From: Pectobacterium polaris | GTDB taxonomy: Bacteria; Pseudomonadota; Gammaproteobacteria; Enterobacterales; Enterobacteriaceae | Assembly: GCF_002307355.1 (NCBI RefSeq) | Contig: NZ_CP017481.1 | Location: 4,092,001-4,156,000 of the forward strand | Direction of reading: 5' to 3' | Length of the DNA stretch: 64,000 bases | Part shown: positions 1 to 64,000 of the stretch, in pieces | How positions within the stretch are numbered: the stretch's first letter is position 1 | Layout: every line of letters starts with the position of its first letter | The notes under the pieces: generated by a model | Told to the model about the DNA's origin: nothing | The model's database searches: none | Seen by the model: only the letters and a program-made list of their open reading frames with translations | Position numbers and translations under genes: made by a program

Positions 1-805
1 CAGTATCTTGGGCATAACGAGCAAATTCACCATGTAACTCAGGCAATAATTTTCCGCCAGCCTGCGTTAACGTTTTCAATGCAGGAAGTTTCATTGTCAT
101 GAAACGCAACTTTTTCAGCATTTCATAGGTATAAGGAACGCCCGCAAGAGAGCTAGCTTCATACTCTTTTATAAAAGACCAGAATTCTCTCTGCATGATG
201 CTACGCGTCGTCAGTAGCAGCGTAGCACCTTGCAACAAATGGCTGTTAATTATCGACATGCCATAAACGTAATTCATTGGCAAATTGAGCACTGGGCGCT
301 CTCGACTGTCGATGGCAAGATACTCGGCAATATTATGCGCATTACTCAAGATATTGCGGTAACTCTGGCGTACAAGACGCGGACTGCCCGTCGAACCAGA
401 TGTCGACACCAATAATGCCAGATCCTGATGCAACGGGTATTGCACTAGCCCCGTCGGCACCAGCTCATAATTTTCTAGACTAAATATGGCATCCTGACAC
501 TGGCCATTTTCACCTTGCGGGCGCCAAAGATAAGCAGGACGGTAGGTGGACAGCAGGCGTTCACAAAGTTCCTTATCCAGATTTTTATCCAGCATGAGAG
601 GAACAATGCCATGGTTTAGAAAACCTACATATCCAATTAACGAGCCAAACGTATTTTCACTGAATAAAAACACCAGAGAGCCAGCCGGAATCTGTGCACT
701 CAACAGTTTTCCCTGAGTGCACAATTCACCATAGCTCAGTTGGCGCCCTTGTTCATCAATGGCAGCCAAAGCCGCTTTATCATGTTGATCCAGATTAAGA
801 AACAT
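1..805 (-). CDS. AMP-dependent acyl ligase, partial (runs off left edge)
   Basis: This is an adenylate-forming enzyme that would activate a carboxylic acid with ATP and probably load it on the nearby acyl carrier protein. The phosphate-binding A3 motif STSGSTGSPR lies at about residues 134-143, and the N-terminal fold around 'LSYGEL' is typical of AMP-binding proteins. About 268 codons are visible; the C-terminal part lies outside the window. I chose the ATG at 805 because the family usually begins there. In-frame ATGs at 850 and 886 are open alternatives, bounded upstream by tandem TGA codons, and no start has a strong ribosome site. It is on the same strand as the sugar-modification genes to its right but separated by a 581-bp gap. 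The role in making the acyl group of a flagellin sugar is inferred from the neighbours and from similar genes in Pseudomonas flagellin glycosylation islands. Confidence 0.8.
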   Translation of the reverse strand, partial: MFLNLDQHDKAALAAIDEQGRQLSYGELCTQGKLLSAQIPAGSLVFLFSENTFGSLIGYVGFLNHGIVPLMLDKNLDKELCERLLSTYRPAYLWRPQGENGQCQDAIFSLENYELVPTGLVQYPLHQDLALLVSTSGSTGSPRLVRQSYRNILSNAHNIAEYLAIDSRERPVLNLPMNYVYGMSIINSHLLQGATLLLTTRSIMQREFWSFIKEYEASSLAGVPYTYEMLKKLRFMTMKLPALKTLTQAGGKLLPELHGEFARYAQDT

Positions 806-1386
806 CACTGCAGTTATCCGTAATGTCGTAGAACTGAATCGACGATTCATCGATCGTCGACCCACACAGTGTGAGTAAATAGCCATAGACGGTAATATAC
901 CGTTGAGTAATGCAGATACTCATCATTCTTTTGTCTTTGTTTTTCGCTTATGAAGCCCTATGCTGCATGTTAACTGTTTGTAAAAGCAAACTGTGTTCCC
1001 GAATAGAACCATCTCTGCACTCGAGTAGTACACCGAGTGCAAGTATAAAGGTGCCATGCACATTGTTTAAAACAATACCAACACCATAAATAATCCAAAT
1101 ATCAAATGCCTTGAGAAACATCGATATCCAATCCAATCCAATCCAATCCAATCCAATCAGGATAGGAATTAATGTTCAAAAAACAGACTTATCAATATCA
1201 GAAATCGAGCCACTCATTTAGTCACAATCAAAAAATAATATAATGCGCCACACAGAACTAGCAGCACATAGTCTTTACTGTAGAAAAGCAGTCTCAATCA
1301 AACTGCACTACCGCGCGAACAAAACAATTCATTTTTGGTGCCCCCAAACGCTGTCACGATATCAGTCAATGATCTGTCTTCTGATG
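806..1386. other. Intergenic gap between reductase and AMP ligase
   Basis: This AT-rich stretch of 581 bp has no convincing gene. It contains the ATCCA tandem repeat at 1126-1158. A minus-strand reading frame (948-1151) starts inside that repeat and resembles nothing I recognise, so it is not called. Any promoter for the ligase should lie here or further upstream in the island. Confidence 0.6.
1126..1158. repeat. Pentanucleotide tandem repeat (ATCCA)6
   Basis: Six perfect ATCCA units (1126-1155) are followed by ATC and then diverge. On the minus strand this reads TGGAT. A five-base unit can expand or contract by slippage and would change the frame of any coding sequence across it, or promoter spacing if noncoding. 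It lies about 240-320 bp upstream of the possible ligase starts. Confidence 0.9.
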
Positions 1387-2127
1387 TCACAAACCTCCAT
1401 CCACTCGAATAACCTGCCCAGTGATATAGCTGGAAAGTTCAGAGGCAAGAAAAACAGCGGCATCAGCAATTTCCATCGGTTGTCCAACCCTGCGTAAATC
1501 AGTCGCGTTTTTTGTGTCTGCCAAAATATGTGCAGGCAAGGTATCCAGCATATCTGTGTCGGTAACACCTGGTGCAATGCAATTCGCTCTAATGCCGAAC
1601 TCACCCATCTCAGCTGCGATAGATTTCGTCATTGCGATCACAGCAGCTTTAGAAGCGCCATAAGCCGATTTACCTGGATTACCATCTAATGCCACTGTAG
1701 AAGCTATGTTAATAATGCTGCCCTGTCTTTGGCGCGCCATAAACTTAGCGATATACTGAGTAAACAAGAAAACAGAGAAAAAATTCACTTCAAACTGCTT
1801 TCTCAGTGCCTCTTCAGTAGTCATTTGGAATAACGAGTTAAGAATGATACCTGCATTATTGACAACAGCATCTATAGGCCGCTTGTCCGCCGCGAGACGT
1901 TTAATAACCAATTTCATAGCTACATAATCCGTCATATCGAAACAAAGTGGCCAAATATTGACGTTATACTTCTCCGCCACTGCTGACAGTTCAGATAACC
2001 ATTCAGCGTCTTCTTCGCGCGCATGAGCGTAAATATTGGCACCATTGGCAGCGAATGCATCAATCATTGCGCGCCCCAATCCACGTCGCGTCCCAGTAAT
2101 TAATACATTTTTGTGTTGTAATAACAT
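1387..2127 (-). CDS. SDR-family (FabG-like) oxidoreductase 1
   Basis: This 246-residue classical short-chain dehydrogenase/reductase resembles 3-oxoacyl-ACP reductase. The nucleotide-binding motif TGTRRGLG is near residue 11, the NNAG motif is present, and the catalytic Ser and YGASK (Tyr-xxx-Lys) are near the centre. It ends in the usual '[10 protein letters not shown]' segment. It is the last gene of a run of minus-strand genes and starts 13 bp after the second reductase. Together with the acyl carrier protein next door it probably reduces a 3-oxoacyl-thioester to the 3-hydroxy form used to decorate an amino sugar. That substrate is inferred; the fold and active site are seen. Confidence 0.85.
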
Positions 2128-2140
2128 AGATTCCTCGTTC

Positions 2141-2884
2141 TCACCCTATACCGCCATCGATACGCACTACTTGCCCCGTGATATGGCTAGCTTTGTCAGA
2201 TGATAAGAAAAGGATCACTTTCGCAACTTCTTCCGCCGTCCCGAGACGTTTAAGGTTACAGCGGGCCATCTGACGTTCTATTACCTCTTGCGCCAAACCT
2301 TCCGTCATTGCCGTTTCTATCACTCCTGGGGCCACAGCGTTAACACGAATTCCTTGCGGCGCCAGTTCTACGGACAACGTTTTAGTCGCAGCAATCAAAG
2401 CTGCTTTGGAAGAGGCATAAGAGAGTTGTCCAGAGTTGCCATCCAGAGCCGAAATACTGGAAATATTAACCACACTACCTTTTTTATTTCTAAGCATTAA
2501 CTTGGTGATATATTGGGTAAAGAACATCTGCGAAAAGAAGTTAATAGCAAACGTCTTTTTCATTTGCTCCATCGTTGCCATATGAAAAAAGGCATCTAGC
2601 GTCACACCTGCAACATTAACCAAAATGTCAATAGGTTTTTTGCTTTTTTGGATCACTCCAGCGCCTTTCTTTATAGCATCTTCATCAAGTAAGTCGAAAT
2701 AGACAGGGAGAATCTCAACACCATACTTATCCGATAACTCAGCAATGTACTGAGTAAATGACTCGTCTTCGGCTTGACAACAGGCGAAAACATTCGCACC
2801 TTGGCTAGCAAATGTTTCCAATGTTGACTTCCCGATGCCTTGTAGACAGCCAGTAATCACTGCGTTTTTCCCTGTCAGAAGCAT
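2141..2884 (-). CDS. SDR-family (FabG-like) oxidoreductase 2
   Basis: This 247-residue SDR is a paralogue of its downstream neighbour. It has TGCLQGIG at about residues 11-18, an NVAG motif (NNAG variant), catalytic Ser, and YASSK. It also ends with '[10 protein letters not shown]'. It begins 9 bp after the acyl carrier protein gene, so the two are probably co-translated. It likely acts on an ACP-bound 3-oxoacyl chain. The reason for two intact reductases is unknown: they may take different substrates, or one may have a sugar or non-ACP substrate. Confidence 0.85.
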
Positions 2885-2893
2885 AACGGTACC

Positions 2894-3130
2894 TTAAATT
2901 TCCACATCGTATTTATTCAGGATCTCTTTGCCTTTCTCATAGGAGGAGAAATCAATAATATCTTCAGTATCCATCATGATATCGAATGTTTCTTCTAGTG
3001 CAACGATCATCGCCATGTGCCCTACTGAATCCCAAGAAGCCGAGTCCTGATACTTGTACTCAGGTAAAGCTTCCTCTGCGACAGAAAAAACCTCAGTAAA
3101 AACATGGTTATACTTTTCTAAATTACTCAT
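2894..3130 (-). CDS. Acyl carrier protein
   Basis: This small acidic protein of 78 residues has the phosphopantetheine attachment motif DSVGH, with Ser about residue 35, followed by an acidic helix typical of ACPs. I start it at the ATG at 3130, which has GAAGGTAA at good spacing upstream; a GTG at 3145 lies inside that ribosome site and is unlikely. It sits between the acyltransferase and the FabG-like reductases. It is therefore a dedicated carrier for the acyl group made by the AMP ligase and reductases, not the housekeeping AcpP. It would need activation by a holo-ACP synthase encoded elsewhere. Confidence 0.88.
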   Translation of the reverse strand: MSNLEKYNHVFTEVFSVAEEALPEYKYQDSASWDSVGHMAMIVALEETFDIMMDTEDIIDFSSYEKGKEILNKYDVEI

Positions 3131-3153
3131 TACTATTACCTTCACTATTAAAA

Positions 3154-3801
3154 TTATTTAAAAACACGGCCGAGATCATTTTTTCTCATTACTCTGGCAG
3201 GATTACCCAACGCAATAACACCACTTTCGATCTCATTAAACACCACGGCTCCCATGCTAATAATAGTATCATGGCCAATCGAAGTGTTTTCCTTGACCGC
3301 CGCGCTCATCCCAACAAATGTTCTTTCACCAATAGTGCAATGCCCTGCCAACGTAACAAAGGTAGATAACACAGCATGCTCACCAATCACGCAATCATGA
3401 CCGACACTGGCATACGGCTGCAAAAATGCATTATCTCTAATAATCACATCGCAGGATACATATACTCCCTGACACAATACACTGCCTTTACCTACCACCG
3501 TACAATCCGACAGATAAACACTGGGATGAATCAGCGTAGCCAGCGTTAACCCGCTAGCTTTAACTTTATCTGCCAAGCTTTCTCTGGCAGAAGGTTCGCC
3601 TACAGCGATAACAACTTCAACATCACAAGCCATACTGATAGATTCAAAATCCCTGACGGCAATGCCTTTAAGCTCACGCCCAGGATTAAAATCATCAATA
3701 AGGACAACTTCATTCCACCGAGACTGATGTGTATTAATGAGTTGCGCCAACATTAAGACTTCTCGACCTAATCCACCTGCGCCATAGATAGCCAGTTTCA
3801 T
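3154..3801 (-). CDS. NeuD/PglD-like hexapeptide sugar N-acyltransferase
   Basis: This 215-residue protein has an N-terminal Rossmann-like segment (GAGGLGRE near residue 8) and a C-terminal left-handed beta-helix of hexapeptide repeats, the layout of PglD and NeuD acyltransferases. The likely catalytic base is His135 in 'SVGHD'. It overlaps the aminotransferase gene by 4 bp (ATGA), so the pair should act in sequence: amination at C4 of a nucleotide-linked keto sugar, then N-acylation. With an ACP next door the acyl donor may be acyl-ACP rather than acetyl-CoA; that is inference. It resembles VioB-type enzymes in viosamine pathways. Confidence 0.85.
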   Translation of the reverse strand: MKLAIYGAGGLGREVLMLAQLINTHQSRWNEVVLIDDFNPGRELKGIAVRDFESISMACDVEVVIAVGEPSARESLADKVKASGLTLATLIHPSVYLSDCTVVGKGSVLCQGVYVSCDVIIRDNAFLQPYASVGHDCVIGEHAVLSTFVTLAGHCTIGERTFVGMSAAVKENTSIGHDTIISMGAVVFNEIESGVIALGNPARVMRKNDLGRVFK

Positions 3802-4955
3802 GATCCAGTTCCCATTGAAGCAATACCCACAGGCGGCTGTACCTGTTCCACTTGTGCAAGGATAATTGCAATAACCCTATCTTGATCTTCTTCATTCAGT
3901 TCAGCATGGATAGGTAGGCAAAGTACTGCATCAGCAACTTTATTAGCATTCAGTAAGTTAGACTCAGCAGCACTGTCTAATCCACGATACATAGAAAACG
4001 CACTAATGAGCGGATAAAAATAACGGCGAGCGAAAATTCCCGCGCCCTTCATCAGATCATAAAGCTCATCACGCGTACATGGGAAGGTTTTCTCAATAAA
4101 CAGAGGGCAGTACGCCTGATTCCAATCAATATTTTCAGGTACTTCGATCAACCGTAGGCCTGGAATGTTTTGTAATGCAGAACGATAACGTTGATAAATA
4201 CTGCGTCGTTTTGCCAACGCATGGTCAATATGTTTTAACTGCAACAAGCCAAAGGCGGCCTGTACTTCATTCATCTTACCATTGATACCAGGAGCTACGA
4301 CGGTTAGCTCATCAGCAAAACCAAAATTCTTTAGATAATCAATACGTTTCTTGGTTTTAGCATCACGGCAAATAATTGCGCCCCCTTCGATGGTATTAAA
4401 TACTTTCGTTGCATGGAAACTGAGGATAGACAAATCGCCATGGTTTAAAACACTACTCCCTTCTTTTTTAACGCCAAAAGCATGGGCAGCATCATAGATT
4501 ACACGTAATCCATAGTTATCAGCCACTTGCTGAATACGCTCGACGTTAGCGGGGATACCATAACAATGCACAGGTAAAATAGCAGAGGTAGCAGGAGTGA
4601 TCGCTTCTTCAATTTTATCTGGGTCAAGGTTACAGGTAACAGGATCGATATCGACAAATACCGGTTTTAAACCATTCCACAACAGACTATGAGACGTTGC
4701 AACAAAGGAATAAGGCGTTGTAATGACTTCACCAGTGATTCGTAGTGTTTGAAGAGCAGTAAGCAGTGCCAATGTGCCATTACTAAATAGGCTCAGGTAT
4801 TCAACACCCAGATATTGCGCCAGTTCCTTTTCCAATTGTTGATGGAATGCACCGTTGTTTGTCAAATATTTGTTCTGCCAAATTTCTTCCAAATATGGCG
4901 TGAACTCATCTAACGGTGGAAGCAATGGGCTTGTTACATATACTGGACTTTTCAT
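3798..4955 (-). CDS. DegT/DnrJ/EryC1 sugar aminotransferase (VioA-like)
   Basis: This PLP-dependent aminotransferase of 385 residues acts on nucleotide-activated keto sugars. The PLP lysine is Lys184 in 'HATKVFNT', and the cofactor aspartate is Asp155 in 'YDAAHAFG'. Length and motifs fit the VioA/WecE/PglE group, which makes 4-amino-4,6-dideoxyhexoses from a 4-keto sugar. It is followed by, and overlaps, the acyltransferase gene. No nucleotidyltransferase or dehydratase gene is visible, so the dTDP-4-keto-6-deoxyglucose precursor would come from rml-type genes elsewhere. The exact sugar (viosamine or thomosamine) cannot be read from sequence. Confidence 0.88.
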   Translation of the reverse strand: MKSPVYVTSPLLPPLDEFTPYLEEIWQNKYLTNNGAFHQQLEKELAQYLGVEYLSLFSNGTLALLTALQTLRITGEVITTPYSFVATSHSLLWNGLKPVFVDIDPVTCNLDPDKIEEAITPATSAILPVHCYGIPANVERIQQVADNYGLRVIYDAAHAFGVKKEGSSVLNHGDLSILSFHATKVFNTIEGGAIICRDAKTKKRIDYLKNFGFADELTVVAPGINGKMNEVQAAFGLLQLKHIDHALAKRRSIYQRYRSALQNIPGLRLIEVPENIDWNQAYCPLFIEKTFPCTRDELYDLMKGAGIFARRYFYPLISAFSMYRGLDSAAESNLLNANKVADAVLCLPIHAELNEEDQDRVIAIILAQVEQVQPPVGIASMGTGS

Positions 4956-5067
4956 TATCGTTCTCGCAAAGATTAATAGTCATAGCACTGAGACAAACAA
5001 CCAATCAGCCAGGTAAAACATAATCCGACGAATAAAGAGCACAGCTGCTGCCCTGTGCCCGCATCAC

Positions 5068-8000
5068 TCATACAATATCGTGTTCAATAGCAAGGCTTGT
5101 CACAGCCTCTCCTGCGCAATAGCGCTGCCAAACTATCCGCAAAGCACGCTCAAAGTAGGTTGCTGGTGTTATTTTTTCATTGCCGTCTATCGTTAGCTGA
5201 GCACGCAAATTAGAACGAACTAACGCGAGTTCGTCTAAACGCTGAGTCCAGTTGGTTGACCGCCGGATGTAATCCTCTTCGGAGGTTGCAATGAACTCGG
5301 ATAACCCAGCTGCACTCAATGTTGCAACGCCTTGACGGGTAGCAAGTGTTTTACCCGATATCGTCAGCGTAGGAACACCCATCCACAAAGCATAGTTTGT
5401 CGTCGTTCCGCCAGTATAAGGAAAGGTATCCAACAGAAGATCGATCTCGTTGTGCATCGCTAAATATCCCGTTACATTAGTTCTTCCACGGAAGATTAAT
5501 TGCTCAGCTAGCACCCCCATAGACACCATCTTATTACGAATATTATCGATAACCTGTTGACCTGAAAGTGCGCCAATAATCATCTTGCTGGTAGGTAATT
5601 CCGTCAAAATTTTTGACCATACCGTTAAAACCTGATCATTGATTTTTTTCGGGCGATTAAAACTGGCAAATGTAAAGTAGCCGTTATCAAGAGCCGGCAG
5701 TTTCCCGACATCAGGGCTGTCTGTGATTGGTTTGAATTGCTGAGTGAATGGCACATAAAGTGCTTTTTCAATAAACTGGGTTTCGAAAATTTCAGGCTGC
5801 GGAGCAAGATTAATACTCATAAAATAATCCATGGCCTGTAACCCCGTTGTCCCCGGATAGCCGATCCAGCTAATCTGGATTGGTGCTGGCTTCAACGCAA
5901 ACATAGGTAAACGGTTATACGCAGTATGGCCCGAAAGATCGAATAAGATATCTATCTTGTCTTCACCAATCAGCTTTGCCAGATCAACATCGCTCTTATC
6001 TCTTACAAAATGCCAAGCCGCAGTTTTTTCTCTTAAACGCTGGGTGGCTTCATCATTCAATGTTGATGTTGCATAGACATATAATGAAAAACAGTCAAGA
6101 TTAATTGAATTCCAAACTGGTTCAAGAAAATTAGTCACCGGATGTAGCCCTAAATCTCCAGAGACAAAACCGATACGTAAAACCCGATTAGGATTTTTAT
6201 CATACTGGCGCTCAGGGAGTTGTAGCTTCAATTTCGCTACTTTAGCCTCAGTACGCAGACCAAACTCGCGGTGTTCCTGGAAAAGGGTTTCTGGTGAAAT
6301 CGTACTACTATGCGTTAAGCCAAAGAGAAAGTTACTATGCAGATTCGAAGCGTTAGGAGAAAGCTCCATAATACGCCGATAATAATTATTTGCTTCGTCC
6401 TGTTGAGAATTTGACTCATAAATAGCCGCCATGCTATTCAATATAGATACATCGTTTTCATTCAGGCCAATAGCTTTTTTTCCGCAAAATTCCGCTTGTT
6501 CTAAGTTATAGTAACTTAAATGCACAACAGCTAAAAGATTCCAGGCCTGTGCGTTTGCTGGATCGCATCGGATAATTTTTCGTACCAAATTCAATGTTTC
6601 GCGCTTTAGCCCTGCGTCCTGGCTTTGGGTTGCCAGATCGTAATAGACACTCCAACTGAACAAATGTCTGGAGATAATTTGTACTAATGCTAAGGAAGCG
6701 CCTTCTGCGTCCCCTGTTTTTCTTAATGTGTCGGCGAGTAGGTTCCAGTTTTCAATATTCTCAGGATCTTTTTGTGTCAATCTCTCTGCAATATACCTTG
6801 CCTGAATGAAGTCACCATTGGAAATTAACCAAGCAATCTCCTTCACCGTTTTATCAGCAATTTTAATCGCTTTTACCGAATTCCCATTTGTGAGTAAGGG
6901 TGATTTGTACACACCACCAGTTTTAGGATCGCTGACATAAAACACTAATGCACCGATATACGACATAATCTCCTTTATGCCGGAACTTGCTAGTAATGCA
7001 TCCTGGAAGTAGCGGTGCCATGCACGAACCCTCCCCTGTAAAACACCGTGCTGATGCAAACGCCGCATAACAGGGAAGTAATTTTCATCTTGCTGACAAC
7101 CCCACAAATCCCAAGAAGCCAGAGATATCTTTTCAGCATCCGACAACTCTAGCGATACGGGTTCATGCCAGAAGTTAAAGTTGTCTTTTACCTTTAGGAC
7201 ACCAGGCAACAGGCAGAGCGCAGGCAATGAACTCTTCTGATAAACACATTCACCAAGTCTAAAATGCAACTCACCTAACCCTTTGACAAACAAAGCTCTC
7301 AATGCATTCTGCAAGTTAACTCGTTCATCTGTTTCAGGTTTTTCTGGTTCACGAGTGTTAAATAAAAGTTGCTGAAAAGACTGAGCTAATGGCCAAGATT
7401 CACCTAACGTAGTTAACACACGCTGCGTCAGAGGATGGCTGGTTGTAACCATGACGCCAGAGGCAGAACGCCATCCGTTAGTGCTTGTCCCCTGCTCTGT
7501 ATAAAACGGAAGGAAACTGCCAGCCCAGTGAAAATCGGCCAACCGAGACCAATCCGGCTCAGGTAAGACTTCTTCTGAACGTTCTTGTGCCACAAGTAAA
7601 GTAAATCTACTTTCTCTTCCAACAGCAAAATCAAGATATTGTTGCTTCAACACTTTGTGCATCGACGCACAAATGACCTGATGCATGCTAGAAACATTTT
7701 CACCGTAATGTTCAGCTAATTCTGTATGTGGCTGAATATCGCCGACATAAGTCAGGCCAGCTCCAGTGGCTAACGTGTTAAAATCTAGCAGATAGCATGG
7801 CTCATTCAGGCCCTGTAGATAATTCAGCGCTAGCTGAACATCACTCTGCTGTTCAGCCTGTTCAACCCATTTCCGTAGCGCCTTTTCCTGAGCATTATTG
7901 GGGGACAGCCCTAGTGACAGATAAGTCAGCATAGCTCTGGCACTTTCTTGCTGTTGTTCCACTGTTTCGGCCAGGCTTGTATGAAGGATTAATGCATCCT

Positions 8001-8502
8001 TCAATACCTCCGCTGTTTTCCCGCCGGGATACGTAGCGTATTTGAAGCTTATCGCACCAACAGGAGAAAGATGCTTCTGGCAAAATTGCAGTAATGCAAT
8101 TCGAGCTTCACCGCTCACCAAGCCAAAAATGCCATGCACAATAATATAATCGAACTGCCCTAACTCGCTTTCCAGCAGGGTGTTTAAATCAGTCGCCGCA
8201 AGTTGGAGATTCTCAACGCCGAGTTCACTCAGCAGTTGTTGCCCTTCTTCAACCTTTTCCACGTCCAAATCGATGCCAATAGACGAGCTCTGAGGATAGG
8301 CTAGTGCAAAAGGAAGAAGATTCTCCCCAGCCATACACCCAAGCTCTAGCACCCTTGCATTTTCAGGTGCAGCACATTTTACGCCGTGTAACCACGCAAC
8401 GGCTTGTAGATGTGCCGGCGAGGTATAAGGAAGGATAGTAGAAACAGCAGCACTATTGGCAGATGAAGGAATACCAACAGACGAGGGCGCATTACGAACC
8501 AT
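5068..8502 (-). CDS. Large methyltransferase-TPR-GT41 flagellin glycosyltransferase
   Basis: This 1144-residue multidomain protein is encoded directly downstream of fliC. Residues about 30-190 form a SAM-dependent methyltransferase (VLELGCMAGE at 51-60). Residues about 210-520 resemble the regulatory and winged-helix parts that follow such methyltransferases. Residues about 555-715 are TPR repeats. Residues about 775-1120 match the catalytic region of O-GlcNAc-transferase-like GT41 enzymes: 'RIGFVSGDLGLHPV' with a likely catalytic His787, the 'PAPIQISWIGYPGTTG' block, 'FNRPKKI' and 'DTFPYTGGTTTN'. GT41 enzymes transfer sugars to Ser/Thr or Asn of proteins in the cytoplasm. Position points to FliC as substrate. 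The fused methyltransferase could O-methylate the glycan. There is a 112-bp gap before the aminotransferase gene. Confidence 0.88.
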   Translation of the reverse strand: MVRNAPSSVGIPSSANSAAVSTILPYTSPAHLQAVAWLHGVKCAAPENARVLELGCMAGENLLPFALAYPQSSSIGIDLDVEKVEEGQQLLSELGVENLQLAATDLNTLLESELGQFDYIIVHGIFGLVSGEARIALLQFCQKHLSPVGAISFKYATYPGGKTAEVLKDALILHTSLAETVEQQQESARAMLTYLSLGLSPNNAQEKALRKWVEQAEQQSDVQLALNYLQGLNEPCYLLDFNTLATGAGLTYVGDIQPHTELAEHYGENVSSMHQVICASMHKVLKQQYLDFAVGRESRFTLLVAQERSEEVLPEPDWSRLADFHWAGSFLPFYTEQGTSTNGWRSASGVMVTTSHPLTQRVLTTLGESWPLAQSFQQLLFNTREPEKPETDERVNLQNALRALFVKGLGELHFRLGECVYQKSSLPALCLLPGVLKVKDNFNFWHEPVSLELSDAEKISLASWDLWGCQQDENYFPVMRRLHQHGVLQGRVRAWHRYFQDALLASSGIKEIMSYIGALVFYVSDPKTGGVYKSPLLTNGNSVKAIKIADKTVKEIAWLISNGDFIQARYIAERLTQKDPENIENWNLLADTLRKTGDAEGASLALVQIISRHLFSWSVYYDLATQSQDAGLKRETLNLVRKIIRCDPANAQAWNLLAVVHLSYYNLEQAEFCGKKAIGLNENDVSILNSMAAIYESNSQQDEANNYYRRIMELSPNASNLHSNFLFGLTHSSTISPETLFQEHREFGLRTEAKVAKLKLQLPERQYDKNPNRVLRIGFVSGDLGLHPVTNFLEPVWNSINLDCFSLYVYATSTLNDEATQRLREKTAAWHFVRDKSDVDLAKLIGEDKIDILFDLSGHTAYNRLPMFALKPAPIQISWIGYPGTTGLQAMDYFMSINLAPQPEIFETQFIEKALYVPFTQQFKPITDSPDVGKLPALDNGYFTFASFNRPKKINDQVLTVWSKILTELPTSKMIIGALSGQQVIDNIRNKMVSMGVLAEQLIFRGRTNVTGYLAMHNEIDLLLDTFPYTGGTTTNYALWMGVPTLTISGKTLATRQGVATLSAAGLSEFIATSEEDYIRRSTNWTQRLDELALVRSNLRAQLTIDGNEKITPATYFERALRIVWQRYCAGEAVTSLAIEHDIV

Positions 8503-8621
8503 TAGGGAGCAGACCTATCTCTATTCACAATAACTTATTAACCTAACAAAAATCAGGAATAACAATCGAAAGAACAGCACTGCCTTCGCAGGGCAATTAT
8601 CAGCATCACTGCAATACATAT

Positions 8622-8646
8622 AAAAAAACCAGCCCGAGGGCTGGTT
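8622..8646 (-). terminator. Rho-independent terminator of fliC
   Basis: Read on the minus strand, AACCAGCCC and GGGCTGGTT form a 9-bp stem with a two-base loop, followed by a run of T. It begins about 40 bp after the fliC stop and separates fliC from the glycosylation genes, which therefore need read-through or their own promoter. Confidence 0.85.
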
Positions 8647-8686
8647 CAGCATTATCATTGTAATGATAAAGGTGTATGTCGAAAAA

Positions 8687-9514
8687 TTAACGCAGCAGAG
8701 ACAACACGTTTTGTGGAACCTGGTTAGCCTGAGACAATACAGAAGTACCAGCCTGTTGCAGGATATTAGCCTTGCTCATATTGGACACTTCAGTTGCATA
8801 GTCAGCATCTTCGATACGACCACGAGCAGCAGACAGGTTGTTAACCGTGTTGTTCAGGTTAGTGATGGTAGATTCAAAACGGTTCTGAATCGCACCCAAG
8901 TTACTACGAGCAGTGTCAACCAATTTCAACGCAGCATCAATTGAGCTGATTGATGCTGTTGCAGCAGCAGCGGTTGAAACATCCAGGCCAGTAACACCCA
9001 GATCGCCAGAAGAAGAACCAATCAGCGCGGTTGAACCGATAGTGATGGCATCGTCCGCTTCGGTATTTGCACCAACCTGAATAGAAAGGTTAGCATCGCC
9101 TTTCAGCAGATCGATACCGTTGAATTTAGCGGTATTGGTGATACGGTCGATTTCAGAAACACGCTGAGAGATTTCAAGTGCGATTGATTCACGGTTTTCA
9201 GTGGTGTTGGTGTCACTTGCAGCCTGAACTGACAGCTCACGAATACGCTGCAAGTTGTTGTTGATTTCGTTCAGGTTAGTTTCAGCAGTCTGAACCAGAG
9301 AAATACCGTCATTGGCGTTACGAGAAGCCTGAGTCAGACCTTTGATCTGTGCAGTCATACCGTTTGCAATCGCCTGACCAGCAGCATCGTCTTTAGCGCT
9401 GTTGATACGCAGACCAGAAGACAGACGCTCGATAGCAGTACCCAGAGAAGACTGAGATTTGCTCAGGTTGTTCTGAGTCAGCAGAGACATTACGTTAGTG
9501 TTAATACCGGCCAT
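8687..9514 (-). CDS. fliC: Flagellin
   Basis: This is the filament subunit, exported by the flagellar type III system. The conserved N-terminal D0/D1 region starts MAGINTNVMSLL, and the C-terminal D1/D0 region ends 'QVPQNVLSLLR'. At 275 residues it is short: the central variable D2/D3 domains of E. coli-type flagellins are almost absent, leaving a small Ala/Ser/Thr/Gly-rich linker around residues 160-195. That compact surface, many hydroxyl residues and the adjacent glycosyltransferase fit a glycosylated filament. The gene is monocistronic, with a sigma-28 promoter upstream and a terminator downstream. Confidence 0.97.
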   Translation of the reverse strand: MAGINTNVMSLLTQNNLSKSQSSLGTAIERLSSGLRINSAKDDAAGQAIANGMTAQIKGLTQASRNANDGISLVQTAETNLNEINNNLQRIRELSVQAASDTNTTENRESIALEISQRVSEIDRITNTAKFNGIDLLKGDANLSIQVGANTEADDAITIGSTALIGSSSGDLGVTGLDVSTAAAATASISSIDAALKLVDTARSNLGAIQNRFESTITNLNNTVNNLSAARGRIEDADYATEVSNMSKANILQQAGTSVLSQANQVPQNVLSLLR

Positions 9515-9584
9515 AATAGAATTCCTTAATCGATGAGGTGTAAGTTTCGGGTTAGACCCACGGGTTCATCCCCGTCGCTAACAT

Positions 9585-9611
9585 TTATCGGAACGCTTTT
9601 CAGAAGCTTTA
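9585..9611 (-). promoter_or_regulatory. Sigma-28 (FliA) promoter of fliC
   Basis: On the minus strand the -35 is TAAAGCTT (9604-9611), the spacer is exactly 11 bp, and the -10 is TCCGATAA (9585-9592). This is close to the consensus TAAAGTTT-N11-GCCGATAA and lies about 70 bp upstream of the fliC start. Confidence 0.88.
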
Positions 9612-9771
9612 ATTTTTTTTGCCACATTTATTTTTAAACAGGTTCTCATCTTTTAATAAGTGCCCAGGCCATCTTGTGATTTTTCTTCATCCACAATCGG
9701 AATTACGGCATGATGAGGATGCCCCACCAAGGGACGGTATGGCACAGTAAAAGCTACGTCAGCTTACCTGC

Positions 9772-9798
9772 TAAACTTATTACTGATACTGCCGATAA
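9772..9798 (+). promoter_or_regulatory. Sigma-28 promoter of fliDST
   Basis: The -35 is TAAACTTA (9772-9779), the spacer 11 bp, and the -10 a perfect GCCGATAA (9791-9798). It lies 42 bp upstream of the fliD start and would place fliDST in the late class. Confidence 0.9.
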
Positions 9799-9840
9799 CT
9801 CTCACATAGACAGCTAAACTCGGAATAAAAGGATTCGATC

Positions 9841-11229
9841 ATGGCAAGCATTTCCTCATTAGGTGTAGGCTCAGGTCTGGATTTATCAACATTGTTAACT
9901 AATTTAAGGACTGCTGAAAACCAGCGCCTAACACCAATTACCAGTCAGCAAAGTAGTTACAAAGCTCAACTTACGGGTGTTAGCTCACTCAAAAGTGCCC
10001 TCGACAAATTCAATACCGCTAACAACACCTTAGCCAAGTCCGAGTCTTTTGGTATCGTGACGGGTTCTATTGATGGCATTACTAATACCAAGGTCTCCAG
10101 CACCAATAAGGCTTTCACTGCTACAACAGCCAGCAAGTCAGTTGCAGGCAGCTATAGCGTAGAAGTAAAACAATTAGCGCAAGCACATTCGATTACGTCT
10201 TCGGTTCAAACCAGTGCAACAGCCGCATTAAGCGCAACGGATACTACGCTTAAGATTGCTCAAGCTGACGGAAAATCACTGACCATTGACATTAAAGGAG
10301 GAGAAACCTCACTCAATGGTGTCCGTGATGCGATAAACAAAGCGAATGGTGGAGTGACCGCCAGCGTAGTGAAGGCGAAAGATAACGAGTACTATTTGAT
10401 GTTAACCGCTAAAAATAGCGGTGAAAAAGGTGAGATTACATTAACTGATAGCGGCAATGTTTTGGGTTCAACAACCGAGAAAGTCGCGGCACAAAACTCA
10501 GTAATTATTGCAAACGGTATCGAAATTGAACGCCAAAGTAATACGATCGATGATGCATTCGAAGGTGTCACACTAACGTTGCAAGCAAAAACAGAAACAG
10601 GCAAACCTGAAACCTTGACCATCGATCAAGATATTACTGGGATGAAAGACGCGGTTAAGGCATGGGTTGATGCCTATAATGCTCTACAAGACACCATTAT
10701 TTCACAAACCAAATACACCGCCGTTGACGCAGGGGAAGCTCAGTCCACTAGCAACGGAGCCCTGATAGGCGACTCAACCGTCCGTGGTATCCAGGATAAA
10801 CTCAAATCCCAGTTGACGACCGTTCAGAGCTCAAGCGGCGAATTTCGCATTCTTGCTGATTTAGGCATTACACAAAACTTTAAGACAGGCAAGCTTGAAA
10901 TAAACAATACGGTTCTCGACAAGGCGCTGAAAGAAGAGCCAGGAAAAGTGCAAGAATTTTTCGTAGGGAACAATGATAAAACCGGTTTTGCAACACAGAC
11001 CCGGAGTTATTTGAAAGAAGTTCTCGATACGAAAGAGGGAACGATTAAGACTAAAGAAGATAGTATAAACAGTACATTGAAATCGTTAGATACTCAGTAC
11101 AAACGAGTCAGTGACGGTATCGAACAGACAATTGCTCGCTACCAGAAGCAGTTTACTGACTTGGATAAAGCCATGTCTAATATGAGCAGCACCGTCAACC
11201 AGTTGACCAGCATGTTCTCTAAACTCTAA
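9841..11229 (+). CDS. fliD: Filament cap protein
   Basis: FliD (HAP2) forms the cap that folds flagellin at the filament tip. The 462-residue protein begins with the conserved 'SSLGVGSGLDLSTLL' segment and ends in a coiled coil with the usual C-terminal 'LTSMFSKL'. Its length matches the enterobacterial family. It is transcribed divergently from fliC and is followed 30 bp later by fliS, its export-chaperone partner operon. Confidence 0.96.
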   Translation: MASISSLGVGSGLDLSTLLTNLRTAENQRLTPITSQQSSYKAQLTGVSSLKSALDKFNTANNTLAKSESFGIVTGSIDGITNTKVSSTNKAFTATTASKSVAGSYSVEVKQLAQAHSITSSVQTSATAALSATDTTLKIAQADGKSLTIDIKGGETSLNGVRDAINKANGGVTASVVKAKDNEYYLMLTAKNSGEKGEITLTDSGNVLGSTTEKVAAQNSVIIANGIEIERQSNTIDDAFEGVTLTLQAKTETGKPETLTIDQDITGMKDAVKAWVDAYNALQDTIISQTKYTAVDAGEAQSTSNGALIGDSTVRGIQDKLKSQLTTVQSSSGEFRILADLGITQNFKTGKLEINNTVLDKALKEEPGKVQEFFVGNNDKTGFATQTRSYLKEVLDTKEGTIKTKEDSINSTLKSLDTQYKRVSDGIEQTIARYQKQFTDLDKAMSNMSSTVNQLTSMFSKL

Positions 11230-11259
11230 ATTCTCGATGAAAGACATATAGGTAATCTG

Positions 11260-11670
11260 ATGTACAACATGAAAGGCAGCCAGGCCTACGCTCAGGTAGG
11301 CCTTGAAAGCAGTGTGATGAGCGCAAGCCCGCACCAGCTTATCGTCATGCTGTTTGATGGTGCGCGTAGTGCAATGGTGCGCGCACGCATCCTCATGGAG
11401 CAAGGTGATATACCAGGTAAAGGCATGGCGTTATCTAAAGCAATTAATATTATCAATAACGGACTAAAAGCGGGATTAGACATGGAAAGAGGGGGGGAAC
11501 TCGTTGAAAATCTGTCCGCCCTGTATGACTACATGTCTCAACGTTTGTTGATTGCTAATCTACATAACGATCCCAAAGCGATAGAAGAAGTCGAAGTATT
11601 ACTGGAAAATATCGCTGATGCCTGGCGGCAAATCGGCCCTAATTACAAACCAGAGCAGGAAGTACGTTAA
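11260..11670 (+). CDS. fliS: Flagellin export chaperone
   Basis: FliS binds the C-terminal D0 helix of flagellin and prevents early polymerisation. The 136-residue protein shows the family signatures 'YAQVGLESSVMSASPHQLI' and 'MLFDGAR', and it is all-helical. It lies between fliD and fliT in the conserved order and overlaps fliT by one base (TAATG). Confidence 0.97.
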   Translation: MYNMKGSQAYAQVGLESSVMSASPHQLIVMLFDGARSAMVRARILMEQGDIPGKGMALSKAINIINNGLKAGLDMERGGELVENLSALYDYMSQRLLIANLHNDPKAIEEVEVLLENIADAWRQIGPNYKPEQEVR

Positions 11671-12050
11671 TGGCCTCCCCCCATCGGCTTCTAAAAGATT
11701 ACCAACAGCTTTTGTCTCTGAGTCAAAAAATTCTTCATTTGGCCGTCAGCGGCCAATGGGATACGTTGGTTGAGCAAGAGATTGTTTATGTTCAGTCCGT
11801 TGAAGGCTTAGTTAACACGCCAATTCCTGATGAAATTGACAGTATGATGCGTTTGCATCTGCGACAAATTTTGCAGGAAGTGATGGATAATGAAGCAAAA
11901 GTAAAACAACTTCTGCAGAAGCGAATGGACGAATTAAGTTCGTTAATGGGGCAATCACTGAAGCAAAAGTCAATTAATACGACTTATAGCGAATTTGCAG
12001 GGCAGCGACTACTACCTGGTGAACCCTTTCCTGACGAAACACACTCATAA
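11670..12050 (+). CDS. fliT: FliD chaperone and FlhDC antagonist
   Basis: FliT is the export chaperone of the cap protein FliD, and in enterobacteria it also binds FlhC to dampen class II expression. This 126-residue helical protein has the family layout, with a conserved N-terminal 'LLKDYQQLLSLSQKIL'. It overlaps fliS by one base and ends just before a terminator. Assignment rests on position and overall resemblance, since FliT sequences vary. Confidence 0.92.
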   Translation: MASPHRLLKDYQQLLSLSQKILHLAVSGQWDTLVEQEIVYVQSVEGLVNTPIPDEIDSMMRLHLRQILQEVMDNEAKVKQLLQKRMDELSSLMGQSLKQKSINTTYSEFAGQRLLPGEPFPDETHS

Positions 12051-12082
12051 CGTACTATAGATTAAGGTTATGCCGTCTTCAG

Positions 12083-12115
12083 CGCGTCTTTGGTTTTATA
12101 CGAGACGCGTTTTTT
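12083..12115 (+). terminator. Terminator of fliDST
   Basis: CGCGTCT (12083-12089) pairs with AGACGCG (12103-12109) and is followed by a run of six T, 33 bp after the fliT stop. Confidence 0.82.
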
Positions 12116-12252
12116 ATCCACAAACGGTGCTGGTGCTTTTACTCTGCATGCTCAGAGTATCTGGCATAACAAAATCAGTGCGCGTTAAGAATTTGAAGAT
12201 TGGAGGGTTTGAAGACAAGGAGTAAACAGGCGGGTACTCAGCACAAATAAAG

Positions 12253-12296
12253 ATTGTGCGTAATTTCATTGCATTAACAGTGAGATTACGCACAAT
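12253..12296. repeat. Perfect 12-bp inverted repeat between fliT and fliE
   Basis: ATTGTGCGTAAT (12253-12264) and ATTACGCACAAT (12285-12296) are perfect reverse complements around a 20-base loop. It lies 37 bp beyond the fliE stop, so on the minus strand it could end fliE transcription, although there is no strong T-run. Confidence 0.8.
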
Positions 12297-12333
12297 GGCT
12301 TTACTGGTTGCCGATTGATGCCATTAAACGACA

Positions 12334-12648
12334 TCAAACAGACATATTCATCACTTCCTGATACGCAGATACCAGCTTATTACGCACCTGAATGCCCATC
12401 TGCATTGAAATGGATGATTTCTGTAAATCCACCATCACATCATTCAATGCTACGCCTGGCACACCCAAGGTAAATTTTTCAGCCTGCGTACGAGCCGTCT
12501 GCTGTGTGTCGCTGATCTTATCGATCGCGGCTTTCAGCTCACTGGCAAAACCAGGCTCTACCGATGGTCTGGCTATTGGCGTGTCAGCAGCCTGCAGAGC
12601 TTTGACCTGCATTTGCTGTAAAACACCATCAATACCTTGAACTGACAT
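12334..12648 (-). CDS. fliE: Flagellar hook-basal body protein FliE
   Basis: FliE joins the MS ring to the proximal rod and is needed early for type III export. The 104-residue length and the C-terminal block '[20 protein letters not shown]' are characteristic. It is a single-gene unit divergent from fliF, as in other enterobacteria. The shared 260-bp upstream region should hold both class II promoters; I could not place them with confidence. Confidence 0.96.
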
Positions 12649-12908
12649 AACACCTCACTACATCATACAGAGTAGACTGCTTATGCATTTTCTATGACAG
12701 CATTACCCTACCACACAGCTTTTCAGATAAATCGCACAATTAGCGCGAAAAATGCCACCTTATCGACCCATCGATTTTTCTTTTACGGAAAATAATGACA
12801 TGCCGATAAATGTAGGCGAAATGTTTTATTGATTGCGCAATCAGGGAGTTCTGTTTTGTCACGTCACAACGTTAAGTATATCGTTCAACAACCAAGCAGA
12901 GATAGAGT

Positions 12909-14627
12909 ATGAACGCCTCATTAACCGGCTCCGCTACCGGTAAAAATAGCTTTGGCGAAATACTCAACCGGTTACGCGCCAATCCGAAGATCCCACTATT
13001 GATCGCAGCAGCTGCGGCCATTGCCATCGTCGTTGCGTTGACTCTATGGGCCAAAGGCCCAGATTATCGGGTTCTTTATAGCAACATCAATGACCGAGAC
13101 GGCGGTGCGATTGTCAGCGAACTAACAAAGCTGAATGTTCCTTATCGTTTTGCGGAGAACGGCGGCGCGATCATGATTCCCGCCGAAAATGTCTATGAGA
13201 CCCGACTCCGACTTGCTCAATTGGGGCTGCCAAAAGGCGGTGCTGTTGGCTTTGAATTGCTCGATCAGGAAAAATTTGGCATCAGCCAATTCAGTGAGCA
13301 GATAAATTACCAGCGTGCGCTGGAAGGTGAGCTGTCCAGAACGATAGAAACGCTCGGCCCTGTCCAGAATGCGCGAGTTCACCTTGCCATACCGAAGCCT
13401 TCACTGTTCGTTCGTGAACAAAAAGCCCCCTCTTCTTCTGTCACCCTGACATTACAGCCGGGTCGTGCATTAGATGAAGGTCAAATCAATTCCATCGTTT
13501 ATATGGTTTCCAGCAGCGTTGCTGGCCTGCCACCAGATAATGTTACGGTCGTCGATCAGACAGGACGCCTGTTAACCCAGGCAGGCGGCAGCAGCCGCGA
13601 TCTGAATGCTGCGCAACTGAAGTACAGCAACGAAGTCGAGGCGATGTACCAACGCCGCATAGAGTCAATCATCGCGCCGATGGTTGGCATGGGTAACGTA
13701 CATGCTCAGGTCACCGCGCAAATCGATTTCTCTGCTCGCGAACAAACTGACGAGCAGTATCAACCTAACCAACCGCCAGACAAAGCGGCTGTTCGCTCTC
13801 AGCAAACCAGCCAGAGTGAGCAAAAAGGTGGCCCGAACGTCGGTGGCGTTCCAGGTGCATTAACCAATCAACCCGCACCGGCACCTACAGCCCCTATCGC
13901 GACACCGCCAAATAATGCCAATGCGAACAATCAGGCTGGTCAGCAGAACCAAAACAATGCGGCAGGTGCGCAAGCTAATGCGGCAAATGCAAATACCGTT
14001 ATTCAGACATCAAATGTTCGTAACGATGCAACAACCAACTATGAAGTCGACAAGACGATTTTACATACCAAACACAGTTCGGGTGGTGTGAAGCGCTTGT
14101 CTGCAGCCGTTATTGTTAACTACCAGCCTCCTGGTGAGGACGGCAAACCGATTGCACTGACGGAAGAACAGATCAAACAGATTGAAACAGTAGCACGCGA
14201 AGCAATGGGCTTCTCCACTGAACGTGGCGATACATTAAATGTCGTGAATACGCCATTTATGGATAGCACTGACGGTTCTGGCGAACTCCCCTTCTGGCAA
14301 AAACAGGCATTTTTCGATCTCCTGATGGAAGCTGGTCGCTGGCTGCTGGTTCTGATCGTTGCCTGGATTCTGTGGCGTAAACTGGTTCGTCCACAATTGC
14401 AGAGAAAAGCACAGCAACAAGAAGCGGCGCTGGCGGCGGCGGCCCTATCTCAAGGTACAGACAGAGATATTATGGTCAACTTGAGTAGCTCGGAAGTTGA
14501 ACAGCAGCGGAAATCGCAGCAACGCGTCAATGCAGAAATGCAAAGTAACCGCATACGCGAAATGGCAGAGAACGATCCACGCGTTGTCGCTCTGGTAATC
14601 CGTCAATGGATGAGTACTGAACTATGA
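12909..14627 (+). CDS. fliF: Flagellar MS-ring protein
   Basis: FliF forms the MS ring in the inner membrane and the housing for the export gate. The 572-residue protein has a first transmembrane segment at about residues 28-48 ('[20 protein letters not shown]'), the ring-building motifs with '[12 protein letters not shown]', and a second membrane segment near residues 475-495. The cytoplasmic C-terminus ends 'VALVIRQWM', the FliG-binding tail. The region around residues 290-365 is a low-complexity Gln/Asn/Ala/Pro stretch. It overlaps fliG by 4 bp (ATGA). Confidence 0.97.
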
Positions 14628-15616
14628 CCCTCACAGGAACAGAAAAAAGCGCCATCTTATTGATGACCATTGGTGAAGACCGCGCCGCGGAAGTGTTTAC
14701 TCATCTTTCGACTAAAGAAGTGCAGCACCTGAGTTCTGCAATGGCGAACATGAGACAGGTATCACAACAGCAGTTGCTCGAAATTCTGAGAGAATTTGAG
14801 GCTGACTCAGAGCAATATGCCGCTCTCAGCGTGAATGCGGGTGACTACCTTCGTTCAGTGCTTGTCAAAGCTCTTGGTGAAGAGCGAGCGTCTAGCCTGC
14901 TGGAAGATATTCTGGAGAGCCGCGACTCTACGAGTGGAATGGAAACACTCAACTTTATGGAGCCGCAGATTGCCGCAGACCTTATTCGCGACGAACACCC
15001 GCAGATTATCGCAACAATCTTGGTGCACCTGAAGCGTGCTCAGGCTGCCGATATCTTAGCCCTGTTTGACGAACGTCTTCGTCATGACGTTATGCTACGT
15101 ATCGCGACCTTCGGCGGCGTTCAGCCTTCCGCACTGGCAGAATTGACAGACGTTCTGAATGGCTTGCTGGATGGTCAGAATCTCAAACGCAGCAAAATGG
15201 GTGGTGTTCGTACTGCGGCTGAGATTATCAACCTGATGAAAACCCAGCAGGAAGAAGCGGTTATCGATGCTGTACGCGAATTCGATGGCGAACTGGCACA
15301 GAAAATTATCGACGAAATGTTCCTGTTCGAAAATCTGGTGGACGTGGACGACCGCAGTATCCAGCGCCTTCTGCAAGAAGTCGAGTCCGAGTCTCTGCTG
15401 TTGGCATTGAAAGGTGCCGAAGAGCCTTTACGCGAGAAATTCCTGCGCAATATGTCTCAGCGTGCTGCAGAGATTCTTCGCGACGACCTTTCAACTCGCG
15501 GTCCAGTACGTATGTCGCAGGTTGAAAACGAACAGAAAGCCATTCTGCTTATCGTCCGTCGACTGGCAGACAGCGGCGAGATGATTATCGGTGGCGGCGA
15601 GGATGCTTATGTCTAA
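14624..15616 (+). CDS. fliG: Flagellar motor switch protein FliG
   Basis: FliG is the rotor protein that contacts MotA and transmits torque. The 330-residue length, N-terminal '[17 protein letters not shown]', the middle-domain '[13 protein letters not shown]' EHPQ motif, and the charged C-terminal torque helix around '[21 protein letters not shown]' are all present. It is translationally coupled to fliF and overlaps fliH by 8 bp. Confidence 0.98.
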
Positions 15617-16331
15617 CGCTCCCAAAAACCTGGCCTGGCAGCCTTGGAAGCCTAACGATTTGGCTGAACCCGTTTCAAAGTCCGTTCCAACCTATCAGGT
15701 AAGTGATGAACCTGAATTGTCGGACATCGAGAATTTCTCTGAAGAAAACGTCCTTTCTACCGCAGAGGACGAACTCGCCTCTCTGCGTGAAAGCACGATG
15801 CAACAGGCACGAGAAACGGGTTTTGCGCAAGGCCACCAACAAGGTTATGACGCAGGTTATCAGGAGGGTTTAGCCAAAGGGCAACAGCAGGGCTTACAAA
15901 ACGCCTTGCAGCAGCAGCAGCCGATCATCGAACAAATGCAGCACATGGTCACCGAATTCCAACAGACGCTGGATACACTCGACAGTGTGATCCCCGCTCG
16001 TTTGATGCAGTTGGCGTTGACCGCAGCCAAGCAGATTCTGGGGCAACCTCCGGTATGCGACGGTAATGCGCTGCTCGGTCAGATACAGCAATTGATTCAG
16101 CAAGAGCCTATGTTTTCAGGTAGAACGCAGTTGCGCGTTCACCCTTCAGATCTGGAACGTGTTGAACAGTTTTTGGGCCCAACACTCAGCTTACATGGTT
16201 GGAGATTGCTTGCCGATAGCCAACTTCACCCTGGCGGTTGTAAAGTCAGCGCGGAAGAAGGCGATTTGGATGCCAGTCTGGCAACACGCTGGCACGAACT
16301 TTGCCGTTTAGCCGCACCAGGAGAACTATGA
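15609..16331 (+). CDS. fliH: Flagellar export ATPase regulator FliH
   Basis: FliH holds the FliI ATPase at the export gate and limits its activity. I start it at the ATG at 15609 ([13 protein letters not shown]), which matches the Trp-rich N-terminus of E. coli FliH; a GTG at 15591 and an ATG at 15603 are in frame but add residues not seen in the family. Central GxxxG-like repeats (residues about 70-95, '[17 protein letters not shown]') are the family's glycine-zipper dimer helix. It overlaps fliG by 8 bp and fliI by 4 bp. Confidence 0.95.
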
Positions 16332-17701
16332 TGACTTCGCGCCTCGGACGCTGGCTTTCTTCTCTCGATTCATTTGAGAAGCGCATTGATGACACGCCTT
16401 CGGTGCGTCGTTACGGCCGCTTAACCCGGGCGACAGGTTTGGTATTGGAAGCGACAGGGTTACATATGCCACTGGGTGCCACCTGCCTCATTGAGCGGCA
16501 GAATGGCTCACAGGTTGAAGAAATCGAAAGTGAAGTTGTCGGTTTCAACGGGCAAAAACTCTTTCTTATGCCGCTGGAAGAAGTTGAAGGTATTACCCCC
16601 GGAGCACGTGTCTACGCCCGCGTCGGCCAAGACAGCAGCAGCCAGGGGAAGCAATTACCATTAGGCCCTGAATTACTGGGCCGAGTACTGGATGGTAGCG
16701 CAAAACCGCTGGATGGTTTACCTGCGCCGGATACAGGATATCGCGCAGCGCTGATTACGCCACCGTTTAACCCATTACAAAGAACGGCTATCGACAGTGT
16801 TCTGGATGTAGGTGTTCGAGCCATCAACGCATTGCTTACCGTGGGTCGGGGGCAGCGAATGGGTCTGTTTGCGGGTTCCGGGGTGGGTAAAAGTGTGCTG
16901 TTGGGTATGATGGCACGCTATACTCAGGCTGACGTCATCGTTGTTGGACTTATCGGTGAACGTGGCCGAGAAGTGAAAGACTTTATCGAGAATATCTTGG
17001 GCACGGAAGGACGAGCGCGCTCCGTCGTTATTGCCGCACCGGCTGATGTTTCTCCATTATTAAGGATGCAGGGTGCCGCGTATGCCACGCGTATTGCTGA
17101 AGATTTTCGCGATCGCGGGCATCACGTTCTACTCATCATGGATTCGCTCACACGTTATGCCATGGCACAGCGTGAAATTGCTTTAGCGATTGGCGAACCG
17201 CCAGCAACCAAGGGTTATCCCCCTTCTGTCTTCGCTAAATTACCTGCGCTAGTAGAGCGCGCAGGAAATGGTATTCATGGAGGTGGTTCAGTCACCGCCT
17301 TCTATACTGTTCTAACAGAAGGTGACGATCAGCAGGATCCTATCGCTGACTCCGCTCGTGCCATCCTTGACGGGCATATCGTATTGTCACGTCAATTAGC
17401 TGAATCAGGCCATTATCCGGCAATTGATATTGAAGCATCGATTAGTCGTGCGATGACAGCGCTGATCGATGAAGGTCATTATGCTTCTGTAAGGCAGTTT
17501 AAACAGTTACTATCCAGCTACCAACGTAACCGTGATTTAGTCAGTGTTGGTGCCTACGCCGCAGGCAGCGACCCTATGCTTGATAAAGCAATTCGGCTTT
17601 ACCCGCACCTGGAAGCCTTCTTGCAGCAGGGTATGTTTGAACAAAGTAACTATGAAGAGTCCTGCCAGGCGTTGCACACTATTTTCCCTCGTAACGAGTA
17701 G
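16328..17701 (+). CDS. fliI: Flagellar export ATPase
   Basis: FliI is the F1-beta-like ATPase of flagellar type III export. It has the Walker A motif '[15 protein letters not shown]', the Walker B region '[18 protein letters not shown]', and the conserved N-terminal '[18 protein letters not shown]'. I start at 16328, an ATG overlapping the fliH stop, giving 457 residues; the next codon is also ATG. The longer in-frame start at 16301 lies inside fliH and adds unrelated residues. FliH, FliI and FliJ form one complex and are adjacent here. Confidence 0.97.
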
Positions 17702-17709
17702 GAGAGCAG

Positions 17710-18156
17710 ATGAAAACCCAGTCACCGCTGGTTACACTACGCGAACTGGCGCAGAAGGACGTTGAGAAAGCAGCAGGCCAGTTGGGTCAAGTGCGTCAGG
17801 CACATCAACAGGCCGAGCAGCAGCTCAATATGCTGTTAAACTATCAGGATGACTATCGTCAAAAATTGAACTCGACGATGTCCTCTGGTATGGCAAATAA
17901 TAGCTGGCAAAATTATCAGCAGTTCATCCGAACGTTAGACGGTGCAATTGAGCAACACAGGCAACAGCTCTCGCAGTGGACATCACGTTTAGATTTAGCA
18001 ATGAAGACCTGGCAAGAAAAACAGCAACGCTTGAACGCATTTGAAAAACTGCAGGATCGCGAACTGACAAGACAGCTTGCCAAAGAGAACAAAATAGAAC
18101 AAAAACAAATGGATGAATTTGCCCAACGGGCCTCACAGAGGAAAGCAGAATCATGA
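17710..18156 (+). CDS. fliJ: Flagellar export protein FliJ
   Basis: FliJ is the coiled-coil stalk of the export ATPase and recycles chaperones. The 148-residue protein is almost all charged coiled coil, rich in Gln/Lys/Glu, with the conserved N-terminal 'TLRELAQKDVEKAA'. It starts 8 bp after fliI with GGAGAG as ribosome site and overlaps fliK by 4 bp. Confidence 0.96.
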   Translation: MKTQSPLVTLRELAQKDVEKAAGQLGQVRQAHQQAEQQLNMLLNYQDDYRQKLNSTMSSGMANNSWQNYQQFIRTLDGAIEQHRQQLSQWTSRLDLAMKTWQEKQQRLNAFEKLQDRELTRQLAKENKIEQKQMDEFAQRASQRKAES

Positions 18157-19448
18157 ATCTGTCCGCGTTACCTATAGCTACCACTGCCAGTGATACAAGC
18201 GGTTCTTCCGCTTCGTTACTGACACAGGGTGAGCTGCCAAAAGATTTTGTTGATCTGTTGAGCAAACGCATATCACAAGTAGCCGATACTTCGGGTAAAA
18301 AAACGCTCGATAAAGTAGACGAAGAAGCCCTGCTAAGCGCGTTAGGGAAAGATAATGCTTCGCTGAGTCGTGACGATTTAAATGCCCTGCTTTCTTCCTT
18401 CAGTTCTCTCACGGGAGCAACGATTACAGCGGGTAAGCAAAATCCAGAAATTATAGGGCAGGCGAAGTTTAAGAATCTGGACAAAAAAGAGAGTGACAGC
18501 ACGGCAAATGACACTATCGCCATGCAGGCACTGCTTGCCATGTTGCAGACAGCGCCGCTTCCTACACAACCTGCCGCTGATAGTATTGCAGCAACTGCCG
18601 TAAATGCAGGGTTAATGATTCCGGGGCTTACTGACGCTAAACGCCAGAATGAGGCGTCCGCATCGGTACTAAGCAATACGGGCGAAAGTGCTAAAGGCAC
18701 GCTGGCAAAATTACTCGACACGTCAGTGATGCCAGATAAAGATGCAGGCCTATCACGCGATCTACATCATGCAGCCAAGCAAACCTCATCAGCAACAACC
18801 GAATCTGCGGATGAGGCTGCAAAGTTTGCGCTAACGACGCCAAACTCCCTTGCAGGCGATCGCAATGTGTCTGAATCAGTCTCTACGTTAGGCAACGGCG
18901 CGTCTCAAACAACGCCGCCTGTCGCACAAGCGATGCATATTCAACCGACATCGGTGGGAACAACCACCCCAGCCCCTCAGGCAACTAGCGCACAACTGAA
19001 TGCACCATTCGGTTCACCGCAATGGCAAGATGCATTGGGCCAGCAAATCATTATGTTCAGCCGTAATGGTCAACAGACCGTAGAGTTACGTTTGAACCCA
19101 CAGGAATTGGGTGCCCTGCACATCAGTCTAAAAATTGATGATAACCAAGCTCAAATTCATCTGGCTTCAGCAAGCGGTCAGGTTCGTTCAGCGCTGGAAG
19201 CTGCGCTGCCTCACCTGCGTAATGCGATGGCAGAGAGCGGAATTAACCTTGGCCAGAGCAGCGTAGGTAGTGATTCCTCTGCCTGGCAGCAGCAAATGGC
19301 GGGTAATAACAACGATGGCAACAACCGTGGCCCGTCTTACCAACAACAATTTGGCCATTCATCAGACAGCACAAGTGAATTATTAGACGTACCAGAACAG
19401 TTAAGATCAATGGCATCATCGGTCAACGGCGTTGATATCTTTGCCTGA
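18153..19448 (+). CDS. fliK: Flagellar hook-length control protein
   Basis: FliK is the secreted ruler that measures the hook and switches export to filament proteins. The 431-residue protein has a long variable Ser/Thr/Ala-rich ruler region and the conserved C-terminal switch domain from about residue 285 ('PQWQDALGQQI', 'VELRLNPQELGALHISL'). It is translationally coupled to fliJ. A long open frame on the opposite strand is only its shadow. Confidence 0.95.
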   Translation: MNLSALPIATTASDTSGSSASLLTQGELPKDFVDLLSKRISQVADTSGKKTLDKVDEEALLSALGKDNASLSRDDLNALLSSFSSLTGATITAGKQNPEIIGQAKFKNLDKKESDSTANDTIAMQALLAMLQTAPLPTQPAADSIAATAVNAGLMIPGLTDAKRQNEASASVLSNTGESAKGTLAKLLDTSVMPDKDAGLSRDLHHAAKQTSSATTESADEAAKFALTTPNSLAGDRNVSESVSTLGNGASQTTPPVAQAMHIQPTSVGTTTPAPQATSAQLNAPFGSPQWQDALGQQIIMFSRNGQQTVELRLNPQELGALHISLKIDDNQAQIHLASASGQVRSALEAALPHLRNAMAESGINLGQSSVGSDSSAWQQQMAGNNNDGNNRGPSYQQQFGHSSDSTSELLDVPEQLRSMASSVNGVDIFA

Positions 19449-19482
19449 AAGTGAAGTAAACGAATAAGTTAGCACGATTTTC

Positions 19483-19520
19483 CCTGCCTATTCTCTGTAT
19501 TGAACATTGCAATAGGCAGG
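19483..19520. repeat. Hairpin after fliK
   Basis: CCTGCCTATT (19483-19492) pairs perfectly with AATAGGCAGG (19511-19520) around an 18-base loop. With no T-run it may attenuate or protect the fliK mRNA rather than act as a strong terminator. Confidence 0.65.
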
Positions 19521-19543
19521 ATAATCATCGACATTACGCATTT

Positions 19544-19577
19544 ATTTATTGTTGGTTTCATCCAGCAATAAATATCG
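19544..19577. promoter_or_regulatory. Candidate FlhDC box upstream of fliL
   Basis: ATTTATTGTTGG (19544-19555) and CCAGCAATAAAT (19562-19573) form an inverted repeat with one mismatch, and the right half continues AAATATCG. This resembles the FlhD4C2 half-site AA(C/T)G(C/G)-N2-3-AAATA(A/G)CG. The position before the class II fliLMNOPQR operon supports it. The spacing between halves is shorter than the published 10-12 bp. Confidence 0.5.
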
Positions 19578-19597
19578 ATAAGTAACGGGAACTATCT

Positions 19598-20083
19598 TTG
19601 GCTATGTCTGATATGCAAGTTCGACCAGGACGTAAACGGTCTATTTGGCTAATACTACTGATTATCGTTGCTCTCGCTGCAACTGGTGCTGCGGGCGCCG
19701 CGTGGTGGCTATTAAGTCAGAAAAATGCGGCAACGGCTGAGCAGGAAGCACCGCCACCGCCAGAGCCTGTTTTCATGCCACTGGATACCTTTACCGTTAA
19801 TCTCGTCAATGCAGATAATGACCCTGACCGCGTGTTGTATGTTGGATTCACGCTGCGTTTACCAGATGAAGCCACGCGTACACGGTTTACTAATTATCTG
19901 CCAGAAGTTCGCAGCAGACTGTTATTACTGCTTTCTCGTCAGGACGCGATTGCACTTGCCAATGAGCAAGGTAAACAGAAGCTGATAGAGCAAATTAAGC
20001 AAGTGCTAAGCCCACCATTAGTTCCTGGTCAACCTAACCAGGTCGTTACTGATGTTCTGTTCACGGCCTTTATACTGCGGTAA
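19598..20083 (+). CDS. fliL: Basal-body protein FliL
   Basis: FliL is a single-pass inner-membrane protein that surrounds the stator and strengthens motor torque. The membrane helix is at about residues 17-38 ('[20 protein letters not shown]'), followed by a periplasmic domain. Two starts are possible: TTG at 19598, which has GGGA 7 bp upstream, and ATG at 19604, where the spacing is 13 bp. I take the TTG on spacing; the difference is two residues. It is the first gene of the fliLMNOPQR unit. Confidence 0.93.
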
Positions 20084-20088
20084 CCATT

Positions 20089-21102
20089 ATGGGCGATAGT
20101 ATTCTTTCACAAGCAGAAATTGATGCATTATTAAACGGCGACAGCGGCGATAGTGATGCTGACGCAAATGCAGCATCAAAAACGGATAGCGGCGTTAAGC
20201 CCTATGATCCGAATACTCAGCGACGCGTTATCCGTGAGCGTTTACAGGCGTTAGAGATCATTAATGAACGTTTTGCTCGCCAGTTCAGAATGTCATTATT
20301 TAACCTGTTGCGCCGTAGCCCTGATATCACCGTAGGTGGAATCAAGATCCAGCCTTACCATGAGTTCGCCAGAAACCTTCCGGTACCGACGAACCTGAAT
20401 CTGATTCACTTAAAACCGCTACGTGGTACTGCATTATTTGTATTTTCACCAAGCCTGGTATTTATCGCCGTAGATAACCTTTTTGGCGGTGATGGGCGCT
20501 TCCCGACGAAAGTTGAAGGACGTGAATTTACCCACACAGAGCAGCGCGTAGTTAAGCGTATGTTGCGCTTGGCTCTGGAAGCCTATGGCGAAGCCTGGAA
20601 TGCGATTTACAAACTTGACATCGAATACGTACGTTCAGAAATGCAGGTCAAGTTTACCAACATCACGACGTCGCCTAACGATATCGTCGTAACGACACCG
20701 TTCCATGTTGAAATCGGCTCACTGACTGGCGAATTTAACATCTGTATTCCTTTTTCAATGATCGAACCGCTTCGCGAACTGCTCGCGAACCCGCCATTGG
20801 AAAACTCTCGTCAGGAAGACCAGAGCTGGCGTGACACCCTAGCCAAGCAGGTACAGCATTCCGAATTGGAACTCGTTGCAAGCTTTGTTGATATTCCGCT
20901 GCGATTGTCCAAGATTCTGAAGCTGCAGCCCGGCGACGTTTTACCGATCGACAAACCTGACAAAATCGTTGCTCATGTTGACGGCGTGCCTGTGCTGACC
21001 AGCCAATATGGCACATTAAACGGGCAATATGCCCTACGTGTTGAACATTTGATTAACCCTATATTGAATTCTCTGGATAACGAGGAACAGCCCCATGAGT
21101 GA
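20089..21102 (+). CDS. fliM: Flagellar motor switch protein FliM
   Basis: FliM is the C-ring protein that binds phosphorylated CheY. It has the N-terminal CheY-binding motif 'DSILSQAEIDALLNG' at residues 2-16, the middle CheC-like domain with 'GG.IKIQPYHEF', and the C-terminal SpoA-like domain that pairs with FliN. The 337-residue length is normal. It follows fliL by 5 bp and overlaps fliN by 8 bp. Confidence 0.98.
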   Translation: MGDSILSQAEIDALLNGDSGDSDADANAASKTDSGVKPYDPNTQRRVIRERLQALEIINERFARQFRMSLFNLLRRSPDITVGGIKIQPYHEFARNLPVPTNLNLIHLKPLRGTALFVFSPSLVFIAVDNLFGGDGRFPTKVEGREFTHTEQRVVKRMLRLALEAYGEAWNAIYKLDIEYVRSEMQVKFTNITTSPNDIVVTTPFHVEIGSLTGEFNICIPFSMIEPLRELLANPPLENSRQEDQSWRDTLAKQVQHSELELVASFVDIPLRLSKILKLQPGDVLPIDKPDKIVAHVDGVPVLTSQYGTLNGQYALRVEHLINPILNSLDNEEQPHE

Positions 21103-21508
21103 CACCAAGAAACCGTCCGACGATAAGGAATCAGTGGACGATCTGTGGGCTGATGCATTTAACGAGCAGCAGGCTGCAGAAAAACCGGCCGCGACAACGG
21201 AAGGCATTTTTAAGTCGCTAGACGGTCATGATCCGCTGGGTGCCCTGCAGGATATCGATCTGATATTGGATATTCCTGTCAAACTCACCGTTGAGCTTGG
21301 CCGAACCAAAATGACGATAAAAGAACTGCTGCGTCTGACCCAGGGGTCTGTTGTTGCACTTGATGGTTTAGCGGGTGAACCGTTGGATATCCTGATTAAC
21401 GGCTATCTGATCGCTCAGGGTGAGGTTGTTGTTGTATCTGACAAATACGGTGTTCGTATTACAGATATCATCACACCATCCGAACGTATGCGCCGCCTGA
21501 GTCGTTAA
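21095..21508 (+). CDS. fliN: Flagellar motor switch protein FliN
   Basis: FliN forms the lower C ring and docks FliH-FliI complexes. The 137-residue protein has an acidic variable N-terminus and the conserved SpoA domain ('DIPVKLTVELGRTKMTIKEL', 'GEVVVVSDKYGVRIT'). It overlaps fliM by 8 bp and shares one base with fliO. Confidence 0.98.
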   Translation: MSDTKKPSDDKESVDDLWADAFNEQQAAEKPAATTEGIFKSLDGHDPLGALQDIDLILDIPVKLTVELGRTKMTIKELLRLTQGSVVALDGLAGEPLDILINGYLIAQGEVVVVSDKYGVRITDIITPSERMRRLSR

Positions 21509-21930
21509 TGGCAACAGCCTCGATATCATCCCCGGCCCCAGTAGCAAGTCAGCAGTCAACACTTGTTACTGAGCCACCACTTACCGGCAGCATGTTACTG
21601 ACACAGGTTGGTAGCGTGCTCGCTGGTATTTTATTATTTATTCTGCTGATTGCCTGGCTGGCTCGCAAACTCGGCTTTGCTCCCCAAGCCAAGCAAAACA
21701 AGTTGCTAAAAGTGGTATCCAGTTGCCCTATCGGGCAGCGTGAACGTGTCGTCATTGTAGAGGTTGATAATACCTGGCTGGTGTTAGGTGTTACGGCTCA
21801 GCAAATCACACCGCTGCATACACTTCCGGCACAACCAACCAACGACAGTTCCTCCACTGGCGATACCAAGCCGGTAGATTTCAATCAACTGTTAAAGAAA
21901 GTTTTAAAGCGTCCGGAAAAATCGGAATGA
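21508..21930 (+). CDS. fliO: Export-gate assembly protein FliO
   Basis: FliO is a small membrane protein that helps FliP assemble into the export gate. The 140-residue protein has one strong transmembrane helix at about residues 34-52 and a cytoplasmic domain with '[20 protein letters not shown]', the part conserved in the family. It overlaps fliN by one base and fliP by 4 bp. Confidence 0.94.
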
Positions 21931-22703
21931 GTGTCTTGCCTAATTATTTTCGTATCACCGCCCTGCTTCGCACACTGCGCAATGGTTTAGCTATCGGTTT
22001 ATTATTCATGGCACCATCCGTATGGGCACAGCTTCCCGGAATTGTGACGCAGCCGCTACCTAACGGTGGACAGAGTTGGACGCTATCAGTACAAACACTG
22101 GTTTTCCTCACGTCATTAACATTTCTTCCTGCCGCATTGCTAATGATGACCAGCTTCACCCGCATCATTATTGTACTGAGTTTGTTACGTAATGCGCTGG
22201 GTACACCAACCGCACCACCGAACCAGGTATTGCTCGGGTTGACGCTTTTCCTGACATTTTTTGTCATGTCGCCAGTATTCAACCGCGTTTATGACGAAGC
22301 CTATCTTCCCTTCAGTCAGGATCAAATCAGCATGGAAGTCGCCATAGAACGTGGCGCGGAACCCGTGCGTGAGTTCATGCTGCGGCAGACCCGGGAAACC
22401 GATCTAGCGTTATTTACCCGGCTGGCAGCAATTCCAGAGATTCAGGGGCCTGAAGCAGTACCCATGCGTGTACTTCTCCCCGCATTTGTGACAAGTGAGC
22501 TAAAAACCGCGTTCCAGATCGGTTTCACCGTGTTTATTCCTTTCCTTATCATCGACCTCGTTGTTGCCAGTGTATTGATGGCGCTGGGTATGATGATGGT
22601 TCCTCCGGCGACAATTTCGTTGCCTTTTAAACTCATGCTTTTCGTATTAGTCGATGGCTGGCAACTGCTACTCGGTTCATTAGCCCAAAGTTTTTATAGT
22701 TAG
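21927..22703 (+). CDS. fliP: Export-gate protein FliP
   Basis: FliP is the core pore subunit of the flagellar type III export gate. It starts with a cleavable signal peptide (hydrophobic stretch ending near 'PSVWAQ'), then four membrane segments with the family blocks '[20 protein letters not shown]' and 'MGMMMVPP'-like '[17 protein letters not shown]'. The 258-residue length is typical. Signal cleavage and gate function are known for the family. Confidence 0.97.
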
Positions 22704-22723
22704 ACGGATAGAGGAATGCGACT

Positions 22724-22993
22724 ATGACACCAGAATCGGTGATGGCGCTTGGCTATGAAGCAATGAAAGTAGCATTGGCACTGGCGGCGCCTCCCCTGAT
22801 GGCGGCACTGCTCAGCGGATTGACTATTAGCCTCTTGCAGGCTGCTACCCAAATAAACGAAATGACACTGTCATTTATCCCTAAAATCCTAACGGTGTTC
22901 CTTACCTTAGTGATCGCAGGTCCCTGGATGTTAAACCTCATGCTGGACTATATGCGTACGCTATTCGGCCAGTTACCTAATATTATTGGGTAA
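22724..22993 (+). CDS. fliQ: Export-gate protein FliQ
   Basis: This 89-residue protein with two membrane helices packs around FliP in the export gate. The start [18 protein letters not shown] and the loop '[19 protein letters not shown]' are strongly conserved in the family. It begins 20 bp after fliP and ends 2 bp before fliR. Confidence 0.97.
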
Positions 22994-22995
22994 GC

Positions 22996-23790
22996 ATGCT
23001 GACGTTTAACAGTTGGGACATGGTGAATTGGGTTAGCCAGTTTTTTTGGCCCTTTGTCAGAATTCTTGCACTGATCAGTACCGCACCTGTCTTTAACGAA
23101 AGAGCGATTGGTAATCGGGTGAAGATCGGTCTGGGTGTACTAATTACCCTGCTCGTTGCGCCCTATTTACCGTTAAACACCACGCCTATTTTTTCCGTCG
23201 CAGGTGTGTGGCTCTTAATACAGCAAATACTCATCGGCGTTACGCTAGGCCTGTCAATGCAGTTAGCATTTGCTGCTATTCGCCATGCTGGCGAACTTAT
23301 TGGCTTACAAATGGGGCTCGCTTTTGCGACCTTCTTTGATCCCACCGGTGGCCCGAATATGCAGGTAATCGCTCGTTTCCTGAATATTCTCGCGATTTTA
23401 TTGTTCTTAACCTTCGATGGACACCTCTGGCTGATTTCGCTGTTAGCTGATAGCTTCTATACCCTGCCTATCAGTGCTAACCCTATCAACAGCTATGCAT
23501 TTCTCGCTCTTGCACGTGCCGGTGGGCTGATTTTTATTAATGGATTGATGTTAGCGTTGCCAATCATAACCTTATTACTGACCATTAACCTGGCATTAGG
23601 TATGCTTAACCGTATGGCACCTCAACTCTCGATATTTGTCGTTGGTTTCCCGATTACCCTCACGGTGGGAATTATGACGCTGGGTTTATTACTCCCACTC
23701 GTCCCCCCCTTTGCAGAGCATTTATTCAGCGAGGTATTCGACTTACTCGCTGATATTCTCACTCAGCTATCAAGTCCTAGCTCCCAATAG
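22996..23790 (+). CDS. fliR: Export-gate protein FliR
   Basis: FliR completes the FliPQR export gate. The 264-residue protein has six hydrophobic segments and the conserved '[14 protein letters not shown]' loop. It is the last gene of the fliLMNOPQR run. In E. coli rcsA and dsrB follow fliR; here the next genes are flgL and flgK on the other strand, and dsrB is found 31 kb away. Confidence 0.97.
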
Positions 23791-24163
23791 TAAAATTAAG
23801 AAATCCGTAGTGGTCGACGTTAGGCCAATACTGATATCGTGCGCGTATATTTATTCCTCACGTTAACATCCTATCGCGACTTGTCATATGGCTATGCAAA
23901 GCTGTAACTTTGCCAAATCACGCGTAGGAAGTTGCGCCAGACATCGATGCACTAGAACAATCGATATACTAAAACAATCTATGCGCTAAAGAAACAGGTG
24001 TTATATAAACGAGATGCCAGAGAGAAGTGGGGGACGATCGGAGGAATAAAAAATGGCATGTCATCCATTCAATATAATGAAAGGAGTGACACGCCTAAAA
24101 AATACGCCCGGTTTAAGCGTATTCAAATCGTAAAGTAGAATAGATGAATATCCTCTATTACTA
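23791..24163. other. Convergent fliR-flgL intergenic region
   Basis: This 373-bp, AT-rich gap between converging operons shows no gene. It contains a terminator for flgL near 24100; I found no clear plus-strand terminator for fliR. Confidence 0.6.
24097..24123 (-). terminator. Terminator of flgKL
   Basis: AATACGC (24101-24107) pairs with GCGTATT (24117-24123). On the minus strand the stem is followed by a T-run (the A-run at 24097-24102), about 40 bp after the flgL stop. Confidence 0.75.
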
Positions 24164-25117
24164 CTATTTCATCTGGAACAACGACATTCCCTGCATGTTC
24201 TGAAACGTTGTGTAAGAAGCTTGCAAAGAAGACATCTGCATCATGTAAGAAGAAATCGCCTCAACCCAGTCAGTATCCTGCAATTGCGACAATGTCGTTT
24301 TGTTTGCTACATCGCGATCTTTACCAATAGCATCAAGATTATCAATTTCATTGAGCTGAATGCCCAGTTCAGCACGGGCAGACGAAATATTACTCAATGA
24401 ATTATTTAAACCGCGATTTGCCGTATTCATTGCAGCAGCAACACTTTCCTTTGTTGCATCATCTGCACCATCAAGCGGAGTTTCTAGCGCTTTGATAGCA
24501 ATATCGAGGCTTTCAAACAAATCAGCCTGTACGCTACCATCAGGTTCAGTTTTTGCACCACCAGTTGCGCGCATAAATACGTCAGAACCAATATGGCTCA
24601 CCGTCATAGAACGAGAAGAGTCCACTTGTTGTGAAATAGCCTGATATCCACCTTGATATTCGATACCAGATGCACCTTCGACAAAGGGAGTTTTATCAGT
24701 TTCATAACCGGCGAAAATATAATTACCATTACCATCGGTACTATTAGCCATATTAAGCAATTCAGCTTTCATGCCACGTAACGATGCTGCGATTGAGCTG
24801 CGGTTATCATCATTATTAGTTCCACCAGACTTAATTACTTCACTTAATGCGCTAGTGATCGTAATAGTACTTTTGCTTAAAATAGACTCTTCCAGAGACA
24901 TACTTTGCTTAGCAAACGTACGCGCTAGCGTATATTGGCTGTTCTCCGACTGAGCCTGGTCAAGCATAATAACATTCGCTGCTGCAATCGGATCGTCTGA
25001 TGGGTTTACGACACGTTTGCCCGTTGCTAACTGCTCACCTGTTTTTTGCCACGTTGCCTGACCATTAATAATGCCTTGCATATTTTGCTGATATATCATG
25101 CTGGTACTTAAACGCAT
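24164..25117 (-). CDS. flgL: Hook-filament junction protein FlgL
   Basis: FlgL (HAP3) is the distal junction protein between hook and filament. The 317-residue protein starts MRLSTSMIYQQNMQGI, closely matching the family, and ends with the flagellin-like D0 region. The ATG at 25117 has GAGAGGAA upstream; the longer TTG start at 25135 falls inside that ribosome site and is rejected. It lies 31 bp after flgK and shares the flgK promoter. Confidence 0.96.
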   Translation of the reverse strand: MRLSTSMIYQQNMQGIINGQATWQKTGEQLATGKRVVNPSDDPIAAANVIMLDQAQSENSQYTLARTFAKQSMSLEESILSKSTITITSALSEVIKSGGTNNDDNRSSIAASLRGMKAELLNMANSTDGNGNYIFAGYETDKTPFVEGASGIEYQGGYQAISQQVDSSRSMTVSHIGSDVFMRATGGAKTEPDGSVQADLFESLDIAIKALETPLDGADDATKESVAAAMNTANRGLNNSLSNISSARAELGIQLNEIDNLDAIGKDRDVANKTTLSQLQDTDWVEAISSYMMQMSSLQASYTTFQNMQGMSLFQMK

Positions 25118-25148
25118 GGTATTAATTCCTCTCAATCAAATGGTCAAA

Positions 25149-26843
25149 CTAGTTACGAGCAGCTAAAAGCGCATCGAATATAGATTGTGCTGTTTTGATG
25201 ACTTGAGCATTTGCCATATAATATTGCTGATAACGCATCAGATCGCCGTACTCTTCATCCAGGTTTACACCGGATACGGATTGCTGTTCTGCAGTCAGCT
25301 GCTTAACAACGTTTTGCTGCGATGTATTATTTATCTTCAACGTGCTAGTTTGGTTACCAATTGTACCTACCAGACTAGCATAGGCTCCGGAAACGCTCGC
25401 TTTCCCGCCTACAATTTTCTCATTTTGTAGAGCAAGCAGTGCCTTAGCATTGGTATTATCACCTACCCCACCAAAGACAGGATTACCGCTTGCGTCCAAA
25501 ACCGGAGCACCATTTTCGTCAAGCTTAACGGATGCCGCCGCAATTTTGTTAGGATCTGAAACAGCTACTGCCATATCGATAATGACGTCATTAACCGGCT
25601 TAAGCAGGAAGCTGTCATTCGTTGCCGGCGTCCCTGTGATAGCCATTTTAACGCCATCAAAGTTCAGGCTGTTATCAGAGGTATCCACCGCCGCCGTGAA
25701 TTTTGAATTATCAGACAAACGGGTTACTTGCCAATTAGCGCCATCGTATTTAATCGCATAATTAGTTGCCTGCACATCTTTGGTATCGGTGTAAGACGGA
25801 GTTAACGTCGCGTTACCCCCGTTCTTACTGTCGTTCAGAACGACAGCCTTACCAAAAGAGAAGAAATCGCCGCCCTTAACACCATCACGGTCATAACCTT
25901 GCTGATGTTGGGTATTGAACGCATCGGCAAATGCCAGCGCTAACTGCCCTAACTGGCCACGTGCTTCATCTAGCGTTTCAGTGCGGAAAGAAAGTAAACC
26001 GCCTAATGAACCACCAGTTAACGTACTCTCATTTAATGAGACAACATCGTTTGTCTGGTCTTTATATCCAATAGTCAGACGCGTTGGATCATTGCTTGAA
26101 CCGATGGCTACCAGTTCATTGCTTGTTCCAGCCTGAACCAGATTGGTACCATTTTTCAATGCTACGTTATAGACGATTCCATCCTGAACGGTAACGTCAA
26201 CGCCTACTAATTTGTTAAGCTGATCGACAAGAAGATCGCGCTGATCGAGCAAATCATTAGGCATCGTGCCGCTATTCGCGCCCATTAACTTCGTGATTTC
26301 ATTATTTAAAGACGCAATCTGATCGGTATACGTATTAACTTGGCCAACAGTACTTTGAATCTGTGTATTCAGCCCACTGTCCATGTCACGCAAATATTTA
26401 TCTGTAACTTTAAATTGGTTTACCAGCCCTTCAGCTTTGCCCAGTACGGTTTGGCGAGTCGACGAGTCGCCTGGATTACTGGTGAGGTTTTGCAGGTTAG
26501 AAAAGAACCCCTGAATCGTTGATGAAAGGCTCGTTGTGCTGCTAGCCAGAAGATTATCGATCTTGGAGATTTGCTCGTAGTAAGCAGAAACCGAGCTGCT
26601 TGTCGTTTGTGCCGCACGCAGCTGATTAGTGATGAACTCATTGTATTGACGATTAATGCTAACAACATTGACACCGTTACCAATATACCCAGCCGATGTG
26701 GTGCTGCTAATAGCTTGCTCAAGTATCGCATTCTGCCGACTGTAGCCAGTAACAGCCTGATTACTAATGTTGTTACTCACTGTACTCAGCGCAACCTGTG
26801 CACCTTTTAAGCCACTCATCGCGGTGTTAATTAAATTGGACAT
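25149..26843 (-). CDS. flgK: Hook-filament junction protein FlgK
   Basis: FlgK (HAP1) caps the finished hook and joins FlgL. The 564-residue protein begins MSNLINTAMSGLKGAQ, includes the hook-type 'NNISNQAVTGYSRQ', and ends with the conserved C-terminal 'VNLDEEYGDLMRYQQ...AQVIKTAQ' pattern. A sigma-28 promoter lies in the flgJ-flgK gap, consistent with late expression. Confidence 0.97.
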   Translation of the reverse strand: MSNLINTAMSGLKGAQVALSTVSNNISNQAVTGYSRQNAILEQAISSTTSAGYIGNGVNVVSINRQYNEFITNQLRAAQTTSSSVSAYYEQISKIDNLLASSTTSLSSTIQGFFSNLQNLTSNPGDSSTRQTVLGKAEGLVNQFKVTDKYLRDMDSGLNTQIQSTVGQVNTYTDQIASLNNEITKLMGANSGTMPNDLLDQRDLLVDQLNKLVGVDVTVQDGIVYNVALKNGTNLVQAGTSNELVAIGSSNDPTRLTIGYKDQTNDVVSLNESTLTGGSLGGLLSFRTETLDEARGQLGQLALAFADAFNTQHQQGYDRDGVKGGDFFSFGKAVVLNDSKNGGNATLTPSYTDTKDVQATNYAIKYDGANWQVTRLSDNSKFTAAVDTSDNSLNFDGVKMAITGTPATNDSFLLKPVNDVIIDMAVAVSDPNKIAAASVKLDENGAPVLDASGNPVFGGVGDNTNAKALLALQNEKIVGGKASVSGAYASLVGTIGNQTSTLKINNTSQQNVVKQLTAEQQSVSGVNLDEEYGDLMRYQQYYMANAQVIKTAQSIFDALLAARN

Positions 26844-26933
26844 AGGGTGTTGTTCCTTTTACACAGGCTTTTGTCGCCCTGCGCGATTAACCAAATGCTG
26901 AAAGCAGCAAATACGCTACATAAGTTAATTACT

Positions 26934-26960
26934 TTATCGGTCAGGAAGCGCAAATCTTGA
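26934..26960 (-). promoter_or_regulatory. Sigma-28 promoter of flgKL
   Basis: On the minus strand the -35 is TCAAGATT (26953-26960), the spacer 11 bp, and the -10 ACCGATAA (26934-26941). It lies about 90 bp upstream of flgK, just after the flgJ stop. Confidence 0.75.
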
Positions 26961-26968
26961 ATAAAAAA

Positions 26969-27931
26969 TTAAAATAGCCGACTCAAATCGTGAGTGTAAG
27001 CTTTCGCCACTTTCTCGCCAGAACTCTTCATTTGCTGGATCATGCTAACCAGCTTCTGGGCATATTGTGGGTCGGTCGCATAACCCGCCTTTTGTAACGC
27101 ATGAGCGGCTTGCTCAGCCGTTCCGGCGCTCATCACAGCAGAATAGCGTGGGTTATTGGTCAACAATTTCACATAGTCGCCAATAGCCTCAATATAGGAA
27201 TCGTATACTCGGAAGCTGGCTTTTACTTTTTTGGCCACGCCTTGCTCATACTCTGTCGTCGTTATTTCTGTTGTCGGCCCATTCCAGCTACTGCCTGCTT
27301 TGATACCGAACAGGTTATGACTTGGTCGCCCATCTTCGGTAGGGATTTCACGCTGCCCCCAGCCAGACTCAAGCGCAGCCTGAGCGATGATGAGGTGGTG
27401 AGGTATACCGCTATGCTGGCTGGCAATCTGAGCGGGTAAGGAAATCTGAGACACAAAATTACTATTGGATAGCGGCAACGCTGAACCCGTAGTGGGCAAT
27501 TTGGGCAGCGCTTTACGTACCATCTGTTCCACGGCTGCGATTGGCATGCTTTTAAGCACATCACCATCAAATGTTAATGGAACAGATGGAACAGCGGCTT
27601 TAGCCGCCGTAGCATCTGGCGATTGTCGGGTCAATTGCTCAACCATAACATCCGCGAGCCCAAGCCCCTTGCCCTTAGTCGATATCTCTTGAGCAATTTG
27701 CTGGTCATACATTGAGGTATACAGACGCGTCTGATCGCTGTTGAAAAGCCCATCCTGCGGAATCGCAGAACGCATGCTTTTCATCATCAATTGTACAAAC
27801 ACGCCTTCCATTTGTTGCGCAACCGCCCTGATACCCTCTTTGCTTTGAGGATTGCCTGAAACTTCACGCTTCAGCGTATTCAGGGACTGCGCATCATAGG
27901 CCGCGTTATTCAGCGTCTGCATATCACCCAT
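26969..27931 (-). CDS. flgJ: Rod-cap and peptidoglycan hydrolase FlgJ
   Basis: FlgJ caps the growing rod and cuts peptidoglycan to let it through. The N-terminal rod-cap half (residues about 1-110, 'QQMEGVFVQLMMKSMRSA') is fused to a glucosaminidase-type muramidase half (from about residue 160). That half has the catalytic Glu in 'AALESGWGQRE' and 'NLFGIKAG'. The 320-residue dual-domain form is typical of enterobacteria. Its ATG shares one base with the flgI stop (TGATG); a second in-frame ATG lies three codons on. Confidence 0.96.
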   Translation of the reverse strand: MGDMQTLNNAAYDAQSLNTLKREVSGNPQSKEGIRAVAQQMEGVFVQLMMKSMRSAIPQDGLFNSDQTRLYTSMYDQQIAQEISTKGKGLGLADVMVEQLTRQSPDATAAKAAVPSVPLTFDGDVLKSMPIAAVEQMVRKALPKLPTTGSALPLSNSNFVSQISLPAQIASQHSGIPHHLIIAQAALESGWGQREIPTEDGRPSHNLFGIKAGSSWNGPTTEITTTEYEQGVAKKVKASFRVYDSYIEAIGDYVKLLTNNPRYSAVMSAGTAEQAAHALQKAGYATDPQYAQKLVSMIQQMKSSGEKVAKAYTHDLSRLF

Positions 27932-29040
27932 CAGATAATTTCCAGTTTGGCACGCAAGCAGCCAGCACTTTGCATCGCCTGCAGAATAGACATCAGCTCC
28001 ATCGGCGTTGCGCCCAAAGAGTTCAATGCACGCACGACATTGTTGAGGTTGGCGCTGGAATTGACACGCTGTAAAGCCCCACCCGCTTGCTGAACCGAAA
28101 TCTCTGTTTGCGGCGTAACCACCGTCTGACCACCGCCAAATGGGGTATTAGGTTGGCTGACGTTGGCCTGCTGATTGATCGTCACAGAGAGGTTACCCTG
28201 GGCGATAGCACAGCTATCCAGCGTGACATCACGGTTCATCACGACAGATCCGGTACGAGAATTAATAATCACCTTGGCATCCTGAATACCAACGTTGATT
28301 TCAATATTCTGGACATCGGCCAAAAAGCGAACCTGAGAACTGTTGCCATGCGGAGCAAGTACCTGAATGGTACGAGAATCCAGCGGGGTCGCTGTACCAC
28401 CGTATCCAGAGCGATTAATTGCATCGCTGACTTTCTGCGCCATCGAGAAGTCGTCGTTCTTCAGTTGCAGCATTATTGTATTTGACGTGCCAAACGTGCT
28501 TGGCAACTCTCTCTCGATGACGGCACCATTGCTGATTCGACCGCCAGCAAGTTGGTTAACCTGAACACTGCTTCCACCGGCAGAAGCGCCAGCTCCGCCA
28601 ACCAAAACATTCCCCTGAGCGAGGGCATATACCTGGTTATCGACCCCTTTCAATGGGGTCATCAACAGCGTCCCGCCACGCAAGCTCTTCGCATTACCGA
28701 GTGAAGACACCACGATATCAATATTTTGGCCTGTTCTGCCAAAAGGCGGAAGTTCCGCCGTTACCATCACCGCCGCCACATTCTTCAACTGCATATTGGT
28801 ACCGGCAGGCACAGTAATCCCTAACTGGGAAAGCATGTTAGTTAAGCTTTGCGTGGTAAACGGCGTCTGCATGGTCTGGTCACCAGAGCCGTCCAGACCA
28901 ACAACTAAACCGTAACCAATTAACGCATTACCGCGTACGCCCTGGATATTCACCAGATCGCGAATTCTCTCTGCCGACGCAGGGGCAATATTCAGCGTCA
29001 GTAACGTCAGCAGTACAGTGAAAAATGATGCAATCCGCAT
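27931..29040 (-). CDS. flgI: Flagellar P-ring protein
   Basis: FlgI forms the periplasmic P ring. I start at the ATG at 29040 ([11 protein letters not shown]), which gives a clean Sec signal peptide ending 'APASA' before [15 protein letters not shown], and has AAGAGGC as ribosome site. The much longer open frame to 29187 runs back into flgH. The mature protein matches the family in length (369 residues with signal) and in the glycine-rich '[13 protein letters not shown]' region. It starts 16 bp after flgH. Confidence 0.96.
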
Positions 29041-29056
29041 GGCAGGCCTCTTAAGC

Positions 29057-29770
29057 TTAGAACGGAGAAACATTGAGGAAGAACCGCTGTAACCAGCCCA
29101 TGTTTTGCGCTTCGTTAATATAGCCATTACCGACATATTCAATGCGCGCATCCGCAACCTGGGTTGATGGTACCGAGTTGTTACCACTAATGGTTCTCGG
29201 ATTAACTACCCCAGAGAAACGGATAAACTCTGTTCCCTGATTAATTGCAATTTGTTTTTCGCCAACGACCTGCAGATTGCCATTAGCTAATACTTGACCA
29301 ACCGTGACCGTAATCGTGCCACTGAAGGTGTTGTTCGCATTCGCACCGCCCTGCCCAGTGAAGTCATTCGTTCCTGTCGCATTCAGAGACGCACGATTAT
29401 TACCCAACGGCCCGTCAAGATAACGCGGTACCACCGTTGCACCGAACGTTGACGAACCATTACGAGCAGCATTGGCTGACGAGCTTTTACTGGCGCTCAC
29501 ATTTTCCTGCAACACGATCGTCAATGTGTCGCCAATATTACGTGGGCGACGATCTTCAAACATTGGCTGATAGCCATAATTCATCGGCTGCACGGTTTGG
29601 AAGATAGAACCATTAGGACCCGCTAATACAGGCGATCCAGGCTGAGCAGTCGTAGGCCCAGTGACAACTTTATCATGCGGAATATAGGCGCAACCGTTAA
29701 GTGCTAACATCGCGATCAATGCCAACAGACGGTGTCGGCGGAGTGGTTTGATAACCGACTTTGCATTCAT
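29057..29770 (-). CDS. flgH: Flagellar L-ring lipoprotein
   Basis: FlgH forms the outer-membrane L ring. The 237-residue protein has a lipoprotein signal with lipobox 'LNGCAYIP' (Cys near residue 27) and the conserved 'GSIFQ...[19 protein letters not shown]' and C-terminal 'VNVSPF'-like end. I use the ATG at 29770; a GTG at 29776 is two codons upstream. Unusually, a 180-bp gap with a structured inverted repeat separates it from flgG. Confidence 0.95.
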
Positions 29771-29814
29771 TATCACTGCGGATATCGCCTTAAATTAATC
29801 TATTTCACATATTC

Positions 29815-29876
29815 ACGGGGTAAATCAAAGCCATACTGGCCCACTCATCGGGTGCCTATGGTCATCATTACCCCGT
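29815..29876. repeat. Structured inverted repeat in the flgG-flgH gap
   Basis: ACGGGGTAA (29815-29823) pairs with TTACCCCGT (29868-29876), and inside it CCATA (29831-29835) pairs with TATGG (29857-29861). The nested stems would form a long hairpin in the operon mRNA. No T-run follows. Confidence 0.6.
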
Positions 29877-29950
29877 TAAACACTGTCTACATTGCTACTA
29901 TCAGGCAGCCAGAGCACCCGCTCTCGCTCCTGAAATTAGCGGGTCACCCA

Positions 29951-30733
29951 TTACAGCTGAGTCAATTTCTGCAACATTTGGTCAGAAGAGGAAATTGCTT
30001 TACTGTTGATCTCATAGGCACGCTGAGTCTGAATCATCGATACCAATTCCTCTGCCACATTGACGTTGGAGGTTTCGACATATTTCTGATACAGCAGGCC
30101 CGCGCCATTCAAACCTGGGTTTGTTTCATTCGGCGCACCTGAACTCGCGGTTTCCAGATACAGGTTCTCACCCATGCTCTCAAGGCCGCTATCATTAATA
30201 AAGGTCGTCAGTGTCAGCTGGCCAATCTGGTTTGTTGCCGCCTGTCCCTGCACTTTAACGCTGACAATACCGTCACGACCAATATTCAGTTCGGTCGCAT
30301 TCGCCGGAACAGTAATCGCGGGCTGAACCTGATAACCGCTGGACGTCACTAACTGGCCGTTACCATCAAGCTGGAAGGCGCCGTCACGCGTGTAAGCCGT
30401 TGTCCCATCAGGCAGCTGAACCTGAAAGAATCCCTGACCTTTAATCGCAACGTCTTTAGAGTTACCCGTTTCGGAAAAGGTCCCTTGAGTATGAATACGC
30501 TCTGTTGATACCGGACGAACACCTGTACCCAACTGCAAGCCGGACGGTAGCATGGTTTGCTCTGAAGATTGAGCCCCAGGCTGACGAATTGTTTGATACA
30601 TCAAGTCTTCAAATACCGCACGCTGACGCTTGAAACCATTGGTGCTGACGTTTGCCAAGTTATTGGAAATAACGTCCATATTGGTTTGCTGAGCATTCAA
30701 GCCGGTTTTTGCAATCCACAAAGAACGGATCAT
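29951..30733 (-). CDS. flgG: Distal rod protein FlgG
   Basis: FlgG makes the distal rod. At 260 residues it has the rod/hook N-terminal motif '[18 protein letters not shown]' and the C-terminal '[21 protein letters not shown]'. Length and motifs are typical. It lies 27 bp after flgF in the flgBCDEFGHIJ order. Confidence 0.98.
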
Positions 30734-30760
30734 TTATTCACTCCTGTGCGCACTCGGCGC

Positions 30761-31516
30761 TTAACCCATTGCTAATATCTGATTAGCGCGTTGTGCATTA
30801 TCGTCGACGCTGCTAATGATTTTCATCTGCATTTCAAAGCGACGAGCATTGGCAATCATATCGACCATAGTATCGACCGTGTTCACATTACTGCCCTCGA
30901 TCACACCCGGCATAATACGCACGGTAGGATCGTTTTGCAGAACATTACCACGTTGTTGCTGAGCCTGCTGCGTCAAGCGGAATAATCCGTCATCAGACCG
31001 CTCAACTTCTTGTCCGGTAGCCTTAACAAGCTTTAAGCGCCCCAACTGGGCAATCGTATTCGGTGGATCCCCAGCGTTAAGCGCAGAAATTGTACCATCA
31101 GCAGAAATGCTGATCTGAGCCTGCGGAGGAATGTCAATCGGTCCACCGTCGCCCATCACAACACGCCCCTGGATAGTCAACTGCCCATCAGCGCTGATCT
31201 CCATATTACCATTACGGGTGTACGCTTCACCGCCGTCAGCCGTTTGCACTGCCAGCCAACTCTCTTTCGGTAAAGCGACATCCATTGCACGGCCAGTATA
31301 ATTCATCACGCCTTCAGTCATATCAGCGCCAGGCGTTGAAGCGACAACCAGCGTTCGGGTGGGCAGTGTCAACCCATTTACCGGTACAGCACGCAGTGCG
31401 GAAAGCTGTGCCCGGAAACCCGGCGTTGAGGCGTTAGCCAAGTTGTTCGCAGTAATTGCCTGCTTTTCCAATGACTGACTCGCGCCACCCATTGCCGTAT
31501 AAATCGCGTGATCCAT
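30761..31516 (-). CDS. flgF: Proximal rod protein FlgF
   Basis: FlgF is a proximal rod component. The 251-residue protein starts 'MDHAIYTAMGGASQSLEKQ', includes the rod-type 'ITANNLANASTPGFRAQ', and ends with the conserved 'NVNTVDTMVDMIANARRFEMQ'. It follows flgE by 21 bp. Confidence 0.97.
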   Translation of the reverse strand: MDHAIYTAMGGASQSLEKQAITANNLANASTPGFRAQLSALRAVPVNGLTLPTRTLVVASTPGADMTEGVMNYTGRAMDVALPKESWLAVQTADGGEAYTRNGNMEISADGQLTIQGRVVMGDGGPIDIPPQAQISISADGTISALNAGDPPNTIAQLGRLKLVKATGQEVERSDDGLFRLTQQAQQQRGNVLQNDPTVRIMPGVIEGSNVNTVDTMVDMIANARRFEMQMKIISSVDDNAQRANQILAMG

Positions 31517-31537
31517 GCAATGTCCCCGTTAGGATAA

Positions 31538-32740
31538 TTAACGCAGGCTAACCAGCGTTTGCAGAATGGAATCCTGCGTTTTGATGGTTTGCGCGTTTGA
31601 CTGGTAGTTACGCTGCGCAACAATCATGCTGACCAGCTCTTTACTCAGGTCAACGTTTGAACTTTCGGTAGATTTGCCGATCAGTTTCCCCAGACTTCCG
31701 GTACCTGCCAGACCAACGACAGCTTGACCAGAACTCGCAGTTTCAGACCAGGCGTTATCCCCTTCAGGCGATAAACCTTCTGGGTTGGCAAAGCTAGCCA
31801 GCAGGATCTGACCCAGCGCCTGCTTCTGACCGTTACTGTAGCTGCCTTCGATCGTGCCGTCGTCATTGATAGCAAAACCGGTCAGCGATCCTGGAGCGAA
31901 ACCGTTCTGGGTTGGGCTCTTATAGCTATATTCTGTATTTTGCTGCACGCTGCCAGTCAAATTGAGAGTGAATGTACCGGTAGCAGCACCATTCGTCCCA
32001 ACAAGGTTGAGGTTGAAAGGCGTATGCCCCGTTAATGCACCATTAGAAGCAAAGTTCAATGCTCCTGCATTTTGATACGTGGCTGGAGTAATGGAGTCAT
32101 CCTTAGCATACGTCTGCCATGTATTGTTTGCCGTTTTAACAAAATACAGGGTGAAGTTATGCACATTACCTTGGCTATCGTAGGTTGTTAGTGCAGTTTT
32201 GCTATTGTAGGTGCCTTCCGCACCAGGCGTTGTAGCCCAGGCGTTTGTAGGAACTGGGTCTGAAGATTTCAGGTTAGCCTGAATTGATGCGACTGTCGTT
32301 GCACTCGCCAGCATGTCGCCATCAGGAACAGTCAACGGTACTGGATCGGCCCCCGTTTGCACCGTTGGCGGCGTACCGGCGACCGGATAACCCGTCAGTT
32401 GCATACCTTGTGCGTTGACGATATTACGACCATTCAGCATGAACTGACCATTACGGCTGTAATAAGTCGAACCGTTGGTGTCCTGCAGACGGTAAAAACC
32501 ACCGCCGCTAATCGCAATATCCAGGTCTCGTGAGGACGAAGTCACAGTACCATTACCAAAATCCTGCAATACCGATGCAACCTTCACACCCATACCGACT
32601 TTAGAACCCGCAAACATATCCGCAAATGTGACGGTCCCGGATTTAAAACCCACTGTCGCTGAGTTAGCGATGTTATTACCAATAACATCCAGGTTGTTAG
32701 ATGCCGCGTTTAAACCACTGACCGCCTGAGAAAAACCCAT
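31538..32740 (-). CDS. flgE: Flagellar hook protein
   Basis: FlgE is the hook subunit. The 400-residue protein has 'MGFSQAVSGLNAASNNLDVI' at its start, 'IGNNIANSATVGFKSG', and the C-terminal 'NVDLSKELVSMIVAQRNYQSN'. The length matches E. coli FlgE (about 402). It lies between flgD, its cap, and flgF. Confidence 0.97.
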   Translation of the reverse strand: MGFSQAVSGLNAASNNLDVIGNNIANSATVGFKSGTVTFADMFAGSKVGMGVKVASVLQDFGNGTVTSSSRDLDIAISGGGFYRLQDTNGSTYYSRNGQFMLNGRNIVNAQGMQLTGYPVAGTPPTVQTGADPVPLTVPDGDMLASATTVASIQANLKSSDPVPTNAWATTPGAEGTYNSKTALTTYDSQGNVHNFTLYFVKTANNTWQTYAKDDSITPATYQNAGALNFASNGALTGHTPFNLNLVGTNGAATGTFTLNLTGSVQQNTEYSYKSPTQNGFAPGSLTGFAINDDGTIEGSYSNGQKQALGQILLASFANPEGLSPEGDNAWSETASSGQAVVGLAGTGSLGKLIGKSTESSNVDLSKELVSMIVAQRNYQSNAQTIKTQDSILQTLVSLR

Positions 32741-32814
32741 GTCGCTCTCCAGAGAATTGATTAAGTCATATTCCAGATAGTGAATTTCACTGGAATAACA
32801 TGAAATTTACACCG

Positions 32815-33498
32815 TTACAGAATCTGCCGGACATCGTCCATGGTGGCTCTGCCGCGCAGCCCTAGATCCAGTAATGCACCGTTATCGCCGCGAACGACAC
32901 TATTTACAACCGCATAGCTCAATGGCTGAACAACTTGCTGTGCGCCGCCAGTACTGGCGGCAACAGTGAAGGTATAAGCCCCATCAGGCGCAACCGTGCC
33001 ATCAGAAAGTTTACTATCCCAGTTGAATGAGTGAACCCCAGCAGAAAGCGTGCCCAGTTCGATCGTACGAACAGCTTTACCTGTTGCATCATTAACGGTG
33101 ACGGTAACAACCTCTGCTGCTTTTTCCAGTTCCACGCCAAAGGGAGTACTGGTTTCTTTGCCAACAAGAATGTCTTTTCCAGGGATCATGACACTGTGAC
33201 CAATCAGCGTTGTGGCTTGCATGGATTGGTTGTTATTGATCTGACCAGAGATAGAACCCAGTGTGGTATTCAATTTCTCAATGCCGCTGACCGTATTGAG
33301 CTGAGCAAGCTGACTTACAAGCTGATCGTTGCTCATCGGATTCGTCGGATCTTGATTCTTCAACTGCGCAACCAGAAGCGTCAGGAACTGATTCTGTAAA
33401 TCGGCGCTGCTATTTTGTTCTACTGGTGCAGATATCGAAGTATTCGATGTACTCTGCGTTCTCGTTGCCGAGGACGTATCATTAATTGTTACAGACAC
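32815..33498 (-). CDS. flgD: Hook cap protein FlgD
   Basis: FlgD is the temporary cap that guides hook polymerisation and is exported first. The 227-residue protein has a Ser/Thr-rich N-terminus, the conserved 'LTLLVAQLKNQDPTNPMSN' block and an Ig-like C-terminal half. It lies 15 bp after flgC and 74 bp before flgE. Confidence 0.97.
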   Translation of the reverse strand: MSVTINDTSSATRTQSTSNTSISAPVEQNSSADLQNQFLTLLVAQLKNQDPTNPMSNDQLVSQLAQLNTVSGIEKLNTTLGSISGQINNNQSMQATTLIGHSVMIPGKDILVGKETSTPFGVELEKAAEVVTVTVNDATGKAVRTIELGTLSAGVHSFNWDSKLSDGTVAPDGAYTFTVAASTGGAQQVVQPLSYAVVNSVVRGDNGALLDLGLRGRATMDDVRQIL

Positions 33499-33513
33499 TA
33501 TTTCGTCTCCCGA

Positions 33514-33918
33514 TTATTGCCCGATCGTTAACGTCTTCAGCATCATCGATTTTGTCGTATTCAACACTTCGACGTTTGCCTGATAACTGCGCGATGCAGA
33601 AATGGTGTTTACCATCTCAGCCACTGGGTCAACATTCGGCATGCGAACGTATCCCTGCCCATCAGCCAGCGGATTACCCGGTTCGTAAACCAGACGAGCA
33701 GGTGATGGATCTTCAATAACATTGGAAACGCGTACGCCCCCCGTAGACTGCCCGGGAGCGGCATTCACTTCGAATACAACTTGCTTGGCGCGATAAGGCT
33801 CGCCATCAGGGCCCGTCACGCTGTCTGCGTTAGCCAGGTTACTGGCGCTCACATTCAGACGCTGAGATTGCGCAGAAAGCGCTGAGCCTGAAATTTCGAA
33901 TATATTTAATAACGACAT
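33514..33918 (-). CDS. flgC: Proximal rod protein FlgC
   Basis: FlgC is a 134-residue rod protein with the N-terminal '[20 protein letters not shown]' and C-terminal '[20 protein letters not shown]' signatures. It is 28 bp after flgB. Length and both rod motifs agree with the family. Confidence 0.98.
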
Positions 33919-33946
33919 GAATCTTTACCTTCCTATCGCGCTACGA

Positions 33947-34363
33947 TCACGAACCTGACTGCAGGACTGACATCATGCCTTTAATCTGTCCGCCCAGAAC
34001 GGTCAGGCTGGATTGATATTTCAGGCTATTATCGGCAAAATTAGTGCGTTCGCGGTCCATATCGACCGTATTGCCATCCAACGCAGGCTGATCGGGTACG
34101 CGATAAAGCAAATCAAGTTCCGGCGGCTGAAAATTCTGTGCCGGTATATGCCGTACAGATGTGGTTTTCAGCGCGATACCCGTACCGTTCACCCGCCCTT
34201 GCTCCATTGTTTTACTGAGCTGGCTGGCAAAATCGATATCCCTGGCCTGATAGCCTGGCGTATCCGCATTAGCAATATTCGCGGCCAAGATTTCCTGCCG
34301 CTGGGCACGCAAGTTCAACGCTTCCTGCTGAAACCGCAACGAGGCGTCTAATTTATCAAGCAT
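33947..34363 (-). CDS. flgB: Proximal rod protein FlgB
   Basis: FlgB is the first rod protein and first gene of flgBCDEFGHIJ. The 138-residue protein carries '[20 protein letters not shown]', a hallmark of the family. The gene is divergent from flgA across a 165-bp control region. Confidence 0.97.
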
Positions 34364-34447
34364 GCTCCCTCCGCAAGTTAGAATTTGGAGTGAGTAGGAT
34401 AATTCTCATGGTGGCTATGCCATCGAACGAATAGACACCAAATGCAG

Positions 34448-34461
34448 CGCTATTTATTGCC
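34448..34461. promoter_or_regulatory. Candidate FlhDC half-site in the flgA-flgB control region
   Basis: The reverse complement of CGCTATTTATTGCC reads GGCAATAAATAGCG, a good match to the FlhD4C2 half-site. The region is a known FlhDC-activated divergent promoter in E. coli. I cannot see a convincing second half-site. Confidence 0.4.
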
Positions 34462-34528
34462 TTAACCTCACGCTGACATCGTTACACTTAACGCCCGATA
34501 TAATCTGAATCAGGAGAGCCGAACAGGA

Positions 34529-35197
34529 ATGAAAACAATACATTATTACCTCTATCTGGCGGCGTCCTGTTTTTTTATCCTGTGTACCCCTGTCAATGCG
34601 AACGACCTTCCTGCGCAGATCAATCAATTTTTTGCCTCACGCTTTCAGGGAAGCACGAATACAGTAAACGTTGTGGTAAAATCGCCAGAATCGCAATGGC
34701 CACAGTGCGAAGCGCCTCAAATCACACTGCCCGGAAATACGAAAATGTGGGGTAATGTGAGCCTGTCCATACGTTGCGGGCAACAGCGTCGCTTCATTCA
34801 AACAGAAGTTCAGGTAACAGGGAATTATGTCACCAGTGCTCGGCCTATAAATCGTGGAACCACGCTGACGGAAAAAGACATTCGTTTGACAAAAGGCAGG
34901 CTCGATTTATTACCGTTGCGCCCTATACTGACGTTACCTGGTGCACAGGGCGCAGTCCTTTTGCGCGATCTCACACCTGGTCAGGTTATTACCGCCTCCA
35001 TGATCAGACGTGCCTGGGTCGTAAAGGCAGGTCAGTTAGTGCAGATTATCGCCCAAGGGGAAGGCTTCACAATTAATGGCGAAGGAAAGGCCATGAACAA
35101 CGCGGCAGCCGGACAAGCGGTCAGAGTCAGAACGGCAAATGGACAAATAGTCAGCGGAATCACAAACGAAGATGGGATTATTCTGATCTCACAGTAA
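34529..35197 (+). CDS. flgA: P-ring chaperone FlgA
   Basis: FlgA is the periplasmic chaperone for P-ring assembly. The 222-residue protein has a signal peptide at residues about 1-25 ('YLAASCFFILCTPVNA') and the C-terminal SAF domain with 'INRGTTLTEKDIRL' and 'AVRVRTANGQIVSGI'. It is divergent from flgB, and flgM and flgN follow. Confidence 0.96.
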   Translation: MKTIHYYLYLAASCFFILCTPVNANDLPAQINQFFASRFQGSTNTVNVVVKSPESQWPQCEAPQITLPGNTKMWGNVSLSIRCGQQRRFIQTEVQVTGNYVTSARPINRGTTLTEKDIRLTKGRLDLLPLRPILTLPGAQGAVLLRDLTPGQVITASMIRRAWVVKAGQLVQIIAQGEGFTINGEGKAMNNAAAGQAVRVRTANGQIVSGITNEDGIILISQ

Positions 35198-35202
35198 TTA
35201 AT

Positions 35203-35229
35203 TAAAGATTTGCTCATGTTTGCCGATGA
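35203..35229 (+). promoter_or_regulatory. Sigma-28 promoter of flgMN
   Basis: The -35 is TAAAGATT (35203-35210), the spacer 11 bp, and the -10 GCCGATGA (35222-35229), just after the flgA stop. It allows late expression of the anti-sigma factor in addition to read-through from flgA. Confidence 0.8.
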
Positions 35230-35338
35230 TAGTTACAGAGTCATTACTGACGACGTTTTAAAATTGAACACCAATGTGATGTATATTTTTTAACACATTG
35301 ATGATTAACCACTTATCCTCAAATTAGAGGGATGTATT

Positions 35339-35635
35339 ATGAGTATTGATCGCACCCAGTCACTGAAGCCGGTCAGTCAAGTTCAGCAACGCGAATCTGG
35401 TGATGTCGCTAAGACCAAACGCAAACAGGCTGAGGCTCAGTCTGAAGTTAGCGCAACACAGGTAAAACTGAGCGACGCGCAGGCAAAATTGATGCAGCCG
35501 GGTACGCAGGACATAGACATGAACCGCGTTGAAACCTTGAAGCAGGCAATTCGTGATGGCTCACTTAAAATTGATGCCGGAAAAATCGCGGATGCGTTGC
35601 TTAAAGAGACGCAGGATTTTTTAGCAGGTAATTAA
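35339..35635 (+). CDS. flgM: Anti-sigma-28 factor
   Basis: FlgM binds sigma-28 until the hook is finished and is then exported. The 98-residue protein has a disordered Gln/Lys-rich N-terminus and the conserved C-terminal sigma-binding part '[26 protein letters not shown]'-type sequence from about residue 60. It is followed 5 bp later by flgN. Confidence 0.97.
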
Positions 35636-35640
35636 TATTT

Positions 35641-36078
35641 ATGGAAAATCTGCAATCGATTTTGGATCAACTGCTGAGCAGCCTACGTGAGCTCGATGTT
35701 GTTATGTCCGAAGAGCAAACGCTGCTTTGCGCTGGTCACATTAACAGCATTGCTCTGCAACAGGTGACAGAGAAGAAAACTTCTCTGTTGGCGACAATGC
35801 AGCATTTGGAAACACGGCGCCATGAGACTGAGTCGACTCTTAAGCTGCAAGCGCCTTATGACGGTATTGAAAAACTATCGGCTTACTGGCAGCAAGTGCA
35901 AAAGTTAACCAGACGTTTGAATGACCAGAATCAGCACAATGGTCTTCTGCTTAACCGACATATTGCCTACACGAATGAAGCCATCAATATATTGAAGCCT
36001 CGCCATGGTCAGGGACTGTATGGTCCGGATGGTCAATCGAAAGGCGTGACAGTTGGTGGTAGAAAAATTACTTTCTAA
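35641..36078 (+). CDS. flgN: FlgK/FlgL export chaperone
   Basis: FlgN is the chaperone that delivers the hook-filament junction proteins FlgK and FlgL. The 145-residue helical protein has the family length and position after flgM. FlgN sequences vary, so the call rests on position together with the coiled-coil pattern and the 'LNDQNQHNGLLL' region conserved in the family. The stop lies inside the stem of a terminator. Confidence 0.93.
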   Translation: MENLQSILDQLLSSLRELDVVMSEEQTLLCAGHINSIALQQVTEKKTSLLATMQHLETRRHETESTLKLQAPYDGIEKLSAYWQQVQKLTRRLNDQNQHNGLLLNRHIAYTNEAINILKPRHGQGLYGPDGQSKGVTVGGRKITF

Positions 36079-36107
36079 AAGTCTCTGCATTTCTGGCAGA
36101 GACTTTT
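36077..36107. terminator. Bidirectional terminator between flgN and flhE
   Basis: AAAAGTCTCTGC (36077-36088) pairs perfectly with GCAGAGACTTTT (36096-36107) around a 7-base loop. It begins at the flgN stop and can serve both converging operons. Confidence 0.88.
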
Positions 36108-36150
36108 CATCATTTAAAACAGCCAGTTATTTAAATTACTGTTTAAAAGC

Positions 36151-36576
36151 CTACCTGTAATTTACCGCAATATCGATCGTACGCACGCTGAACGAATGAT
36201 TAATACGTCCACTCCCTTCAATGTAGTATACAAAACGAAACTCATTATTAGCCGCTAATCCGTCAAATGCTCGAGTTTGCCCGTCACCACTTCCGTCTAA
36301 GTCAACACAGCGCTGCGGCGATTGTGAACACAGTTTCACAACAAGCCCCACAGGTATCGCAGAATCAATCACGTGCCGCCAATATATTGTCGTAATCGTT
36401 TCATCTGGATTAACCGCTATGTTAGGAACAAAAGCTGACGTCGTAACCATTTCGCCACGATGATCAAGTTTTATTCCTGGCATGCTTCCGTTCCAACTAC
36501 CTGGCGTCGCGATAGCACAGAACGGGAGTACCAGTGGCAGCACCGCTGCTGCCAGAGTACACACCATCTTCCTCAC
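36151..36576 (-). CDS. flhE: Flagellar protein FlhE
   Basis: FlhE is a periplasmic protein thought to act as a chaperone or plug that prevents proton leak through the export apparatus. The 141-residue protein has a signal peptide at residues about 1-23 and 'GSWNGSMPGIKLDHRGEM' after it. It overlaps flhA by 4 bp and is the last gene of flhBAE, as in other enterobacteria. Confidence 0.95.
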   Translation of the reverse strand: MRKMVCTLAAAVLPLVLPFCAIATPGSWNGSMPGIKLDHRGEMVTTSAFVPNIAVNPDETITTIYWRHVIDSAIPVGLVVKLCSQSPQRCVDLDGSGDGQTRAFDGLAANNEFRFVYYIEGSGRINHSFSVRTIDIAVNYR

Positions 36577-38657
36577 TTCTGAGCTTCCCCAATAACTGAT
36601 GTCATGCGAATCTGGCGATGATCGCTGATTTCTAAATTAGACAGTACGGCCATGTTTGGCAGACTACGATGCAGGAATCGAGCAAGTAAAGCGCGTAAAG
36701 CATGGTTCACAAGCAGCACCGGCGGAGCACCCAACATTTCCTGCCGCTGTAGCGCTTGTTTCGCCTGTTCAAGCAGACGATCGGCAAGTCCCGGTTCGAG
36801 GCCACCACCGCCTTGAAGCGCCTGTAACAGAAGGCGCTCCAACGATCCTTCCAGACCGATAACCTGAAGTTCGCTGTCTCCTGGGAACCACTGCTGGGTA
36901 ATCGCACGTCCCAGAGCAACCCTCACCACTGTGGTGAGCTCATAAGGGTCTGGCTGCACTGGCGCATGTTCAGCCAATGTCTCCATGATGGTGCGCATAT
37001 CCCTAATCGAAACTCTCTCACTAAGTAGATTTTGCAAAACCTTATGCAAGGTCGTTAACGTCACTACGCCCGGAATGAAATCTTCTGTCAGCTTTGGCAT
37101 TTCCTGCGCAACGCGATCCATCAGTTGCTGAGCTTCCTGTCGTCCAAACAGTTCACTGGCGTGTAATGCAATTAAGTGATTCAGGTGCGTTGCCACCACG
37201 GTACTTGCCTCTACTACCGTGAATCCCTGAGCTTGAGCCTGATCTTTCAGGGCATTATCAATCCAGACTGCTGGCAACCCAAACGCAGGATCCTGCGTGA
37301 TATCGCCAGATAAAGAGCCAACCGCATTGCCCGGATTGATCGCCATCCAACGACCGGGATGAGCCTCACCGCTACCCACCTCGACACCTTTCATCAGTAT
37401 GCGATAGCTGGCAGGCTGAAGTTCCAAATTATCCCGGATATGAACCACCGGCGGTAAGTATCCCATTTCCTGGGCAAACTTCTTCCTGATACTACGAATC
37501 CTGCCCAGTAACTCGCCATCTTGCTGTGCGTCAACCATTGGGATCAATCGATAGCCAACTTCCATACCCAGCGGATCTTCAAGCTGTACATCAGACCAGC
37601 TGGCTTCAATAATCTGATGTTTCTCCATTGATGCTGGTATAGGCTGCATAACAGGTTCTTTTTGCTGTTCACCACGCATCCACCAGGCAAGCCCTAACAA
37701 AGATGCGGTAAATAACAGAAAGACAAAGTTGGGCATTCCAGGAACCATCCCAATAAGCCCAATAACCGCCGCACTCAGTACCATCACTCGTGGGTTATTG
37801 AACAACTGAGTGACCATCTGCTGGCCAACGTCCTGATCGGTACTCACGCGAGTAACAATCACACCCGCTGCGGTAGAGATAATCAGAGCAGGAATCTGGG
37901 CAACCAAACCATCACCGATGGTAAGCAGCGTATAGCTTTCAGCGGCCTGCCCTACCGGCATATTGTGCTGTACAACACCGACGATCAATCCACCAACAAT
38001 GTTGATGACCATGATAATCAGTCCCGCGACAGCGTCACCGCGCACGAACTTACTGGCACCGTCCATTGAACCGTAGAAATCTGACTCCTGAGTAACTTCA
38101 GTACGGCGCTTTTTCGCTTCTTCTTCACCAATGATCCCAGCATTAAGATCGGCGTCGATCGCCATCTGTTTACCTGGCATACCATCTAACACAAAGCGGG
38201 CACCGACTTCAGCGATACGTCCGGCACCTTTGGTGATAACCATGAAGTTGATTAAGACAAGGATGATAAAGACCACGATACCAATGGCAAAATTTCCGCC
38301 TACCAGAAAGTGACCAAATGCTTCAACAACTTTACCTGCGGCAGCCGTCCCTGTATGCCCTTCCAGCAAAATGATACGGGTAGAAGCGACGTTGAGCGAA
38401 AGACGCAATAAGGTAGAAAACAGCAAAATCGTAGGGAACGCAGCAAACTCCAGCGTCCGCTGCGTAAACATCGCAACCAGCAATACCATGATGGACAGTG
38501 CAATGTTAAAGGTAAATAACAGATCCAGAATGAATGGCGGCAGCGGCAATACCATCATGGAAAGTATCAGCAGGATCAGTATTGGTCCGGCTAATATTTG
38601 CCATTGGGTACCTTTCATATTACTCGGTAAACGAAGCAAAGAGGCCAAATTAGCCAT
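36573..38657 (-). CDS. flhA: Export-gate protein FlhA
   Basis: FlhA is the large export-gate component with eight membrane helices and a cytoplasmic ring that docks cargo. I start at the ATG at 38657 (MANLASLLRLPSNMKG), which overlaps the end of flhB by 8 bp; the longer in-frame start runs into flhB. The 694-residue length is typical. The FHIPEP hallmark region is visible as 'GAGRIAEVGARFVLDGMPGK'. Confidence 0.97.
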   Translation of the reverse strand: MANLASLLRLPSNMKGTQWQILAGPILILLILSMMVLPLPPFILDLLFTFNIALSIMVLLVAMFTQRTLEFAAFPTILLFSTLLRLSLNVASTRIILLEGHTGTAAAGKVVEAFGHFLVGGNFAIGIVVFIILVLINFMVITKGAGRIAEVGARFVLDGMPGKQMAIDADLNAGIIGEEEAKKRRTEVTQESDFYGSMDGASKFVRGDAVAGLIIMVINIVGGLIVGVVQHNMPVGQAAESYTLLTIGDGLVAQIPALIISTAAGVIVTRVSTDQDVGQQMVTQLFNNPRVMVLSAAVIGLIGMVPGMPNFVFLLFTASLLGLAWWMRGEQQKEPVMQPIPASMEKHQIIEASWSDVQLEDPLGMEVGYRLIPMVDAQQDGELLGRIRSIRKKFAQEMGYLPPVVHIRDNLELQPASYRILMKGVEVGSGEAHPGRWMAINPGNAVGSLSGDITQDPAFGLPAVWIDNALKDQAQAQGFTVVEASTVVATHLNHLIALHASELFGRQEAQQLMDRVAQEMPKLTEDFIPGVVTLTTLHKVLQNLLSERVSIRDMRTIMETLAEHAPVQPDPYELTTVVRVALGRAITQQWFPGDSELQVIGLEGSLERLLLQALQGGGGLEPGLADRLLEQAKQALQRQEMLGAPPVLLVNHALRALLARFLHRSLPNMAVLSNLEISDHRQIRMTSVIGEAQK

Positions 38658-39801
38658 CAGTAGTATTCTCTTTAGCAAAATCCAGTGCATCCGGCACTGG
38701 TAGATGTTTCGGTTTTCTAGGAATTAATCCACCTTCCCGCTTCCAGCGTTTCAGTTGATAAACCCAGGCTAAGACTTCTGCAACGGCGGCATACAGCGCG
38801 GCCGGAATATGCTGCCCGACCTCTGAATGACGAAATAGCGCTCGCGCCAACGGTGGGGCTTCTAAAATAGGAACGCGATGTTCGGTTCCCAACTCACGAA
38901 TACGTAACGCGATCTCACCAGCCCCTTTAGCCAACACTCTCGGCGCATTCATTTTTTTCTCATCATAGCGTAATGCTACCGCATAATGCGTCGGGTTAGT
39001 GACTATCACATCGGCTTTAGGGACATCAGCCATCATCCTACGTTGGGCCATTGCCCTTTGTTGCTGACGAATACGGCCTTTAACGTGGGGATCGCCTTCA
39101 CTCTGTTTATGCTCATCACGAATTTCCTGTTTCGTCATCCGTAATTTTTTGATGTGACTCCACACTTGCCAAAACACATCAAAAGCGACCATGGGAATGA
39201 GCCCCATAATAATAAGGAAACCACACATCACGGCCAGTTCCAGCGCATCCCCCATCGCCGCAATCGGCGCTTCGGATACCAGATGCAATATCTTCGGCCA
39301 GTTATGAATCAAGAACAAGGTACTAATGATCCCGACCATGACTGATTTCAATATTGCCTTGAAGAGCTCAGCCAGTGATTGAGCGGAAAATAAACGTTTC
39401 AGCCCAGAAATAGGATCTAATTTTTTGAAGTCAACTTTTAATGACTTAGTACTAAAGAGTACCCCACCCAGCAGCATCGGCGCAGACAGCGCAACCAACA
39501 CAGCCCCTAGCATGATTGGTATCAATGCCGATACTGCCTGACGCAGTAATGAGCCAACATGCCGTAGCATTTGGGTGTCATCACCAATCGTTGCGTAATC
39601 AAAATTTAACGACTGTGAGACAATTCTGGCCAATCGGCCAGCCATGACATCACCTCCTATCCACAAAATAGCCAATCCTGCGACCATCATCACAACAGAA
39701 GTCAGCTCTCGAGATCGCGGGATTTGCCCTTCTTCTCGTGCCTTTTCCTCTTTTTGGGGAGTGGGGGCTTCTGTTTTTTCTAGATCGCTATCTTCAGCCA
39801 C
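38650..39801 (-). CDS. flhB: Export-switch protein FlhB
   Basis: FlhB sets export specificity and cleaves itself at NPTH. The motif is present in 'VIVTNPTHYAVALRYD'. The 383-residue protein has four membrane helices after a charged N-terminus ('DLEKTEAPTPQKEEKAREEG'). It is the first gene of flhBAE. Confidence 0.98.
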   Translation of the reverse strand: MAEDSDLEKTEAPTPQKEEKAREEGQIPRSRELTSVVMMVAGLAILWIGGDVMAGRLARIVSQSLNFDYATIGDDTQMLRHVGSLLRQAVSALIPIMLGAVLVALSAPMLLGGVLFSTKSLKVDFKKLDPISGLKRLFSAQSLAELFKAILKSVMVGIISTLFLIHNWPKILHLVSEAPIAAMGDALELAVMCGFLIIMGLIPMVAFDVFWQVWSHIKKLRMTKQEIRDEHKQSEGDPHVKGRIRQQQRAMAQRRMMADVPKADVIVTNPTHYAVALRYDEKKMNAPRVLAKGAGEIALRIRELGTEHRVPILEAPPLARALFRHSEVGQHIPAALYAAVAEVLAWVYQLKRWKREGGLIPRKPKHLPVPDALDFAKENTTDG

Positions 39802-39944
39802 GATGTGTTCCTGTTACGACTTTCAGGATAGGAATTTGCTGCCTAGCATGACAAATACGAGAAAGTTTTATGGCTGGAACAAAGAGAAAAACCGACGCTT
39901 CTTTAACGAATAGTGAGGATACACAGGCGGGAAAGTCGAGTTTA

Positions 39945-39981
39945 GCTATTTATGGCCATAAATACTGGCCATAAATAACCG
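39945..39981. promoter_or_regulatory. Candidate FlhDC box upstream of flhB
   Basis: An 18-bp perfect palindrome TATTTATGGCCATAAATA (39949-39966) is followed by a second copy of GGCCATAAATA, ending AACCGG. The two outward AAATAGC / AAATAACCG half-sites resemble the FlhD4C2 consensus. It lies about 150 bp upstream of flhB, a class II operon. Confidence 0.5.
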
Positions 39982-40005
39982 GGCGATGGTGTTCATCATT
40001 CTTTC

Positions 40006-40030
40006 AAAAAAGGGAATAGTTCCCTTTTTT
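40006..40030. terminator. Terminator of the che operon (after cheZ)
   Basis: AAAAAAGGGAA (40006-40016) pairs perfectly with TTCCCTTTTTT (40020-40030) around a three-base loop. It lies 14 bp past the cheZ stop, and A/T runs on both sides make it usable in either direction. Confidence 0.9.
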
Positions 40031-40043
40031 GAAGCAAGATTCA

Positions 40044-40688
40044 TTAGAACCCAAGGCTATCCAGAAGGTCATCAACCTGATCCTGATTGGCGACGATACC
40101 TGCTGCACCTTTATCCAACTGAGGTCCGTTCAGCAGACCATCATTTGCACGCTTAGGCGCGTCTGGTTTTTCTGGGATATTTTCCAGCAATACCATCAGC
40201 AGTTGTTTTTCAATCTCCTGGACAACATCCATCATACGCTTGATTACCTGACCAGTAAGGTCCTGAAAATCCTGCGCCATCATAATTTCCAACAGTTGGG
40301 CGTTGGTAAACGAGGTATGCTGTGGTACATCTTCAAGATAGCTACGCGTATCCGTCACTAATTCGCGCGCATCAGCCAGCTCGATTGGATTTTCAAACCA
40401 TTCATCCCAACGAGTTTTCAGAGACTTGGCATCAGCTTCTAGTTGGTTTTGACGTGGCTGTGCAGCTTCTACGCAGTTCAGAGCACGCTCTGCCGCTTGC
40501 GCAGTCATCTGGACAACATAGTCAAGACGATCGCGGGCATCAGGAATTGCCTCTGCTGCTTCTGCTATCGCATTATCCAGACCCAGCTCTTTCAAACTGT
40601 CACGCAGCATACGAGTCAATTGGCCGATACGCGAAATGATCTCGGTTGCTGAAGCTGTGTCGTTCACGGACGGCATATGTGGCGTCAT
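40044..40688 (-). CDS. cheZ: CheY-P phosphatase
   Basis: CheZ removes phosphate from CheY. The 214-residue helical protein has the catalytic-Gln region '[20 protein letters not shown]' (about residues 138-157) and the C-terminal CheY-binding tail '[14 protein letters not shown]'-type peptide. It is the last gene of the che run, 9 bp after cheY. Confidence 0.97.
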
Positions 40689-40697
40689 AAGATCCCC

Positions 40698-41111
<414 letters not shown>

Positions 41112-41125
41112 TCACCGAGAGCTGC

Positions 41126-42176
<1,051 letters not shown>

Positions 42177-42177
<1 letters not shown>

Positions 42178-43049
42178 TATCTTTCCTTAGCCAGCCCATA
42201 TACAGTTTGCCCACGCAAATAGAATTCACGACTAATCTGGCTGAAATTCTCTGAATGCCCGGCAAATAACAATCCGCCCGGTTTAAGCATCGGGACGAAT
42301 CGACGAAGAATACGCTCTTGAGTTTCTTTATCGAAGTAAATCATTATATTACGACAAAAAATAGCATCGAATGGTGCAGGAACGGACCAATCGGGTGCAA
42401 GCAGATTTAGTTGTTGGAAATGCACCATTGATGCAAGCTCAGGACGTACACGAACCAAACCACTATGTGGTCCGGTGCCGCGCAAAAAAAACCGCTGTAG
42501 TTGTTGTGGAGAAAGAGAGCGCAATTCTTCTTGCCGATAGATGCCAGCCGTTGCCTTTTCTAACACCTGAGTATCAATATCACTGGCCCATACCTGACAC
42601 CCACTCGCCTTATTACCTAAAACCTCAGCAAGTGTCATTGCCAACGAATAAGGTTCTTCCCCTGTAGAAGCCGCTGTACTCCAGATGGTGTAGCCATTTG
42701 GACGTTTTCTGACATGCTCGGCCAATATAGGAAAATGGTGGGCTTCACGGAAAAATGCCGTCAGGTTAGTGGTTAATGCATTAACAAAGGCTTGCCACTC
42801 GGCGCTGTTAAGATCTGACTCCAGTAATGCTAAATACTGGCCGAAATCATTGATTCCGAGCAAACGGAGACGCCTAACCAAACGGTTATAAACCATTTCA
42901 CGTTTGTGGTCGGCTAGAACAATGCCGGCACGCTGGTATATTAATTGACTGATTCGACGGAAATGGGTATCCGACAACGGCAACCTGTCAACCATCTGCG
43001 TCAGGATAGAGGCAGATTCAGGGCGATTTTGCGACGGTGTGCTTTTCAT
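42177..43049 (-). CDS. cheR: Chemoreceptor methyltransferase
   Basis: CheR methylates receptor glutamates using S-adenosylmethionine. The 290-residue protein has the N-terminal helical domain and the SAM-binding segment '[14 protein letters not shown]', plus '[14 protein letters not shown]'. It shares a single base with cheB (stop and start overlap). Receptors in the window end in NWETF, the CheR/CheB docking peptide. Confidence 0.98.
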
Positions 43050-43566
43050 ATCAAATCGCTCGAATAGTGTTTTTTGCTATGGTTTTTTTCAATCTGAACT
43101 TTCCTTTACAGCTAACGCAGGTTTTTATTGTCATTCGTCAATTACTCATCGCATTACGATTAAAACTGACACTGTATTGGTAATACACACTGCAAGTTCT
43201 GCAAACTGAACCGGCCAGCATGTTCGTTCTACCAAAGCCACATGCTGTCGGGTGGCGTTGTCCCTCTCATCACAGCTGTGCTACCTGCTTTATTCTTTGG
43301 CTTTAATACCAAAGCCAACCTCACCCCATCATATCCATAACATACGTTACAGATTGAACAATATCATGAATTACCCTACTTCAAAGCACCAGGTGCTGTA
43401 TCACTTACAACCCCCAAGAGTGCATTGATCGATTACTCGCATGTTCATTTTTTAAATTATGGCGAGTAAACCATCACCCAGCCACCTACATGTAAGCGGC
43501 TGGGGATTAGCTCAGTAACAATATCCCTACAGCTTGGGTTATTTATAGCTTATACGACGGTTTTGA
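43050..43566. other. Long gap between chemoreceptor gene and cheR
   Basis: This 517-bp stretch has no gene. It holds two hairpins: TTGGCTTT/AAAGCCAA at 43297-43318 and CCCAGCC/GGCTGGG at 43477-43504, neither followed by a good T-run. In E. coli a second receptor gene (tap) occupies this place. Confidence 0.6.
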
Positions 43567-45252
43567 TCAGAACGTTTCCCAATTATCATTTGGTGAACCT
43601 TCTTTCGCTTTCTTACCACCATTCGCTGATGAAGCCAACAATGCAGGTTTTTGACCCGCTGTCGCCGGTGTCGTCCTTCTAAACGAGCCGGCATCTTCAG
43701 ACAGACGGAATACAGCAACCGCCTGATTCAGCACTTTCACTTGTTCTTCCAAAGCAACCGCTGCGGTCGCAGACTCTTCAACCAAGGAGGCGTTTTGCTG
43801 CGTCACGCGATCCATCTCAGTAACAGCCTGACCAACCTGATCGATACCTTTGCTCTGCTCATCAGAAGCAGAGGCAATTTCGCCCATGATATCCGTTACA
43901 CGAGTGACTGCACTGACGATTTCTCCCATCGTCTCGCCCGCACTTTCAACCAGTACAGAACCTTCATCAACTCGGCTTACAGAATCTTCAATCAAACTTT
44001 TAATTTCTTTCGCAGCTTGAGCACTACGCTGTGCCAAATTACGAACTTCACCAGCAACAACCGCAAACCCGCGACCTTGCTCACCTGCTCTCGCTGCTTC
44101 AACCGCCGCATTCAGTGCAAGAATGTTGGTTTGGAAAGCAATACCATCAATCACACTAGTAATATCGGCAATCTTTTGCGAACTTCCAGCAATATTGTGC
44201 ATGGTTTTGACGACATTATCGACGACCTTGCCGCCCTTCTGCGCCGTCTCTGATGCACTCAGTGCCAACTGACTGGCCTGACGAGCATTTTCCGCATTCT
44301 GTTTAACTGTTGCGGTCAACTGTTCCATACTTGCTGCCGTTTCTTCTAGTGAAGCAGCCTGTTGCTCAGTACGCGAAGAAAGATCGTTATTTCCAGCACT
44401 AATTTCTGTAGCACCGGTATAAATGGCATCAGCACCTTGTCGAACCGCACTAACCGTTGAAACAAACTCACTTTGCATATGGCGGATACTGTCAGCCAGA
44501 ATGCCCATTTCATTGCTGCTGTGAAAGTGAGTGGTTTTTGTCAGATCGCCTTTCGCAATATGACGAATGTGCTCAACAATACTATTTAGCGGCCTTATTA
44601 ATAGCTGTTGAATACCAATCCAGGAAATCAGGGCTAACGCAAAAACCAACACGATAATGAAGCCAAGGATCCAGAGCGCCGAATCGTAAGCTGCATCATT
44701 TTTAGCTATACCAGCCTGATAAAGTTTATCGCTTTCAGCTTTATAGGCGTAATACGCTTTTTCAAAGTTGTCCTGAAAACTCTGTGTTGGCTGCTCAACA
44801 AACTTCTTAAATTCCCCTGCATTCAAAAACTGAATTAATTCAGTTAATGCGCCATTCAGAGCCACATAATTTTCTTTTACGCTCCGAGTAACATTTTCAT
44901 CCTGATGCGCATCCTGCGGTACTTTCTCATAACGGGAGAAAAAATCGTTTGCGACAGACAGTTGCCTTTGAGCAGAAACCAGAAGCTCTTTACCGCCAGC
45001 ACCGGCGCCCGTACCGCTTGCATCAAGTGCAAAACGCGTACCCGCACGGTTAAGTGTATTACGGGTCTGTAATAAATATGACCATGCTGAATCCAGCTCG
45101 GAACGCTTTTGGTTAATCACCTGCGTTGAACTGAAGATATCCTTATCATTTTTTAATGCACTAAAGAATAAACCACCAGAAATAAGCTGAAGTGCCCCAA
45201 ACAACACGAGTACAAGCATCAAACCTGTAACAACTTTTATACGGTTAAACAT
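43567..45252 (-). CDS. Methyl-accepting chemotaxis protein (Tsr/Tar-like)
   Basis: This transmembrane chemoreceptor starts at the ATG at 45252 ([19 protein letters not shown]), which matches enterobacterial Tsr and has AAAAGGCG upstream; the longer frame adds a non-conserved N-terminus. It has one membrane helix, a four-helix-bundle ligand domain (about residues 35-190) with '[11 protein letters not shown]' as in serine/aspartate receptors, a second helix, a HAMP domain and the signalling hairpin ('[20 protein letters not shown]'). It ends in NWETF for CheR/CheB docking. The serine-receptor-like pocket is suggestive but the ligand is not proven. It lies between cheW and cheR. Confidence 0.95.
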
Positions 45253-45284
45253 ATAACGCCTTTTGAGTAGACCAACCACCGATG

Positions 45285-45311
45285 ATATCGGCACTATTCT
45301 GGATATCTTTA
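45285..45311 (-). promoter_or_regulatory. Sigma-28 promoter of the chemoreceptor gene
   Basis: On the minus strand the -35 is TAAAGATA (45304-45311), the spacer 11 bp, and the -10 GCCGATAT (45285-45292), about 35 bp upstream of the start at 45252. This indicates that the receptor has its own start as well as read-through from cheW. Confidence 0.8.
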
Positions 45312-45387
45312 CGAATTTCTGAACTGACAAGGATACAGCTAAGGAAGGTTTTCGGGGCCACTTTCGTAGCCCCTGAAGGCCGATGTA

Positions 45388-45885
45388 TTAGGCTTTCAAA
45401 ACGCTATCAACCAGCGCCATTTCTTCGCTGCTCAACAGTTTTTCGATATCAACCAAAATCAGCATTCTCTCGCCCAGAGAGCCTAAACCAGTCAGGTACT
45501 CTGTTGACAGTGTTACAGCAAACTCCGGCGCAGGACGAATTTGGTCTGTAGTCAATGACAACACATCAGACACGCCATCTACGACAATACCGACAACACG
45601 CTGGCCAAGGTTCAGAACAATAACAACCGTGTTGTCATCGTATTCAACATCCTGCTTGGCAAATTTAATGCGCAAGTCAACGATCGGTACAATGACACCG
45701 CGTAGGTTGGTGACACCTTTAATGAAGGAAGGTGTGTTGGCAATACGCGTTACCTGGTCATAACCGCGAATTTCTTGTACTTTTAAAATATCAACGCCGT
45801 ACTCTTCGTCACCCAGCGTAAAAATCAGGAATTCCTGTCCTACTGTTTCGCCAGTTAATTTCGTGACGCTTGCAAGTCCAGTCAT
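45388..45885 (-). CDS. cheW: Chemotaxis coupling protein
   Basis: CheW links receptors to CheA. I start at the ATG at 45885 ([10 protein letters not shown]), matching E. coli, with GGGTGG upstream; the GTG at 45894 lies within that site. The remaining 165 residues follow the family closely ('[15 protein letters not shown]', '[13 protein letters not shown]'). It follows cheA by 31 bp. Confidence 0.98.
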
Positions 45886-45916
45886 GTTTTCCACCCTTTA
45901 TTAACAATCTGTTTTA

Positions 45917-47929
45917 TTAAGCAGCAGTTTCAACCGCACGCTTTTCACGATTAAGCGCTTGTAACGCTGAAACATCCACAATCAGCGCAACGCTGCCATC
46001 ACCAAGGATGGTAGCGGCTGAAACGCCTGGTACCTTGCGATAATTACTTTCCAGGTTTTTGACGACGACCTGATGTTGACCAATCAACTGATCAACCAAC
46101 AAGGCATAACGTCGACCCGCACTTTGCAGGATAACGACAATACCCTGAGTAGCATCCGTCTTAGCGCCATCCACATCAAAGATATGGAACAGTTCAACGA
46201 GAGGTAAATATTCACCACGAACCTGCAATACTCGCTCTCCGCCAGCTAACGGGTACAGGTCTTCCGACTGCGGCTGCAAGGATTCCATCACAGCGTTAAG
46301 CGGGAGAATAAAGACTTCTTTGTTAACTTTAACGGACATGCCATCGAGGATGGCGAGTGTTAATGGCAACAGGATTCTGATCGTCGTGCCTTTTCCAGCC
46401 TGGAAGTGGATTTCAACATGACCACCCATTTCCTGGATATTCCGCTTCACCACATCCATGCCGACGCCACGGCCAGAGACGTCCGTGACTTTCTCAGCGG
46501 TTGAGAAGCCTGGAGCAAAGATCAGCATGCCCACTTCTTCATCAGACATCGAGTCACTTACTGCTAGCCCTTGAGACAAGGCTTTAGCCAGAATTCTCTC
46601 GCGGTTGAGCCCGGCCCCATCGTCGATAACTTCAATACAGATGTTACCACCCTGATGTTCCGCAGAAAGCGTCAAGTTACCAACAGCAGCTTTACCTGCA
46701 GCAACGCGTTTATCTGGAGATTCGATACCGTGATCGAGGCTGTTACGCACCAAGTGTGTCAGAGGATCGATAATACGTTCGATCAAACTCTTATCCAGCT
46801 CAGTCGAACTCCCCATCAGCGTTAGTTCGACCTGCTTATCCAATTTCGCAGCCAGATCACGAACCAATCGAGGGAAACGACTAAATACATATTCCATCGG
46901 CATCATACGGATGGACATAACCGATTCTTGCAGGTCTCGGGCGTTGCGTTCCAACTGACCCATACTATTGAGCAGGTCGCCGTGCGCCACAGGATCGAGT
47001 TCGCTTGAGCGTTGTGCCAGCATGGATTGCGTAATCACTAACTCACCGACGAGGTTGATAAGCTGGTCAACCTTCTCAACCGCTACACGAATACTGGTAT
47101 CACCGGTTTTTGCTTTATTTTTTCCATTTTCCGGTGCAGCTTGCGGTTTTGCAGCAACGGGTGCAGACGGCGCAACTGGAGCAGCGACGGCGACAGGTGC
47201 TTCAACAACAGCCAATGTTTCTACGACTTCAGCGACGGCAGGTTGGCTGGCTACGGCAGACTTGAAGCTGATTTGCTCTGGCTCAAGAACAAAACACAGC
47301 ACCGCACTAATATCGTCTTCACTTTCAGACGTCACTAATGTCACTTCTACGCTAGTGTCAGTCTGGTGCGGATCTTTAACCGTCCCCAGATTACCAAGCT
47401 CTTCCAGCATCTGAGGTATTTCCTGAGACTTCAGGCCGGTTAATGCGATACGCATTTCACCTTTACCATTAGATGCTGGGCTAGCAGAGTGCTGTGTTAC
47501 AGCCGACGTATCAGATTGGGCTGCGTCACCATCAGCTTTAGACTCCAGAGCAAGCTGGCGCAAGGCCTGACAGATATACTCAAAGCTTTCAGCATTGGGT
47601 TCCTGTGCGGTTTTATAAGCGTCCAACTGATCCTGCATAATGTCTTTTGTTTCCAGAAACAGGTTGATGATATCAGTGCTAAGACGCATTTCGCCACGTC
47701 TTGCCCCATCGAGTAAGTTTTCTAACAGGTGCGTAGTTTCCTGCAATGCTTTAAAACCGAATGTGCCAGCACCTCCTTTTATGGAGTGCGCTGCACGGAA
47801 AATCGCATTCAATTGCTCGGTGTCGGGTTCTGACGGATCCAACAACAATAAGTGTTGTTCCATATCTGCCAGTAATTCATCTGCTTCATCAAAGAACGTT
47901 TGATAGAAAGCACTCATGTCCATGCTCAC
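45917..47929 (-). CDS. cheA: Chemotaxis histidine kinase
   Basis: CheA is the receptor-coupled histidine kinase. Domains in order: HPt with His48 in 'AAHSIKGGAGTFG', the CheY/CheB-binding domain, an Ala/Pro/Val linker at about residues 230-270, dimerisation, the ATP-binding domain with 'NSLDHGIE' and 'GRGVGMDVVKRNI', and the CheW-like P5 domain. The 670-residue length is normal. It follows motB. Confidence 0.98.
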   Translation of the reverse strand: MSMDMSAFYQTFFDEADELLADMEQHLLLLDPSEPDTEQLNAIFRAAHSIKGGAGTFGFKALQETTHLLENLLDGARRGEMRLSTDIINLFLETKDIMQDQLDAYKTAQEPNAESFEYICQALRQLALESKADGDAAQSDTSAVTQHSASPASNGKGEMRIALTGLKSQEIPQMLEELGNLGTVKDPHQTDTSVEVTLVTSESEDDISAVLCFVLEPEQISFKSAVASQPAVAEVVETLAVVEAPVAVAAPVAPSAPVAAKPQAAPENGKNKAKTGDTSIRVAVEKVDQLINLVGELVITQSMLAQRSSELDPVAHGDLLNSMGQLERNARDLQESVMSIRMMPMEYVFSRFPRLVRDLAAKLDKQVELTLMGSSTELDKSLIERIIDPLTHLVRNSLDHGIESPDKRVAAGKAAVGNLTLSAEHQGGNICIEVIDDGAGLNRERILAKALSQGLAVSDSMSDEEVGMLIFAPGFSTAEKVTDVSGRGVGMDVVKRNIQEMGGHVEIHFQAGKGTTIRILLPLTLAILDGMSVKVNKEVFILPLNAVMESLQPQSEDLYPLAGGERVLQVRGEYLPLVELFHIFDVDGAKTDATQGIVVILQSAGRRYALLVDQLIGQHQVVVKNLESNYRKVPGVSAATILGDGSVALIVDVSALQALNREKRAVETAA

Positions 47930-47956
47930 GTGGTCACCTCTGCTGTGAATCGCGGC

Positions 47957-49012
47957 TTATTGAGAAGGCGTCGCCTGGCTATCGGGCGCAGCAGGCAACG
48001 CGGTGGTTGGCTGTTGACGCTCTGGAGCAGGAACTCCATTAGTTGGTTGTGGCGATGCCCCACCACTTCCACTCGTATTGTTGTTATCACTATTTTCGGC
48101 AGCCGGAGTGGTAGGTTTAGGCTTATCCAACTCCATATTTTGTAAATTTTCCACCTTGTCTATATTTACAGCAGAGCTTTCTGCATTTTCTTCTTCAATA
48201 TCCTTTTGAGCTTGTCTGCTCAATACCAGCAAACTGATACGTCGGTTAATCGCATCACTTCCACCTGCCGCCTGTTTGAGGCTCATTGTCGCAGCCATGC
48301 CCACAACGCGCAAAACTTTTCCATCAGACAAGCCCCCAAAAATAAGCTCTCGACGTGATGCATTGGCACGATCTGCGGACAATTCCCAGTTACTATAACC
48401 ACGCTCCCCTGTCGTATACTGAACATCATCGGTATGGCCGGAGATACTCAGCTTATTGGGGAAATCGTTCATGATAGGCGCTATCGCACGCAGGATATCT
48501 CGCATATAGGGCTCAACCTGCGCGCTCCCGGTTTTAAACATGGGGCGATTTTGACTATCGATGATTTGGATACGTAACCCTTCCTCAATCATTTCAATTA
48601 ACAGATGGGGACGGAGTGCACGTAAGCGAGGATCGGCTTCAATTAACTGATCAAGGCGTTCACGCAATCTATTGAGTCGAACCTGATCCAGCTTCTTTTC
48701 TACGTTATCTGTCTTGATGGCCTTTTTCACTTCACCATCTTGCTGGGTGGGATCATTCCCCCCACCCGGAATCGGGCTGGAACTGTCGCTTGATTTAGAG
48801 CCAGAAGTTAATGCAACTTTTAGCGGGGTACGAAAATACTCTGCGATTTGGGCGAGCTGCATTGGCGTAGAAATTGCGATAAGCCACATTACAAGAAACA
48901 ATGCCATCATTGCTGTCATAAAGTCAGCGTAGGCAATCTTCCAGGAGCCACCATGGTGGCCCCCATGTCCAGACTTACGCTTTTTGCGAATAATGGGATG
49001 CTGATGTTTCAT
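47957..49012 (-). CDS. motB: Stator protein MotB
   Basis: MotB anchors the proton-driven stator to peptidoglycan. The proton-binding Asp is Asp30 in '[14 protein letters not shown]', in the only membrane helix. The OmpA-like peptidoglycan domain follows ('[20 protein letters not shown]'). The 351-residue protein ends in a Pro/Thr/Ser/Gln-rich tail of about 60 residues, longer than in E. coli MotB (308). It overlaps motA by 4 bp. Confidence 0.97.
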
Positions 49013-49896
49013 GCGTTACTGTCCGACGCTTGCTGAGTCGGCGATTTCACACGACGAATGTGTTCTTCCAATTCGGTAAAGGAAGGACGCTCCGTTGAGT
49101 ACAGCGTTTTACGACCGAATTCAACGGCAATTTGTGGAGCGTAGCCATTAAGGCTCGACAATAATGTGATTTTAATGCACTGCAGTACTTTGATTTTTTC
49201 TGCATTTTTCTGACGCAGTAACGCGGCTAATGGGGAGACAAAGCCGTAAGCAAGTAGAATACCCAGGAAGGTACCCACCATGGCGTGAGCGATCATCATA
49301 CCCAACTCAGCAGCAGGCCGGTCAACATAGGCCAGTGAGTGAACAACCCCCATAACGGCAGCGACGATACCAAATGCAGGAAGACCGTCACCCATCATCG
49401 TCAAGCTGGACGCGGGTACTTCGCTTTCATGTTCAATTGTCTCGATCTCTTCATCCATCAGCGTTTCAATCTCAAACGCATTCATGTTACCGCTGACCAT
49501 CAAACGCAAATAATCGGTAATAAACTCAACGACGGTATTGTCAGCAAGAATATTCGGATAGCTCGAGAAGATTTCACTCTCCCGAGGATTATCAATATCA
49601 AATTCCAGGGAAAGCATGCCTTGCTGGCGGGATTTGGCCATCACTCGAAAGAGTAAGGCCATGAGGTCCATATACAATGCTTTATTGTACTTGGAACTTT
49701 TGACCAAAAGAGGGAGTGCACGTAGTGTTGCTTTTATCGCCTTTCCATTGTTACCAACGATGAAAGCACCTACCGCCGCACCACCGATGATCAGCAGCTC
49801 CGAAGGTTGATAAAGCGCACCCAAGGCCCCACCGACCATGAGATAACCGCCGAGTATCGAGGCCACAATTACGATATAACCCAATATAACCAGCAC
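49009..49896 (-). CDS. motA: Stator protein MotA
   Basis: MotA is the membrane stator that turns the rotor. The 295-residue protein has four membrane helices, '[17 protein letters not shown]'-type N-terminus and the '[16 protein letters not shown]' segment. The start codon is GTG (49896) with AAGGAT upstream. A sigma-28 promoter lies inside the preceding flhC. Confidence 0.97.
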
Positions 49897-50030
49897 AAGA
49901 AATCCTTATAATAAAAAAGGTGGGCGGAAAGAGAGATAAAACTGCGGAGCCGTAGCCAGGACGTTCTAGAGGAAGAAATCTATCACCGCCTTCACAACAC
50001 ACAGTGATAGATTCACAAATCGCTACAGGC

Positions 50031-50609
50031 TCAGACTGCGTGTTTTACCTGTTCATCCAGCAGTTGAGGTATTATATCGGCAAGATTTTGCGAAAGTTTA
50101 CGCCTTTTTACCGCTCTGGAAGGGGGTTGGCACAAACTACAAACAAAACTGTTTTTAGGTTGATGAGCGTGGGTAATGAACATCCCTTTGCAGCAATTGC
50201 ATGACGATAGTTGCAGCATACCGCTGTCAACAAACCGGACTAATGTCCAGGCACGCGTCAATGCCAACAGTGGAGAATCACTCTGCGGCGCACACTGTTC
50301 CAGGTAAAGTCGATAAGATTTAATAACCGCTTCAACACCGCTGCACTGCCCATTCTTGATTAAAAAGCTGTAAGCGTTGTAGAACATTGATGAATGAATA
50401 TTCTGTTCCCAGGTCATAAACCAATCCGTTGAAAAAGGTAGCATTCCCTTTGGCGGCGGACTTCCTCTAAGTTCTTTGTACAGTTTAATCAAACGTCCGC
50501 GACTTAACTGAGTTTCACTTTCCAGCATCTGTAAACGAGCACCGAGCGAAATGAGCTCCATCGCCAATTGGATGTCTTTCGCCTCCTGAACAATACTTTT
50601 CTCCGCCAT
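50031..50609 (-). CDS. flhC: Flagellar master regulator subunit FlhC
   Basis: FlhC pairs with FlhD to form the D4C2 activator of class II promoters. The 192-residue protein has the zinc-binding cysteines ('[11 protein letters not shown]' and 'FVCSLCQPP', about residues 137-165) and the DNA-binding N-terminal part. It starts 3 bp after flhD. Its 3' part carries the motA promoter. Confidence 0.98.
50074..50100 (-). promoter_or_regulatory. Sigma-28 promoter of motAB-cheAW, inside flhC
   Basis: On the minus strand the -35 is TAAACTTT (50093-50100), the spacer 11 bp, and the -10 GCCGATAT (50074-50081). It lies within the flhC coding region, about 180 bp upstream of motA. Confidence 0.85.
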
Positions 50610-50612
50610 TAC

Positions 50613-50972
50613 TTATGCCCTTTTCTTAGGCAGGTTTTCTTCTTTCGAAGTTAACTGTTGTAATAAGTTACTCGACAACAAAATCCCCGTATGAATTTGC
50701 TGTAAATCATCCACACGTGATTCCTGAGTCAAGACTTTGATTGTATTGTGATCGTTAAAGCGGAAATGGCATATCAGTTGGTTAGTTTCTGCCAATTTCA
50801 CCATCTGCGGTAAAGTCAGTTGCATCAAGATATCTGCCATCTCGTCATTGATTCCCAGACGAAACATTGCAGAAGCTTTTTCATCATTAATTAAGCGTTG
50901 CGCCAGTAACAAATAAGACAGATTAATGTCATAAATGTGTTTGAGTAATTCAGAGGTACCCATATTTCCCAT
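50613..50972 (-). CDS. flhD: Flagellar master regulator subunit FlhD
   Basis: FlhD is the partner of FlhC in the class I master regulator. The protein is 119 residues from the ATG at 50972 ([22 protein letters not shown]) or 116 from the ATG at 50963, which is the E. coli-like start. It has '[13 protein letters not shown]' and '[14 protein letters not shown]', both well conserved. The upstream region carries a CRP site and RcsAB-like box. Confidence 0.97.
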
Positions 50973-51201
50973 CCCGACAGGCTATGTTTAAAACATAAGT
51001 TAGGTGATAGACCATATCGCCCAGTTCGAAAATCACTCTCCATTGATGGCATAAAAAACTATCGGTGCCAGATACTGCGAGTTACTACTTTATCATTTCT
51101 TATTCGGGCAATCGTTACTTGCCAACTTTACGCATCACGCTGCGAATCCGTTCATCCGTTGCTTTCTAGTTCCACCCTGAAGACTTGCTTCAACCAAAGC
51201 A

Positions 51202-51215
51202 TAGGATTAATCCTA
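51202..51215. promoter_or_regulatory. Palindromic RcsAB-type box
   Basis: TAGGATTAATCCTA is a perfect 14-bp palindrome that agrees with the RcsAB box (TAAGAATATTCCTA) at most positions. It lies just downstream of the predicted flhDC transcription start, the same place as in E. coli, where RcsB represses flhDC. Confidence 0.6.
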
Positions 51216-51225
51216 AAACAGCGCA

Positions 51226-51255
51226 ACTGTACCGCCTAATCCGTAGCACATACAA
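51226..51255 (-). promoter_or_regulatory. Predicted flhDC promoter
   Basis: On the minus strand, TTGTAT (51250-51255) and TACAGT (51226-51231) are separated by 18 bp. The start would be about 51219, which puts the CRP site centre at about -72. This is moderate in score and depends on the matching geometry. Confidence 0.55.
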
Positions 51256-51283
51256 CGCGACTAAAGAATGATTTTGGCCATTA

Positions 51284-51299
51284 TGTGACACAGATCACA
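51284..51299. promoter_or_regulatory. CRP-binding site of flhDC
   Basis: TGTGACACAGATCACA is a perfect TGTGA-N6-TCACA palindrome, about 310 bp upstream of flhD. In E. coli CRP-cAMP activates flhDC from a site centred at -71.5. Confidence 0.88.
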
Positions 51300-51768
51300 C
51301 AAATGAAAGCATTATGAGCTAAACCCTGTCTGGTCTGATCACTTTTATGCCTATTTTCCCGCCAAAATCGCACACTAAACGTTACAAAAAAGAGCATTGA
51401 AAATAATAAAAAAGAAACAATTTGCTTGCTATATAAATGATAGATATACAAAAAATCCCTTGAGCCCAGAACACACTCCTTTATGTAAGTTTATACCTTT
51501 CACGAAAAACTTACACTTTTTACCCAAAAAACTCTTAACCTCATGTTATGAAGCAATATTTATCTATCCCTATCAGAATACAAACCAATGGCAACAAAGC
51601 AATCGAACTACTAGCAAAAGGTAGGTAAAGAGTTAGCTCATTGATATTAAATAAATTAGTGATTTTCTGGGATTGAGTGCAGGCACTGCAGCATGAAGTG
51701 GTTCGCGGCTTCAACGAGCTCAAAAATCACGCTACAAACAGTGCCTTCAGGACAATAGATGCGTTGGA

Positions 51769-52743
51769 TCACAGAGGCGTTTTCCGATCGCTTTTCACCA
51801 TTCGGTTAACCAGCCAAATACCTGAACATACCAGGACAAGTGCAAAGAAATATTTCCACTCCAGAATGCTTTCATTAAGAAACAATGCTGACAACAGCGT
51901 ACCAGAGACAGGGATAAGGAAATTAAATGGTGCGACCATACCGACCCGATTATATTTCAGCAATTGGCTCCATAATGAAAAAGCGACTGAAGAAAGCAAA
52001 ATAAGGTAGCCTAGCATCAGCACCGCTTTCCAATCAGGTATGATGAGTGTCCCGCCGGTACAGTATCCGGATATGGTCAAAATAATCCCGCCAATAGCCA
52101 GTTGATAACCTGTCATAACGGTTGGATCCATCGTTTGTGATATTCGCTTACCATATATAGTCGATGCAGACAAAATAAATGCGGCAATAACAACGAATCC
52201 ATCACCTAACAGCGTAAAACCAATGTTCATTCCGTTACTGTTGATATTAACGACCATCACACCGACGAAACCTAATATGCAACCAATGAGTTTATTGATA
52301 TTTAATTTATCATTTTGGTATAGATAATGAGCTAGCAGTACGCTGAAAAAAGTACTGGTTGCATTCATGATCGAACCTTTAACACCGGTGGTATAAGCCA
52401 GACCGATATAGAAAAAAACATACTGTAGCGATGTCTGGAATATTCCCAGGGTAGTTAACTGAACTAACTGCCCACGCTGAAAGCGCCCGATGGAGCGTCC
52501 GCTTAACACAGCAAGTACCAAGAGCAACAGCCCAGCGAACGCGAACCGGTAGCCTGCAAAAACGAGTTTTCCAGGGATATCATTATCTGCAATGTGAAAC
52601 AGCTCATAGCCATTTTTAATTGCCGGATAAGCACTTCCCCAGAGCAAACAGCATAATGTGGCGATAAAAAAAACAACTTTTTTATCAGAAAAAAAATGCG
52701 TACGCTTTTCCAAGAAAAATCCCTCCGAAGATAGACTCGCCAT
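51769..52743 (-). CDS. EamA-family (DMT) membrane transporter
   Basis: This 324-residue protein has ten hydrophobic segments arranged as two EamA repeats ('LLWGSAYPAIK' near the start and a second repeat from about residue 185). The family exports metabolites such as amino acids or purines; the substrate is unknown. It stands alone between the flhDC control region and a chemoreceptor gene and has no visible operon partner. I see no motility link beyond position. Confidence 0.85.
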   Translation of the reverse strand: MASLSSEGFFLEKRTHFFSDKKVVFFIATLCCLLWGSAYPAIKNGYELFHIADNDIPGKLVFAGYRFAFAGLLLLVLAVLSGRSIGRFQRGQLVQLTTLGIFQTSLQYVFFYIGLAYTTGVKGSIMNATSTFFSVLLAHYLYQNDKLNINKLIGCILGFVGVMVVNINSNGMNIGFTLLGDGFVVIAAFILSASTIYGKRISQTMDPTVMTGYQLAIGGIILTISGYCTGGTLIIPDWKAVLMLGYLILLSSVAFSLWSQLLKYNRVGMVAPFNFLIPVSGTLLSALFLNESILEWKYFFALVLVCSGIWLVNRMVKSDRKTPL

Positions 52744-52882
52744 AATAGCGTTGAACCTCAGACAAATAAAGTTAGGAGGTAGACTCTTTATTTTTTATTA
52801 TCAATCTGTATGATTTCGCATCACGTATTTCTCTTTTCTTTTTAAAGAGTTAAAAACGTGATCGGGATCGCATCGAATTTGA

Positions 52883-52909
52883 TTAAGGTTTCTCAATATA
52901 TGCCGATTA
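52883..52909 (+). promoter_or_regulatory. Candidate sigma-28 promoter of the second chemoreceptor
   Basis: The -35 is TTAAGGTT (52883-52890), the spacer 11 bp, and the -10 GCCGATTA (52902-52909), about 110 bp upstream of the receptor start. Confidence 0.65.
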
Positions 52910-53022
52910 TCTTTTACATTGGTTGTTTAGCTAATGAATTGTCATTAATGTAGACACTAAAACCTAAACGCCAATGCCGCAGCGAGTGGCATGGTAAATC
53001 ATAAATTCCTGAGAATGAGCGA

Positions 53023-54738
53023 ATGGATATGAAAATAACGTCAAGGTCTGAGCAGCACGCCGAGGCCGGCATGCTGAGCAATTTACGGCTAGTTCCCTTA
53101 TTCATCATTATTCTGGGTGGTATCATGCTGTTATTTGCAGCATCTATCGGCACATCCAGCTATTTTCTACAAAGCAGCAATCAGTCATTAGACGACGTCA
53201 CACAAGAAATCGATACCCGAATGGGGATCTCAAACAGTTCCAACCACCTTCGCACTGCACGTCTGCTGCTCATTCAGGCCGCAGCAGCCGCTCGTATTGG
53301 TGATTCGCAGGTCTTCAATGACAACCTGAAACAGGCTGAGCAGCGCCTGGAACAATCAAAAAAAGCCTTCACTGTTTATGAACAACGCCCAGTTAAAACA
53401 CCTCAAGATATGGCGTTGGACGGCGATCTGCGTAAATCCTATGACGCGTACGTCAACCAAGGTCTTATGCTGATGCTCACCGCGGCAAAACAAGGCTTGT
53501 TTGAAGAGGTTATCACTCTCGAATCCGAAGAAACTCGGGTTTTAGATTTGGCCTATAACAAATTTTTGCTAGAGGCTGTCGCTTACCGCACACAAAGAGC
53601 GAAAGACTTAAACGAAACCGCACATAAAAATGCACTGCTTGGATATTCGTTGATGGGCGGCAGCTTTGCGCTGGCCACCATTTTAACGCTTTTGACGTTC
53701 TTCCTGCTGCGCGGGATCCTCATCAAACCAATAAATCAATTGGTCCTGAGAATTCAGCGCATTGCGCAGGGTGACTTGACTCAAATGTCGGACCGTTATG
53801 GCAGGAATGAAATTGGCACGCTAGCCAGCAACGTTCAACAAATGCAGTCTTCTCTGGTCACGACCGTCACTACCGTTCGAGAAAGTGCAGACTCTATTTA
53901 CCAAGGTTCGACGGAGATCTCATCCGGTAACACTGACCTTTCCTCACGAACCGAACAGCAAGCCGCAGCGCTTGAACAGACCGCGGCAAGCATGGAGCAA
54001 TTAACCGCAACCGTGAAGCAAAACTCAGAAAATGCGCACCATGCCAGCCAGCTCGCGGCAAATGCTTCAGGAAAAGCCAAGCAAGGCGGTGAGATCGTTG
54101 CAAACGTTGTGAACACGATGAACAGTATTTCAGGTAGCTCAAAGAAAATATCTGAGATTACCAGCGTTATTAACAGCATTGCTTTCCAAACGAATATTCT
54201 CGCACTCAATGCGGCAGTTGAAGCAGCTAGAGCGGGAGAGCAAGGTCGCGGTTTTGCCGTCGTAGCAAGTGAAGTTCGCAGCCTCGCACAGCGCAGTGCT
54301 CAAGCCGCAAAAGAGATAGAAACGCTGATTTCTGAATCGGTAAATCTGGTCAGCAGTGGTTCTGTTCTGGTTGATAACGCGGGTCAAACGATGAAAGAGA
54401 TCGTCGATGCCGTCACTAACGTCACCGACATCATGGGTGAGATTGCGTCTGCTTCTGACGAACAAAGCCGGGGAATTACTCAGGTCGGTCAGGCGATATC
54501 TGAAATGGACAGCGTGACGCAGCAGAATGCTTCGCTCGTTCAGGAAGCTAGTGCTGCCGCGGCATCGCTAGAAGAGCAAGCAGCATTGCTTACCCGTGCC
54601 GTTGCGACATTTAAGCTATCCAGCCATTTATCAAATTCAGCTCCTGCTCGGCCGAACGCTCTCGCCGCCAAGGGCCGTTCATCACTCGCCCTACCCCGTC
54701 AGGCTAATACCGAAAACGGTAACTGGGAAACGTTCTAA
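53023..54738 (+). CDS. Methyl-accepting chemotaxis protein (second)
   Basis: This 571-residue chemoreceptor has a membrane helix at about residues 22-46, a four-helix-bundle periplasmic sensor (about 50-200), a second membrane helix, HAMP, and the conserved signalling tip ('[20 protein letters not shown]'). It ends in NWETF, the CheR/CheB docking peptide. The ligand domain is unlike that of the receptor at 43567, so the ligand should differ; it is unknown. Two ATGs lie two codons apart at the start; I use the first. Confidence 0.94.
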
Positions 54739-54758
54739 TACTGATACCAAAGCCACTG

Positions 54759-54786
54759 CGAGCATTGTTCACTCGGACAATGCTCG
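54759..54786 (+). terminator. Hairpin after the second chemoreceptor gene
   Basis: CGAGCATTGT (54759-54768) pairs perfectly with ACAATGCTCG (54777-54786) around an 8-base loop, 20 bp after the stop. It lacks a clear T-run, so terminator strength is uncertain. Confidence 0.55.
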
Positions 54787-54805
54787 TATACTGCGGCGTT
54801 CCGCT

Positions 54806-55009
54806 TTACTCTTTTTCTGGCAAGGTCTTTGGCTCAACAAACGTACCGTCTTTGCTATCAACCTCATTGAAAAACCAGATACCAGCTGGGTAATCTTTTA
54901 ATGCAACTAAATACATTATCCCTTCCTGAAACGTTTCTACAGCAAGAATCGTCCCTTCCCGCCGCGTCTTTCCATCGGTTTTAACCGTAACCAGATCATT
55001 AACTTTCAT
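54806..55009 (-). CDS. dsrB: DsrB-like small protein
   Basis: This 67-residue protein closely resembles E. coli DsrB, with the shared MKVND.VTVKTDG start, 'MYLV.L.DYP.GIWFFNE' and 'DG.FVE' near the end. The function of DsrB is not established. In E. coli it lies beside rcsA, downstream of fliR. Here it is convergent with a chemoreceptor gene, and no rcsA is visible in the window. Confidence 0.88.
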
Positions 55010-55219
55010 AAATTTATCTCAAAATAGCTTCTAACATCAAAAAAACAGCATTATCATTTACAACTACGGTAGGAATAGTAGCTGTATGAAATGATTAATT
55101 TTATTTGTTTTTAACAACGCCATATTGACCCTCTCTGTCATTACATATCAATTATTCAGGCAAAAAATTGATCGTTTCTATCCTAGTACATCCGACATAT
55201 TCGCAAAAGAGATTAAAAG

Positions 55220-56635
55220 TTGAACGAACTATTGAACGTTAATGAACAGAGAGATAACGGTGAGTCAGACTACAATCAAGTCATAACATCAGAATGGATG
55301 CAACTGATAGCTACAACCTCACAGAAATCTTTTACTCTACTGCGAACCCTCGCCGATCAGAAAGCCTCCGACTTTGCTGACGCGTTCTACTCCTACATGC
55401 TCAAAGATCAAGAAGCCTCCCTATTTCTTTCCAGTCAGCAAGTCCACGATCGACTCCATGGATCGATGAGCAAATGGATAGCGGACATTTTAACGAATAC
55501 GGGAGATCGTCTGGCTGACCTGATTAACCACCAAAAGAAAATAGGTCAGATTCATGCACGTATTGGTATTCCCGTCGATCTCGTTGAGCGCGGAGCTCGG
55601 CGTCTAAAATGGCACCTTTATGAAGACATCGCACAGGTGGCAGAGGATAAAACGCTATGCTTTGATTCCATGCGTTTTGCCTCTATCTCTATGGATATCG
55701 CCATAGAGATAATGAGCAAAACCTATTCACAATCGCACGATCTGGCTGCTAAAAATGAAGAATCCTATCGGCTATTTTCTATTCTGGAAAATGCCAGCAT
55801 GGAGAGAGAGCGCCAAAATGCATCGCTGCTAAATTGGGAAAATGCCTTTATTTTTAGTGTTGCCACTGGTACGCCTCTTTCCAGCATCCAGGATCTGAGT
55901 GATTCGGAATTTGGCCTGTGGTTTAACCATAAGGGGAAATCCAGTTTCAGCAACATTCAGGGAATACGCACTATCGCCTCCATCATGACAGAAACGGATG
56001 ACTACATTCGCAGCCATAGCACTACCGTACTACTGACACAGCAGGATTACGCCCCGCTACTTAAAACGGTCAGAAGCAAAATTTATAAAATAAATATGCT
56101 GCTGGGATCGCTATTTGACGAAGTCCAAAAACTGGAAAGCGGTAAGGATACGTTGACTCTTCTGTTAAACCGTCGCTTCCTGCCAACCATTCTTAGACAT
56201 GAAATATCGCTGGCAATGCACTCAAGCACCTCGCTCAGCATCGCCATGATTGATATTGACCATTTTAAAACTGTGAATGACACCTATGGCCATGCCGCTG
56301 GTGATAGCATCCTGAAAAGGATTGCAGAAGTGCTATATGAAAGCACGAGGAACAGCGACTATGTTTTCCGCTACGGCGGGGAAGAATTTATGATCGTGCT
56401 TATTGAAACGCCTAAAGTCGCCGCCTATACCATCATCGAGCGGCTGAGAAAGAAAATCCAGGATCACCCTATTTATCTTCAAAACGGTGAAAGCGTTACG
56501 ATGACCATAAGCGCCGGCATCGCCGTCTATAGCGGTCATCCCGATTATGAATGCTTGATAAAAGCAGCAGACGATGCGCTCTATCAGGCCAAGGCCAACG
56601 GCAGAAACAGGATCGAATACGCGCCGGAAGAATAA
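55220..56635 (+). CDS. dosC: Globin-coupled heme sensor diguanylate cyclase (DosC-type)
   Basis: This 471-residue oxygen-responsive diguanylate cyclase makes c-di-GMP. The N-terminal sensor globin (about residues 20-175) has a likely proximal heme ligand His112 in 'IHARIGIPVDLVERG' and a probable distal Tyr57. A middle domain (about 180-310) leads to a GGDEF domain with active GGEEF at 386-390 and the inhibitory I-site RNSD at 377-380. It resembles E. coli DosC and the globin-coupled cyclase studied in Pectobacterium, which affects motility and virulence traits. The start is TTG at 55220; the next Met (residue 26) would cut into the sensor. No dosP phosphodiesterase partner is adjacent. Confidence 0.93.
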   Translation: MNELLNVNEQRDNGESDYNQVITSEWMQLIATTSQKSFTLLRTLADQKASDFADAFYSYMLKDQEASLFLSSQQVHDRLHGSMSKWIADILTNTGDRLADLINHQKKIGQIHARIGIPVDLVERGARRLKWHLYEDIAQVAEDKTLCFDSMRFASISMDIAIEIMSKTYSQSHDLAAKNEESYRLFSILENASMERERQNASLLNWENAFIFSVATGTPLSSIQDLSDSEFGLWFNHKGKSSFSNIQGIRTIASIMTETDDYIRSHSTTVLLTQQDYAPLLKTVRSKIYKINMLLGSLFDEVQKLESGKDTLTLLLNRRFLPTILRHEISLAMHSSTSLSIAMIDIDHFKTVNDTYGHAAGDSILKRIAEVLYESTRNSDYVFRYGGEEFMIVLIETPKVAAYTIIERLRKKIQDHPIYLQNGESVTMTISAGIAVYSGHPDYECLIKAADDALYQAKANGRNRIEYAPEE

Positions 56636-56911
56636 TCATTTTAGCTTGTTGCAAGCCTGCACTTCAGCTCACAGCCGAAAAGAATAGCTCGCTATTCATC
56701 ATCGCAGGTTTGCATCATTCCCCTAGCCAAACAGATGAATTGCCCTCCATTGAACAAATTCATAGCATGAAAACGATAAACCAACGATTTTACTAACCAA
56801 CCCGCCAAAAATTTGATACATATTCAATAAATAAGCATGATCGTCGACAATATGTCATGCAGTGAATCTTTTTATAGTTTGATCTTATTTTGCACAAGGG
56901 AGGAACGAACA

Positions 56912-57130
56912 TTGCAGCGACAGCAGGTATCATCGTCACGAATTTATTCCATTGGGTACGATCCAAAGACGCACAACCTTGAGATAGAATTTAATAATAA
57001 AGATATCTATCAATATGTTAGCGTGCCTGAATCTATCTATAAAAAATTTATTTCTGACGCTGTCGTCTCTAAAGGTCGTTTCTTTGATGGCGTGATAAAA
57101 GATAAGTTTTTATGCCGAAAAATCAGATAG
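56912..57130 (+). CDS. KTSC-domain small protein
   Basis: This 72-residue protein matches the KTSC domain ('SSRIYSIGYDPKTHNLEIEF', 'YQYVSVPESIY'). The function of these proteins is unclear; some are linked to lysyl-tRNA synthetase or nucleic-acid processes. I start at the TTG at 56912 because a very strong ribosome site, GGGAGGA, lies 7 bp upstream and the family begins near 'Q.QVSSS'. An ATG at 56837 in frame would add 25 residues not seen in the family. Confidence 0.78.
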   Translation: MQRQQVSSSRIYSIGYDPKTHNLEIEFNNKDIYQYVSVPESIYKKFISDAVVSKGRFFDGVIKDKFLCRKIR

Positions 57131-57347
57131 ATAAAAATTAACCAATAACAATATCGGTATTTATCGCCGTTCCTTAACGGCGATGAAAACATCGCTTTAT
57201 GCCACATCAGCTTGCCACTTAATCCTCCAACCGCCTTCCAAAATCACAGCTAATCATGTGAATTAAACATATATCCAGATGGTATCTCCTCGATAGTCCC
57301 CTTCAGACTGTGTGAGTATCTATATTATCTAACTAAGGAGAGTTCAT

Positions 57348-57703
57348 ATGATCGCATCGGATATTCAGGGGCTAATCTGTTATTTGCCCAGACCAGTAAG
57401 CATGCTATTGCGCCAAGTGAAGATACGTTCAAAATGGCTCTTGAGAAAGCAAAGGATAGCGGCCAGATATCCAGACACGAACCCAGCGCTAAAGTTGAGC
57501 CTCAACGCTCGAAAGCAGCACAGGAGTTTATGGATTGGGTCTCCATGTCTCATGAAGAAAGATTATTTTTCTCCGTGCTCGCCTCCATGGGAATATCCAA
57601 GGAGCAATACGAGGCAATGCAAGCAGAAGAACGCATGGCGTTAGATCTCAAAGTACAAGAACGTATAAAAGAAATGGCGGAACAAGGTCAACAACTCGCG
57701 TAA
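57348..57703 (+). pseudogene. Unrecognised gene with an apparent 5' frameshift
   Basis: A good ribosome site (AAGGAG at 57335-57340) precedes the ATG at 57348, but that frame is soon unlike a protein and differs from the clean frame downstream. The frame open from at least 57350 reads 'DRIGYSGANLLFAQTSKHA' and runs straight into the 89-residue frame that starts at ATG 57434 ('MALEKAKDSGQ') and ends at 57703. One base added just after the ATG would join them into a protein of about 118 residues. If intact it may simply start at 57434, which has no clear ribosome site. The C-terminal half is charged and helical ('MSHEERLFFSVLASMGISKE'). I do not recognise it. Confidence 0.6.
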
Positions 57704-57757
57704 TGACAATAAACACGCCTGTTACAGAGATATAGTTAGCCTCTTAGCGCCATAAAT

Positions 57758-58657
57758 CTAGCCGCTCGACAAGTCATTAAGCAAAAAATCCAGTAACGTA
57801 CGTGTGCTGGTGGGTAAGTATTTGCGTGAACAATATAACGCATAGACCCCTAGCTCTGGCAATGCGTAGTCTGTCAGAACGCGAACCAGTGCGCCGGTAC
57901 GAAGGTAAGGATCCGTCGTAAAAGCGGGTAAATGAACGATGCCCTCACCCGCAAGCGCGGCATGCAGAAGCACCATGCTATCATTCGCTGCAAAGTTGCC
58001 CGTAACGTCCACTTCATCCATTACCAGATCTACACCGTTAGCCGCTGGAGTTTGGAAGCGCCAGACACGACCAAAACGCGTGTGGTACAAGCAGTTGTGT
58101 TGCCTGAGATCGTCTGGCCGTTGGGGCGTTCCGTTGCGTGCCAGATAGTCGGGCGCTGCGCAAACAACCGAAGCACAGCGGGTCAGCTGGCGTGAAATCA
58201 CCGTCGGATCGAGTTTGTCACCGACATGAATAGCTAGATCAATACGCTGTTCCACCAGATTCAATGACGCATCCTTTAACACCATCTCAATGGAAATTTT
58301 GGGATATTGGGCAGAGTAGCGCCTCAGCGCATCGGCTAGATAGGATTGGCCAAATGAAATACTGCTAGCAACCCGGATCAAGCCATTAGGCTCTTGACTT
58401 TTACTCTCAAGGGCAGCGCCAATATCATCATTCAACGCTAAAATTTGTCGGCAATAGGACAAAATCTCGCTCCCAGCACTCGTCAATCCCAAACTACGAC
58501 TGGAGCGATGCAATAGACGAACGCCAAATGCTTTCTCCAATGACGCAATATAGCGCGTAGCCATGGCACGCGAGATATCCAACTTGTTCGCTGCGGCAGT
58601 TAGACTCCCTAACTCAACCACATCCACAAATACCTGCATGGCAACAAAGCGGTCCAT
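57758..58657 (-). CDS. LysR-type transcriptional regulator
   Basis: This 299-residue LysR regulator has the N-terminal winged helix-turn-helix ('FVDVVELGSLTAAANKLDIS') and the substrate-binding domain, closest in feel to the GbpR/CrgA-like group. It is divergent from the metallo-beta-lactamase-fold gene at 58769 with 111 bp between them. The gap contains a LysR-type palindrome. It is likely to control that gene and itself; the inducer is unknown. Confidence 0.9.
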   Translation of the reverse strand: MDRFVAMQVFVDVVELGSLTAAANKLDISRAMATRYIASLEKAFGVRLLHRSSRSLGLTSAGSEILSYCRQILALNDDIGAALESKSQEPNGLIRVASSISFGQSYLADALRRYSAQYPKISIEMVLKDASLNLVEQRIDLAIHVGDKLDPTVISRQLTRCASVVCAAPDYLARNGTPQRPDDLRQHNCLYHTRFGRVWRFQTPAANGVDLVMDEVDVTGNFAANDSMVLLHAALAGEGIVHLPAFTTDPYLRTGALVRVLTDYALPELGVYALYCSRKYLPTSTRTLLDFLLNDLSSG

Positions 58658-58679
58658 AAGCCCTCATATTGTTCGAAAT

Positions 58680-58698
58680 ATGCAACGTTAATTTGCAT
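58680..58698. promoter_or_regulatory. LysR-type operator palindrome
   Basis: ATGCAA (58680-58685) and TTGCAT (58693-58698) are perfect inverted arms with a 7-bp spacer, fitting the T-N11-A pattern of LysR sites. It lies between the LysR gene and its divergent neighbour. Confidence 0.65.
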
Positions 58699-58768
58699 TA
58701 CTTCGTATTTATTCGTCCGAATTTCGCAACTATAGTCTGGGCTTTATTATCTAGACAAGAGATAAAGA

Positions 58769-59782
58769 ATGAAGAACCAACGTCTTACACCTCTGGCTAC
58801 TTTCTTACTTTTATTCAATATGGCTGCTACGGCTCACTCACTCCCCTCACCGGATGCAGAAATAACTAGCACGACCATCCCCACACTGACAGGATGCGGT
58901 CCATCATCAACCATCAACCAACTTTTCAGCCAATTTGGAAGCAGCGGCAAAATGCCTACGGAACTTGGACGTTGGCTGAATGATACAAAGGCACAGACTA
59001 TCGAGCCCTACCAAGCCTTTGACAATGTTTATTATGTCGGCATTTGTTGGGTCTCAGCCTGGCTTATCAAAACCAGTGAGGGCCCGGTACTGATTGATAC
59101 GCTGTATGGTGAATTTACGGACCAACTGATCGATAATATTAAGAAAATCGGCGTCAACCCGGCAGAGATCAAAATGGTACTGCTGACACACGGGCATTTT
59201 GATCATGTAGGTGGCGTTTCTAAACTCAAAGCGCTAACCAATGCACGCTTTGTCATGTCTGAGGAAGGCTGGAAGGAAGCACAGTTGGATGCAAAAAGTA
59301 CACAGGGAAAACCTAACGCGTGGACGATACCTGCTCCTGCTGCCACAGATATTTTGGTGAAAGATGGTAGCGCGTTGACCATCGGTGATACGACATTTCA
59401 CGCCTACATGACACCCGGTCACACTTGGGGAACTACATCTTATGTATTCGATGTCAAAGAGGAAAATAACACTTACCGCGCAATTACCATTGGTGGATTA
59501 GGTCTAAACGCTATCGATAGTCCACAGCAGGTTGAAGCCTATATTCAAAGCATAGATCGCATAAAAGCGATGGTAGAAGATACCAAACTCCCCATTACAG
59601 TTCATCTCACCGCACATCCTTTCAGTAACGGTCAAATTGAAGTGCAAAATCAGCTAAAAGTACGTCAGACTGACCAGCCTCACCCTATGGTGGATGCAAA
59701 AGGACTTCTCGAACAGCTAGCTACGCTCCGCGCTAGTGCTGTAGAAAGACTCGCGGCTGAACAAGCTCAGATTAAAAAGTAA
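58769..59782 (+). CDS. Secreted subclass B3-like metallo-beta-lactamase-fold hydrolase
   Basis: This 337-residue protein has a signal peptide ending near residue 23 ('ATAHS'). Zinc ligands seen: HGHFDH at residues 141-146, His218 in 'TPGHTWG', and His283 in 'LTAHPF', the arrangement of subclass B3. Its overall form, with a long N-terminus and a C-terminal charged helix, is like B3 relatives. Whether it hydrolyses beta-lactams is not known. It is controlled, by position, by the divergent LysR gene. Confidence 0.85.
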   Translation: MKNQRLTPLATFLLLFNMAATAHSLPSPDAEITSTTIPTLTGCGPSSTINQLFSQFGSSGKMPTELGRWLNDTKAQTIEPYQAFDNVYYVGICWVSAWLIKTSEGPVLIDTLYGEFTDQLIDNIKKIGVNPAEIKMVLLTHGHFDHVGGVSKLKALTNARFVMSEEGWKEAQLDAKSTQGKPNAWTIPAPAATDILVKDGSALTIGDTTFHAYMTPGHTWGTTSYVFDVKEENNTYRAITIGGLGLNAIDSPQQVEAYIQSIDRIKAMVEDTKLPITVHLTAHPFSNGQIEVQNQLKVRQTDQPHPMVDAKGLLEQLATLRASAVERLAAEQAQIKK

Positions 59783-59994
59783 GCGTTTAGAGGAAAGAAA
59801 TAGCCCTTATAGATAAGGGGAATAAGCCGAAAAAAGAAAAGATTAAACTCCTGACCATCAGCCAGGCGAGATAATACCTGCCGTAAAACTCCGATGATTG
59901 GTGGTCAGAATAATAAAGCCAAAATAGTGCATATCTAGCACTAATGCAAAAATCATATTAGGAAGAATATTAGGAAAGGGATTTTCAGGCACAA

Positions 59995-60015
59995 AAAAAC
60001 CGCCTTTCGGCGGTC
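59995..60015 (-). terminator. Rho-independent terminator downstream of the tRNA-Leu scar
   Basis: On the minus strand, ACCGCC-GAAA-GGCGGT is followed by a run of T. It is placed as the terminator of a tRNA operon whose 3' end lies about 45 bp upstream on the same strand. Confidence 0.85.
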
Positions 60016-60060
60016 TACGACATTGCACATAAGTGCTTGTTTTAATTCGTGTTAAATCAA

Positions 60061-60083
60061 TGGTGCCCGGGGCGGGACTTGAA
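60061..60083 (-). other. tRNA-Leu 3' end fragment: probable island attachment site (att)
   Basis: On the minus strand the 23 bases are, in order, a T-loop TTCAAGT, the T-stem strand CCCGC, the acceptor strand CCCGGGC and the end ACCA. This is the 3' end of a leuZ-type tRNA-Leu. The bases upstream on the minus strand do not continue as tRNA. Integrases of tRNA-targeting islands leave such copies, so it marks the left end of an element that extends to the right. The intact tRNA should lie beyond the window. Confidence 0.78.
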
Positions 60084-60313
60084 AAACATGCCATAAGCAT
60101 TGAATTTAAAGGTTTTAACTTAAAATATAACGTGTATGTACCCACAACCCACATTGCTTCATTCCCTACCCTGCCGTTCGCTACAATACCAAGTAGTAAC
60201 GCCAGTTGTTAAACTACGGCAGCATGATACCCATGCAGTGATGAGAGATCAAACTTCGCTACCCTTTCGTTTTATTCACTATCCCGCAGATTTCCGCCCA
60301 TCATTCAAAATGA

Positions 60314-60742
60314 TTACAAAGGCTCGTTATTGTCGGCCGATCTACCGACCCAGTTATCTACTCGTAACCCAGGCACACGCTCAAATTCACGCACGTTGTT
60401 CGTGACCAGTATCAAACCTGCTGACCGCGCATGACCTGCTAACATTACATCATACGGGCCGATGAGTGTTCCTTGTCTTGCCAGTTCCGCCCGAATTTGA
60501 CCGGTATGTACGGCAGCGTCAAAACCATAAGTTTGCACTTCCAGACGCGCAGAAAATCCTTCAATCACGGCAAGATTCTTTTCTGGATTTACCGATTTCT
60601 CCGCACCATAGATCAGTTCCATCAGCGTGATAGAACTGATAGCAAACTGCCCGTAATGACGATAGAAAGCGTCCCTGACTTCCTGCGGTTTGTTCTTGAT
60701 GGTGTAAATACAGATATTGGTATCGAGCAGATATTTCAGCAT
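60314..60742 (-). CDS. vapC: VapC-type PIN-domain toxin
   Basis: This 142-residue PIN-domain ribonuclease has the N-terminal 'LLDTN' with acidic Asp7, a middle Glu in 'LMELIYGAE', 'GPYDVMLAGHA' and the late 'TNNVREFERV'. Related enterobacterial VapC enzymes cleave initiator tRNA-fMet. The start ATG at 60742 overlaps the vapB stop (TGATG). It is a toxin-antitoxin pair with vapB. Confidence 0.92.
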   Translation of the reverse strand: MLKYLLDTNICIYTIKNKPQEVRDAFYRHYGQFAISSITLMELIYGAEKSVNPEKNLAVIEGFSARLEVQTYGFDAAVHTGQIRAELARQGTLIGPYDVMLAGHARSAGLILVTNNVREFERVPGLRVDNWVGRSADNNEPL

Positions 60743-60972
60743 CAAAAATCTTCCCTGATCTGATCATCAGGCTGCTCTCTGGTGATCATGAAATCAGACG
60801 TTACACCCTCCCCTTCAAACCAGCTATCCCAACTTTCCCCTGCTGGCGTGATGATACGTGTGCGACCAATCGCAACAATATCAACCTGCTTCACATCATC
60901 GGGAAGCGCAACGGCTTTAGGGAGCCGTACCGCCTGGCTGCGGTTACTTTTAAATACTGTAGTTTTTTCCAT
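60742..60972 (-). CDS. vapB: VapB-type antitoxin
   Basis: This 76-residue antitoxin has an AbrB/SpoVT-like DNA-binding N-terminus ('KSNRSQAVRLPKAVALPD') and a C-terminal toxin-binding tail. I start at ATG 60972 with AAGGAGA ahead; the longer frame to 61011 is not used. It overlaps vapC, and tandem operator-like repeats lie in the promoter. Confidence 0.92.
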   Translation of the reverse strand: MEKTTVFKSNRSQAVRLPKAVALPDDVKQVDIVAIGRTRIITPAGESWDSWFEGEGVTSDFMITREQPDDQIREDF

Positions 60973-61003
60973 AGCAGTCTCCTTGGAGAAATTTTGGACT
61001 ATC

Positions 61004-61042
61004 GATAGCATAGAATATTAATGGGATATGTCAATGGGATAT
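61004..61042 (-). promoter_or_regulatory. vapBC promoter with repeated operator-like elements
   Basis: On the minus strand, TTGACA and TATGCT are separated by 16 bp. AATGGGATAT occurs twice at 61019-61041, 13 bp apart, flanking the -35. These may be VapBC operators. Confidence 0.5.
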
Positions 61043-61064
61043 ACCATCTGAATTAATTGGTTAA

Positions 61065-61898
61065 TCACCTTGCCGCCAACATCCCAGGATAATGTTTGGC
61101 GATAATGTCATTCATCTGCTCGATCAGGTCAGGGCGTTTAAAAGTGAGATGCCCAGTGCCTTTCTGAAAGTAACGCACACTAAAGAACTCATCCTCGTAT
61201 TCCTGCTTGTGAGGATTATCGCGGATATGGTCCATCAGTCGGATGGTGACATCGCCTCGGTTGTCAGGAATGGGTTTGCCATCCAACAGATACAGCATAC
61301 GTTCCAGATCGGCCAGTTGATCGCGCCGCCAACCCCAGTTCAGGCCAAAGCCCCAACGATTATATGTCACCAGATTATTGATGATGATTTTCTTGCCGAA
61401 GTAACAAGGGTGATTGGTTTTGTAATCCCAGGACAGCCCTTTGAATACGTTGATGACCCCGCGCTCGAATACCTCTTGTTTACTCTGGTGAAGTTGCTCA
61501 AACGTGCTGAGAATATTGGCTTCGCTGATGGTCGGTAGGTCGCCCTCGTCCAGATTCTTGTGCCACTGGCTGCGGGCTTCAGCGTCCATCAGCGATAACA
61601 TGCCGGATTTCAGCATCAGGTCGCGCCAGATATTGCGATCCAGCGTGCGGATGATGGCTGGCATCGCCTTGTCTGGCGTTTCCGTTAGCCAGCAGTCGTA
61701 GCGGTGCCCTTGCTTTAACGCCCAGTCTTCAGCGGTGCCGCCACCGATAGTCGCTGTAAGTGTTGAGATCGCCTGTAGCTGTTTGAGGAGTTGTTCTATC
61801 TGTTGCAGCGCAGCATCACGTCCGGTAACGATGCGTTCGATATTGGTCGAGCAAATCAGCTCGGTGTGTTCGGTTAAAACCTCGGGTTCAGTTTGCAT
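61065..61898 (-). CDS. DUF4942 domain protein
   Basis: This 277-residue protein resembles the DUF4942 proteins found near cbtA toxins in CP4-like islands. I use the ATG at 61898 (MQTEPEVLTEHTELICS); the frame stays open to 61952 without better support. It has no recognised catalytic motif. Function is unknown. It lies directly after the cbtA gene on the same strand. Confidence 0.8.
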   Translation of the reverse strand: MQTEPEVLTEHTELICSTNIERIVTGRDAALQQIEQLLKQLQAISTLTATIGGGTAEDWALKQGHRYDCWLTETPDKAMPAIIRTLDRNIWRDLMLKSGMLSLMDAEARSQWHKNLDEGDLPTISEANILSTFEQLHQSKQEVFERGVINVFKGLSWDYKTNHPCYFGKKIIINNLVTYNRWGFGLNWGWRRDQLADLERMLYLLDGKPIPDNRGDVTIRLMDHIRDNPHKQEYEDEFFSVRYFQKGTGHLTFKRPDLIEQMNDIIAKHYPGMLAAR

Positions 61899-62015
61899 AG
61901 TTTGTGATCCATACCTATAAGCAAATGCGCCAGCCGGTAAGGGCTGGCGCATTATGCATTGGGGAGAAAGATAAATAAGTTTGGTGTGGGATTACTGGAA
62001 AACAGTTCTGAGTCT

Positions 62016-62336
62016 TTATGCGTGATGTAAGCCCGTTGCACGTTTGGCGCGAAGGATATCGACAGTAGTGAGAAACGGCGATTGCTCCAGCCAGTTAAAA
62101 CCGTTGCGATCGATACGTACCAGTTCGTATTTTTCCACCAGAAAATTGACGGCATTGAGCTGCGTGATGCCAGCATCGATATGCTCCTGAATCACATTTT
62201 CCTCACAGAAGGGCGTATCGTTCAGCGTGAGGCCGTAGTGCTTTTCCAACAGATAGGTCAGAAGTTGCTGCCAAACGGCTACAGGTGACGGGCAAGGGAT
62301 ATCCTCCCGTGGCGGGATTGCAGGTGATGTTTGCAT
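62016..62336 (-). CDS. cbtA: CbtA/YeeV-type toxin of a type IV toxin-antitoxin pair
   Basis: This 106-residue protein resembles E. coli CbtA (YeeV), which binds FtsZ and MreB and blocks cell division. Shared parts include 'GLTLNDTPF', 'HIDAGI' and '[13 protein letters not shown]'. It is shorter than E. coli CbtA (about 124 residues), ending after '[11 protein letters not shown]'. It follows cbeA by about 70 bp, and the CbeA protein would protect the targets. Confidence 0.9.
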
Positions 62337-62405
62337 GGGTATACTCCCTTCAGATTAGATCAATGAAATCAGTGAAATGCACAAGGTGAGTAGAGAAACT
62401 GTGGA

Positions 62406-62741
62406 TTAGTGTGTTGCAGCAGAAGTGGGATAAATAACAATATACACATAACCAAAACTGCCCAGCGTATCGGCTTCACAGGTCCATTCGTTGCAATGCA
62501 GCGTGATGCAGCCTTGTTGACGGGGATTCAGTTCTCCCGTTCGCATTTTCTGCTCTAACTGTTTAATCAGCTCAGGGAAGACGTGTTCCAGATTACGGGC
62601 TTCTGCCTTACTAAAAGTACCGATAAAGCTGGCCCGGTCTGCCAGATAATGCAGACGGTTACCTTCCTGAACCAGTCGGGCTCCGAACCGTGGCGTGATG
62701 GCACATTTTAGTCCCCATTCCGGGGTATCCGATGATGGCAT
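62406..62741 (-). CDS. cbeA: CbeA/YeeU-type antitoxin
   Basis: This 111-residue protein resembles E. coli CbeA (YeeU), which stabilises FtsZ and MreB bundles against CbtA. 'FGARLVQEGNRLHYLADRA', 'SGELNPR'-like 'GELNPRQQG' and 'CEADTLGSFGYVY' match. The ribosome site AAGGAAAC is upstream. It lies between radC-like and cbtA genes, as in E. coli CP4 islands. Confidence 0.92.
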   Translation of the reverse strand: MPSSDTPEWGLKCAITPRFGARLVQEGNRLHYLADRASFIGTFSKAEARNLEHVFPELIKQLEQKMRTGELNPRQQGCITLHCNEWTCEADTLGSFGYVYIVIYPTSAATH

Positions 62742-62780
62742 GATTGTTTCCTTATAAAAGCACGGTAGTAAATGCAGTCA

Positions 62781-63254
62781 TCACAGCCAGCCGCGTTCAG
62801 CGAACGACACCACCTCAGCGCCACCGATCACCAGATGATCGAGTACTTTGACGTCGAGCTGTGAGAGCGAGTCCTTCAGCTTGTCGGTGATGTGGCGGTC
62901 GGCCTGACTGGGCTCAGCCCAGCCGGAGGGATGGTTATGCGTCAGTATTACGGCAGCGGCGTTATGACGTAGTGCTGATTTGAGAATTTCTCGCGGATGC
63001 ACTTCGGTGCTGTTGATACCGCCCAGCGCGATAACTTCCTTTTCTATCAGGCGATGCTGGTTATCCAGATACAGCACCATAAAAACTTCGCGCTCCAGAC
63101 TACTGAGTTCCAGCATTAACCAGCTTTTGGTGTCCTCCGAGGTTTTGAACTGCCGCGCATTTTTACGCACCCGTTTTTCCAGCAGGCACAGCGCCATCTG
63201 GATGATGCGTTGCTCTCTGGACGCAACGCAGCCTGCCAATGAATTACATGACAT
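62781..63254 (-). CDS. RadC-like JAB domain protein (YeeS type)
   Basis: This 157-residue RadC family protein contains the JAMM metal motif 'THNHPSG' followed by '[11 protein letters not shown]' and Asp. Such YeeS-type proteins accompany CP4 islands; their role is not known, and they lack the N-terminal helix-hairpin domain of chromosomal RadC. It precedes cbeA and has AAGGAATCACT before its ATG. Confidence 0.9.
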
Positions 63255-63339
63255 AGTGATTCCTTAATAAAATAAAATGCCCCCGCTGCATAAGCAACAG
63301 GGGCAGGGATGGGTTTACTTTGTGTGGTTAACGCTATCA

Positions 63340-63573
63340 CTAGCGTCGGGAAAACCAGCGCAATACTTTGGCGAATACGGTTACACCGATAAACAGTCCT
63401 ATCGGGATACCCAGAAACGGTGTCAGCACCACGCTGGCAACGCCTGCGGTTCCGCTGCCAGTTAGCAGTCCGGCAACGGTGGCGATAACCAGTCCAATAA
63501 GGCTGTCTGAGATACCGGTTTTACTTAATACAATGACAACCACGACAATAACGATGATGGCAATAATGGGCAT
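63340..63573 (-). CDS. Small membrane protein of unknown function
   Basis: This 77-residue protein is almost wholly hydrophobic, with two or three membrane segments ('IIAIIVIVVVVIVLS' and Gly-rich segments after it) and a basic C-terminus. GGGAGAG lies before the ATG. I do not recognise it. It lies between the radC-like gene and the edge gene. Confidence 0.65.
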   Translation of the reverse strand: MPIIAIIVIVVVVIVLSKTGISDSLIGLVIATVAGLLTGSGTAGVASVVLTPFLGIPIGLFIGVTVFAKVLRWFSRR

Positions 63574-63589
63574 GGGTTATCTCTCCCGA

Positions 63590-64000
63590 TTATTCCCGGT
63601 GTGTCGTGACACACGACGAGATATCAGCCAGCACCTTCTGCACGTTTTTCTGCCTCGGCTCCCAGGTACCCACATGCTGGTCATTGAGATAAACGTCAAA
63701 CTGTGTTGCGCTGCCAATCGCCTCAATAAATGCGAACCAGGCATTATCCGCATTGCGCCATCCTAACGAGGACGGAATACCGTATTGCTGGTCATCGATA
63801 ACGACGACGATAGACACCTCGGTGGAAAAATGGGAATCGACACCCTGTCTCCCTACGGGCAACACCGCCACGCTGTGTTGCAACGTGTTGTCTTCGTCAG
63901 GGTTACCGGTGCAGTTAACGGTAAAGACGCTACCCTCAGTGTTGGCTATCCGATATTCGGTGACACCCTGACCAGAATCGGCGCTCCACAGGTTCGGTAC
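63590..64000 (-). CDS. Unrecognised protein, partial (runs off right edge)
   Basis: The frame is open from the window edge to the stop at 63590, giving the last 136 codons. It reads as a normal soluble protein ('SIVVVIDDQQYGIPS', 'YLNDQHVGTWEPRQ') with no motif I recognise. Its start is outside the window. It lies 16 bp before the small membrane protein gene, so the two are probably co-transcribed. Confidence 0.7.
   Translation of the reverse strand, partial: VPNLWSADSGQGVTEYRIANTEGSVFTVNCTGNPDEDNTLQHSVAVLPVGRQGVDSHFSTEVSIVVVIDDQQYGIPSSLGWRNADNAWFAFIEAIGSATQFDVYLNDQHVGTWEPRQKNVQKVLADISSCVTTHRE

Follow-up and report, generated by a model that had tools for sequence, protein, structure and literature searches.

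Flagellin glycosylation island of Pectobacterium polaris with an ACP-ligase-LuxE-LuxC acyl block exchanged between sister species

Enterobacterial flagellin glycosylation islands were surveyed by De Maayer and Cowan in 2016 (PMC4875605), and the available text of this survey describes GT41 island kinds with fatty-acid-like genes, for example type 12, and lists Pectobacterium as a type 12 genus. The island of Dickeya zeae EC2, in the accessible part of its description, has almost the same gene order from fliA to fliC as P. polaris. The viosamine island of Pseudomonas syringae pv. tabaci (PMC3927599, excerpted text) contains vioA, vioB, acp and vioR; counterparts are present here, a putative one in the case of vioA, along with a large transferase. 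The Group II polar flagellin island of Aeromonas (PMC7874193) has the same set of ACP, FabG-like, AMP ligase, LuxE and LuxC genes; its sugar is pseudaminic acid and its glycosyltransferases are separate, and the sections available mention no GT41 fusion. In their accessible text, the published island papers regard the block as a set of fatty-acid genes and assign no structure to the acyl group. A search of open-licence literature for the chemistry of the cassette brought up, besides these papers, the Dickeya genome papers PMC4522980 and PMC6206727.

The P. polaris locus is a Pectobacterium flagellin glycosylation island of this already published kind. It is inserted between fliC and fliA and combines glycosyltransferases with sugar-biosynthesis genes (GT41, PF00535, DegT and NeuD), and flagellin would be the glycan carrier. 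With the islands of the survey (PMC4875605, available text) it shares the fliC-fliA site, a GT41 enzyme with a methyltransferase domain, an aminotransferase, NeuD, ACP, LuxE, LuxC, a ligase and FabG. Unlike them, it has no transketolases, contains two SDRs and displays block exchange relative to a sister species; its GT41 gene stands beside a PF00535 GT2-TPR gene, whereas a single GT family per strain is described there. Compared with D. zeae EC2, again from the accessible description, P. polaris is without tktA-tktB and fkbM, NeuD replaces maa, and 581 bp separate the ligase from the second fabG. Relative to the P. syringae island, as far as the excerpt of PMC3927599 goes, it lacks the ketosynthase VioS and has ligase-LuxE-LuxC instead, and its methyltransferase is fused to the transferase, the family of VioT being left outside this comparison.

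Within the 64,000-nucleotide stretch that was analysed (the window), the island lies on the minus strand behind fliC (8687-9514), which encodes a 275-aa flagellin (PF00669/PF00700), the presumed substrate. All of the genes named by the original prediction are present where it had placed them, according to the ORF list and Pfam/NCBIfam searches, each with a family-level match, weak in the case of the ACP. The amino-sugar branch, ACP-based acyl supply, N-acyltransferase and GT41 transferase, recognised at family level, support its proposal of a flagellin modification island. The genes are indeed packed behind fliC on one strand, and the window edge cuts the island, which runs on for about 6 kb to fliA. 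Beyond the edge lie the remainder of the ligase gene, then LuxE, LuxC, a 471-aa protein of no recognised class and the GT2-TPR protein (PF00535), followed by fliA. With its long family-level matches, strand coherence and same place in relatives, the gene block is far beyond chance. Terminator-like hairpins, recognised by consensus only, occur on the minus strand after fliC (8626-8647) and between the GT41 gene and the aminotransferase (5037-5060); 13 sites of this type were counted in all, where shuffled sequence gave 7.9 (sd 3.6). Promoter-like sites in the window showed no excess (19 against 19.1 in shuffles), and Rfam and tRNA scans of the window gave no matches.

The sugar branch begins with a DegT-family aminotransferase (3798-4955; presumed PLP lysine K184). 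Its closest solved chain is 2po3 (E 3.3e-62), which we take to be DesI, the maker of dTDP-viosamine, and DesI is also its best NCBIfam model (296.7 bits, below the cut-off of 650). The enzyme for the 4-keto-6-deoxy donor, RmlB, has its gene elsewhere in the genome (525 bits, over its cut-off). The next gene (3154-3801) encodes a NeuD/VioB/PglD-like left-handed beta-helix N-acyltransferase (TIGR03570, 172.6 bits, cut-off 160.8), the solved relatives of which include a pilin glycosylation protein, perosamine N-acetyltransferase and VioB. It is 54-63% identical to the block-linked NeuDs of Erwinia, Kosakonia, Lelliottia, a further genome (G097) and Pectobacterium loci L147 and L148, and 51% and 46% identical to two block-free Pectobacterium NeuDs. 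Other block-linked NeuDs (L075, 51%; L149, 45%; other phyla, 27-49%) are no closer than these two, and the NeuD tree is poorly resolved. From sequence comparison, NeuD seems to travel with the exchangeable block.

The ACP gene (2894-3130) encodes 78 aa from ATG 3130, a more likely start than GTG 3145, which gives the 83-aa form of the ORF list (2894-3145). Its profile matches are weak (0.015 and 0.041 with Pfam PP-binding families, 2.3e-4 with NCBIfam NF002148); all 60 aligned relatives nevertheless retain D39-S40, numbered in the 83-aa form. Two FabG-like reductases of PF13561 (adh_short_C2) follow, SDR 1 (2141-2884) and SDR 2 (1387-2127; TIGR01830 217 bits, below the cut-off of 297.75), and both have the triad S143/Y156/K160, conserved in each of 60 aligned relatives. 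The AMP-forming acyl ligase (PF00501) occupies 2-805 and continues past the window at its 3' end (in full, G000:C1:4091393-4092805); its start is more likely ATG 805 than the longer-form start at 886, as suggested by the similarity to relative L147, which stops there. Lys484, numbered in the longer form, is kept in all 71 aligned relatives. The nearest solved relatives of the ligase include oxalate-, succinylbenzoate- and malonyl-CoA ligases; ranked by sequence similarity only, oxalate- and succinylbenzoate-CoA ligases fill the first five places, closely followed by luciferases and NRPS domains. LuxC (PF05893, 92 bits) matches the solved LuxC-type reductase 7xc6 in a profile search (2.6e-10), and LuxE matches PF04443 with 199 bits. 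LuxC C237 (75/75 aligned relatives) and LuxE C352 (76/76), presumably the catalytic cysteines, are invariant, and the two proteins are fused in five loci. LuxE relatives number in the thousands in a protein search.

The ACP, both SDRs, NeuD, ligase, LuxE and LuxC together form an exchanged block of 6.94 kb, which covers 1-3970 in the window, including the last 173 nt of the aminotransferase gene (3798-3970), and runs on to window position -2972 (G000:C1:4089028). The sister-species locus L150 has no blastn similarity over this interval, while the flanks are 88-89% identical and the edges are sharp; FliC (93%), GT41 (93%), the 471-aa protein (90%) and GT2 (79%) are retained as similar proteins, but the ACP, both SDRs, ligase, LuxE and LuxC are absent. 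As the acyl block has been swapped in nature and the transferases retained, the flagellins of the two sister species are predicted to differ by a single mass, with a smaller acyl group in the block-free one. The exchange also supports probable horizontal transfer. At 1-9 kb the G+C content is 0.40-0.46, and the later part of the window has mostly 0.44-0.53, with other low stretches. Between the ligase and SDR 2 lies a 581-bp stretch without a recognised gene (806-1386), carrying an ATCCA tandem repeat at 1126-1160. In relatives L041, L066, L074, L075 and L095 this site is occupied by tktA-tktB; tblastn with TktA and TktB of L041 gave nothing significant in it, the best matches being TktA at E 0.12 (25% across 52 residues, directly after SDR 2) and TktB at E 1.2. 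A recent tkt loss in this strain is not supported, because L147 and L148 are also tkt-free.

ACP, ligase, LuxE and LuxC recur together in several phyla. In the 80 best-matching loci, taken from at least 517 relatives and many of them metagenome bins whose phylum labels may hold errors, tblastn matched the ligase in 80 loci (one at only 23% identity), LuxC in 79, ACP in 71 and the transketolase pair in 39; the single locus without LuxC is a contig ending just after LuxE. Ketosynthase matches occurred in seven of these 80 loci, with FabH queries only. Frequent partners of the block are transketolase, acetolactate-synthase-like, NeuB-like and lactate/malate-dehydrogenase-like genes. An aminotransferase or NeuD match was present in 46 of the best 80, although identity was below 30% for 20 of 35 aminotransferase and 9 of 25 NeuD best matches. 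The block is not flagellin-specific, because in this sample it rarely lies beside flagellin outside Enterobacterales (flagellar matches in 2 of 74 loci). Plasmid sequences gave 14 records with LuxE, all below 60% identity, and the ligase-LuxE-LuxC DNA had no match in Escherichia coli genomes.

Gene content, catalytic residues and the block exchange can be read directly from the DNA; substrates, order of steps, acyl structure and linkage to FliC we infer as follows. The block would make a short polar hydroxyacyl group, via an aldehyde, for the 4-amino-4,6-dideoxy sugar of the flagellin island, a proposal for which the chances appear evenly balanced. The DegT enzyme would aminate dTDP-4-keto-6-deoxyglucose from RmlB at C4 to a viosamine-type sugar. 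The AMP ligase may load a short acid, probably with a second carboxyl group, onto the private ACP; the C-terminal cysteine of LuxE would take the activated carboxyl and pass it to the LuxC cysteine, and LuxC would reduce it to the aldehyde. The FabG-like reductases could then yield a hydroxyacyl group of the 4-hydroxybutanoyl or dihydroxybutanoyl class, which the NeuD-like enzyme would transfer to the sugar. The GT41 half of the giant enzyme would build the glycan on Ser/Thr of FliC before export, possibly together with the 471-aa protein and the GT2-TPR protein, and the methyltransferase half may methylate glycan or protein. A polar rather than fatty group is favoured because ketosynthases are rare (7 of the best 80 of at least 517 loci), the partner genes are of polar type and the ligase is akin to oxalate- and succinylbenzoate-CoA ligases. 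In Aeromonas AH-3, where the island holds the same five genes, the flagellin bears a pseudaminic acid derivative of 376.14 Da and an unassigned 102-Da unit, and the available text reports no mutant tying these masses to the five genes (PMC7874193). A C4H6O3 group computes to 376.148 and 102.032; O-methylglyceroyl also fits the Aeromonas masses.

The giant enzyme (5068-8502, 1144 aa; Glyco_transf_41 and MethyTransf_Reg) consists of a PKMT-like methyltransferase (aa 19-490), TPR repeats (aa about 550-730) and a SPINDLY-like GT41 domain to aa 1132. The first half has the PKMT fold over most of its length, and alignment places the AdoMet contacts at D78 and H123; the second has the GT41 fold with TPR and the catalytic lysine of SPINDLY/OGT. 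The enzyme carries the complete fold of a rickettsial-type lysine methyltransferase in front of an O-glycosyltransferase of SPINDLY type, and, unlike Rickettsia PKMT1/2 and SPINDLY, whose folds its halves match, it unites both in one chain. The O-methylation suggested as possible would depend on a methyltransferase domain that in structure comes closest to a protein lysine methyltransferase, and its target may be glycan or protein. The PKMT-like half could act on flagellin lysines while the SPINDLY-like half glycosylates Ser/Thr, but such double modification is doubtful. FliC residues 141-190 contain 14 S/T and no lysine, and lysine methylation is kept as a rival only because the variable region of the flagellin is lysine-free; the whole protein has only seven lysines, 9 of 47 relatives of the enzyme have a residue other than His at position 123, and VioM represents sugar methylation in such islands, according to the available part of the P. 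syringae report (PMC3927599).

The resemblance to the Pseudomonas viosamine island, on which the original prediction had drawn, extends at family level to the aminotransferase, putatively of VioA type, the VioB-like acyltransferase, the ACP and the VioR-like, FabG-like reductases, but not to VioS, in whose place stand the AMP ligase, LuxE and LuxC. No ketosynthase family was found among the island ORFs scanned, nor by tblastn with FabF/FabB/FabH in the island's own stretch. The analogy of a 3-hydroxyacyl group is thus not supported in its original form by the excerpted description of the P. syringae island (PMC3927599): the window edge had hidden LuxE and LuxC, and the acyl chemistry therefore likely changes. 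It is unlikely, though consistent with the gene set common to both islands (aminotransferase, NeuD, ACP and SDR; PMC3927599, same excerpt), that 3-hydroxybutanoyl is made from acetoacetyl-ACP by the FabG-like reductases as in P. syringae, with LuxE, LuxC and the ligase only salvaging or loading acids. The FabG-like pair is compatible with 3-hydroxyacyl supply from housekeeping FabH/FabF, both encoded in the genome, and Qui4N with 3-hydroxybutanoyl computes to 231.111, 231 being the loss given for the vioM mutant sugar in the available text of PMC3927599. Against this, the island is without a VioS-like ketosynthase, and the LuxE and LuxC cysteines, kept in every aligned relative, would be left unexplained. 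3- and 4-Hydroxybutanoyl have the same mass and are indistinguishable by mass alone. With dihydroxybutanoyl, Qui4N computes to 247.106 and with acetyl to 187.084, and O-methylation would add 14.016 to each of these residue masses.

That LuxE-LuxC and the ligase yield a fatty chain or fatty aldehyde, and hence a liposugar, is very unlikely, even though the genes are annotated as fatty-acid genes and a liposugar component is suggested in the accessible text of De Maayer and Cowan 2016 (PMC4875605) and of the Aeromonas (PMC7874193) and D. zeae EC2 papers. Ketosynthase matches are missing from 73 of the best 80 of at least 517 loci, and tblastn found none in 14 Pectobacterium regions and the island's own stretch; LuxE reaches 73 bits where the bioluminescence, long-chain LuxE equivalog NF052244 has a cut-off of 550, and the enzymes often encoded beside the block come from families that use small polar substrates. 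Chance proximity to fliC of an island mainly decorating LPS, capsule or another target is most improbable: the two flagellar matches in 74 loci outside Enterobacterales would agree with it, but fliA/fliC matches lie in the fetched stretch of five of six loci titled Enterobacterales (the sixth is on a contig that stops 1.6 kb past LuxE) and of all four Pectobacterium loci with the block, and deletions of such island genes altered flagellin glycans in other genera (PMC3927599, available text).

Returning to the short polar hydroxyacyl group, it is possible, and put forward tentatively, that ACP-ligase-LuxE-LuxC forms a portable cross-phylum cassette for short polyhydroxyacyl groups. Glycan N-acylation would then draw on carbohydrate-type reactions of carrier-bound groups instead of ketosynthase chemistry. 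The carboxyl would become an aldehyde, be lengthened by transketolase (C2) or NeuB-like/TPP enzymes and then be reduced, and a swap of the cassette would give flagellin a different outer chemistry with unchanged glycosyltransferases. If true, this would account for two features of Aeromonas flagellin, the 376-Da sugar and the 102-Da unit left unassigned. Flagellin glycans set the recognition of flagella by plants and other hosts, and since many gut bacteria hold the same block outside flagellin islands, a solved structure would help to read many glycan clusters. The tetronate genes of Vibrio cholerae O1 offer a parallel. In spirochaetes, LuxE was found in 9 of 145 genomes of the family of a Spirochaetales bin (L123), putative kin of Treponema; five of six fetched loci bear LuxE without a ligase match (LuxC was called in three), and the sixth, L213, holds the usual block with transketolase. 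The flagellin sugar of Treponema denticola reportedly carries a methoxy-trihydroxyhexanoyl group, and the formula of such a sugar computes to 450.185.

The P. polaris genome is a single contig of 4.83 Mb. Behind fliC, and in order from it, the minus strand encodes a 1144-aa methyltransferase-TPR-GT41 protein, which shares 94% identity with one from Pectobacterium parvum, then a DegT aminotransferase and a NeuD-like acyltransferase, followed by an ACP, two SDRs of the FabG type and an AMP ligase whose gene is truncated by the window edge; the one-strand packing of the original prediction is thereby borne out. Beyond the edge lie the remaining part of the ligase gene, then LuxE, LuxC and a 471-aa protein that matches nothing in Pfam or NCBIfam, followed by a plus-strand GT2-TPR gene and fliA. 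The window thus contains the fliC-proximal part of an island that extends, complete, as far as fliA. The predicted role in flagellin glycosylation is well supported and very probably correct. Among named contigs, the closest one carrying this cassette is from Pectobacterium sp. CFBP8739 (LuxE 93%, FliA 99%).

Islands of this kind are already known, and the present one is a variant: nearly the same islands are published for Enterobacteriaceae and for Dickeya zeae EC2. The survey of 2,000 Enterobacteriaceae genomes by De Maayer and Cowan (PMC4875605), in its available part, reports fliC-fliA glycosylation islands in 307. Most of their GT41 enzymes carry methyltransferase domains, some of the islands also hold genes for ACP, LuxE, LuxC, ligase and FabG, and type 12 includes Pectobacterium. 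That portion of the survey describes one glycosyltransferase family per strain, whereas here a PF00535 gene occurs alongside GT41. The Dickeya zeae EC2 island, as outlined in a section of PMC7575072, has a near-identical gene order plus the split transketolase pair tktA-tktB, which is missing from the P. polaris island. At the position of this pair in related islands, window 806-1386 contains 581 bp of non-coding DNA with ATCCA tandem repeats, in which no significant match to a transketolase remnant was found. The tkt genes are also absent from two other Pectobacterium islands (L147 and L148).

A LuxE profile scan of public genomes revealed at least 517 relatives, of which the best 80 loci were analysed; this choice favours close relatives, and the counts hold for that set. 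In tblastn searches of these 80, the ligase was found in 80 (once at just 23% identity), LuxC in 79, ACP in 71, the transketolase pair in 39, the aminotransferase in 35 (20 below 30% identity) and NeuD in 25 (nine below 30%). Titles and tree labels place the loci in Pseudomonadota, Bacillota, Spirochaetales, Synergistota, Elusimicrobiota and others, many being metagenome bins. Flagellar genes lay within the fetched stretch at seven of the 80, namely five of the six titled as Enterobacterales genera and two Roseburia. At five loci (L042:16597-18918, L060:7773-10250, L091, L098 and L142), three of them among the best 80 and two outside, a single protein of 770-825 aa combines LuxE with LuxC. In five spirochaete-family genomes (L208-L212), LuxE, with LuxC called in three, lies near a 432-439-aa ORF, which in L209 resembles butyryl/succinyl-CoA transferase; a ligase search of these five gave no match.

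Alignments of ORFs within 6.5 kb of LuxE, with fusions and fragments excluded by length, revealed invariant LuxC C237 (75/75), LuxE C352 (76/76), ligase K484 (71/71), ACP S40 (60/60) and SDR S143/Y156/K160 (60/60), residues which we take, from their families, to be catalytic. The LuxC profile matches the long-chain acyl-protein thioester reductase 7xc6. Together, the invariant residues and this match are most naturally read as LuxE and LuxC reducing an acid to an aldehyde. The nearest solved structures to the ligase family are oxalate- and succinylbenzoate-CoA ligases, a weak hint that its substrates may be dicarboxylic acids.

A local route to a fatty or 3-hydroxyacyl group needs a ketosynthase. 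Matches to one occurred in seven of the best 80 of at least 517 loci, all seven from FabH queries, and in one (L044) of 34 further regions. Frequent variable partners within 6.5 kb are instead the TktB transketolase cluster (35 loci), thioesterase (24), lactate/malate-dehydrogenase-like (17), FabA/FabZ-like (14), NeuB-like (13) and acetolactate-synthase-like (11) proteins. Elsewhere in the P. polaris genome, distant from the island, there is a second ORF of the FabH type, next to one resembling an NAD-epimerase (C1:969963-971923). The original prediction drew a parallel with Pseudomonas gene sets that make modified viosamine; a viosamine-like sugar is moderately probable, and the acyl route differs from that of Pseudomonas. 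The best reading is a polar hydroxyacyl group made through LuxE and LuxC, though we consider it an even call; should it prove right, this chemistry of the cassette is the point of interest. Because the island lacks transketolases and has two reductases, the P. polaris product would be expected to be a C4 hydroxy- or dihydroxyacyl group. Polar acyl groups are described on flagellin in the accessible parts of two reports, 3-hydroxybutanoyl on viosamine (PMC3927599) and di-O-methylglyceroyl on pseudaminic acid (PMC3068675). The Aeromonas AH-3 island shares with the P. polaris cassette the five genes for ACP, a FabG-like protein, AMP ligase, LuxE and LuxC, and its flagellin bears a linking sugar of 376.14 Da plus an unexplained 102-Da unit, according to an excerpt of PMC7874193. 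One C4H6O3 acyl, the formula also of O-methylglyceroyl, fits both masses (computed 376.148 and 102.032), which is arithmetic and not proof.

Among 25 Pectobacterium genomes, LuxE is present in four and the full-length aminotransferase (at least 72% identity) in 15, plus one split copy in G313; 14 of the 15 other aminotransferase regions were compared, that of G302 being left out. In the block-free sister species (L150), FliC and GT41 are each 93%, the 471-aa protein 90% and GT2-TPR 79% identical to their P. polaris counterparts, and between the aminotransferase (80%) and the 471-aa protein lies just one NeuD, 51% identical to that of P. polaris. Blastn against L150 gave 89.2% identity over window 3971-12495 and 88.1% over -4459 to -2973 (negative positions lie beyond the left edge), with no similarity from -2972 to 3970. 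One block edge falls within the aminotransferase gene and the other 23 bp before the 471-aa gene start; such sharp edges, with no blastn similarity between them, indicate that LuxC, LuxE, the ligase, both SDRs, ACP and NeuD were gained or lost as a single unit. The glycosyltransferase genes, at the same identity level as the flanks, were retained across the exchange; if both islands work, these transferases must tolerate different N-acyl groups. VioT of P. syringae is characterised, in the available portion of PMC3927599, as strict on the N-acyl group.

The block varies further within the genus: L147 and L148 carry one SDR, and in a fourth island (L149:7591-13262) the space between ACP and ligase is occupied by genes resembling those for FabZ, acetolactate synthase and NeuB and by a metallo-hydrolase gene. 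A reverse transcriptase with a group II intron maturase domain lies between the 471-aa and GT2-TPR genes of the sister species (L150:11272-12660). The G313 island looks decayed, its aminotransferase being broken by a stop (L160, G313:C1:566369-567458) and few long ORFs being left. A second, longer flagellin with an open frame of about 505 aa occurs near fliA (CFBP8739, L064 at about 15.0-16.5 kb; G312:C3:100825), and the second flagellin encoded by G300 and G310 measures about 506-508 aa.
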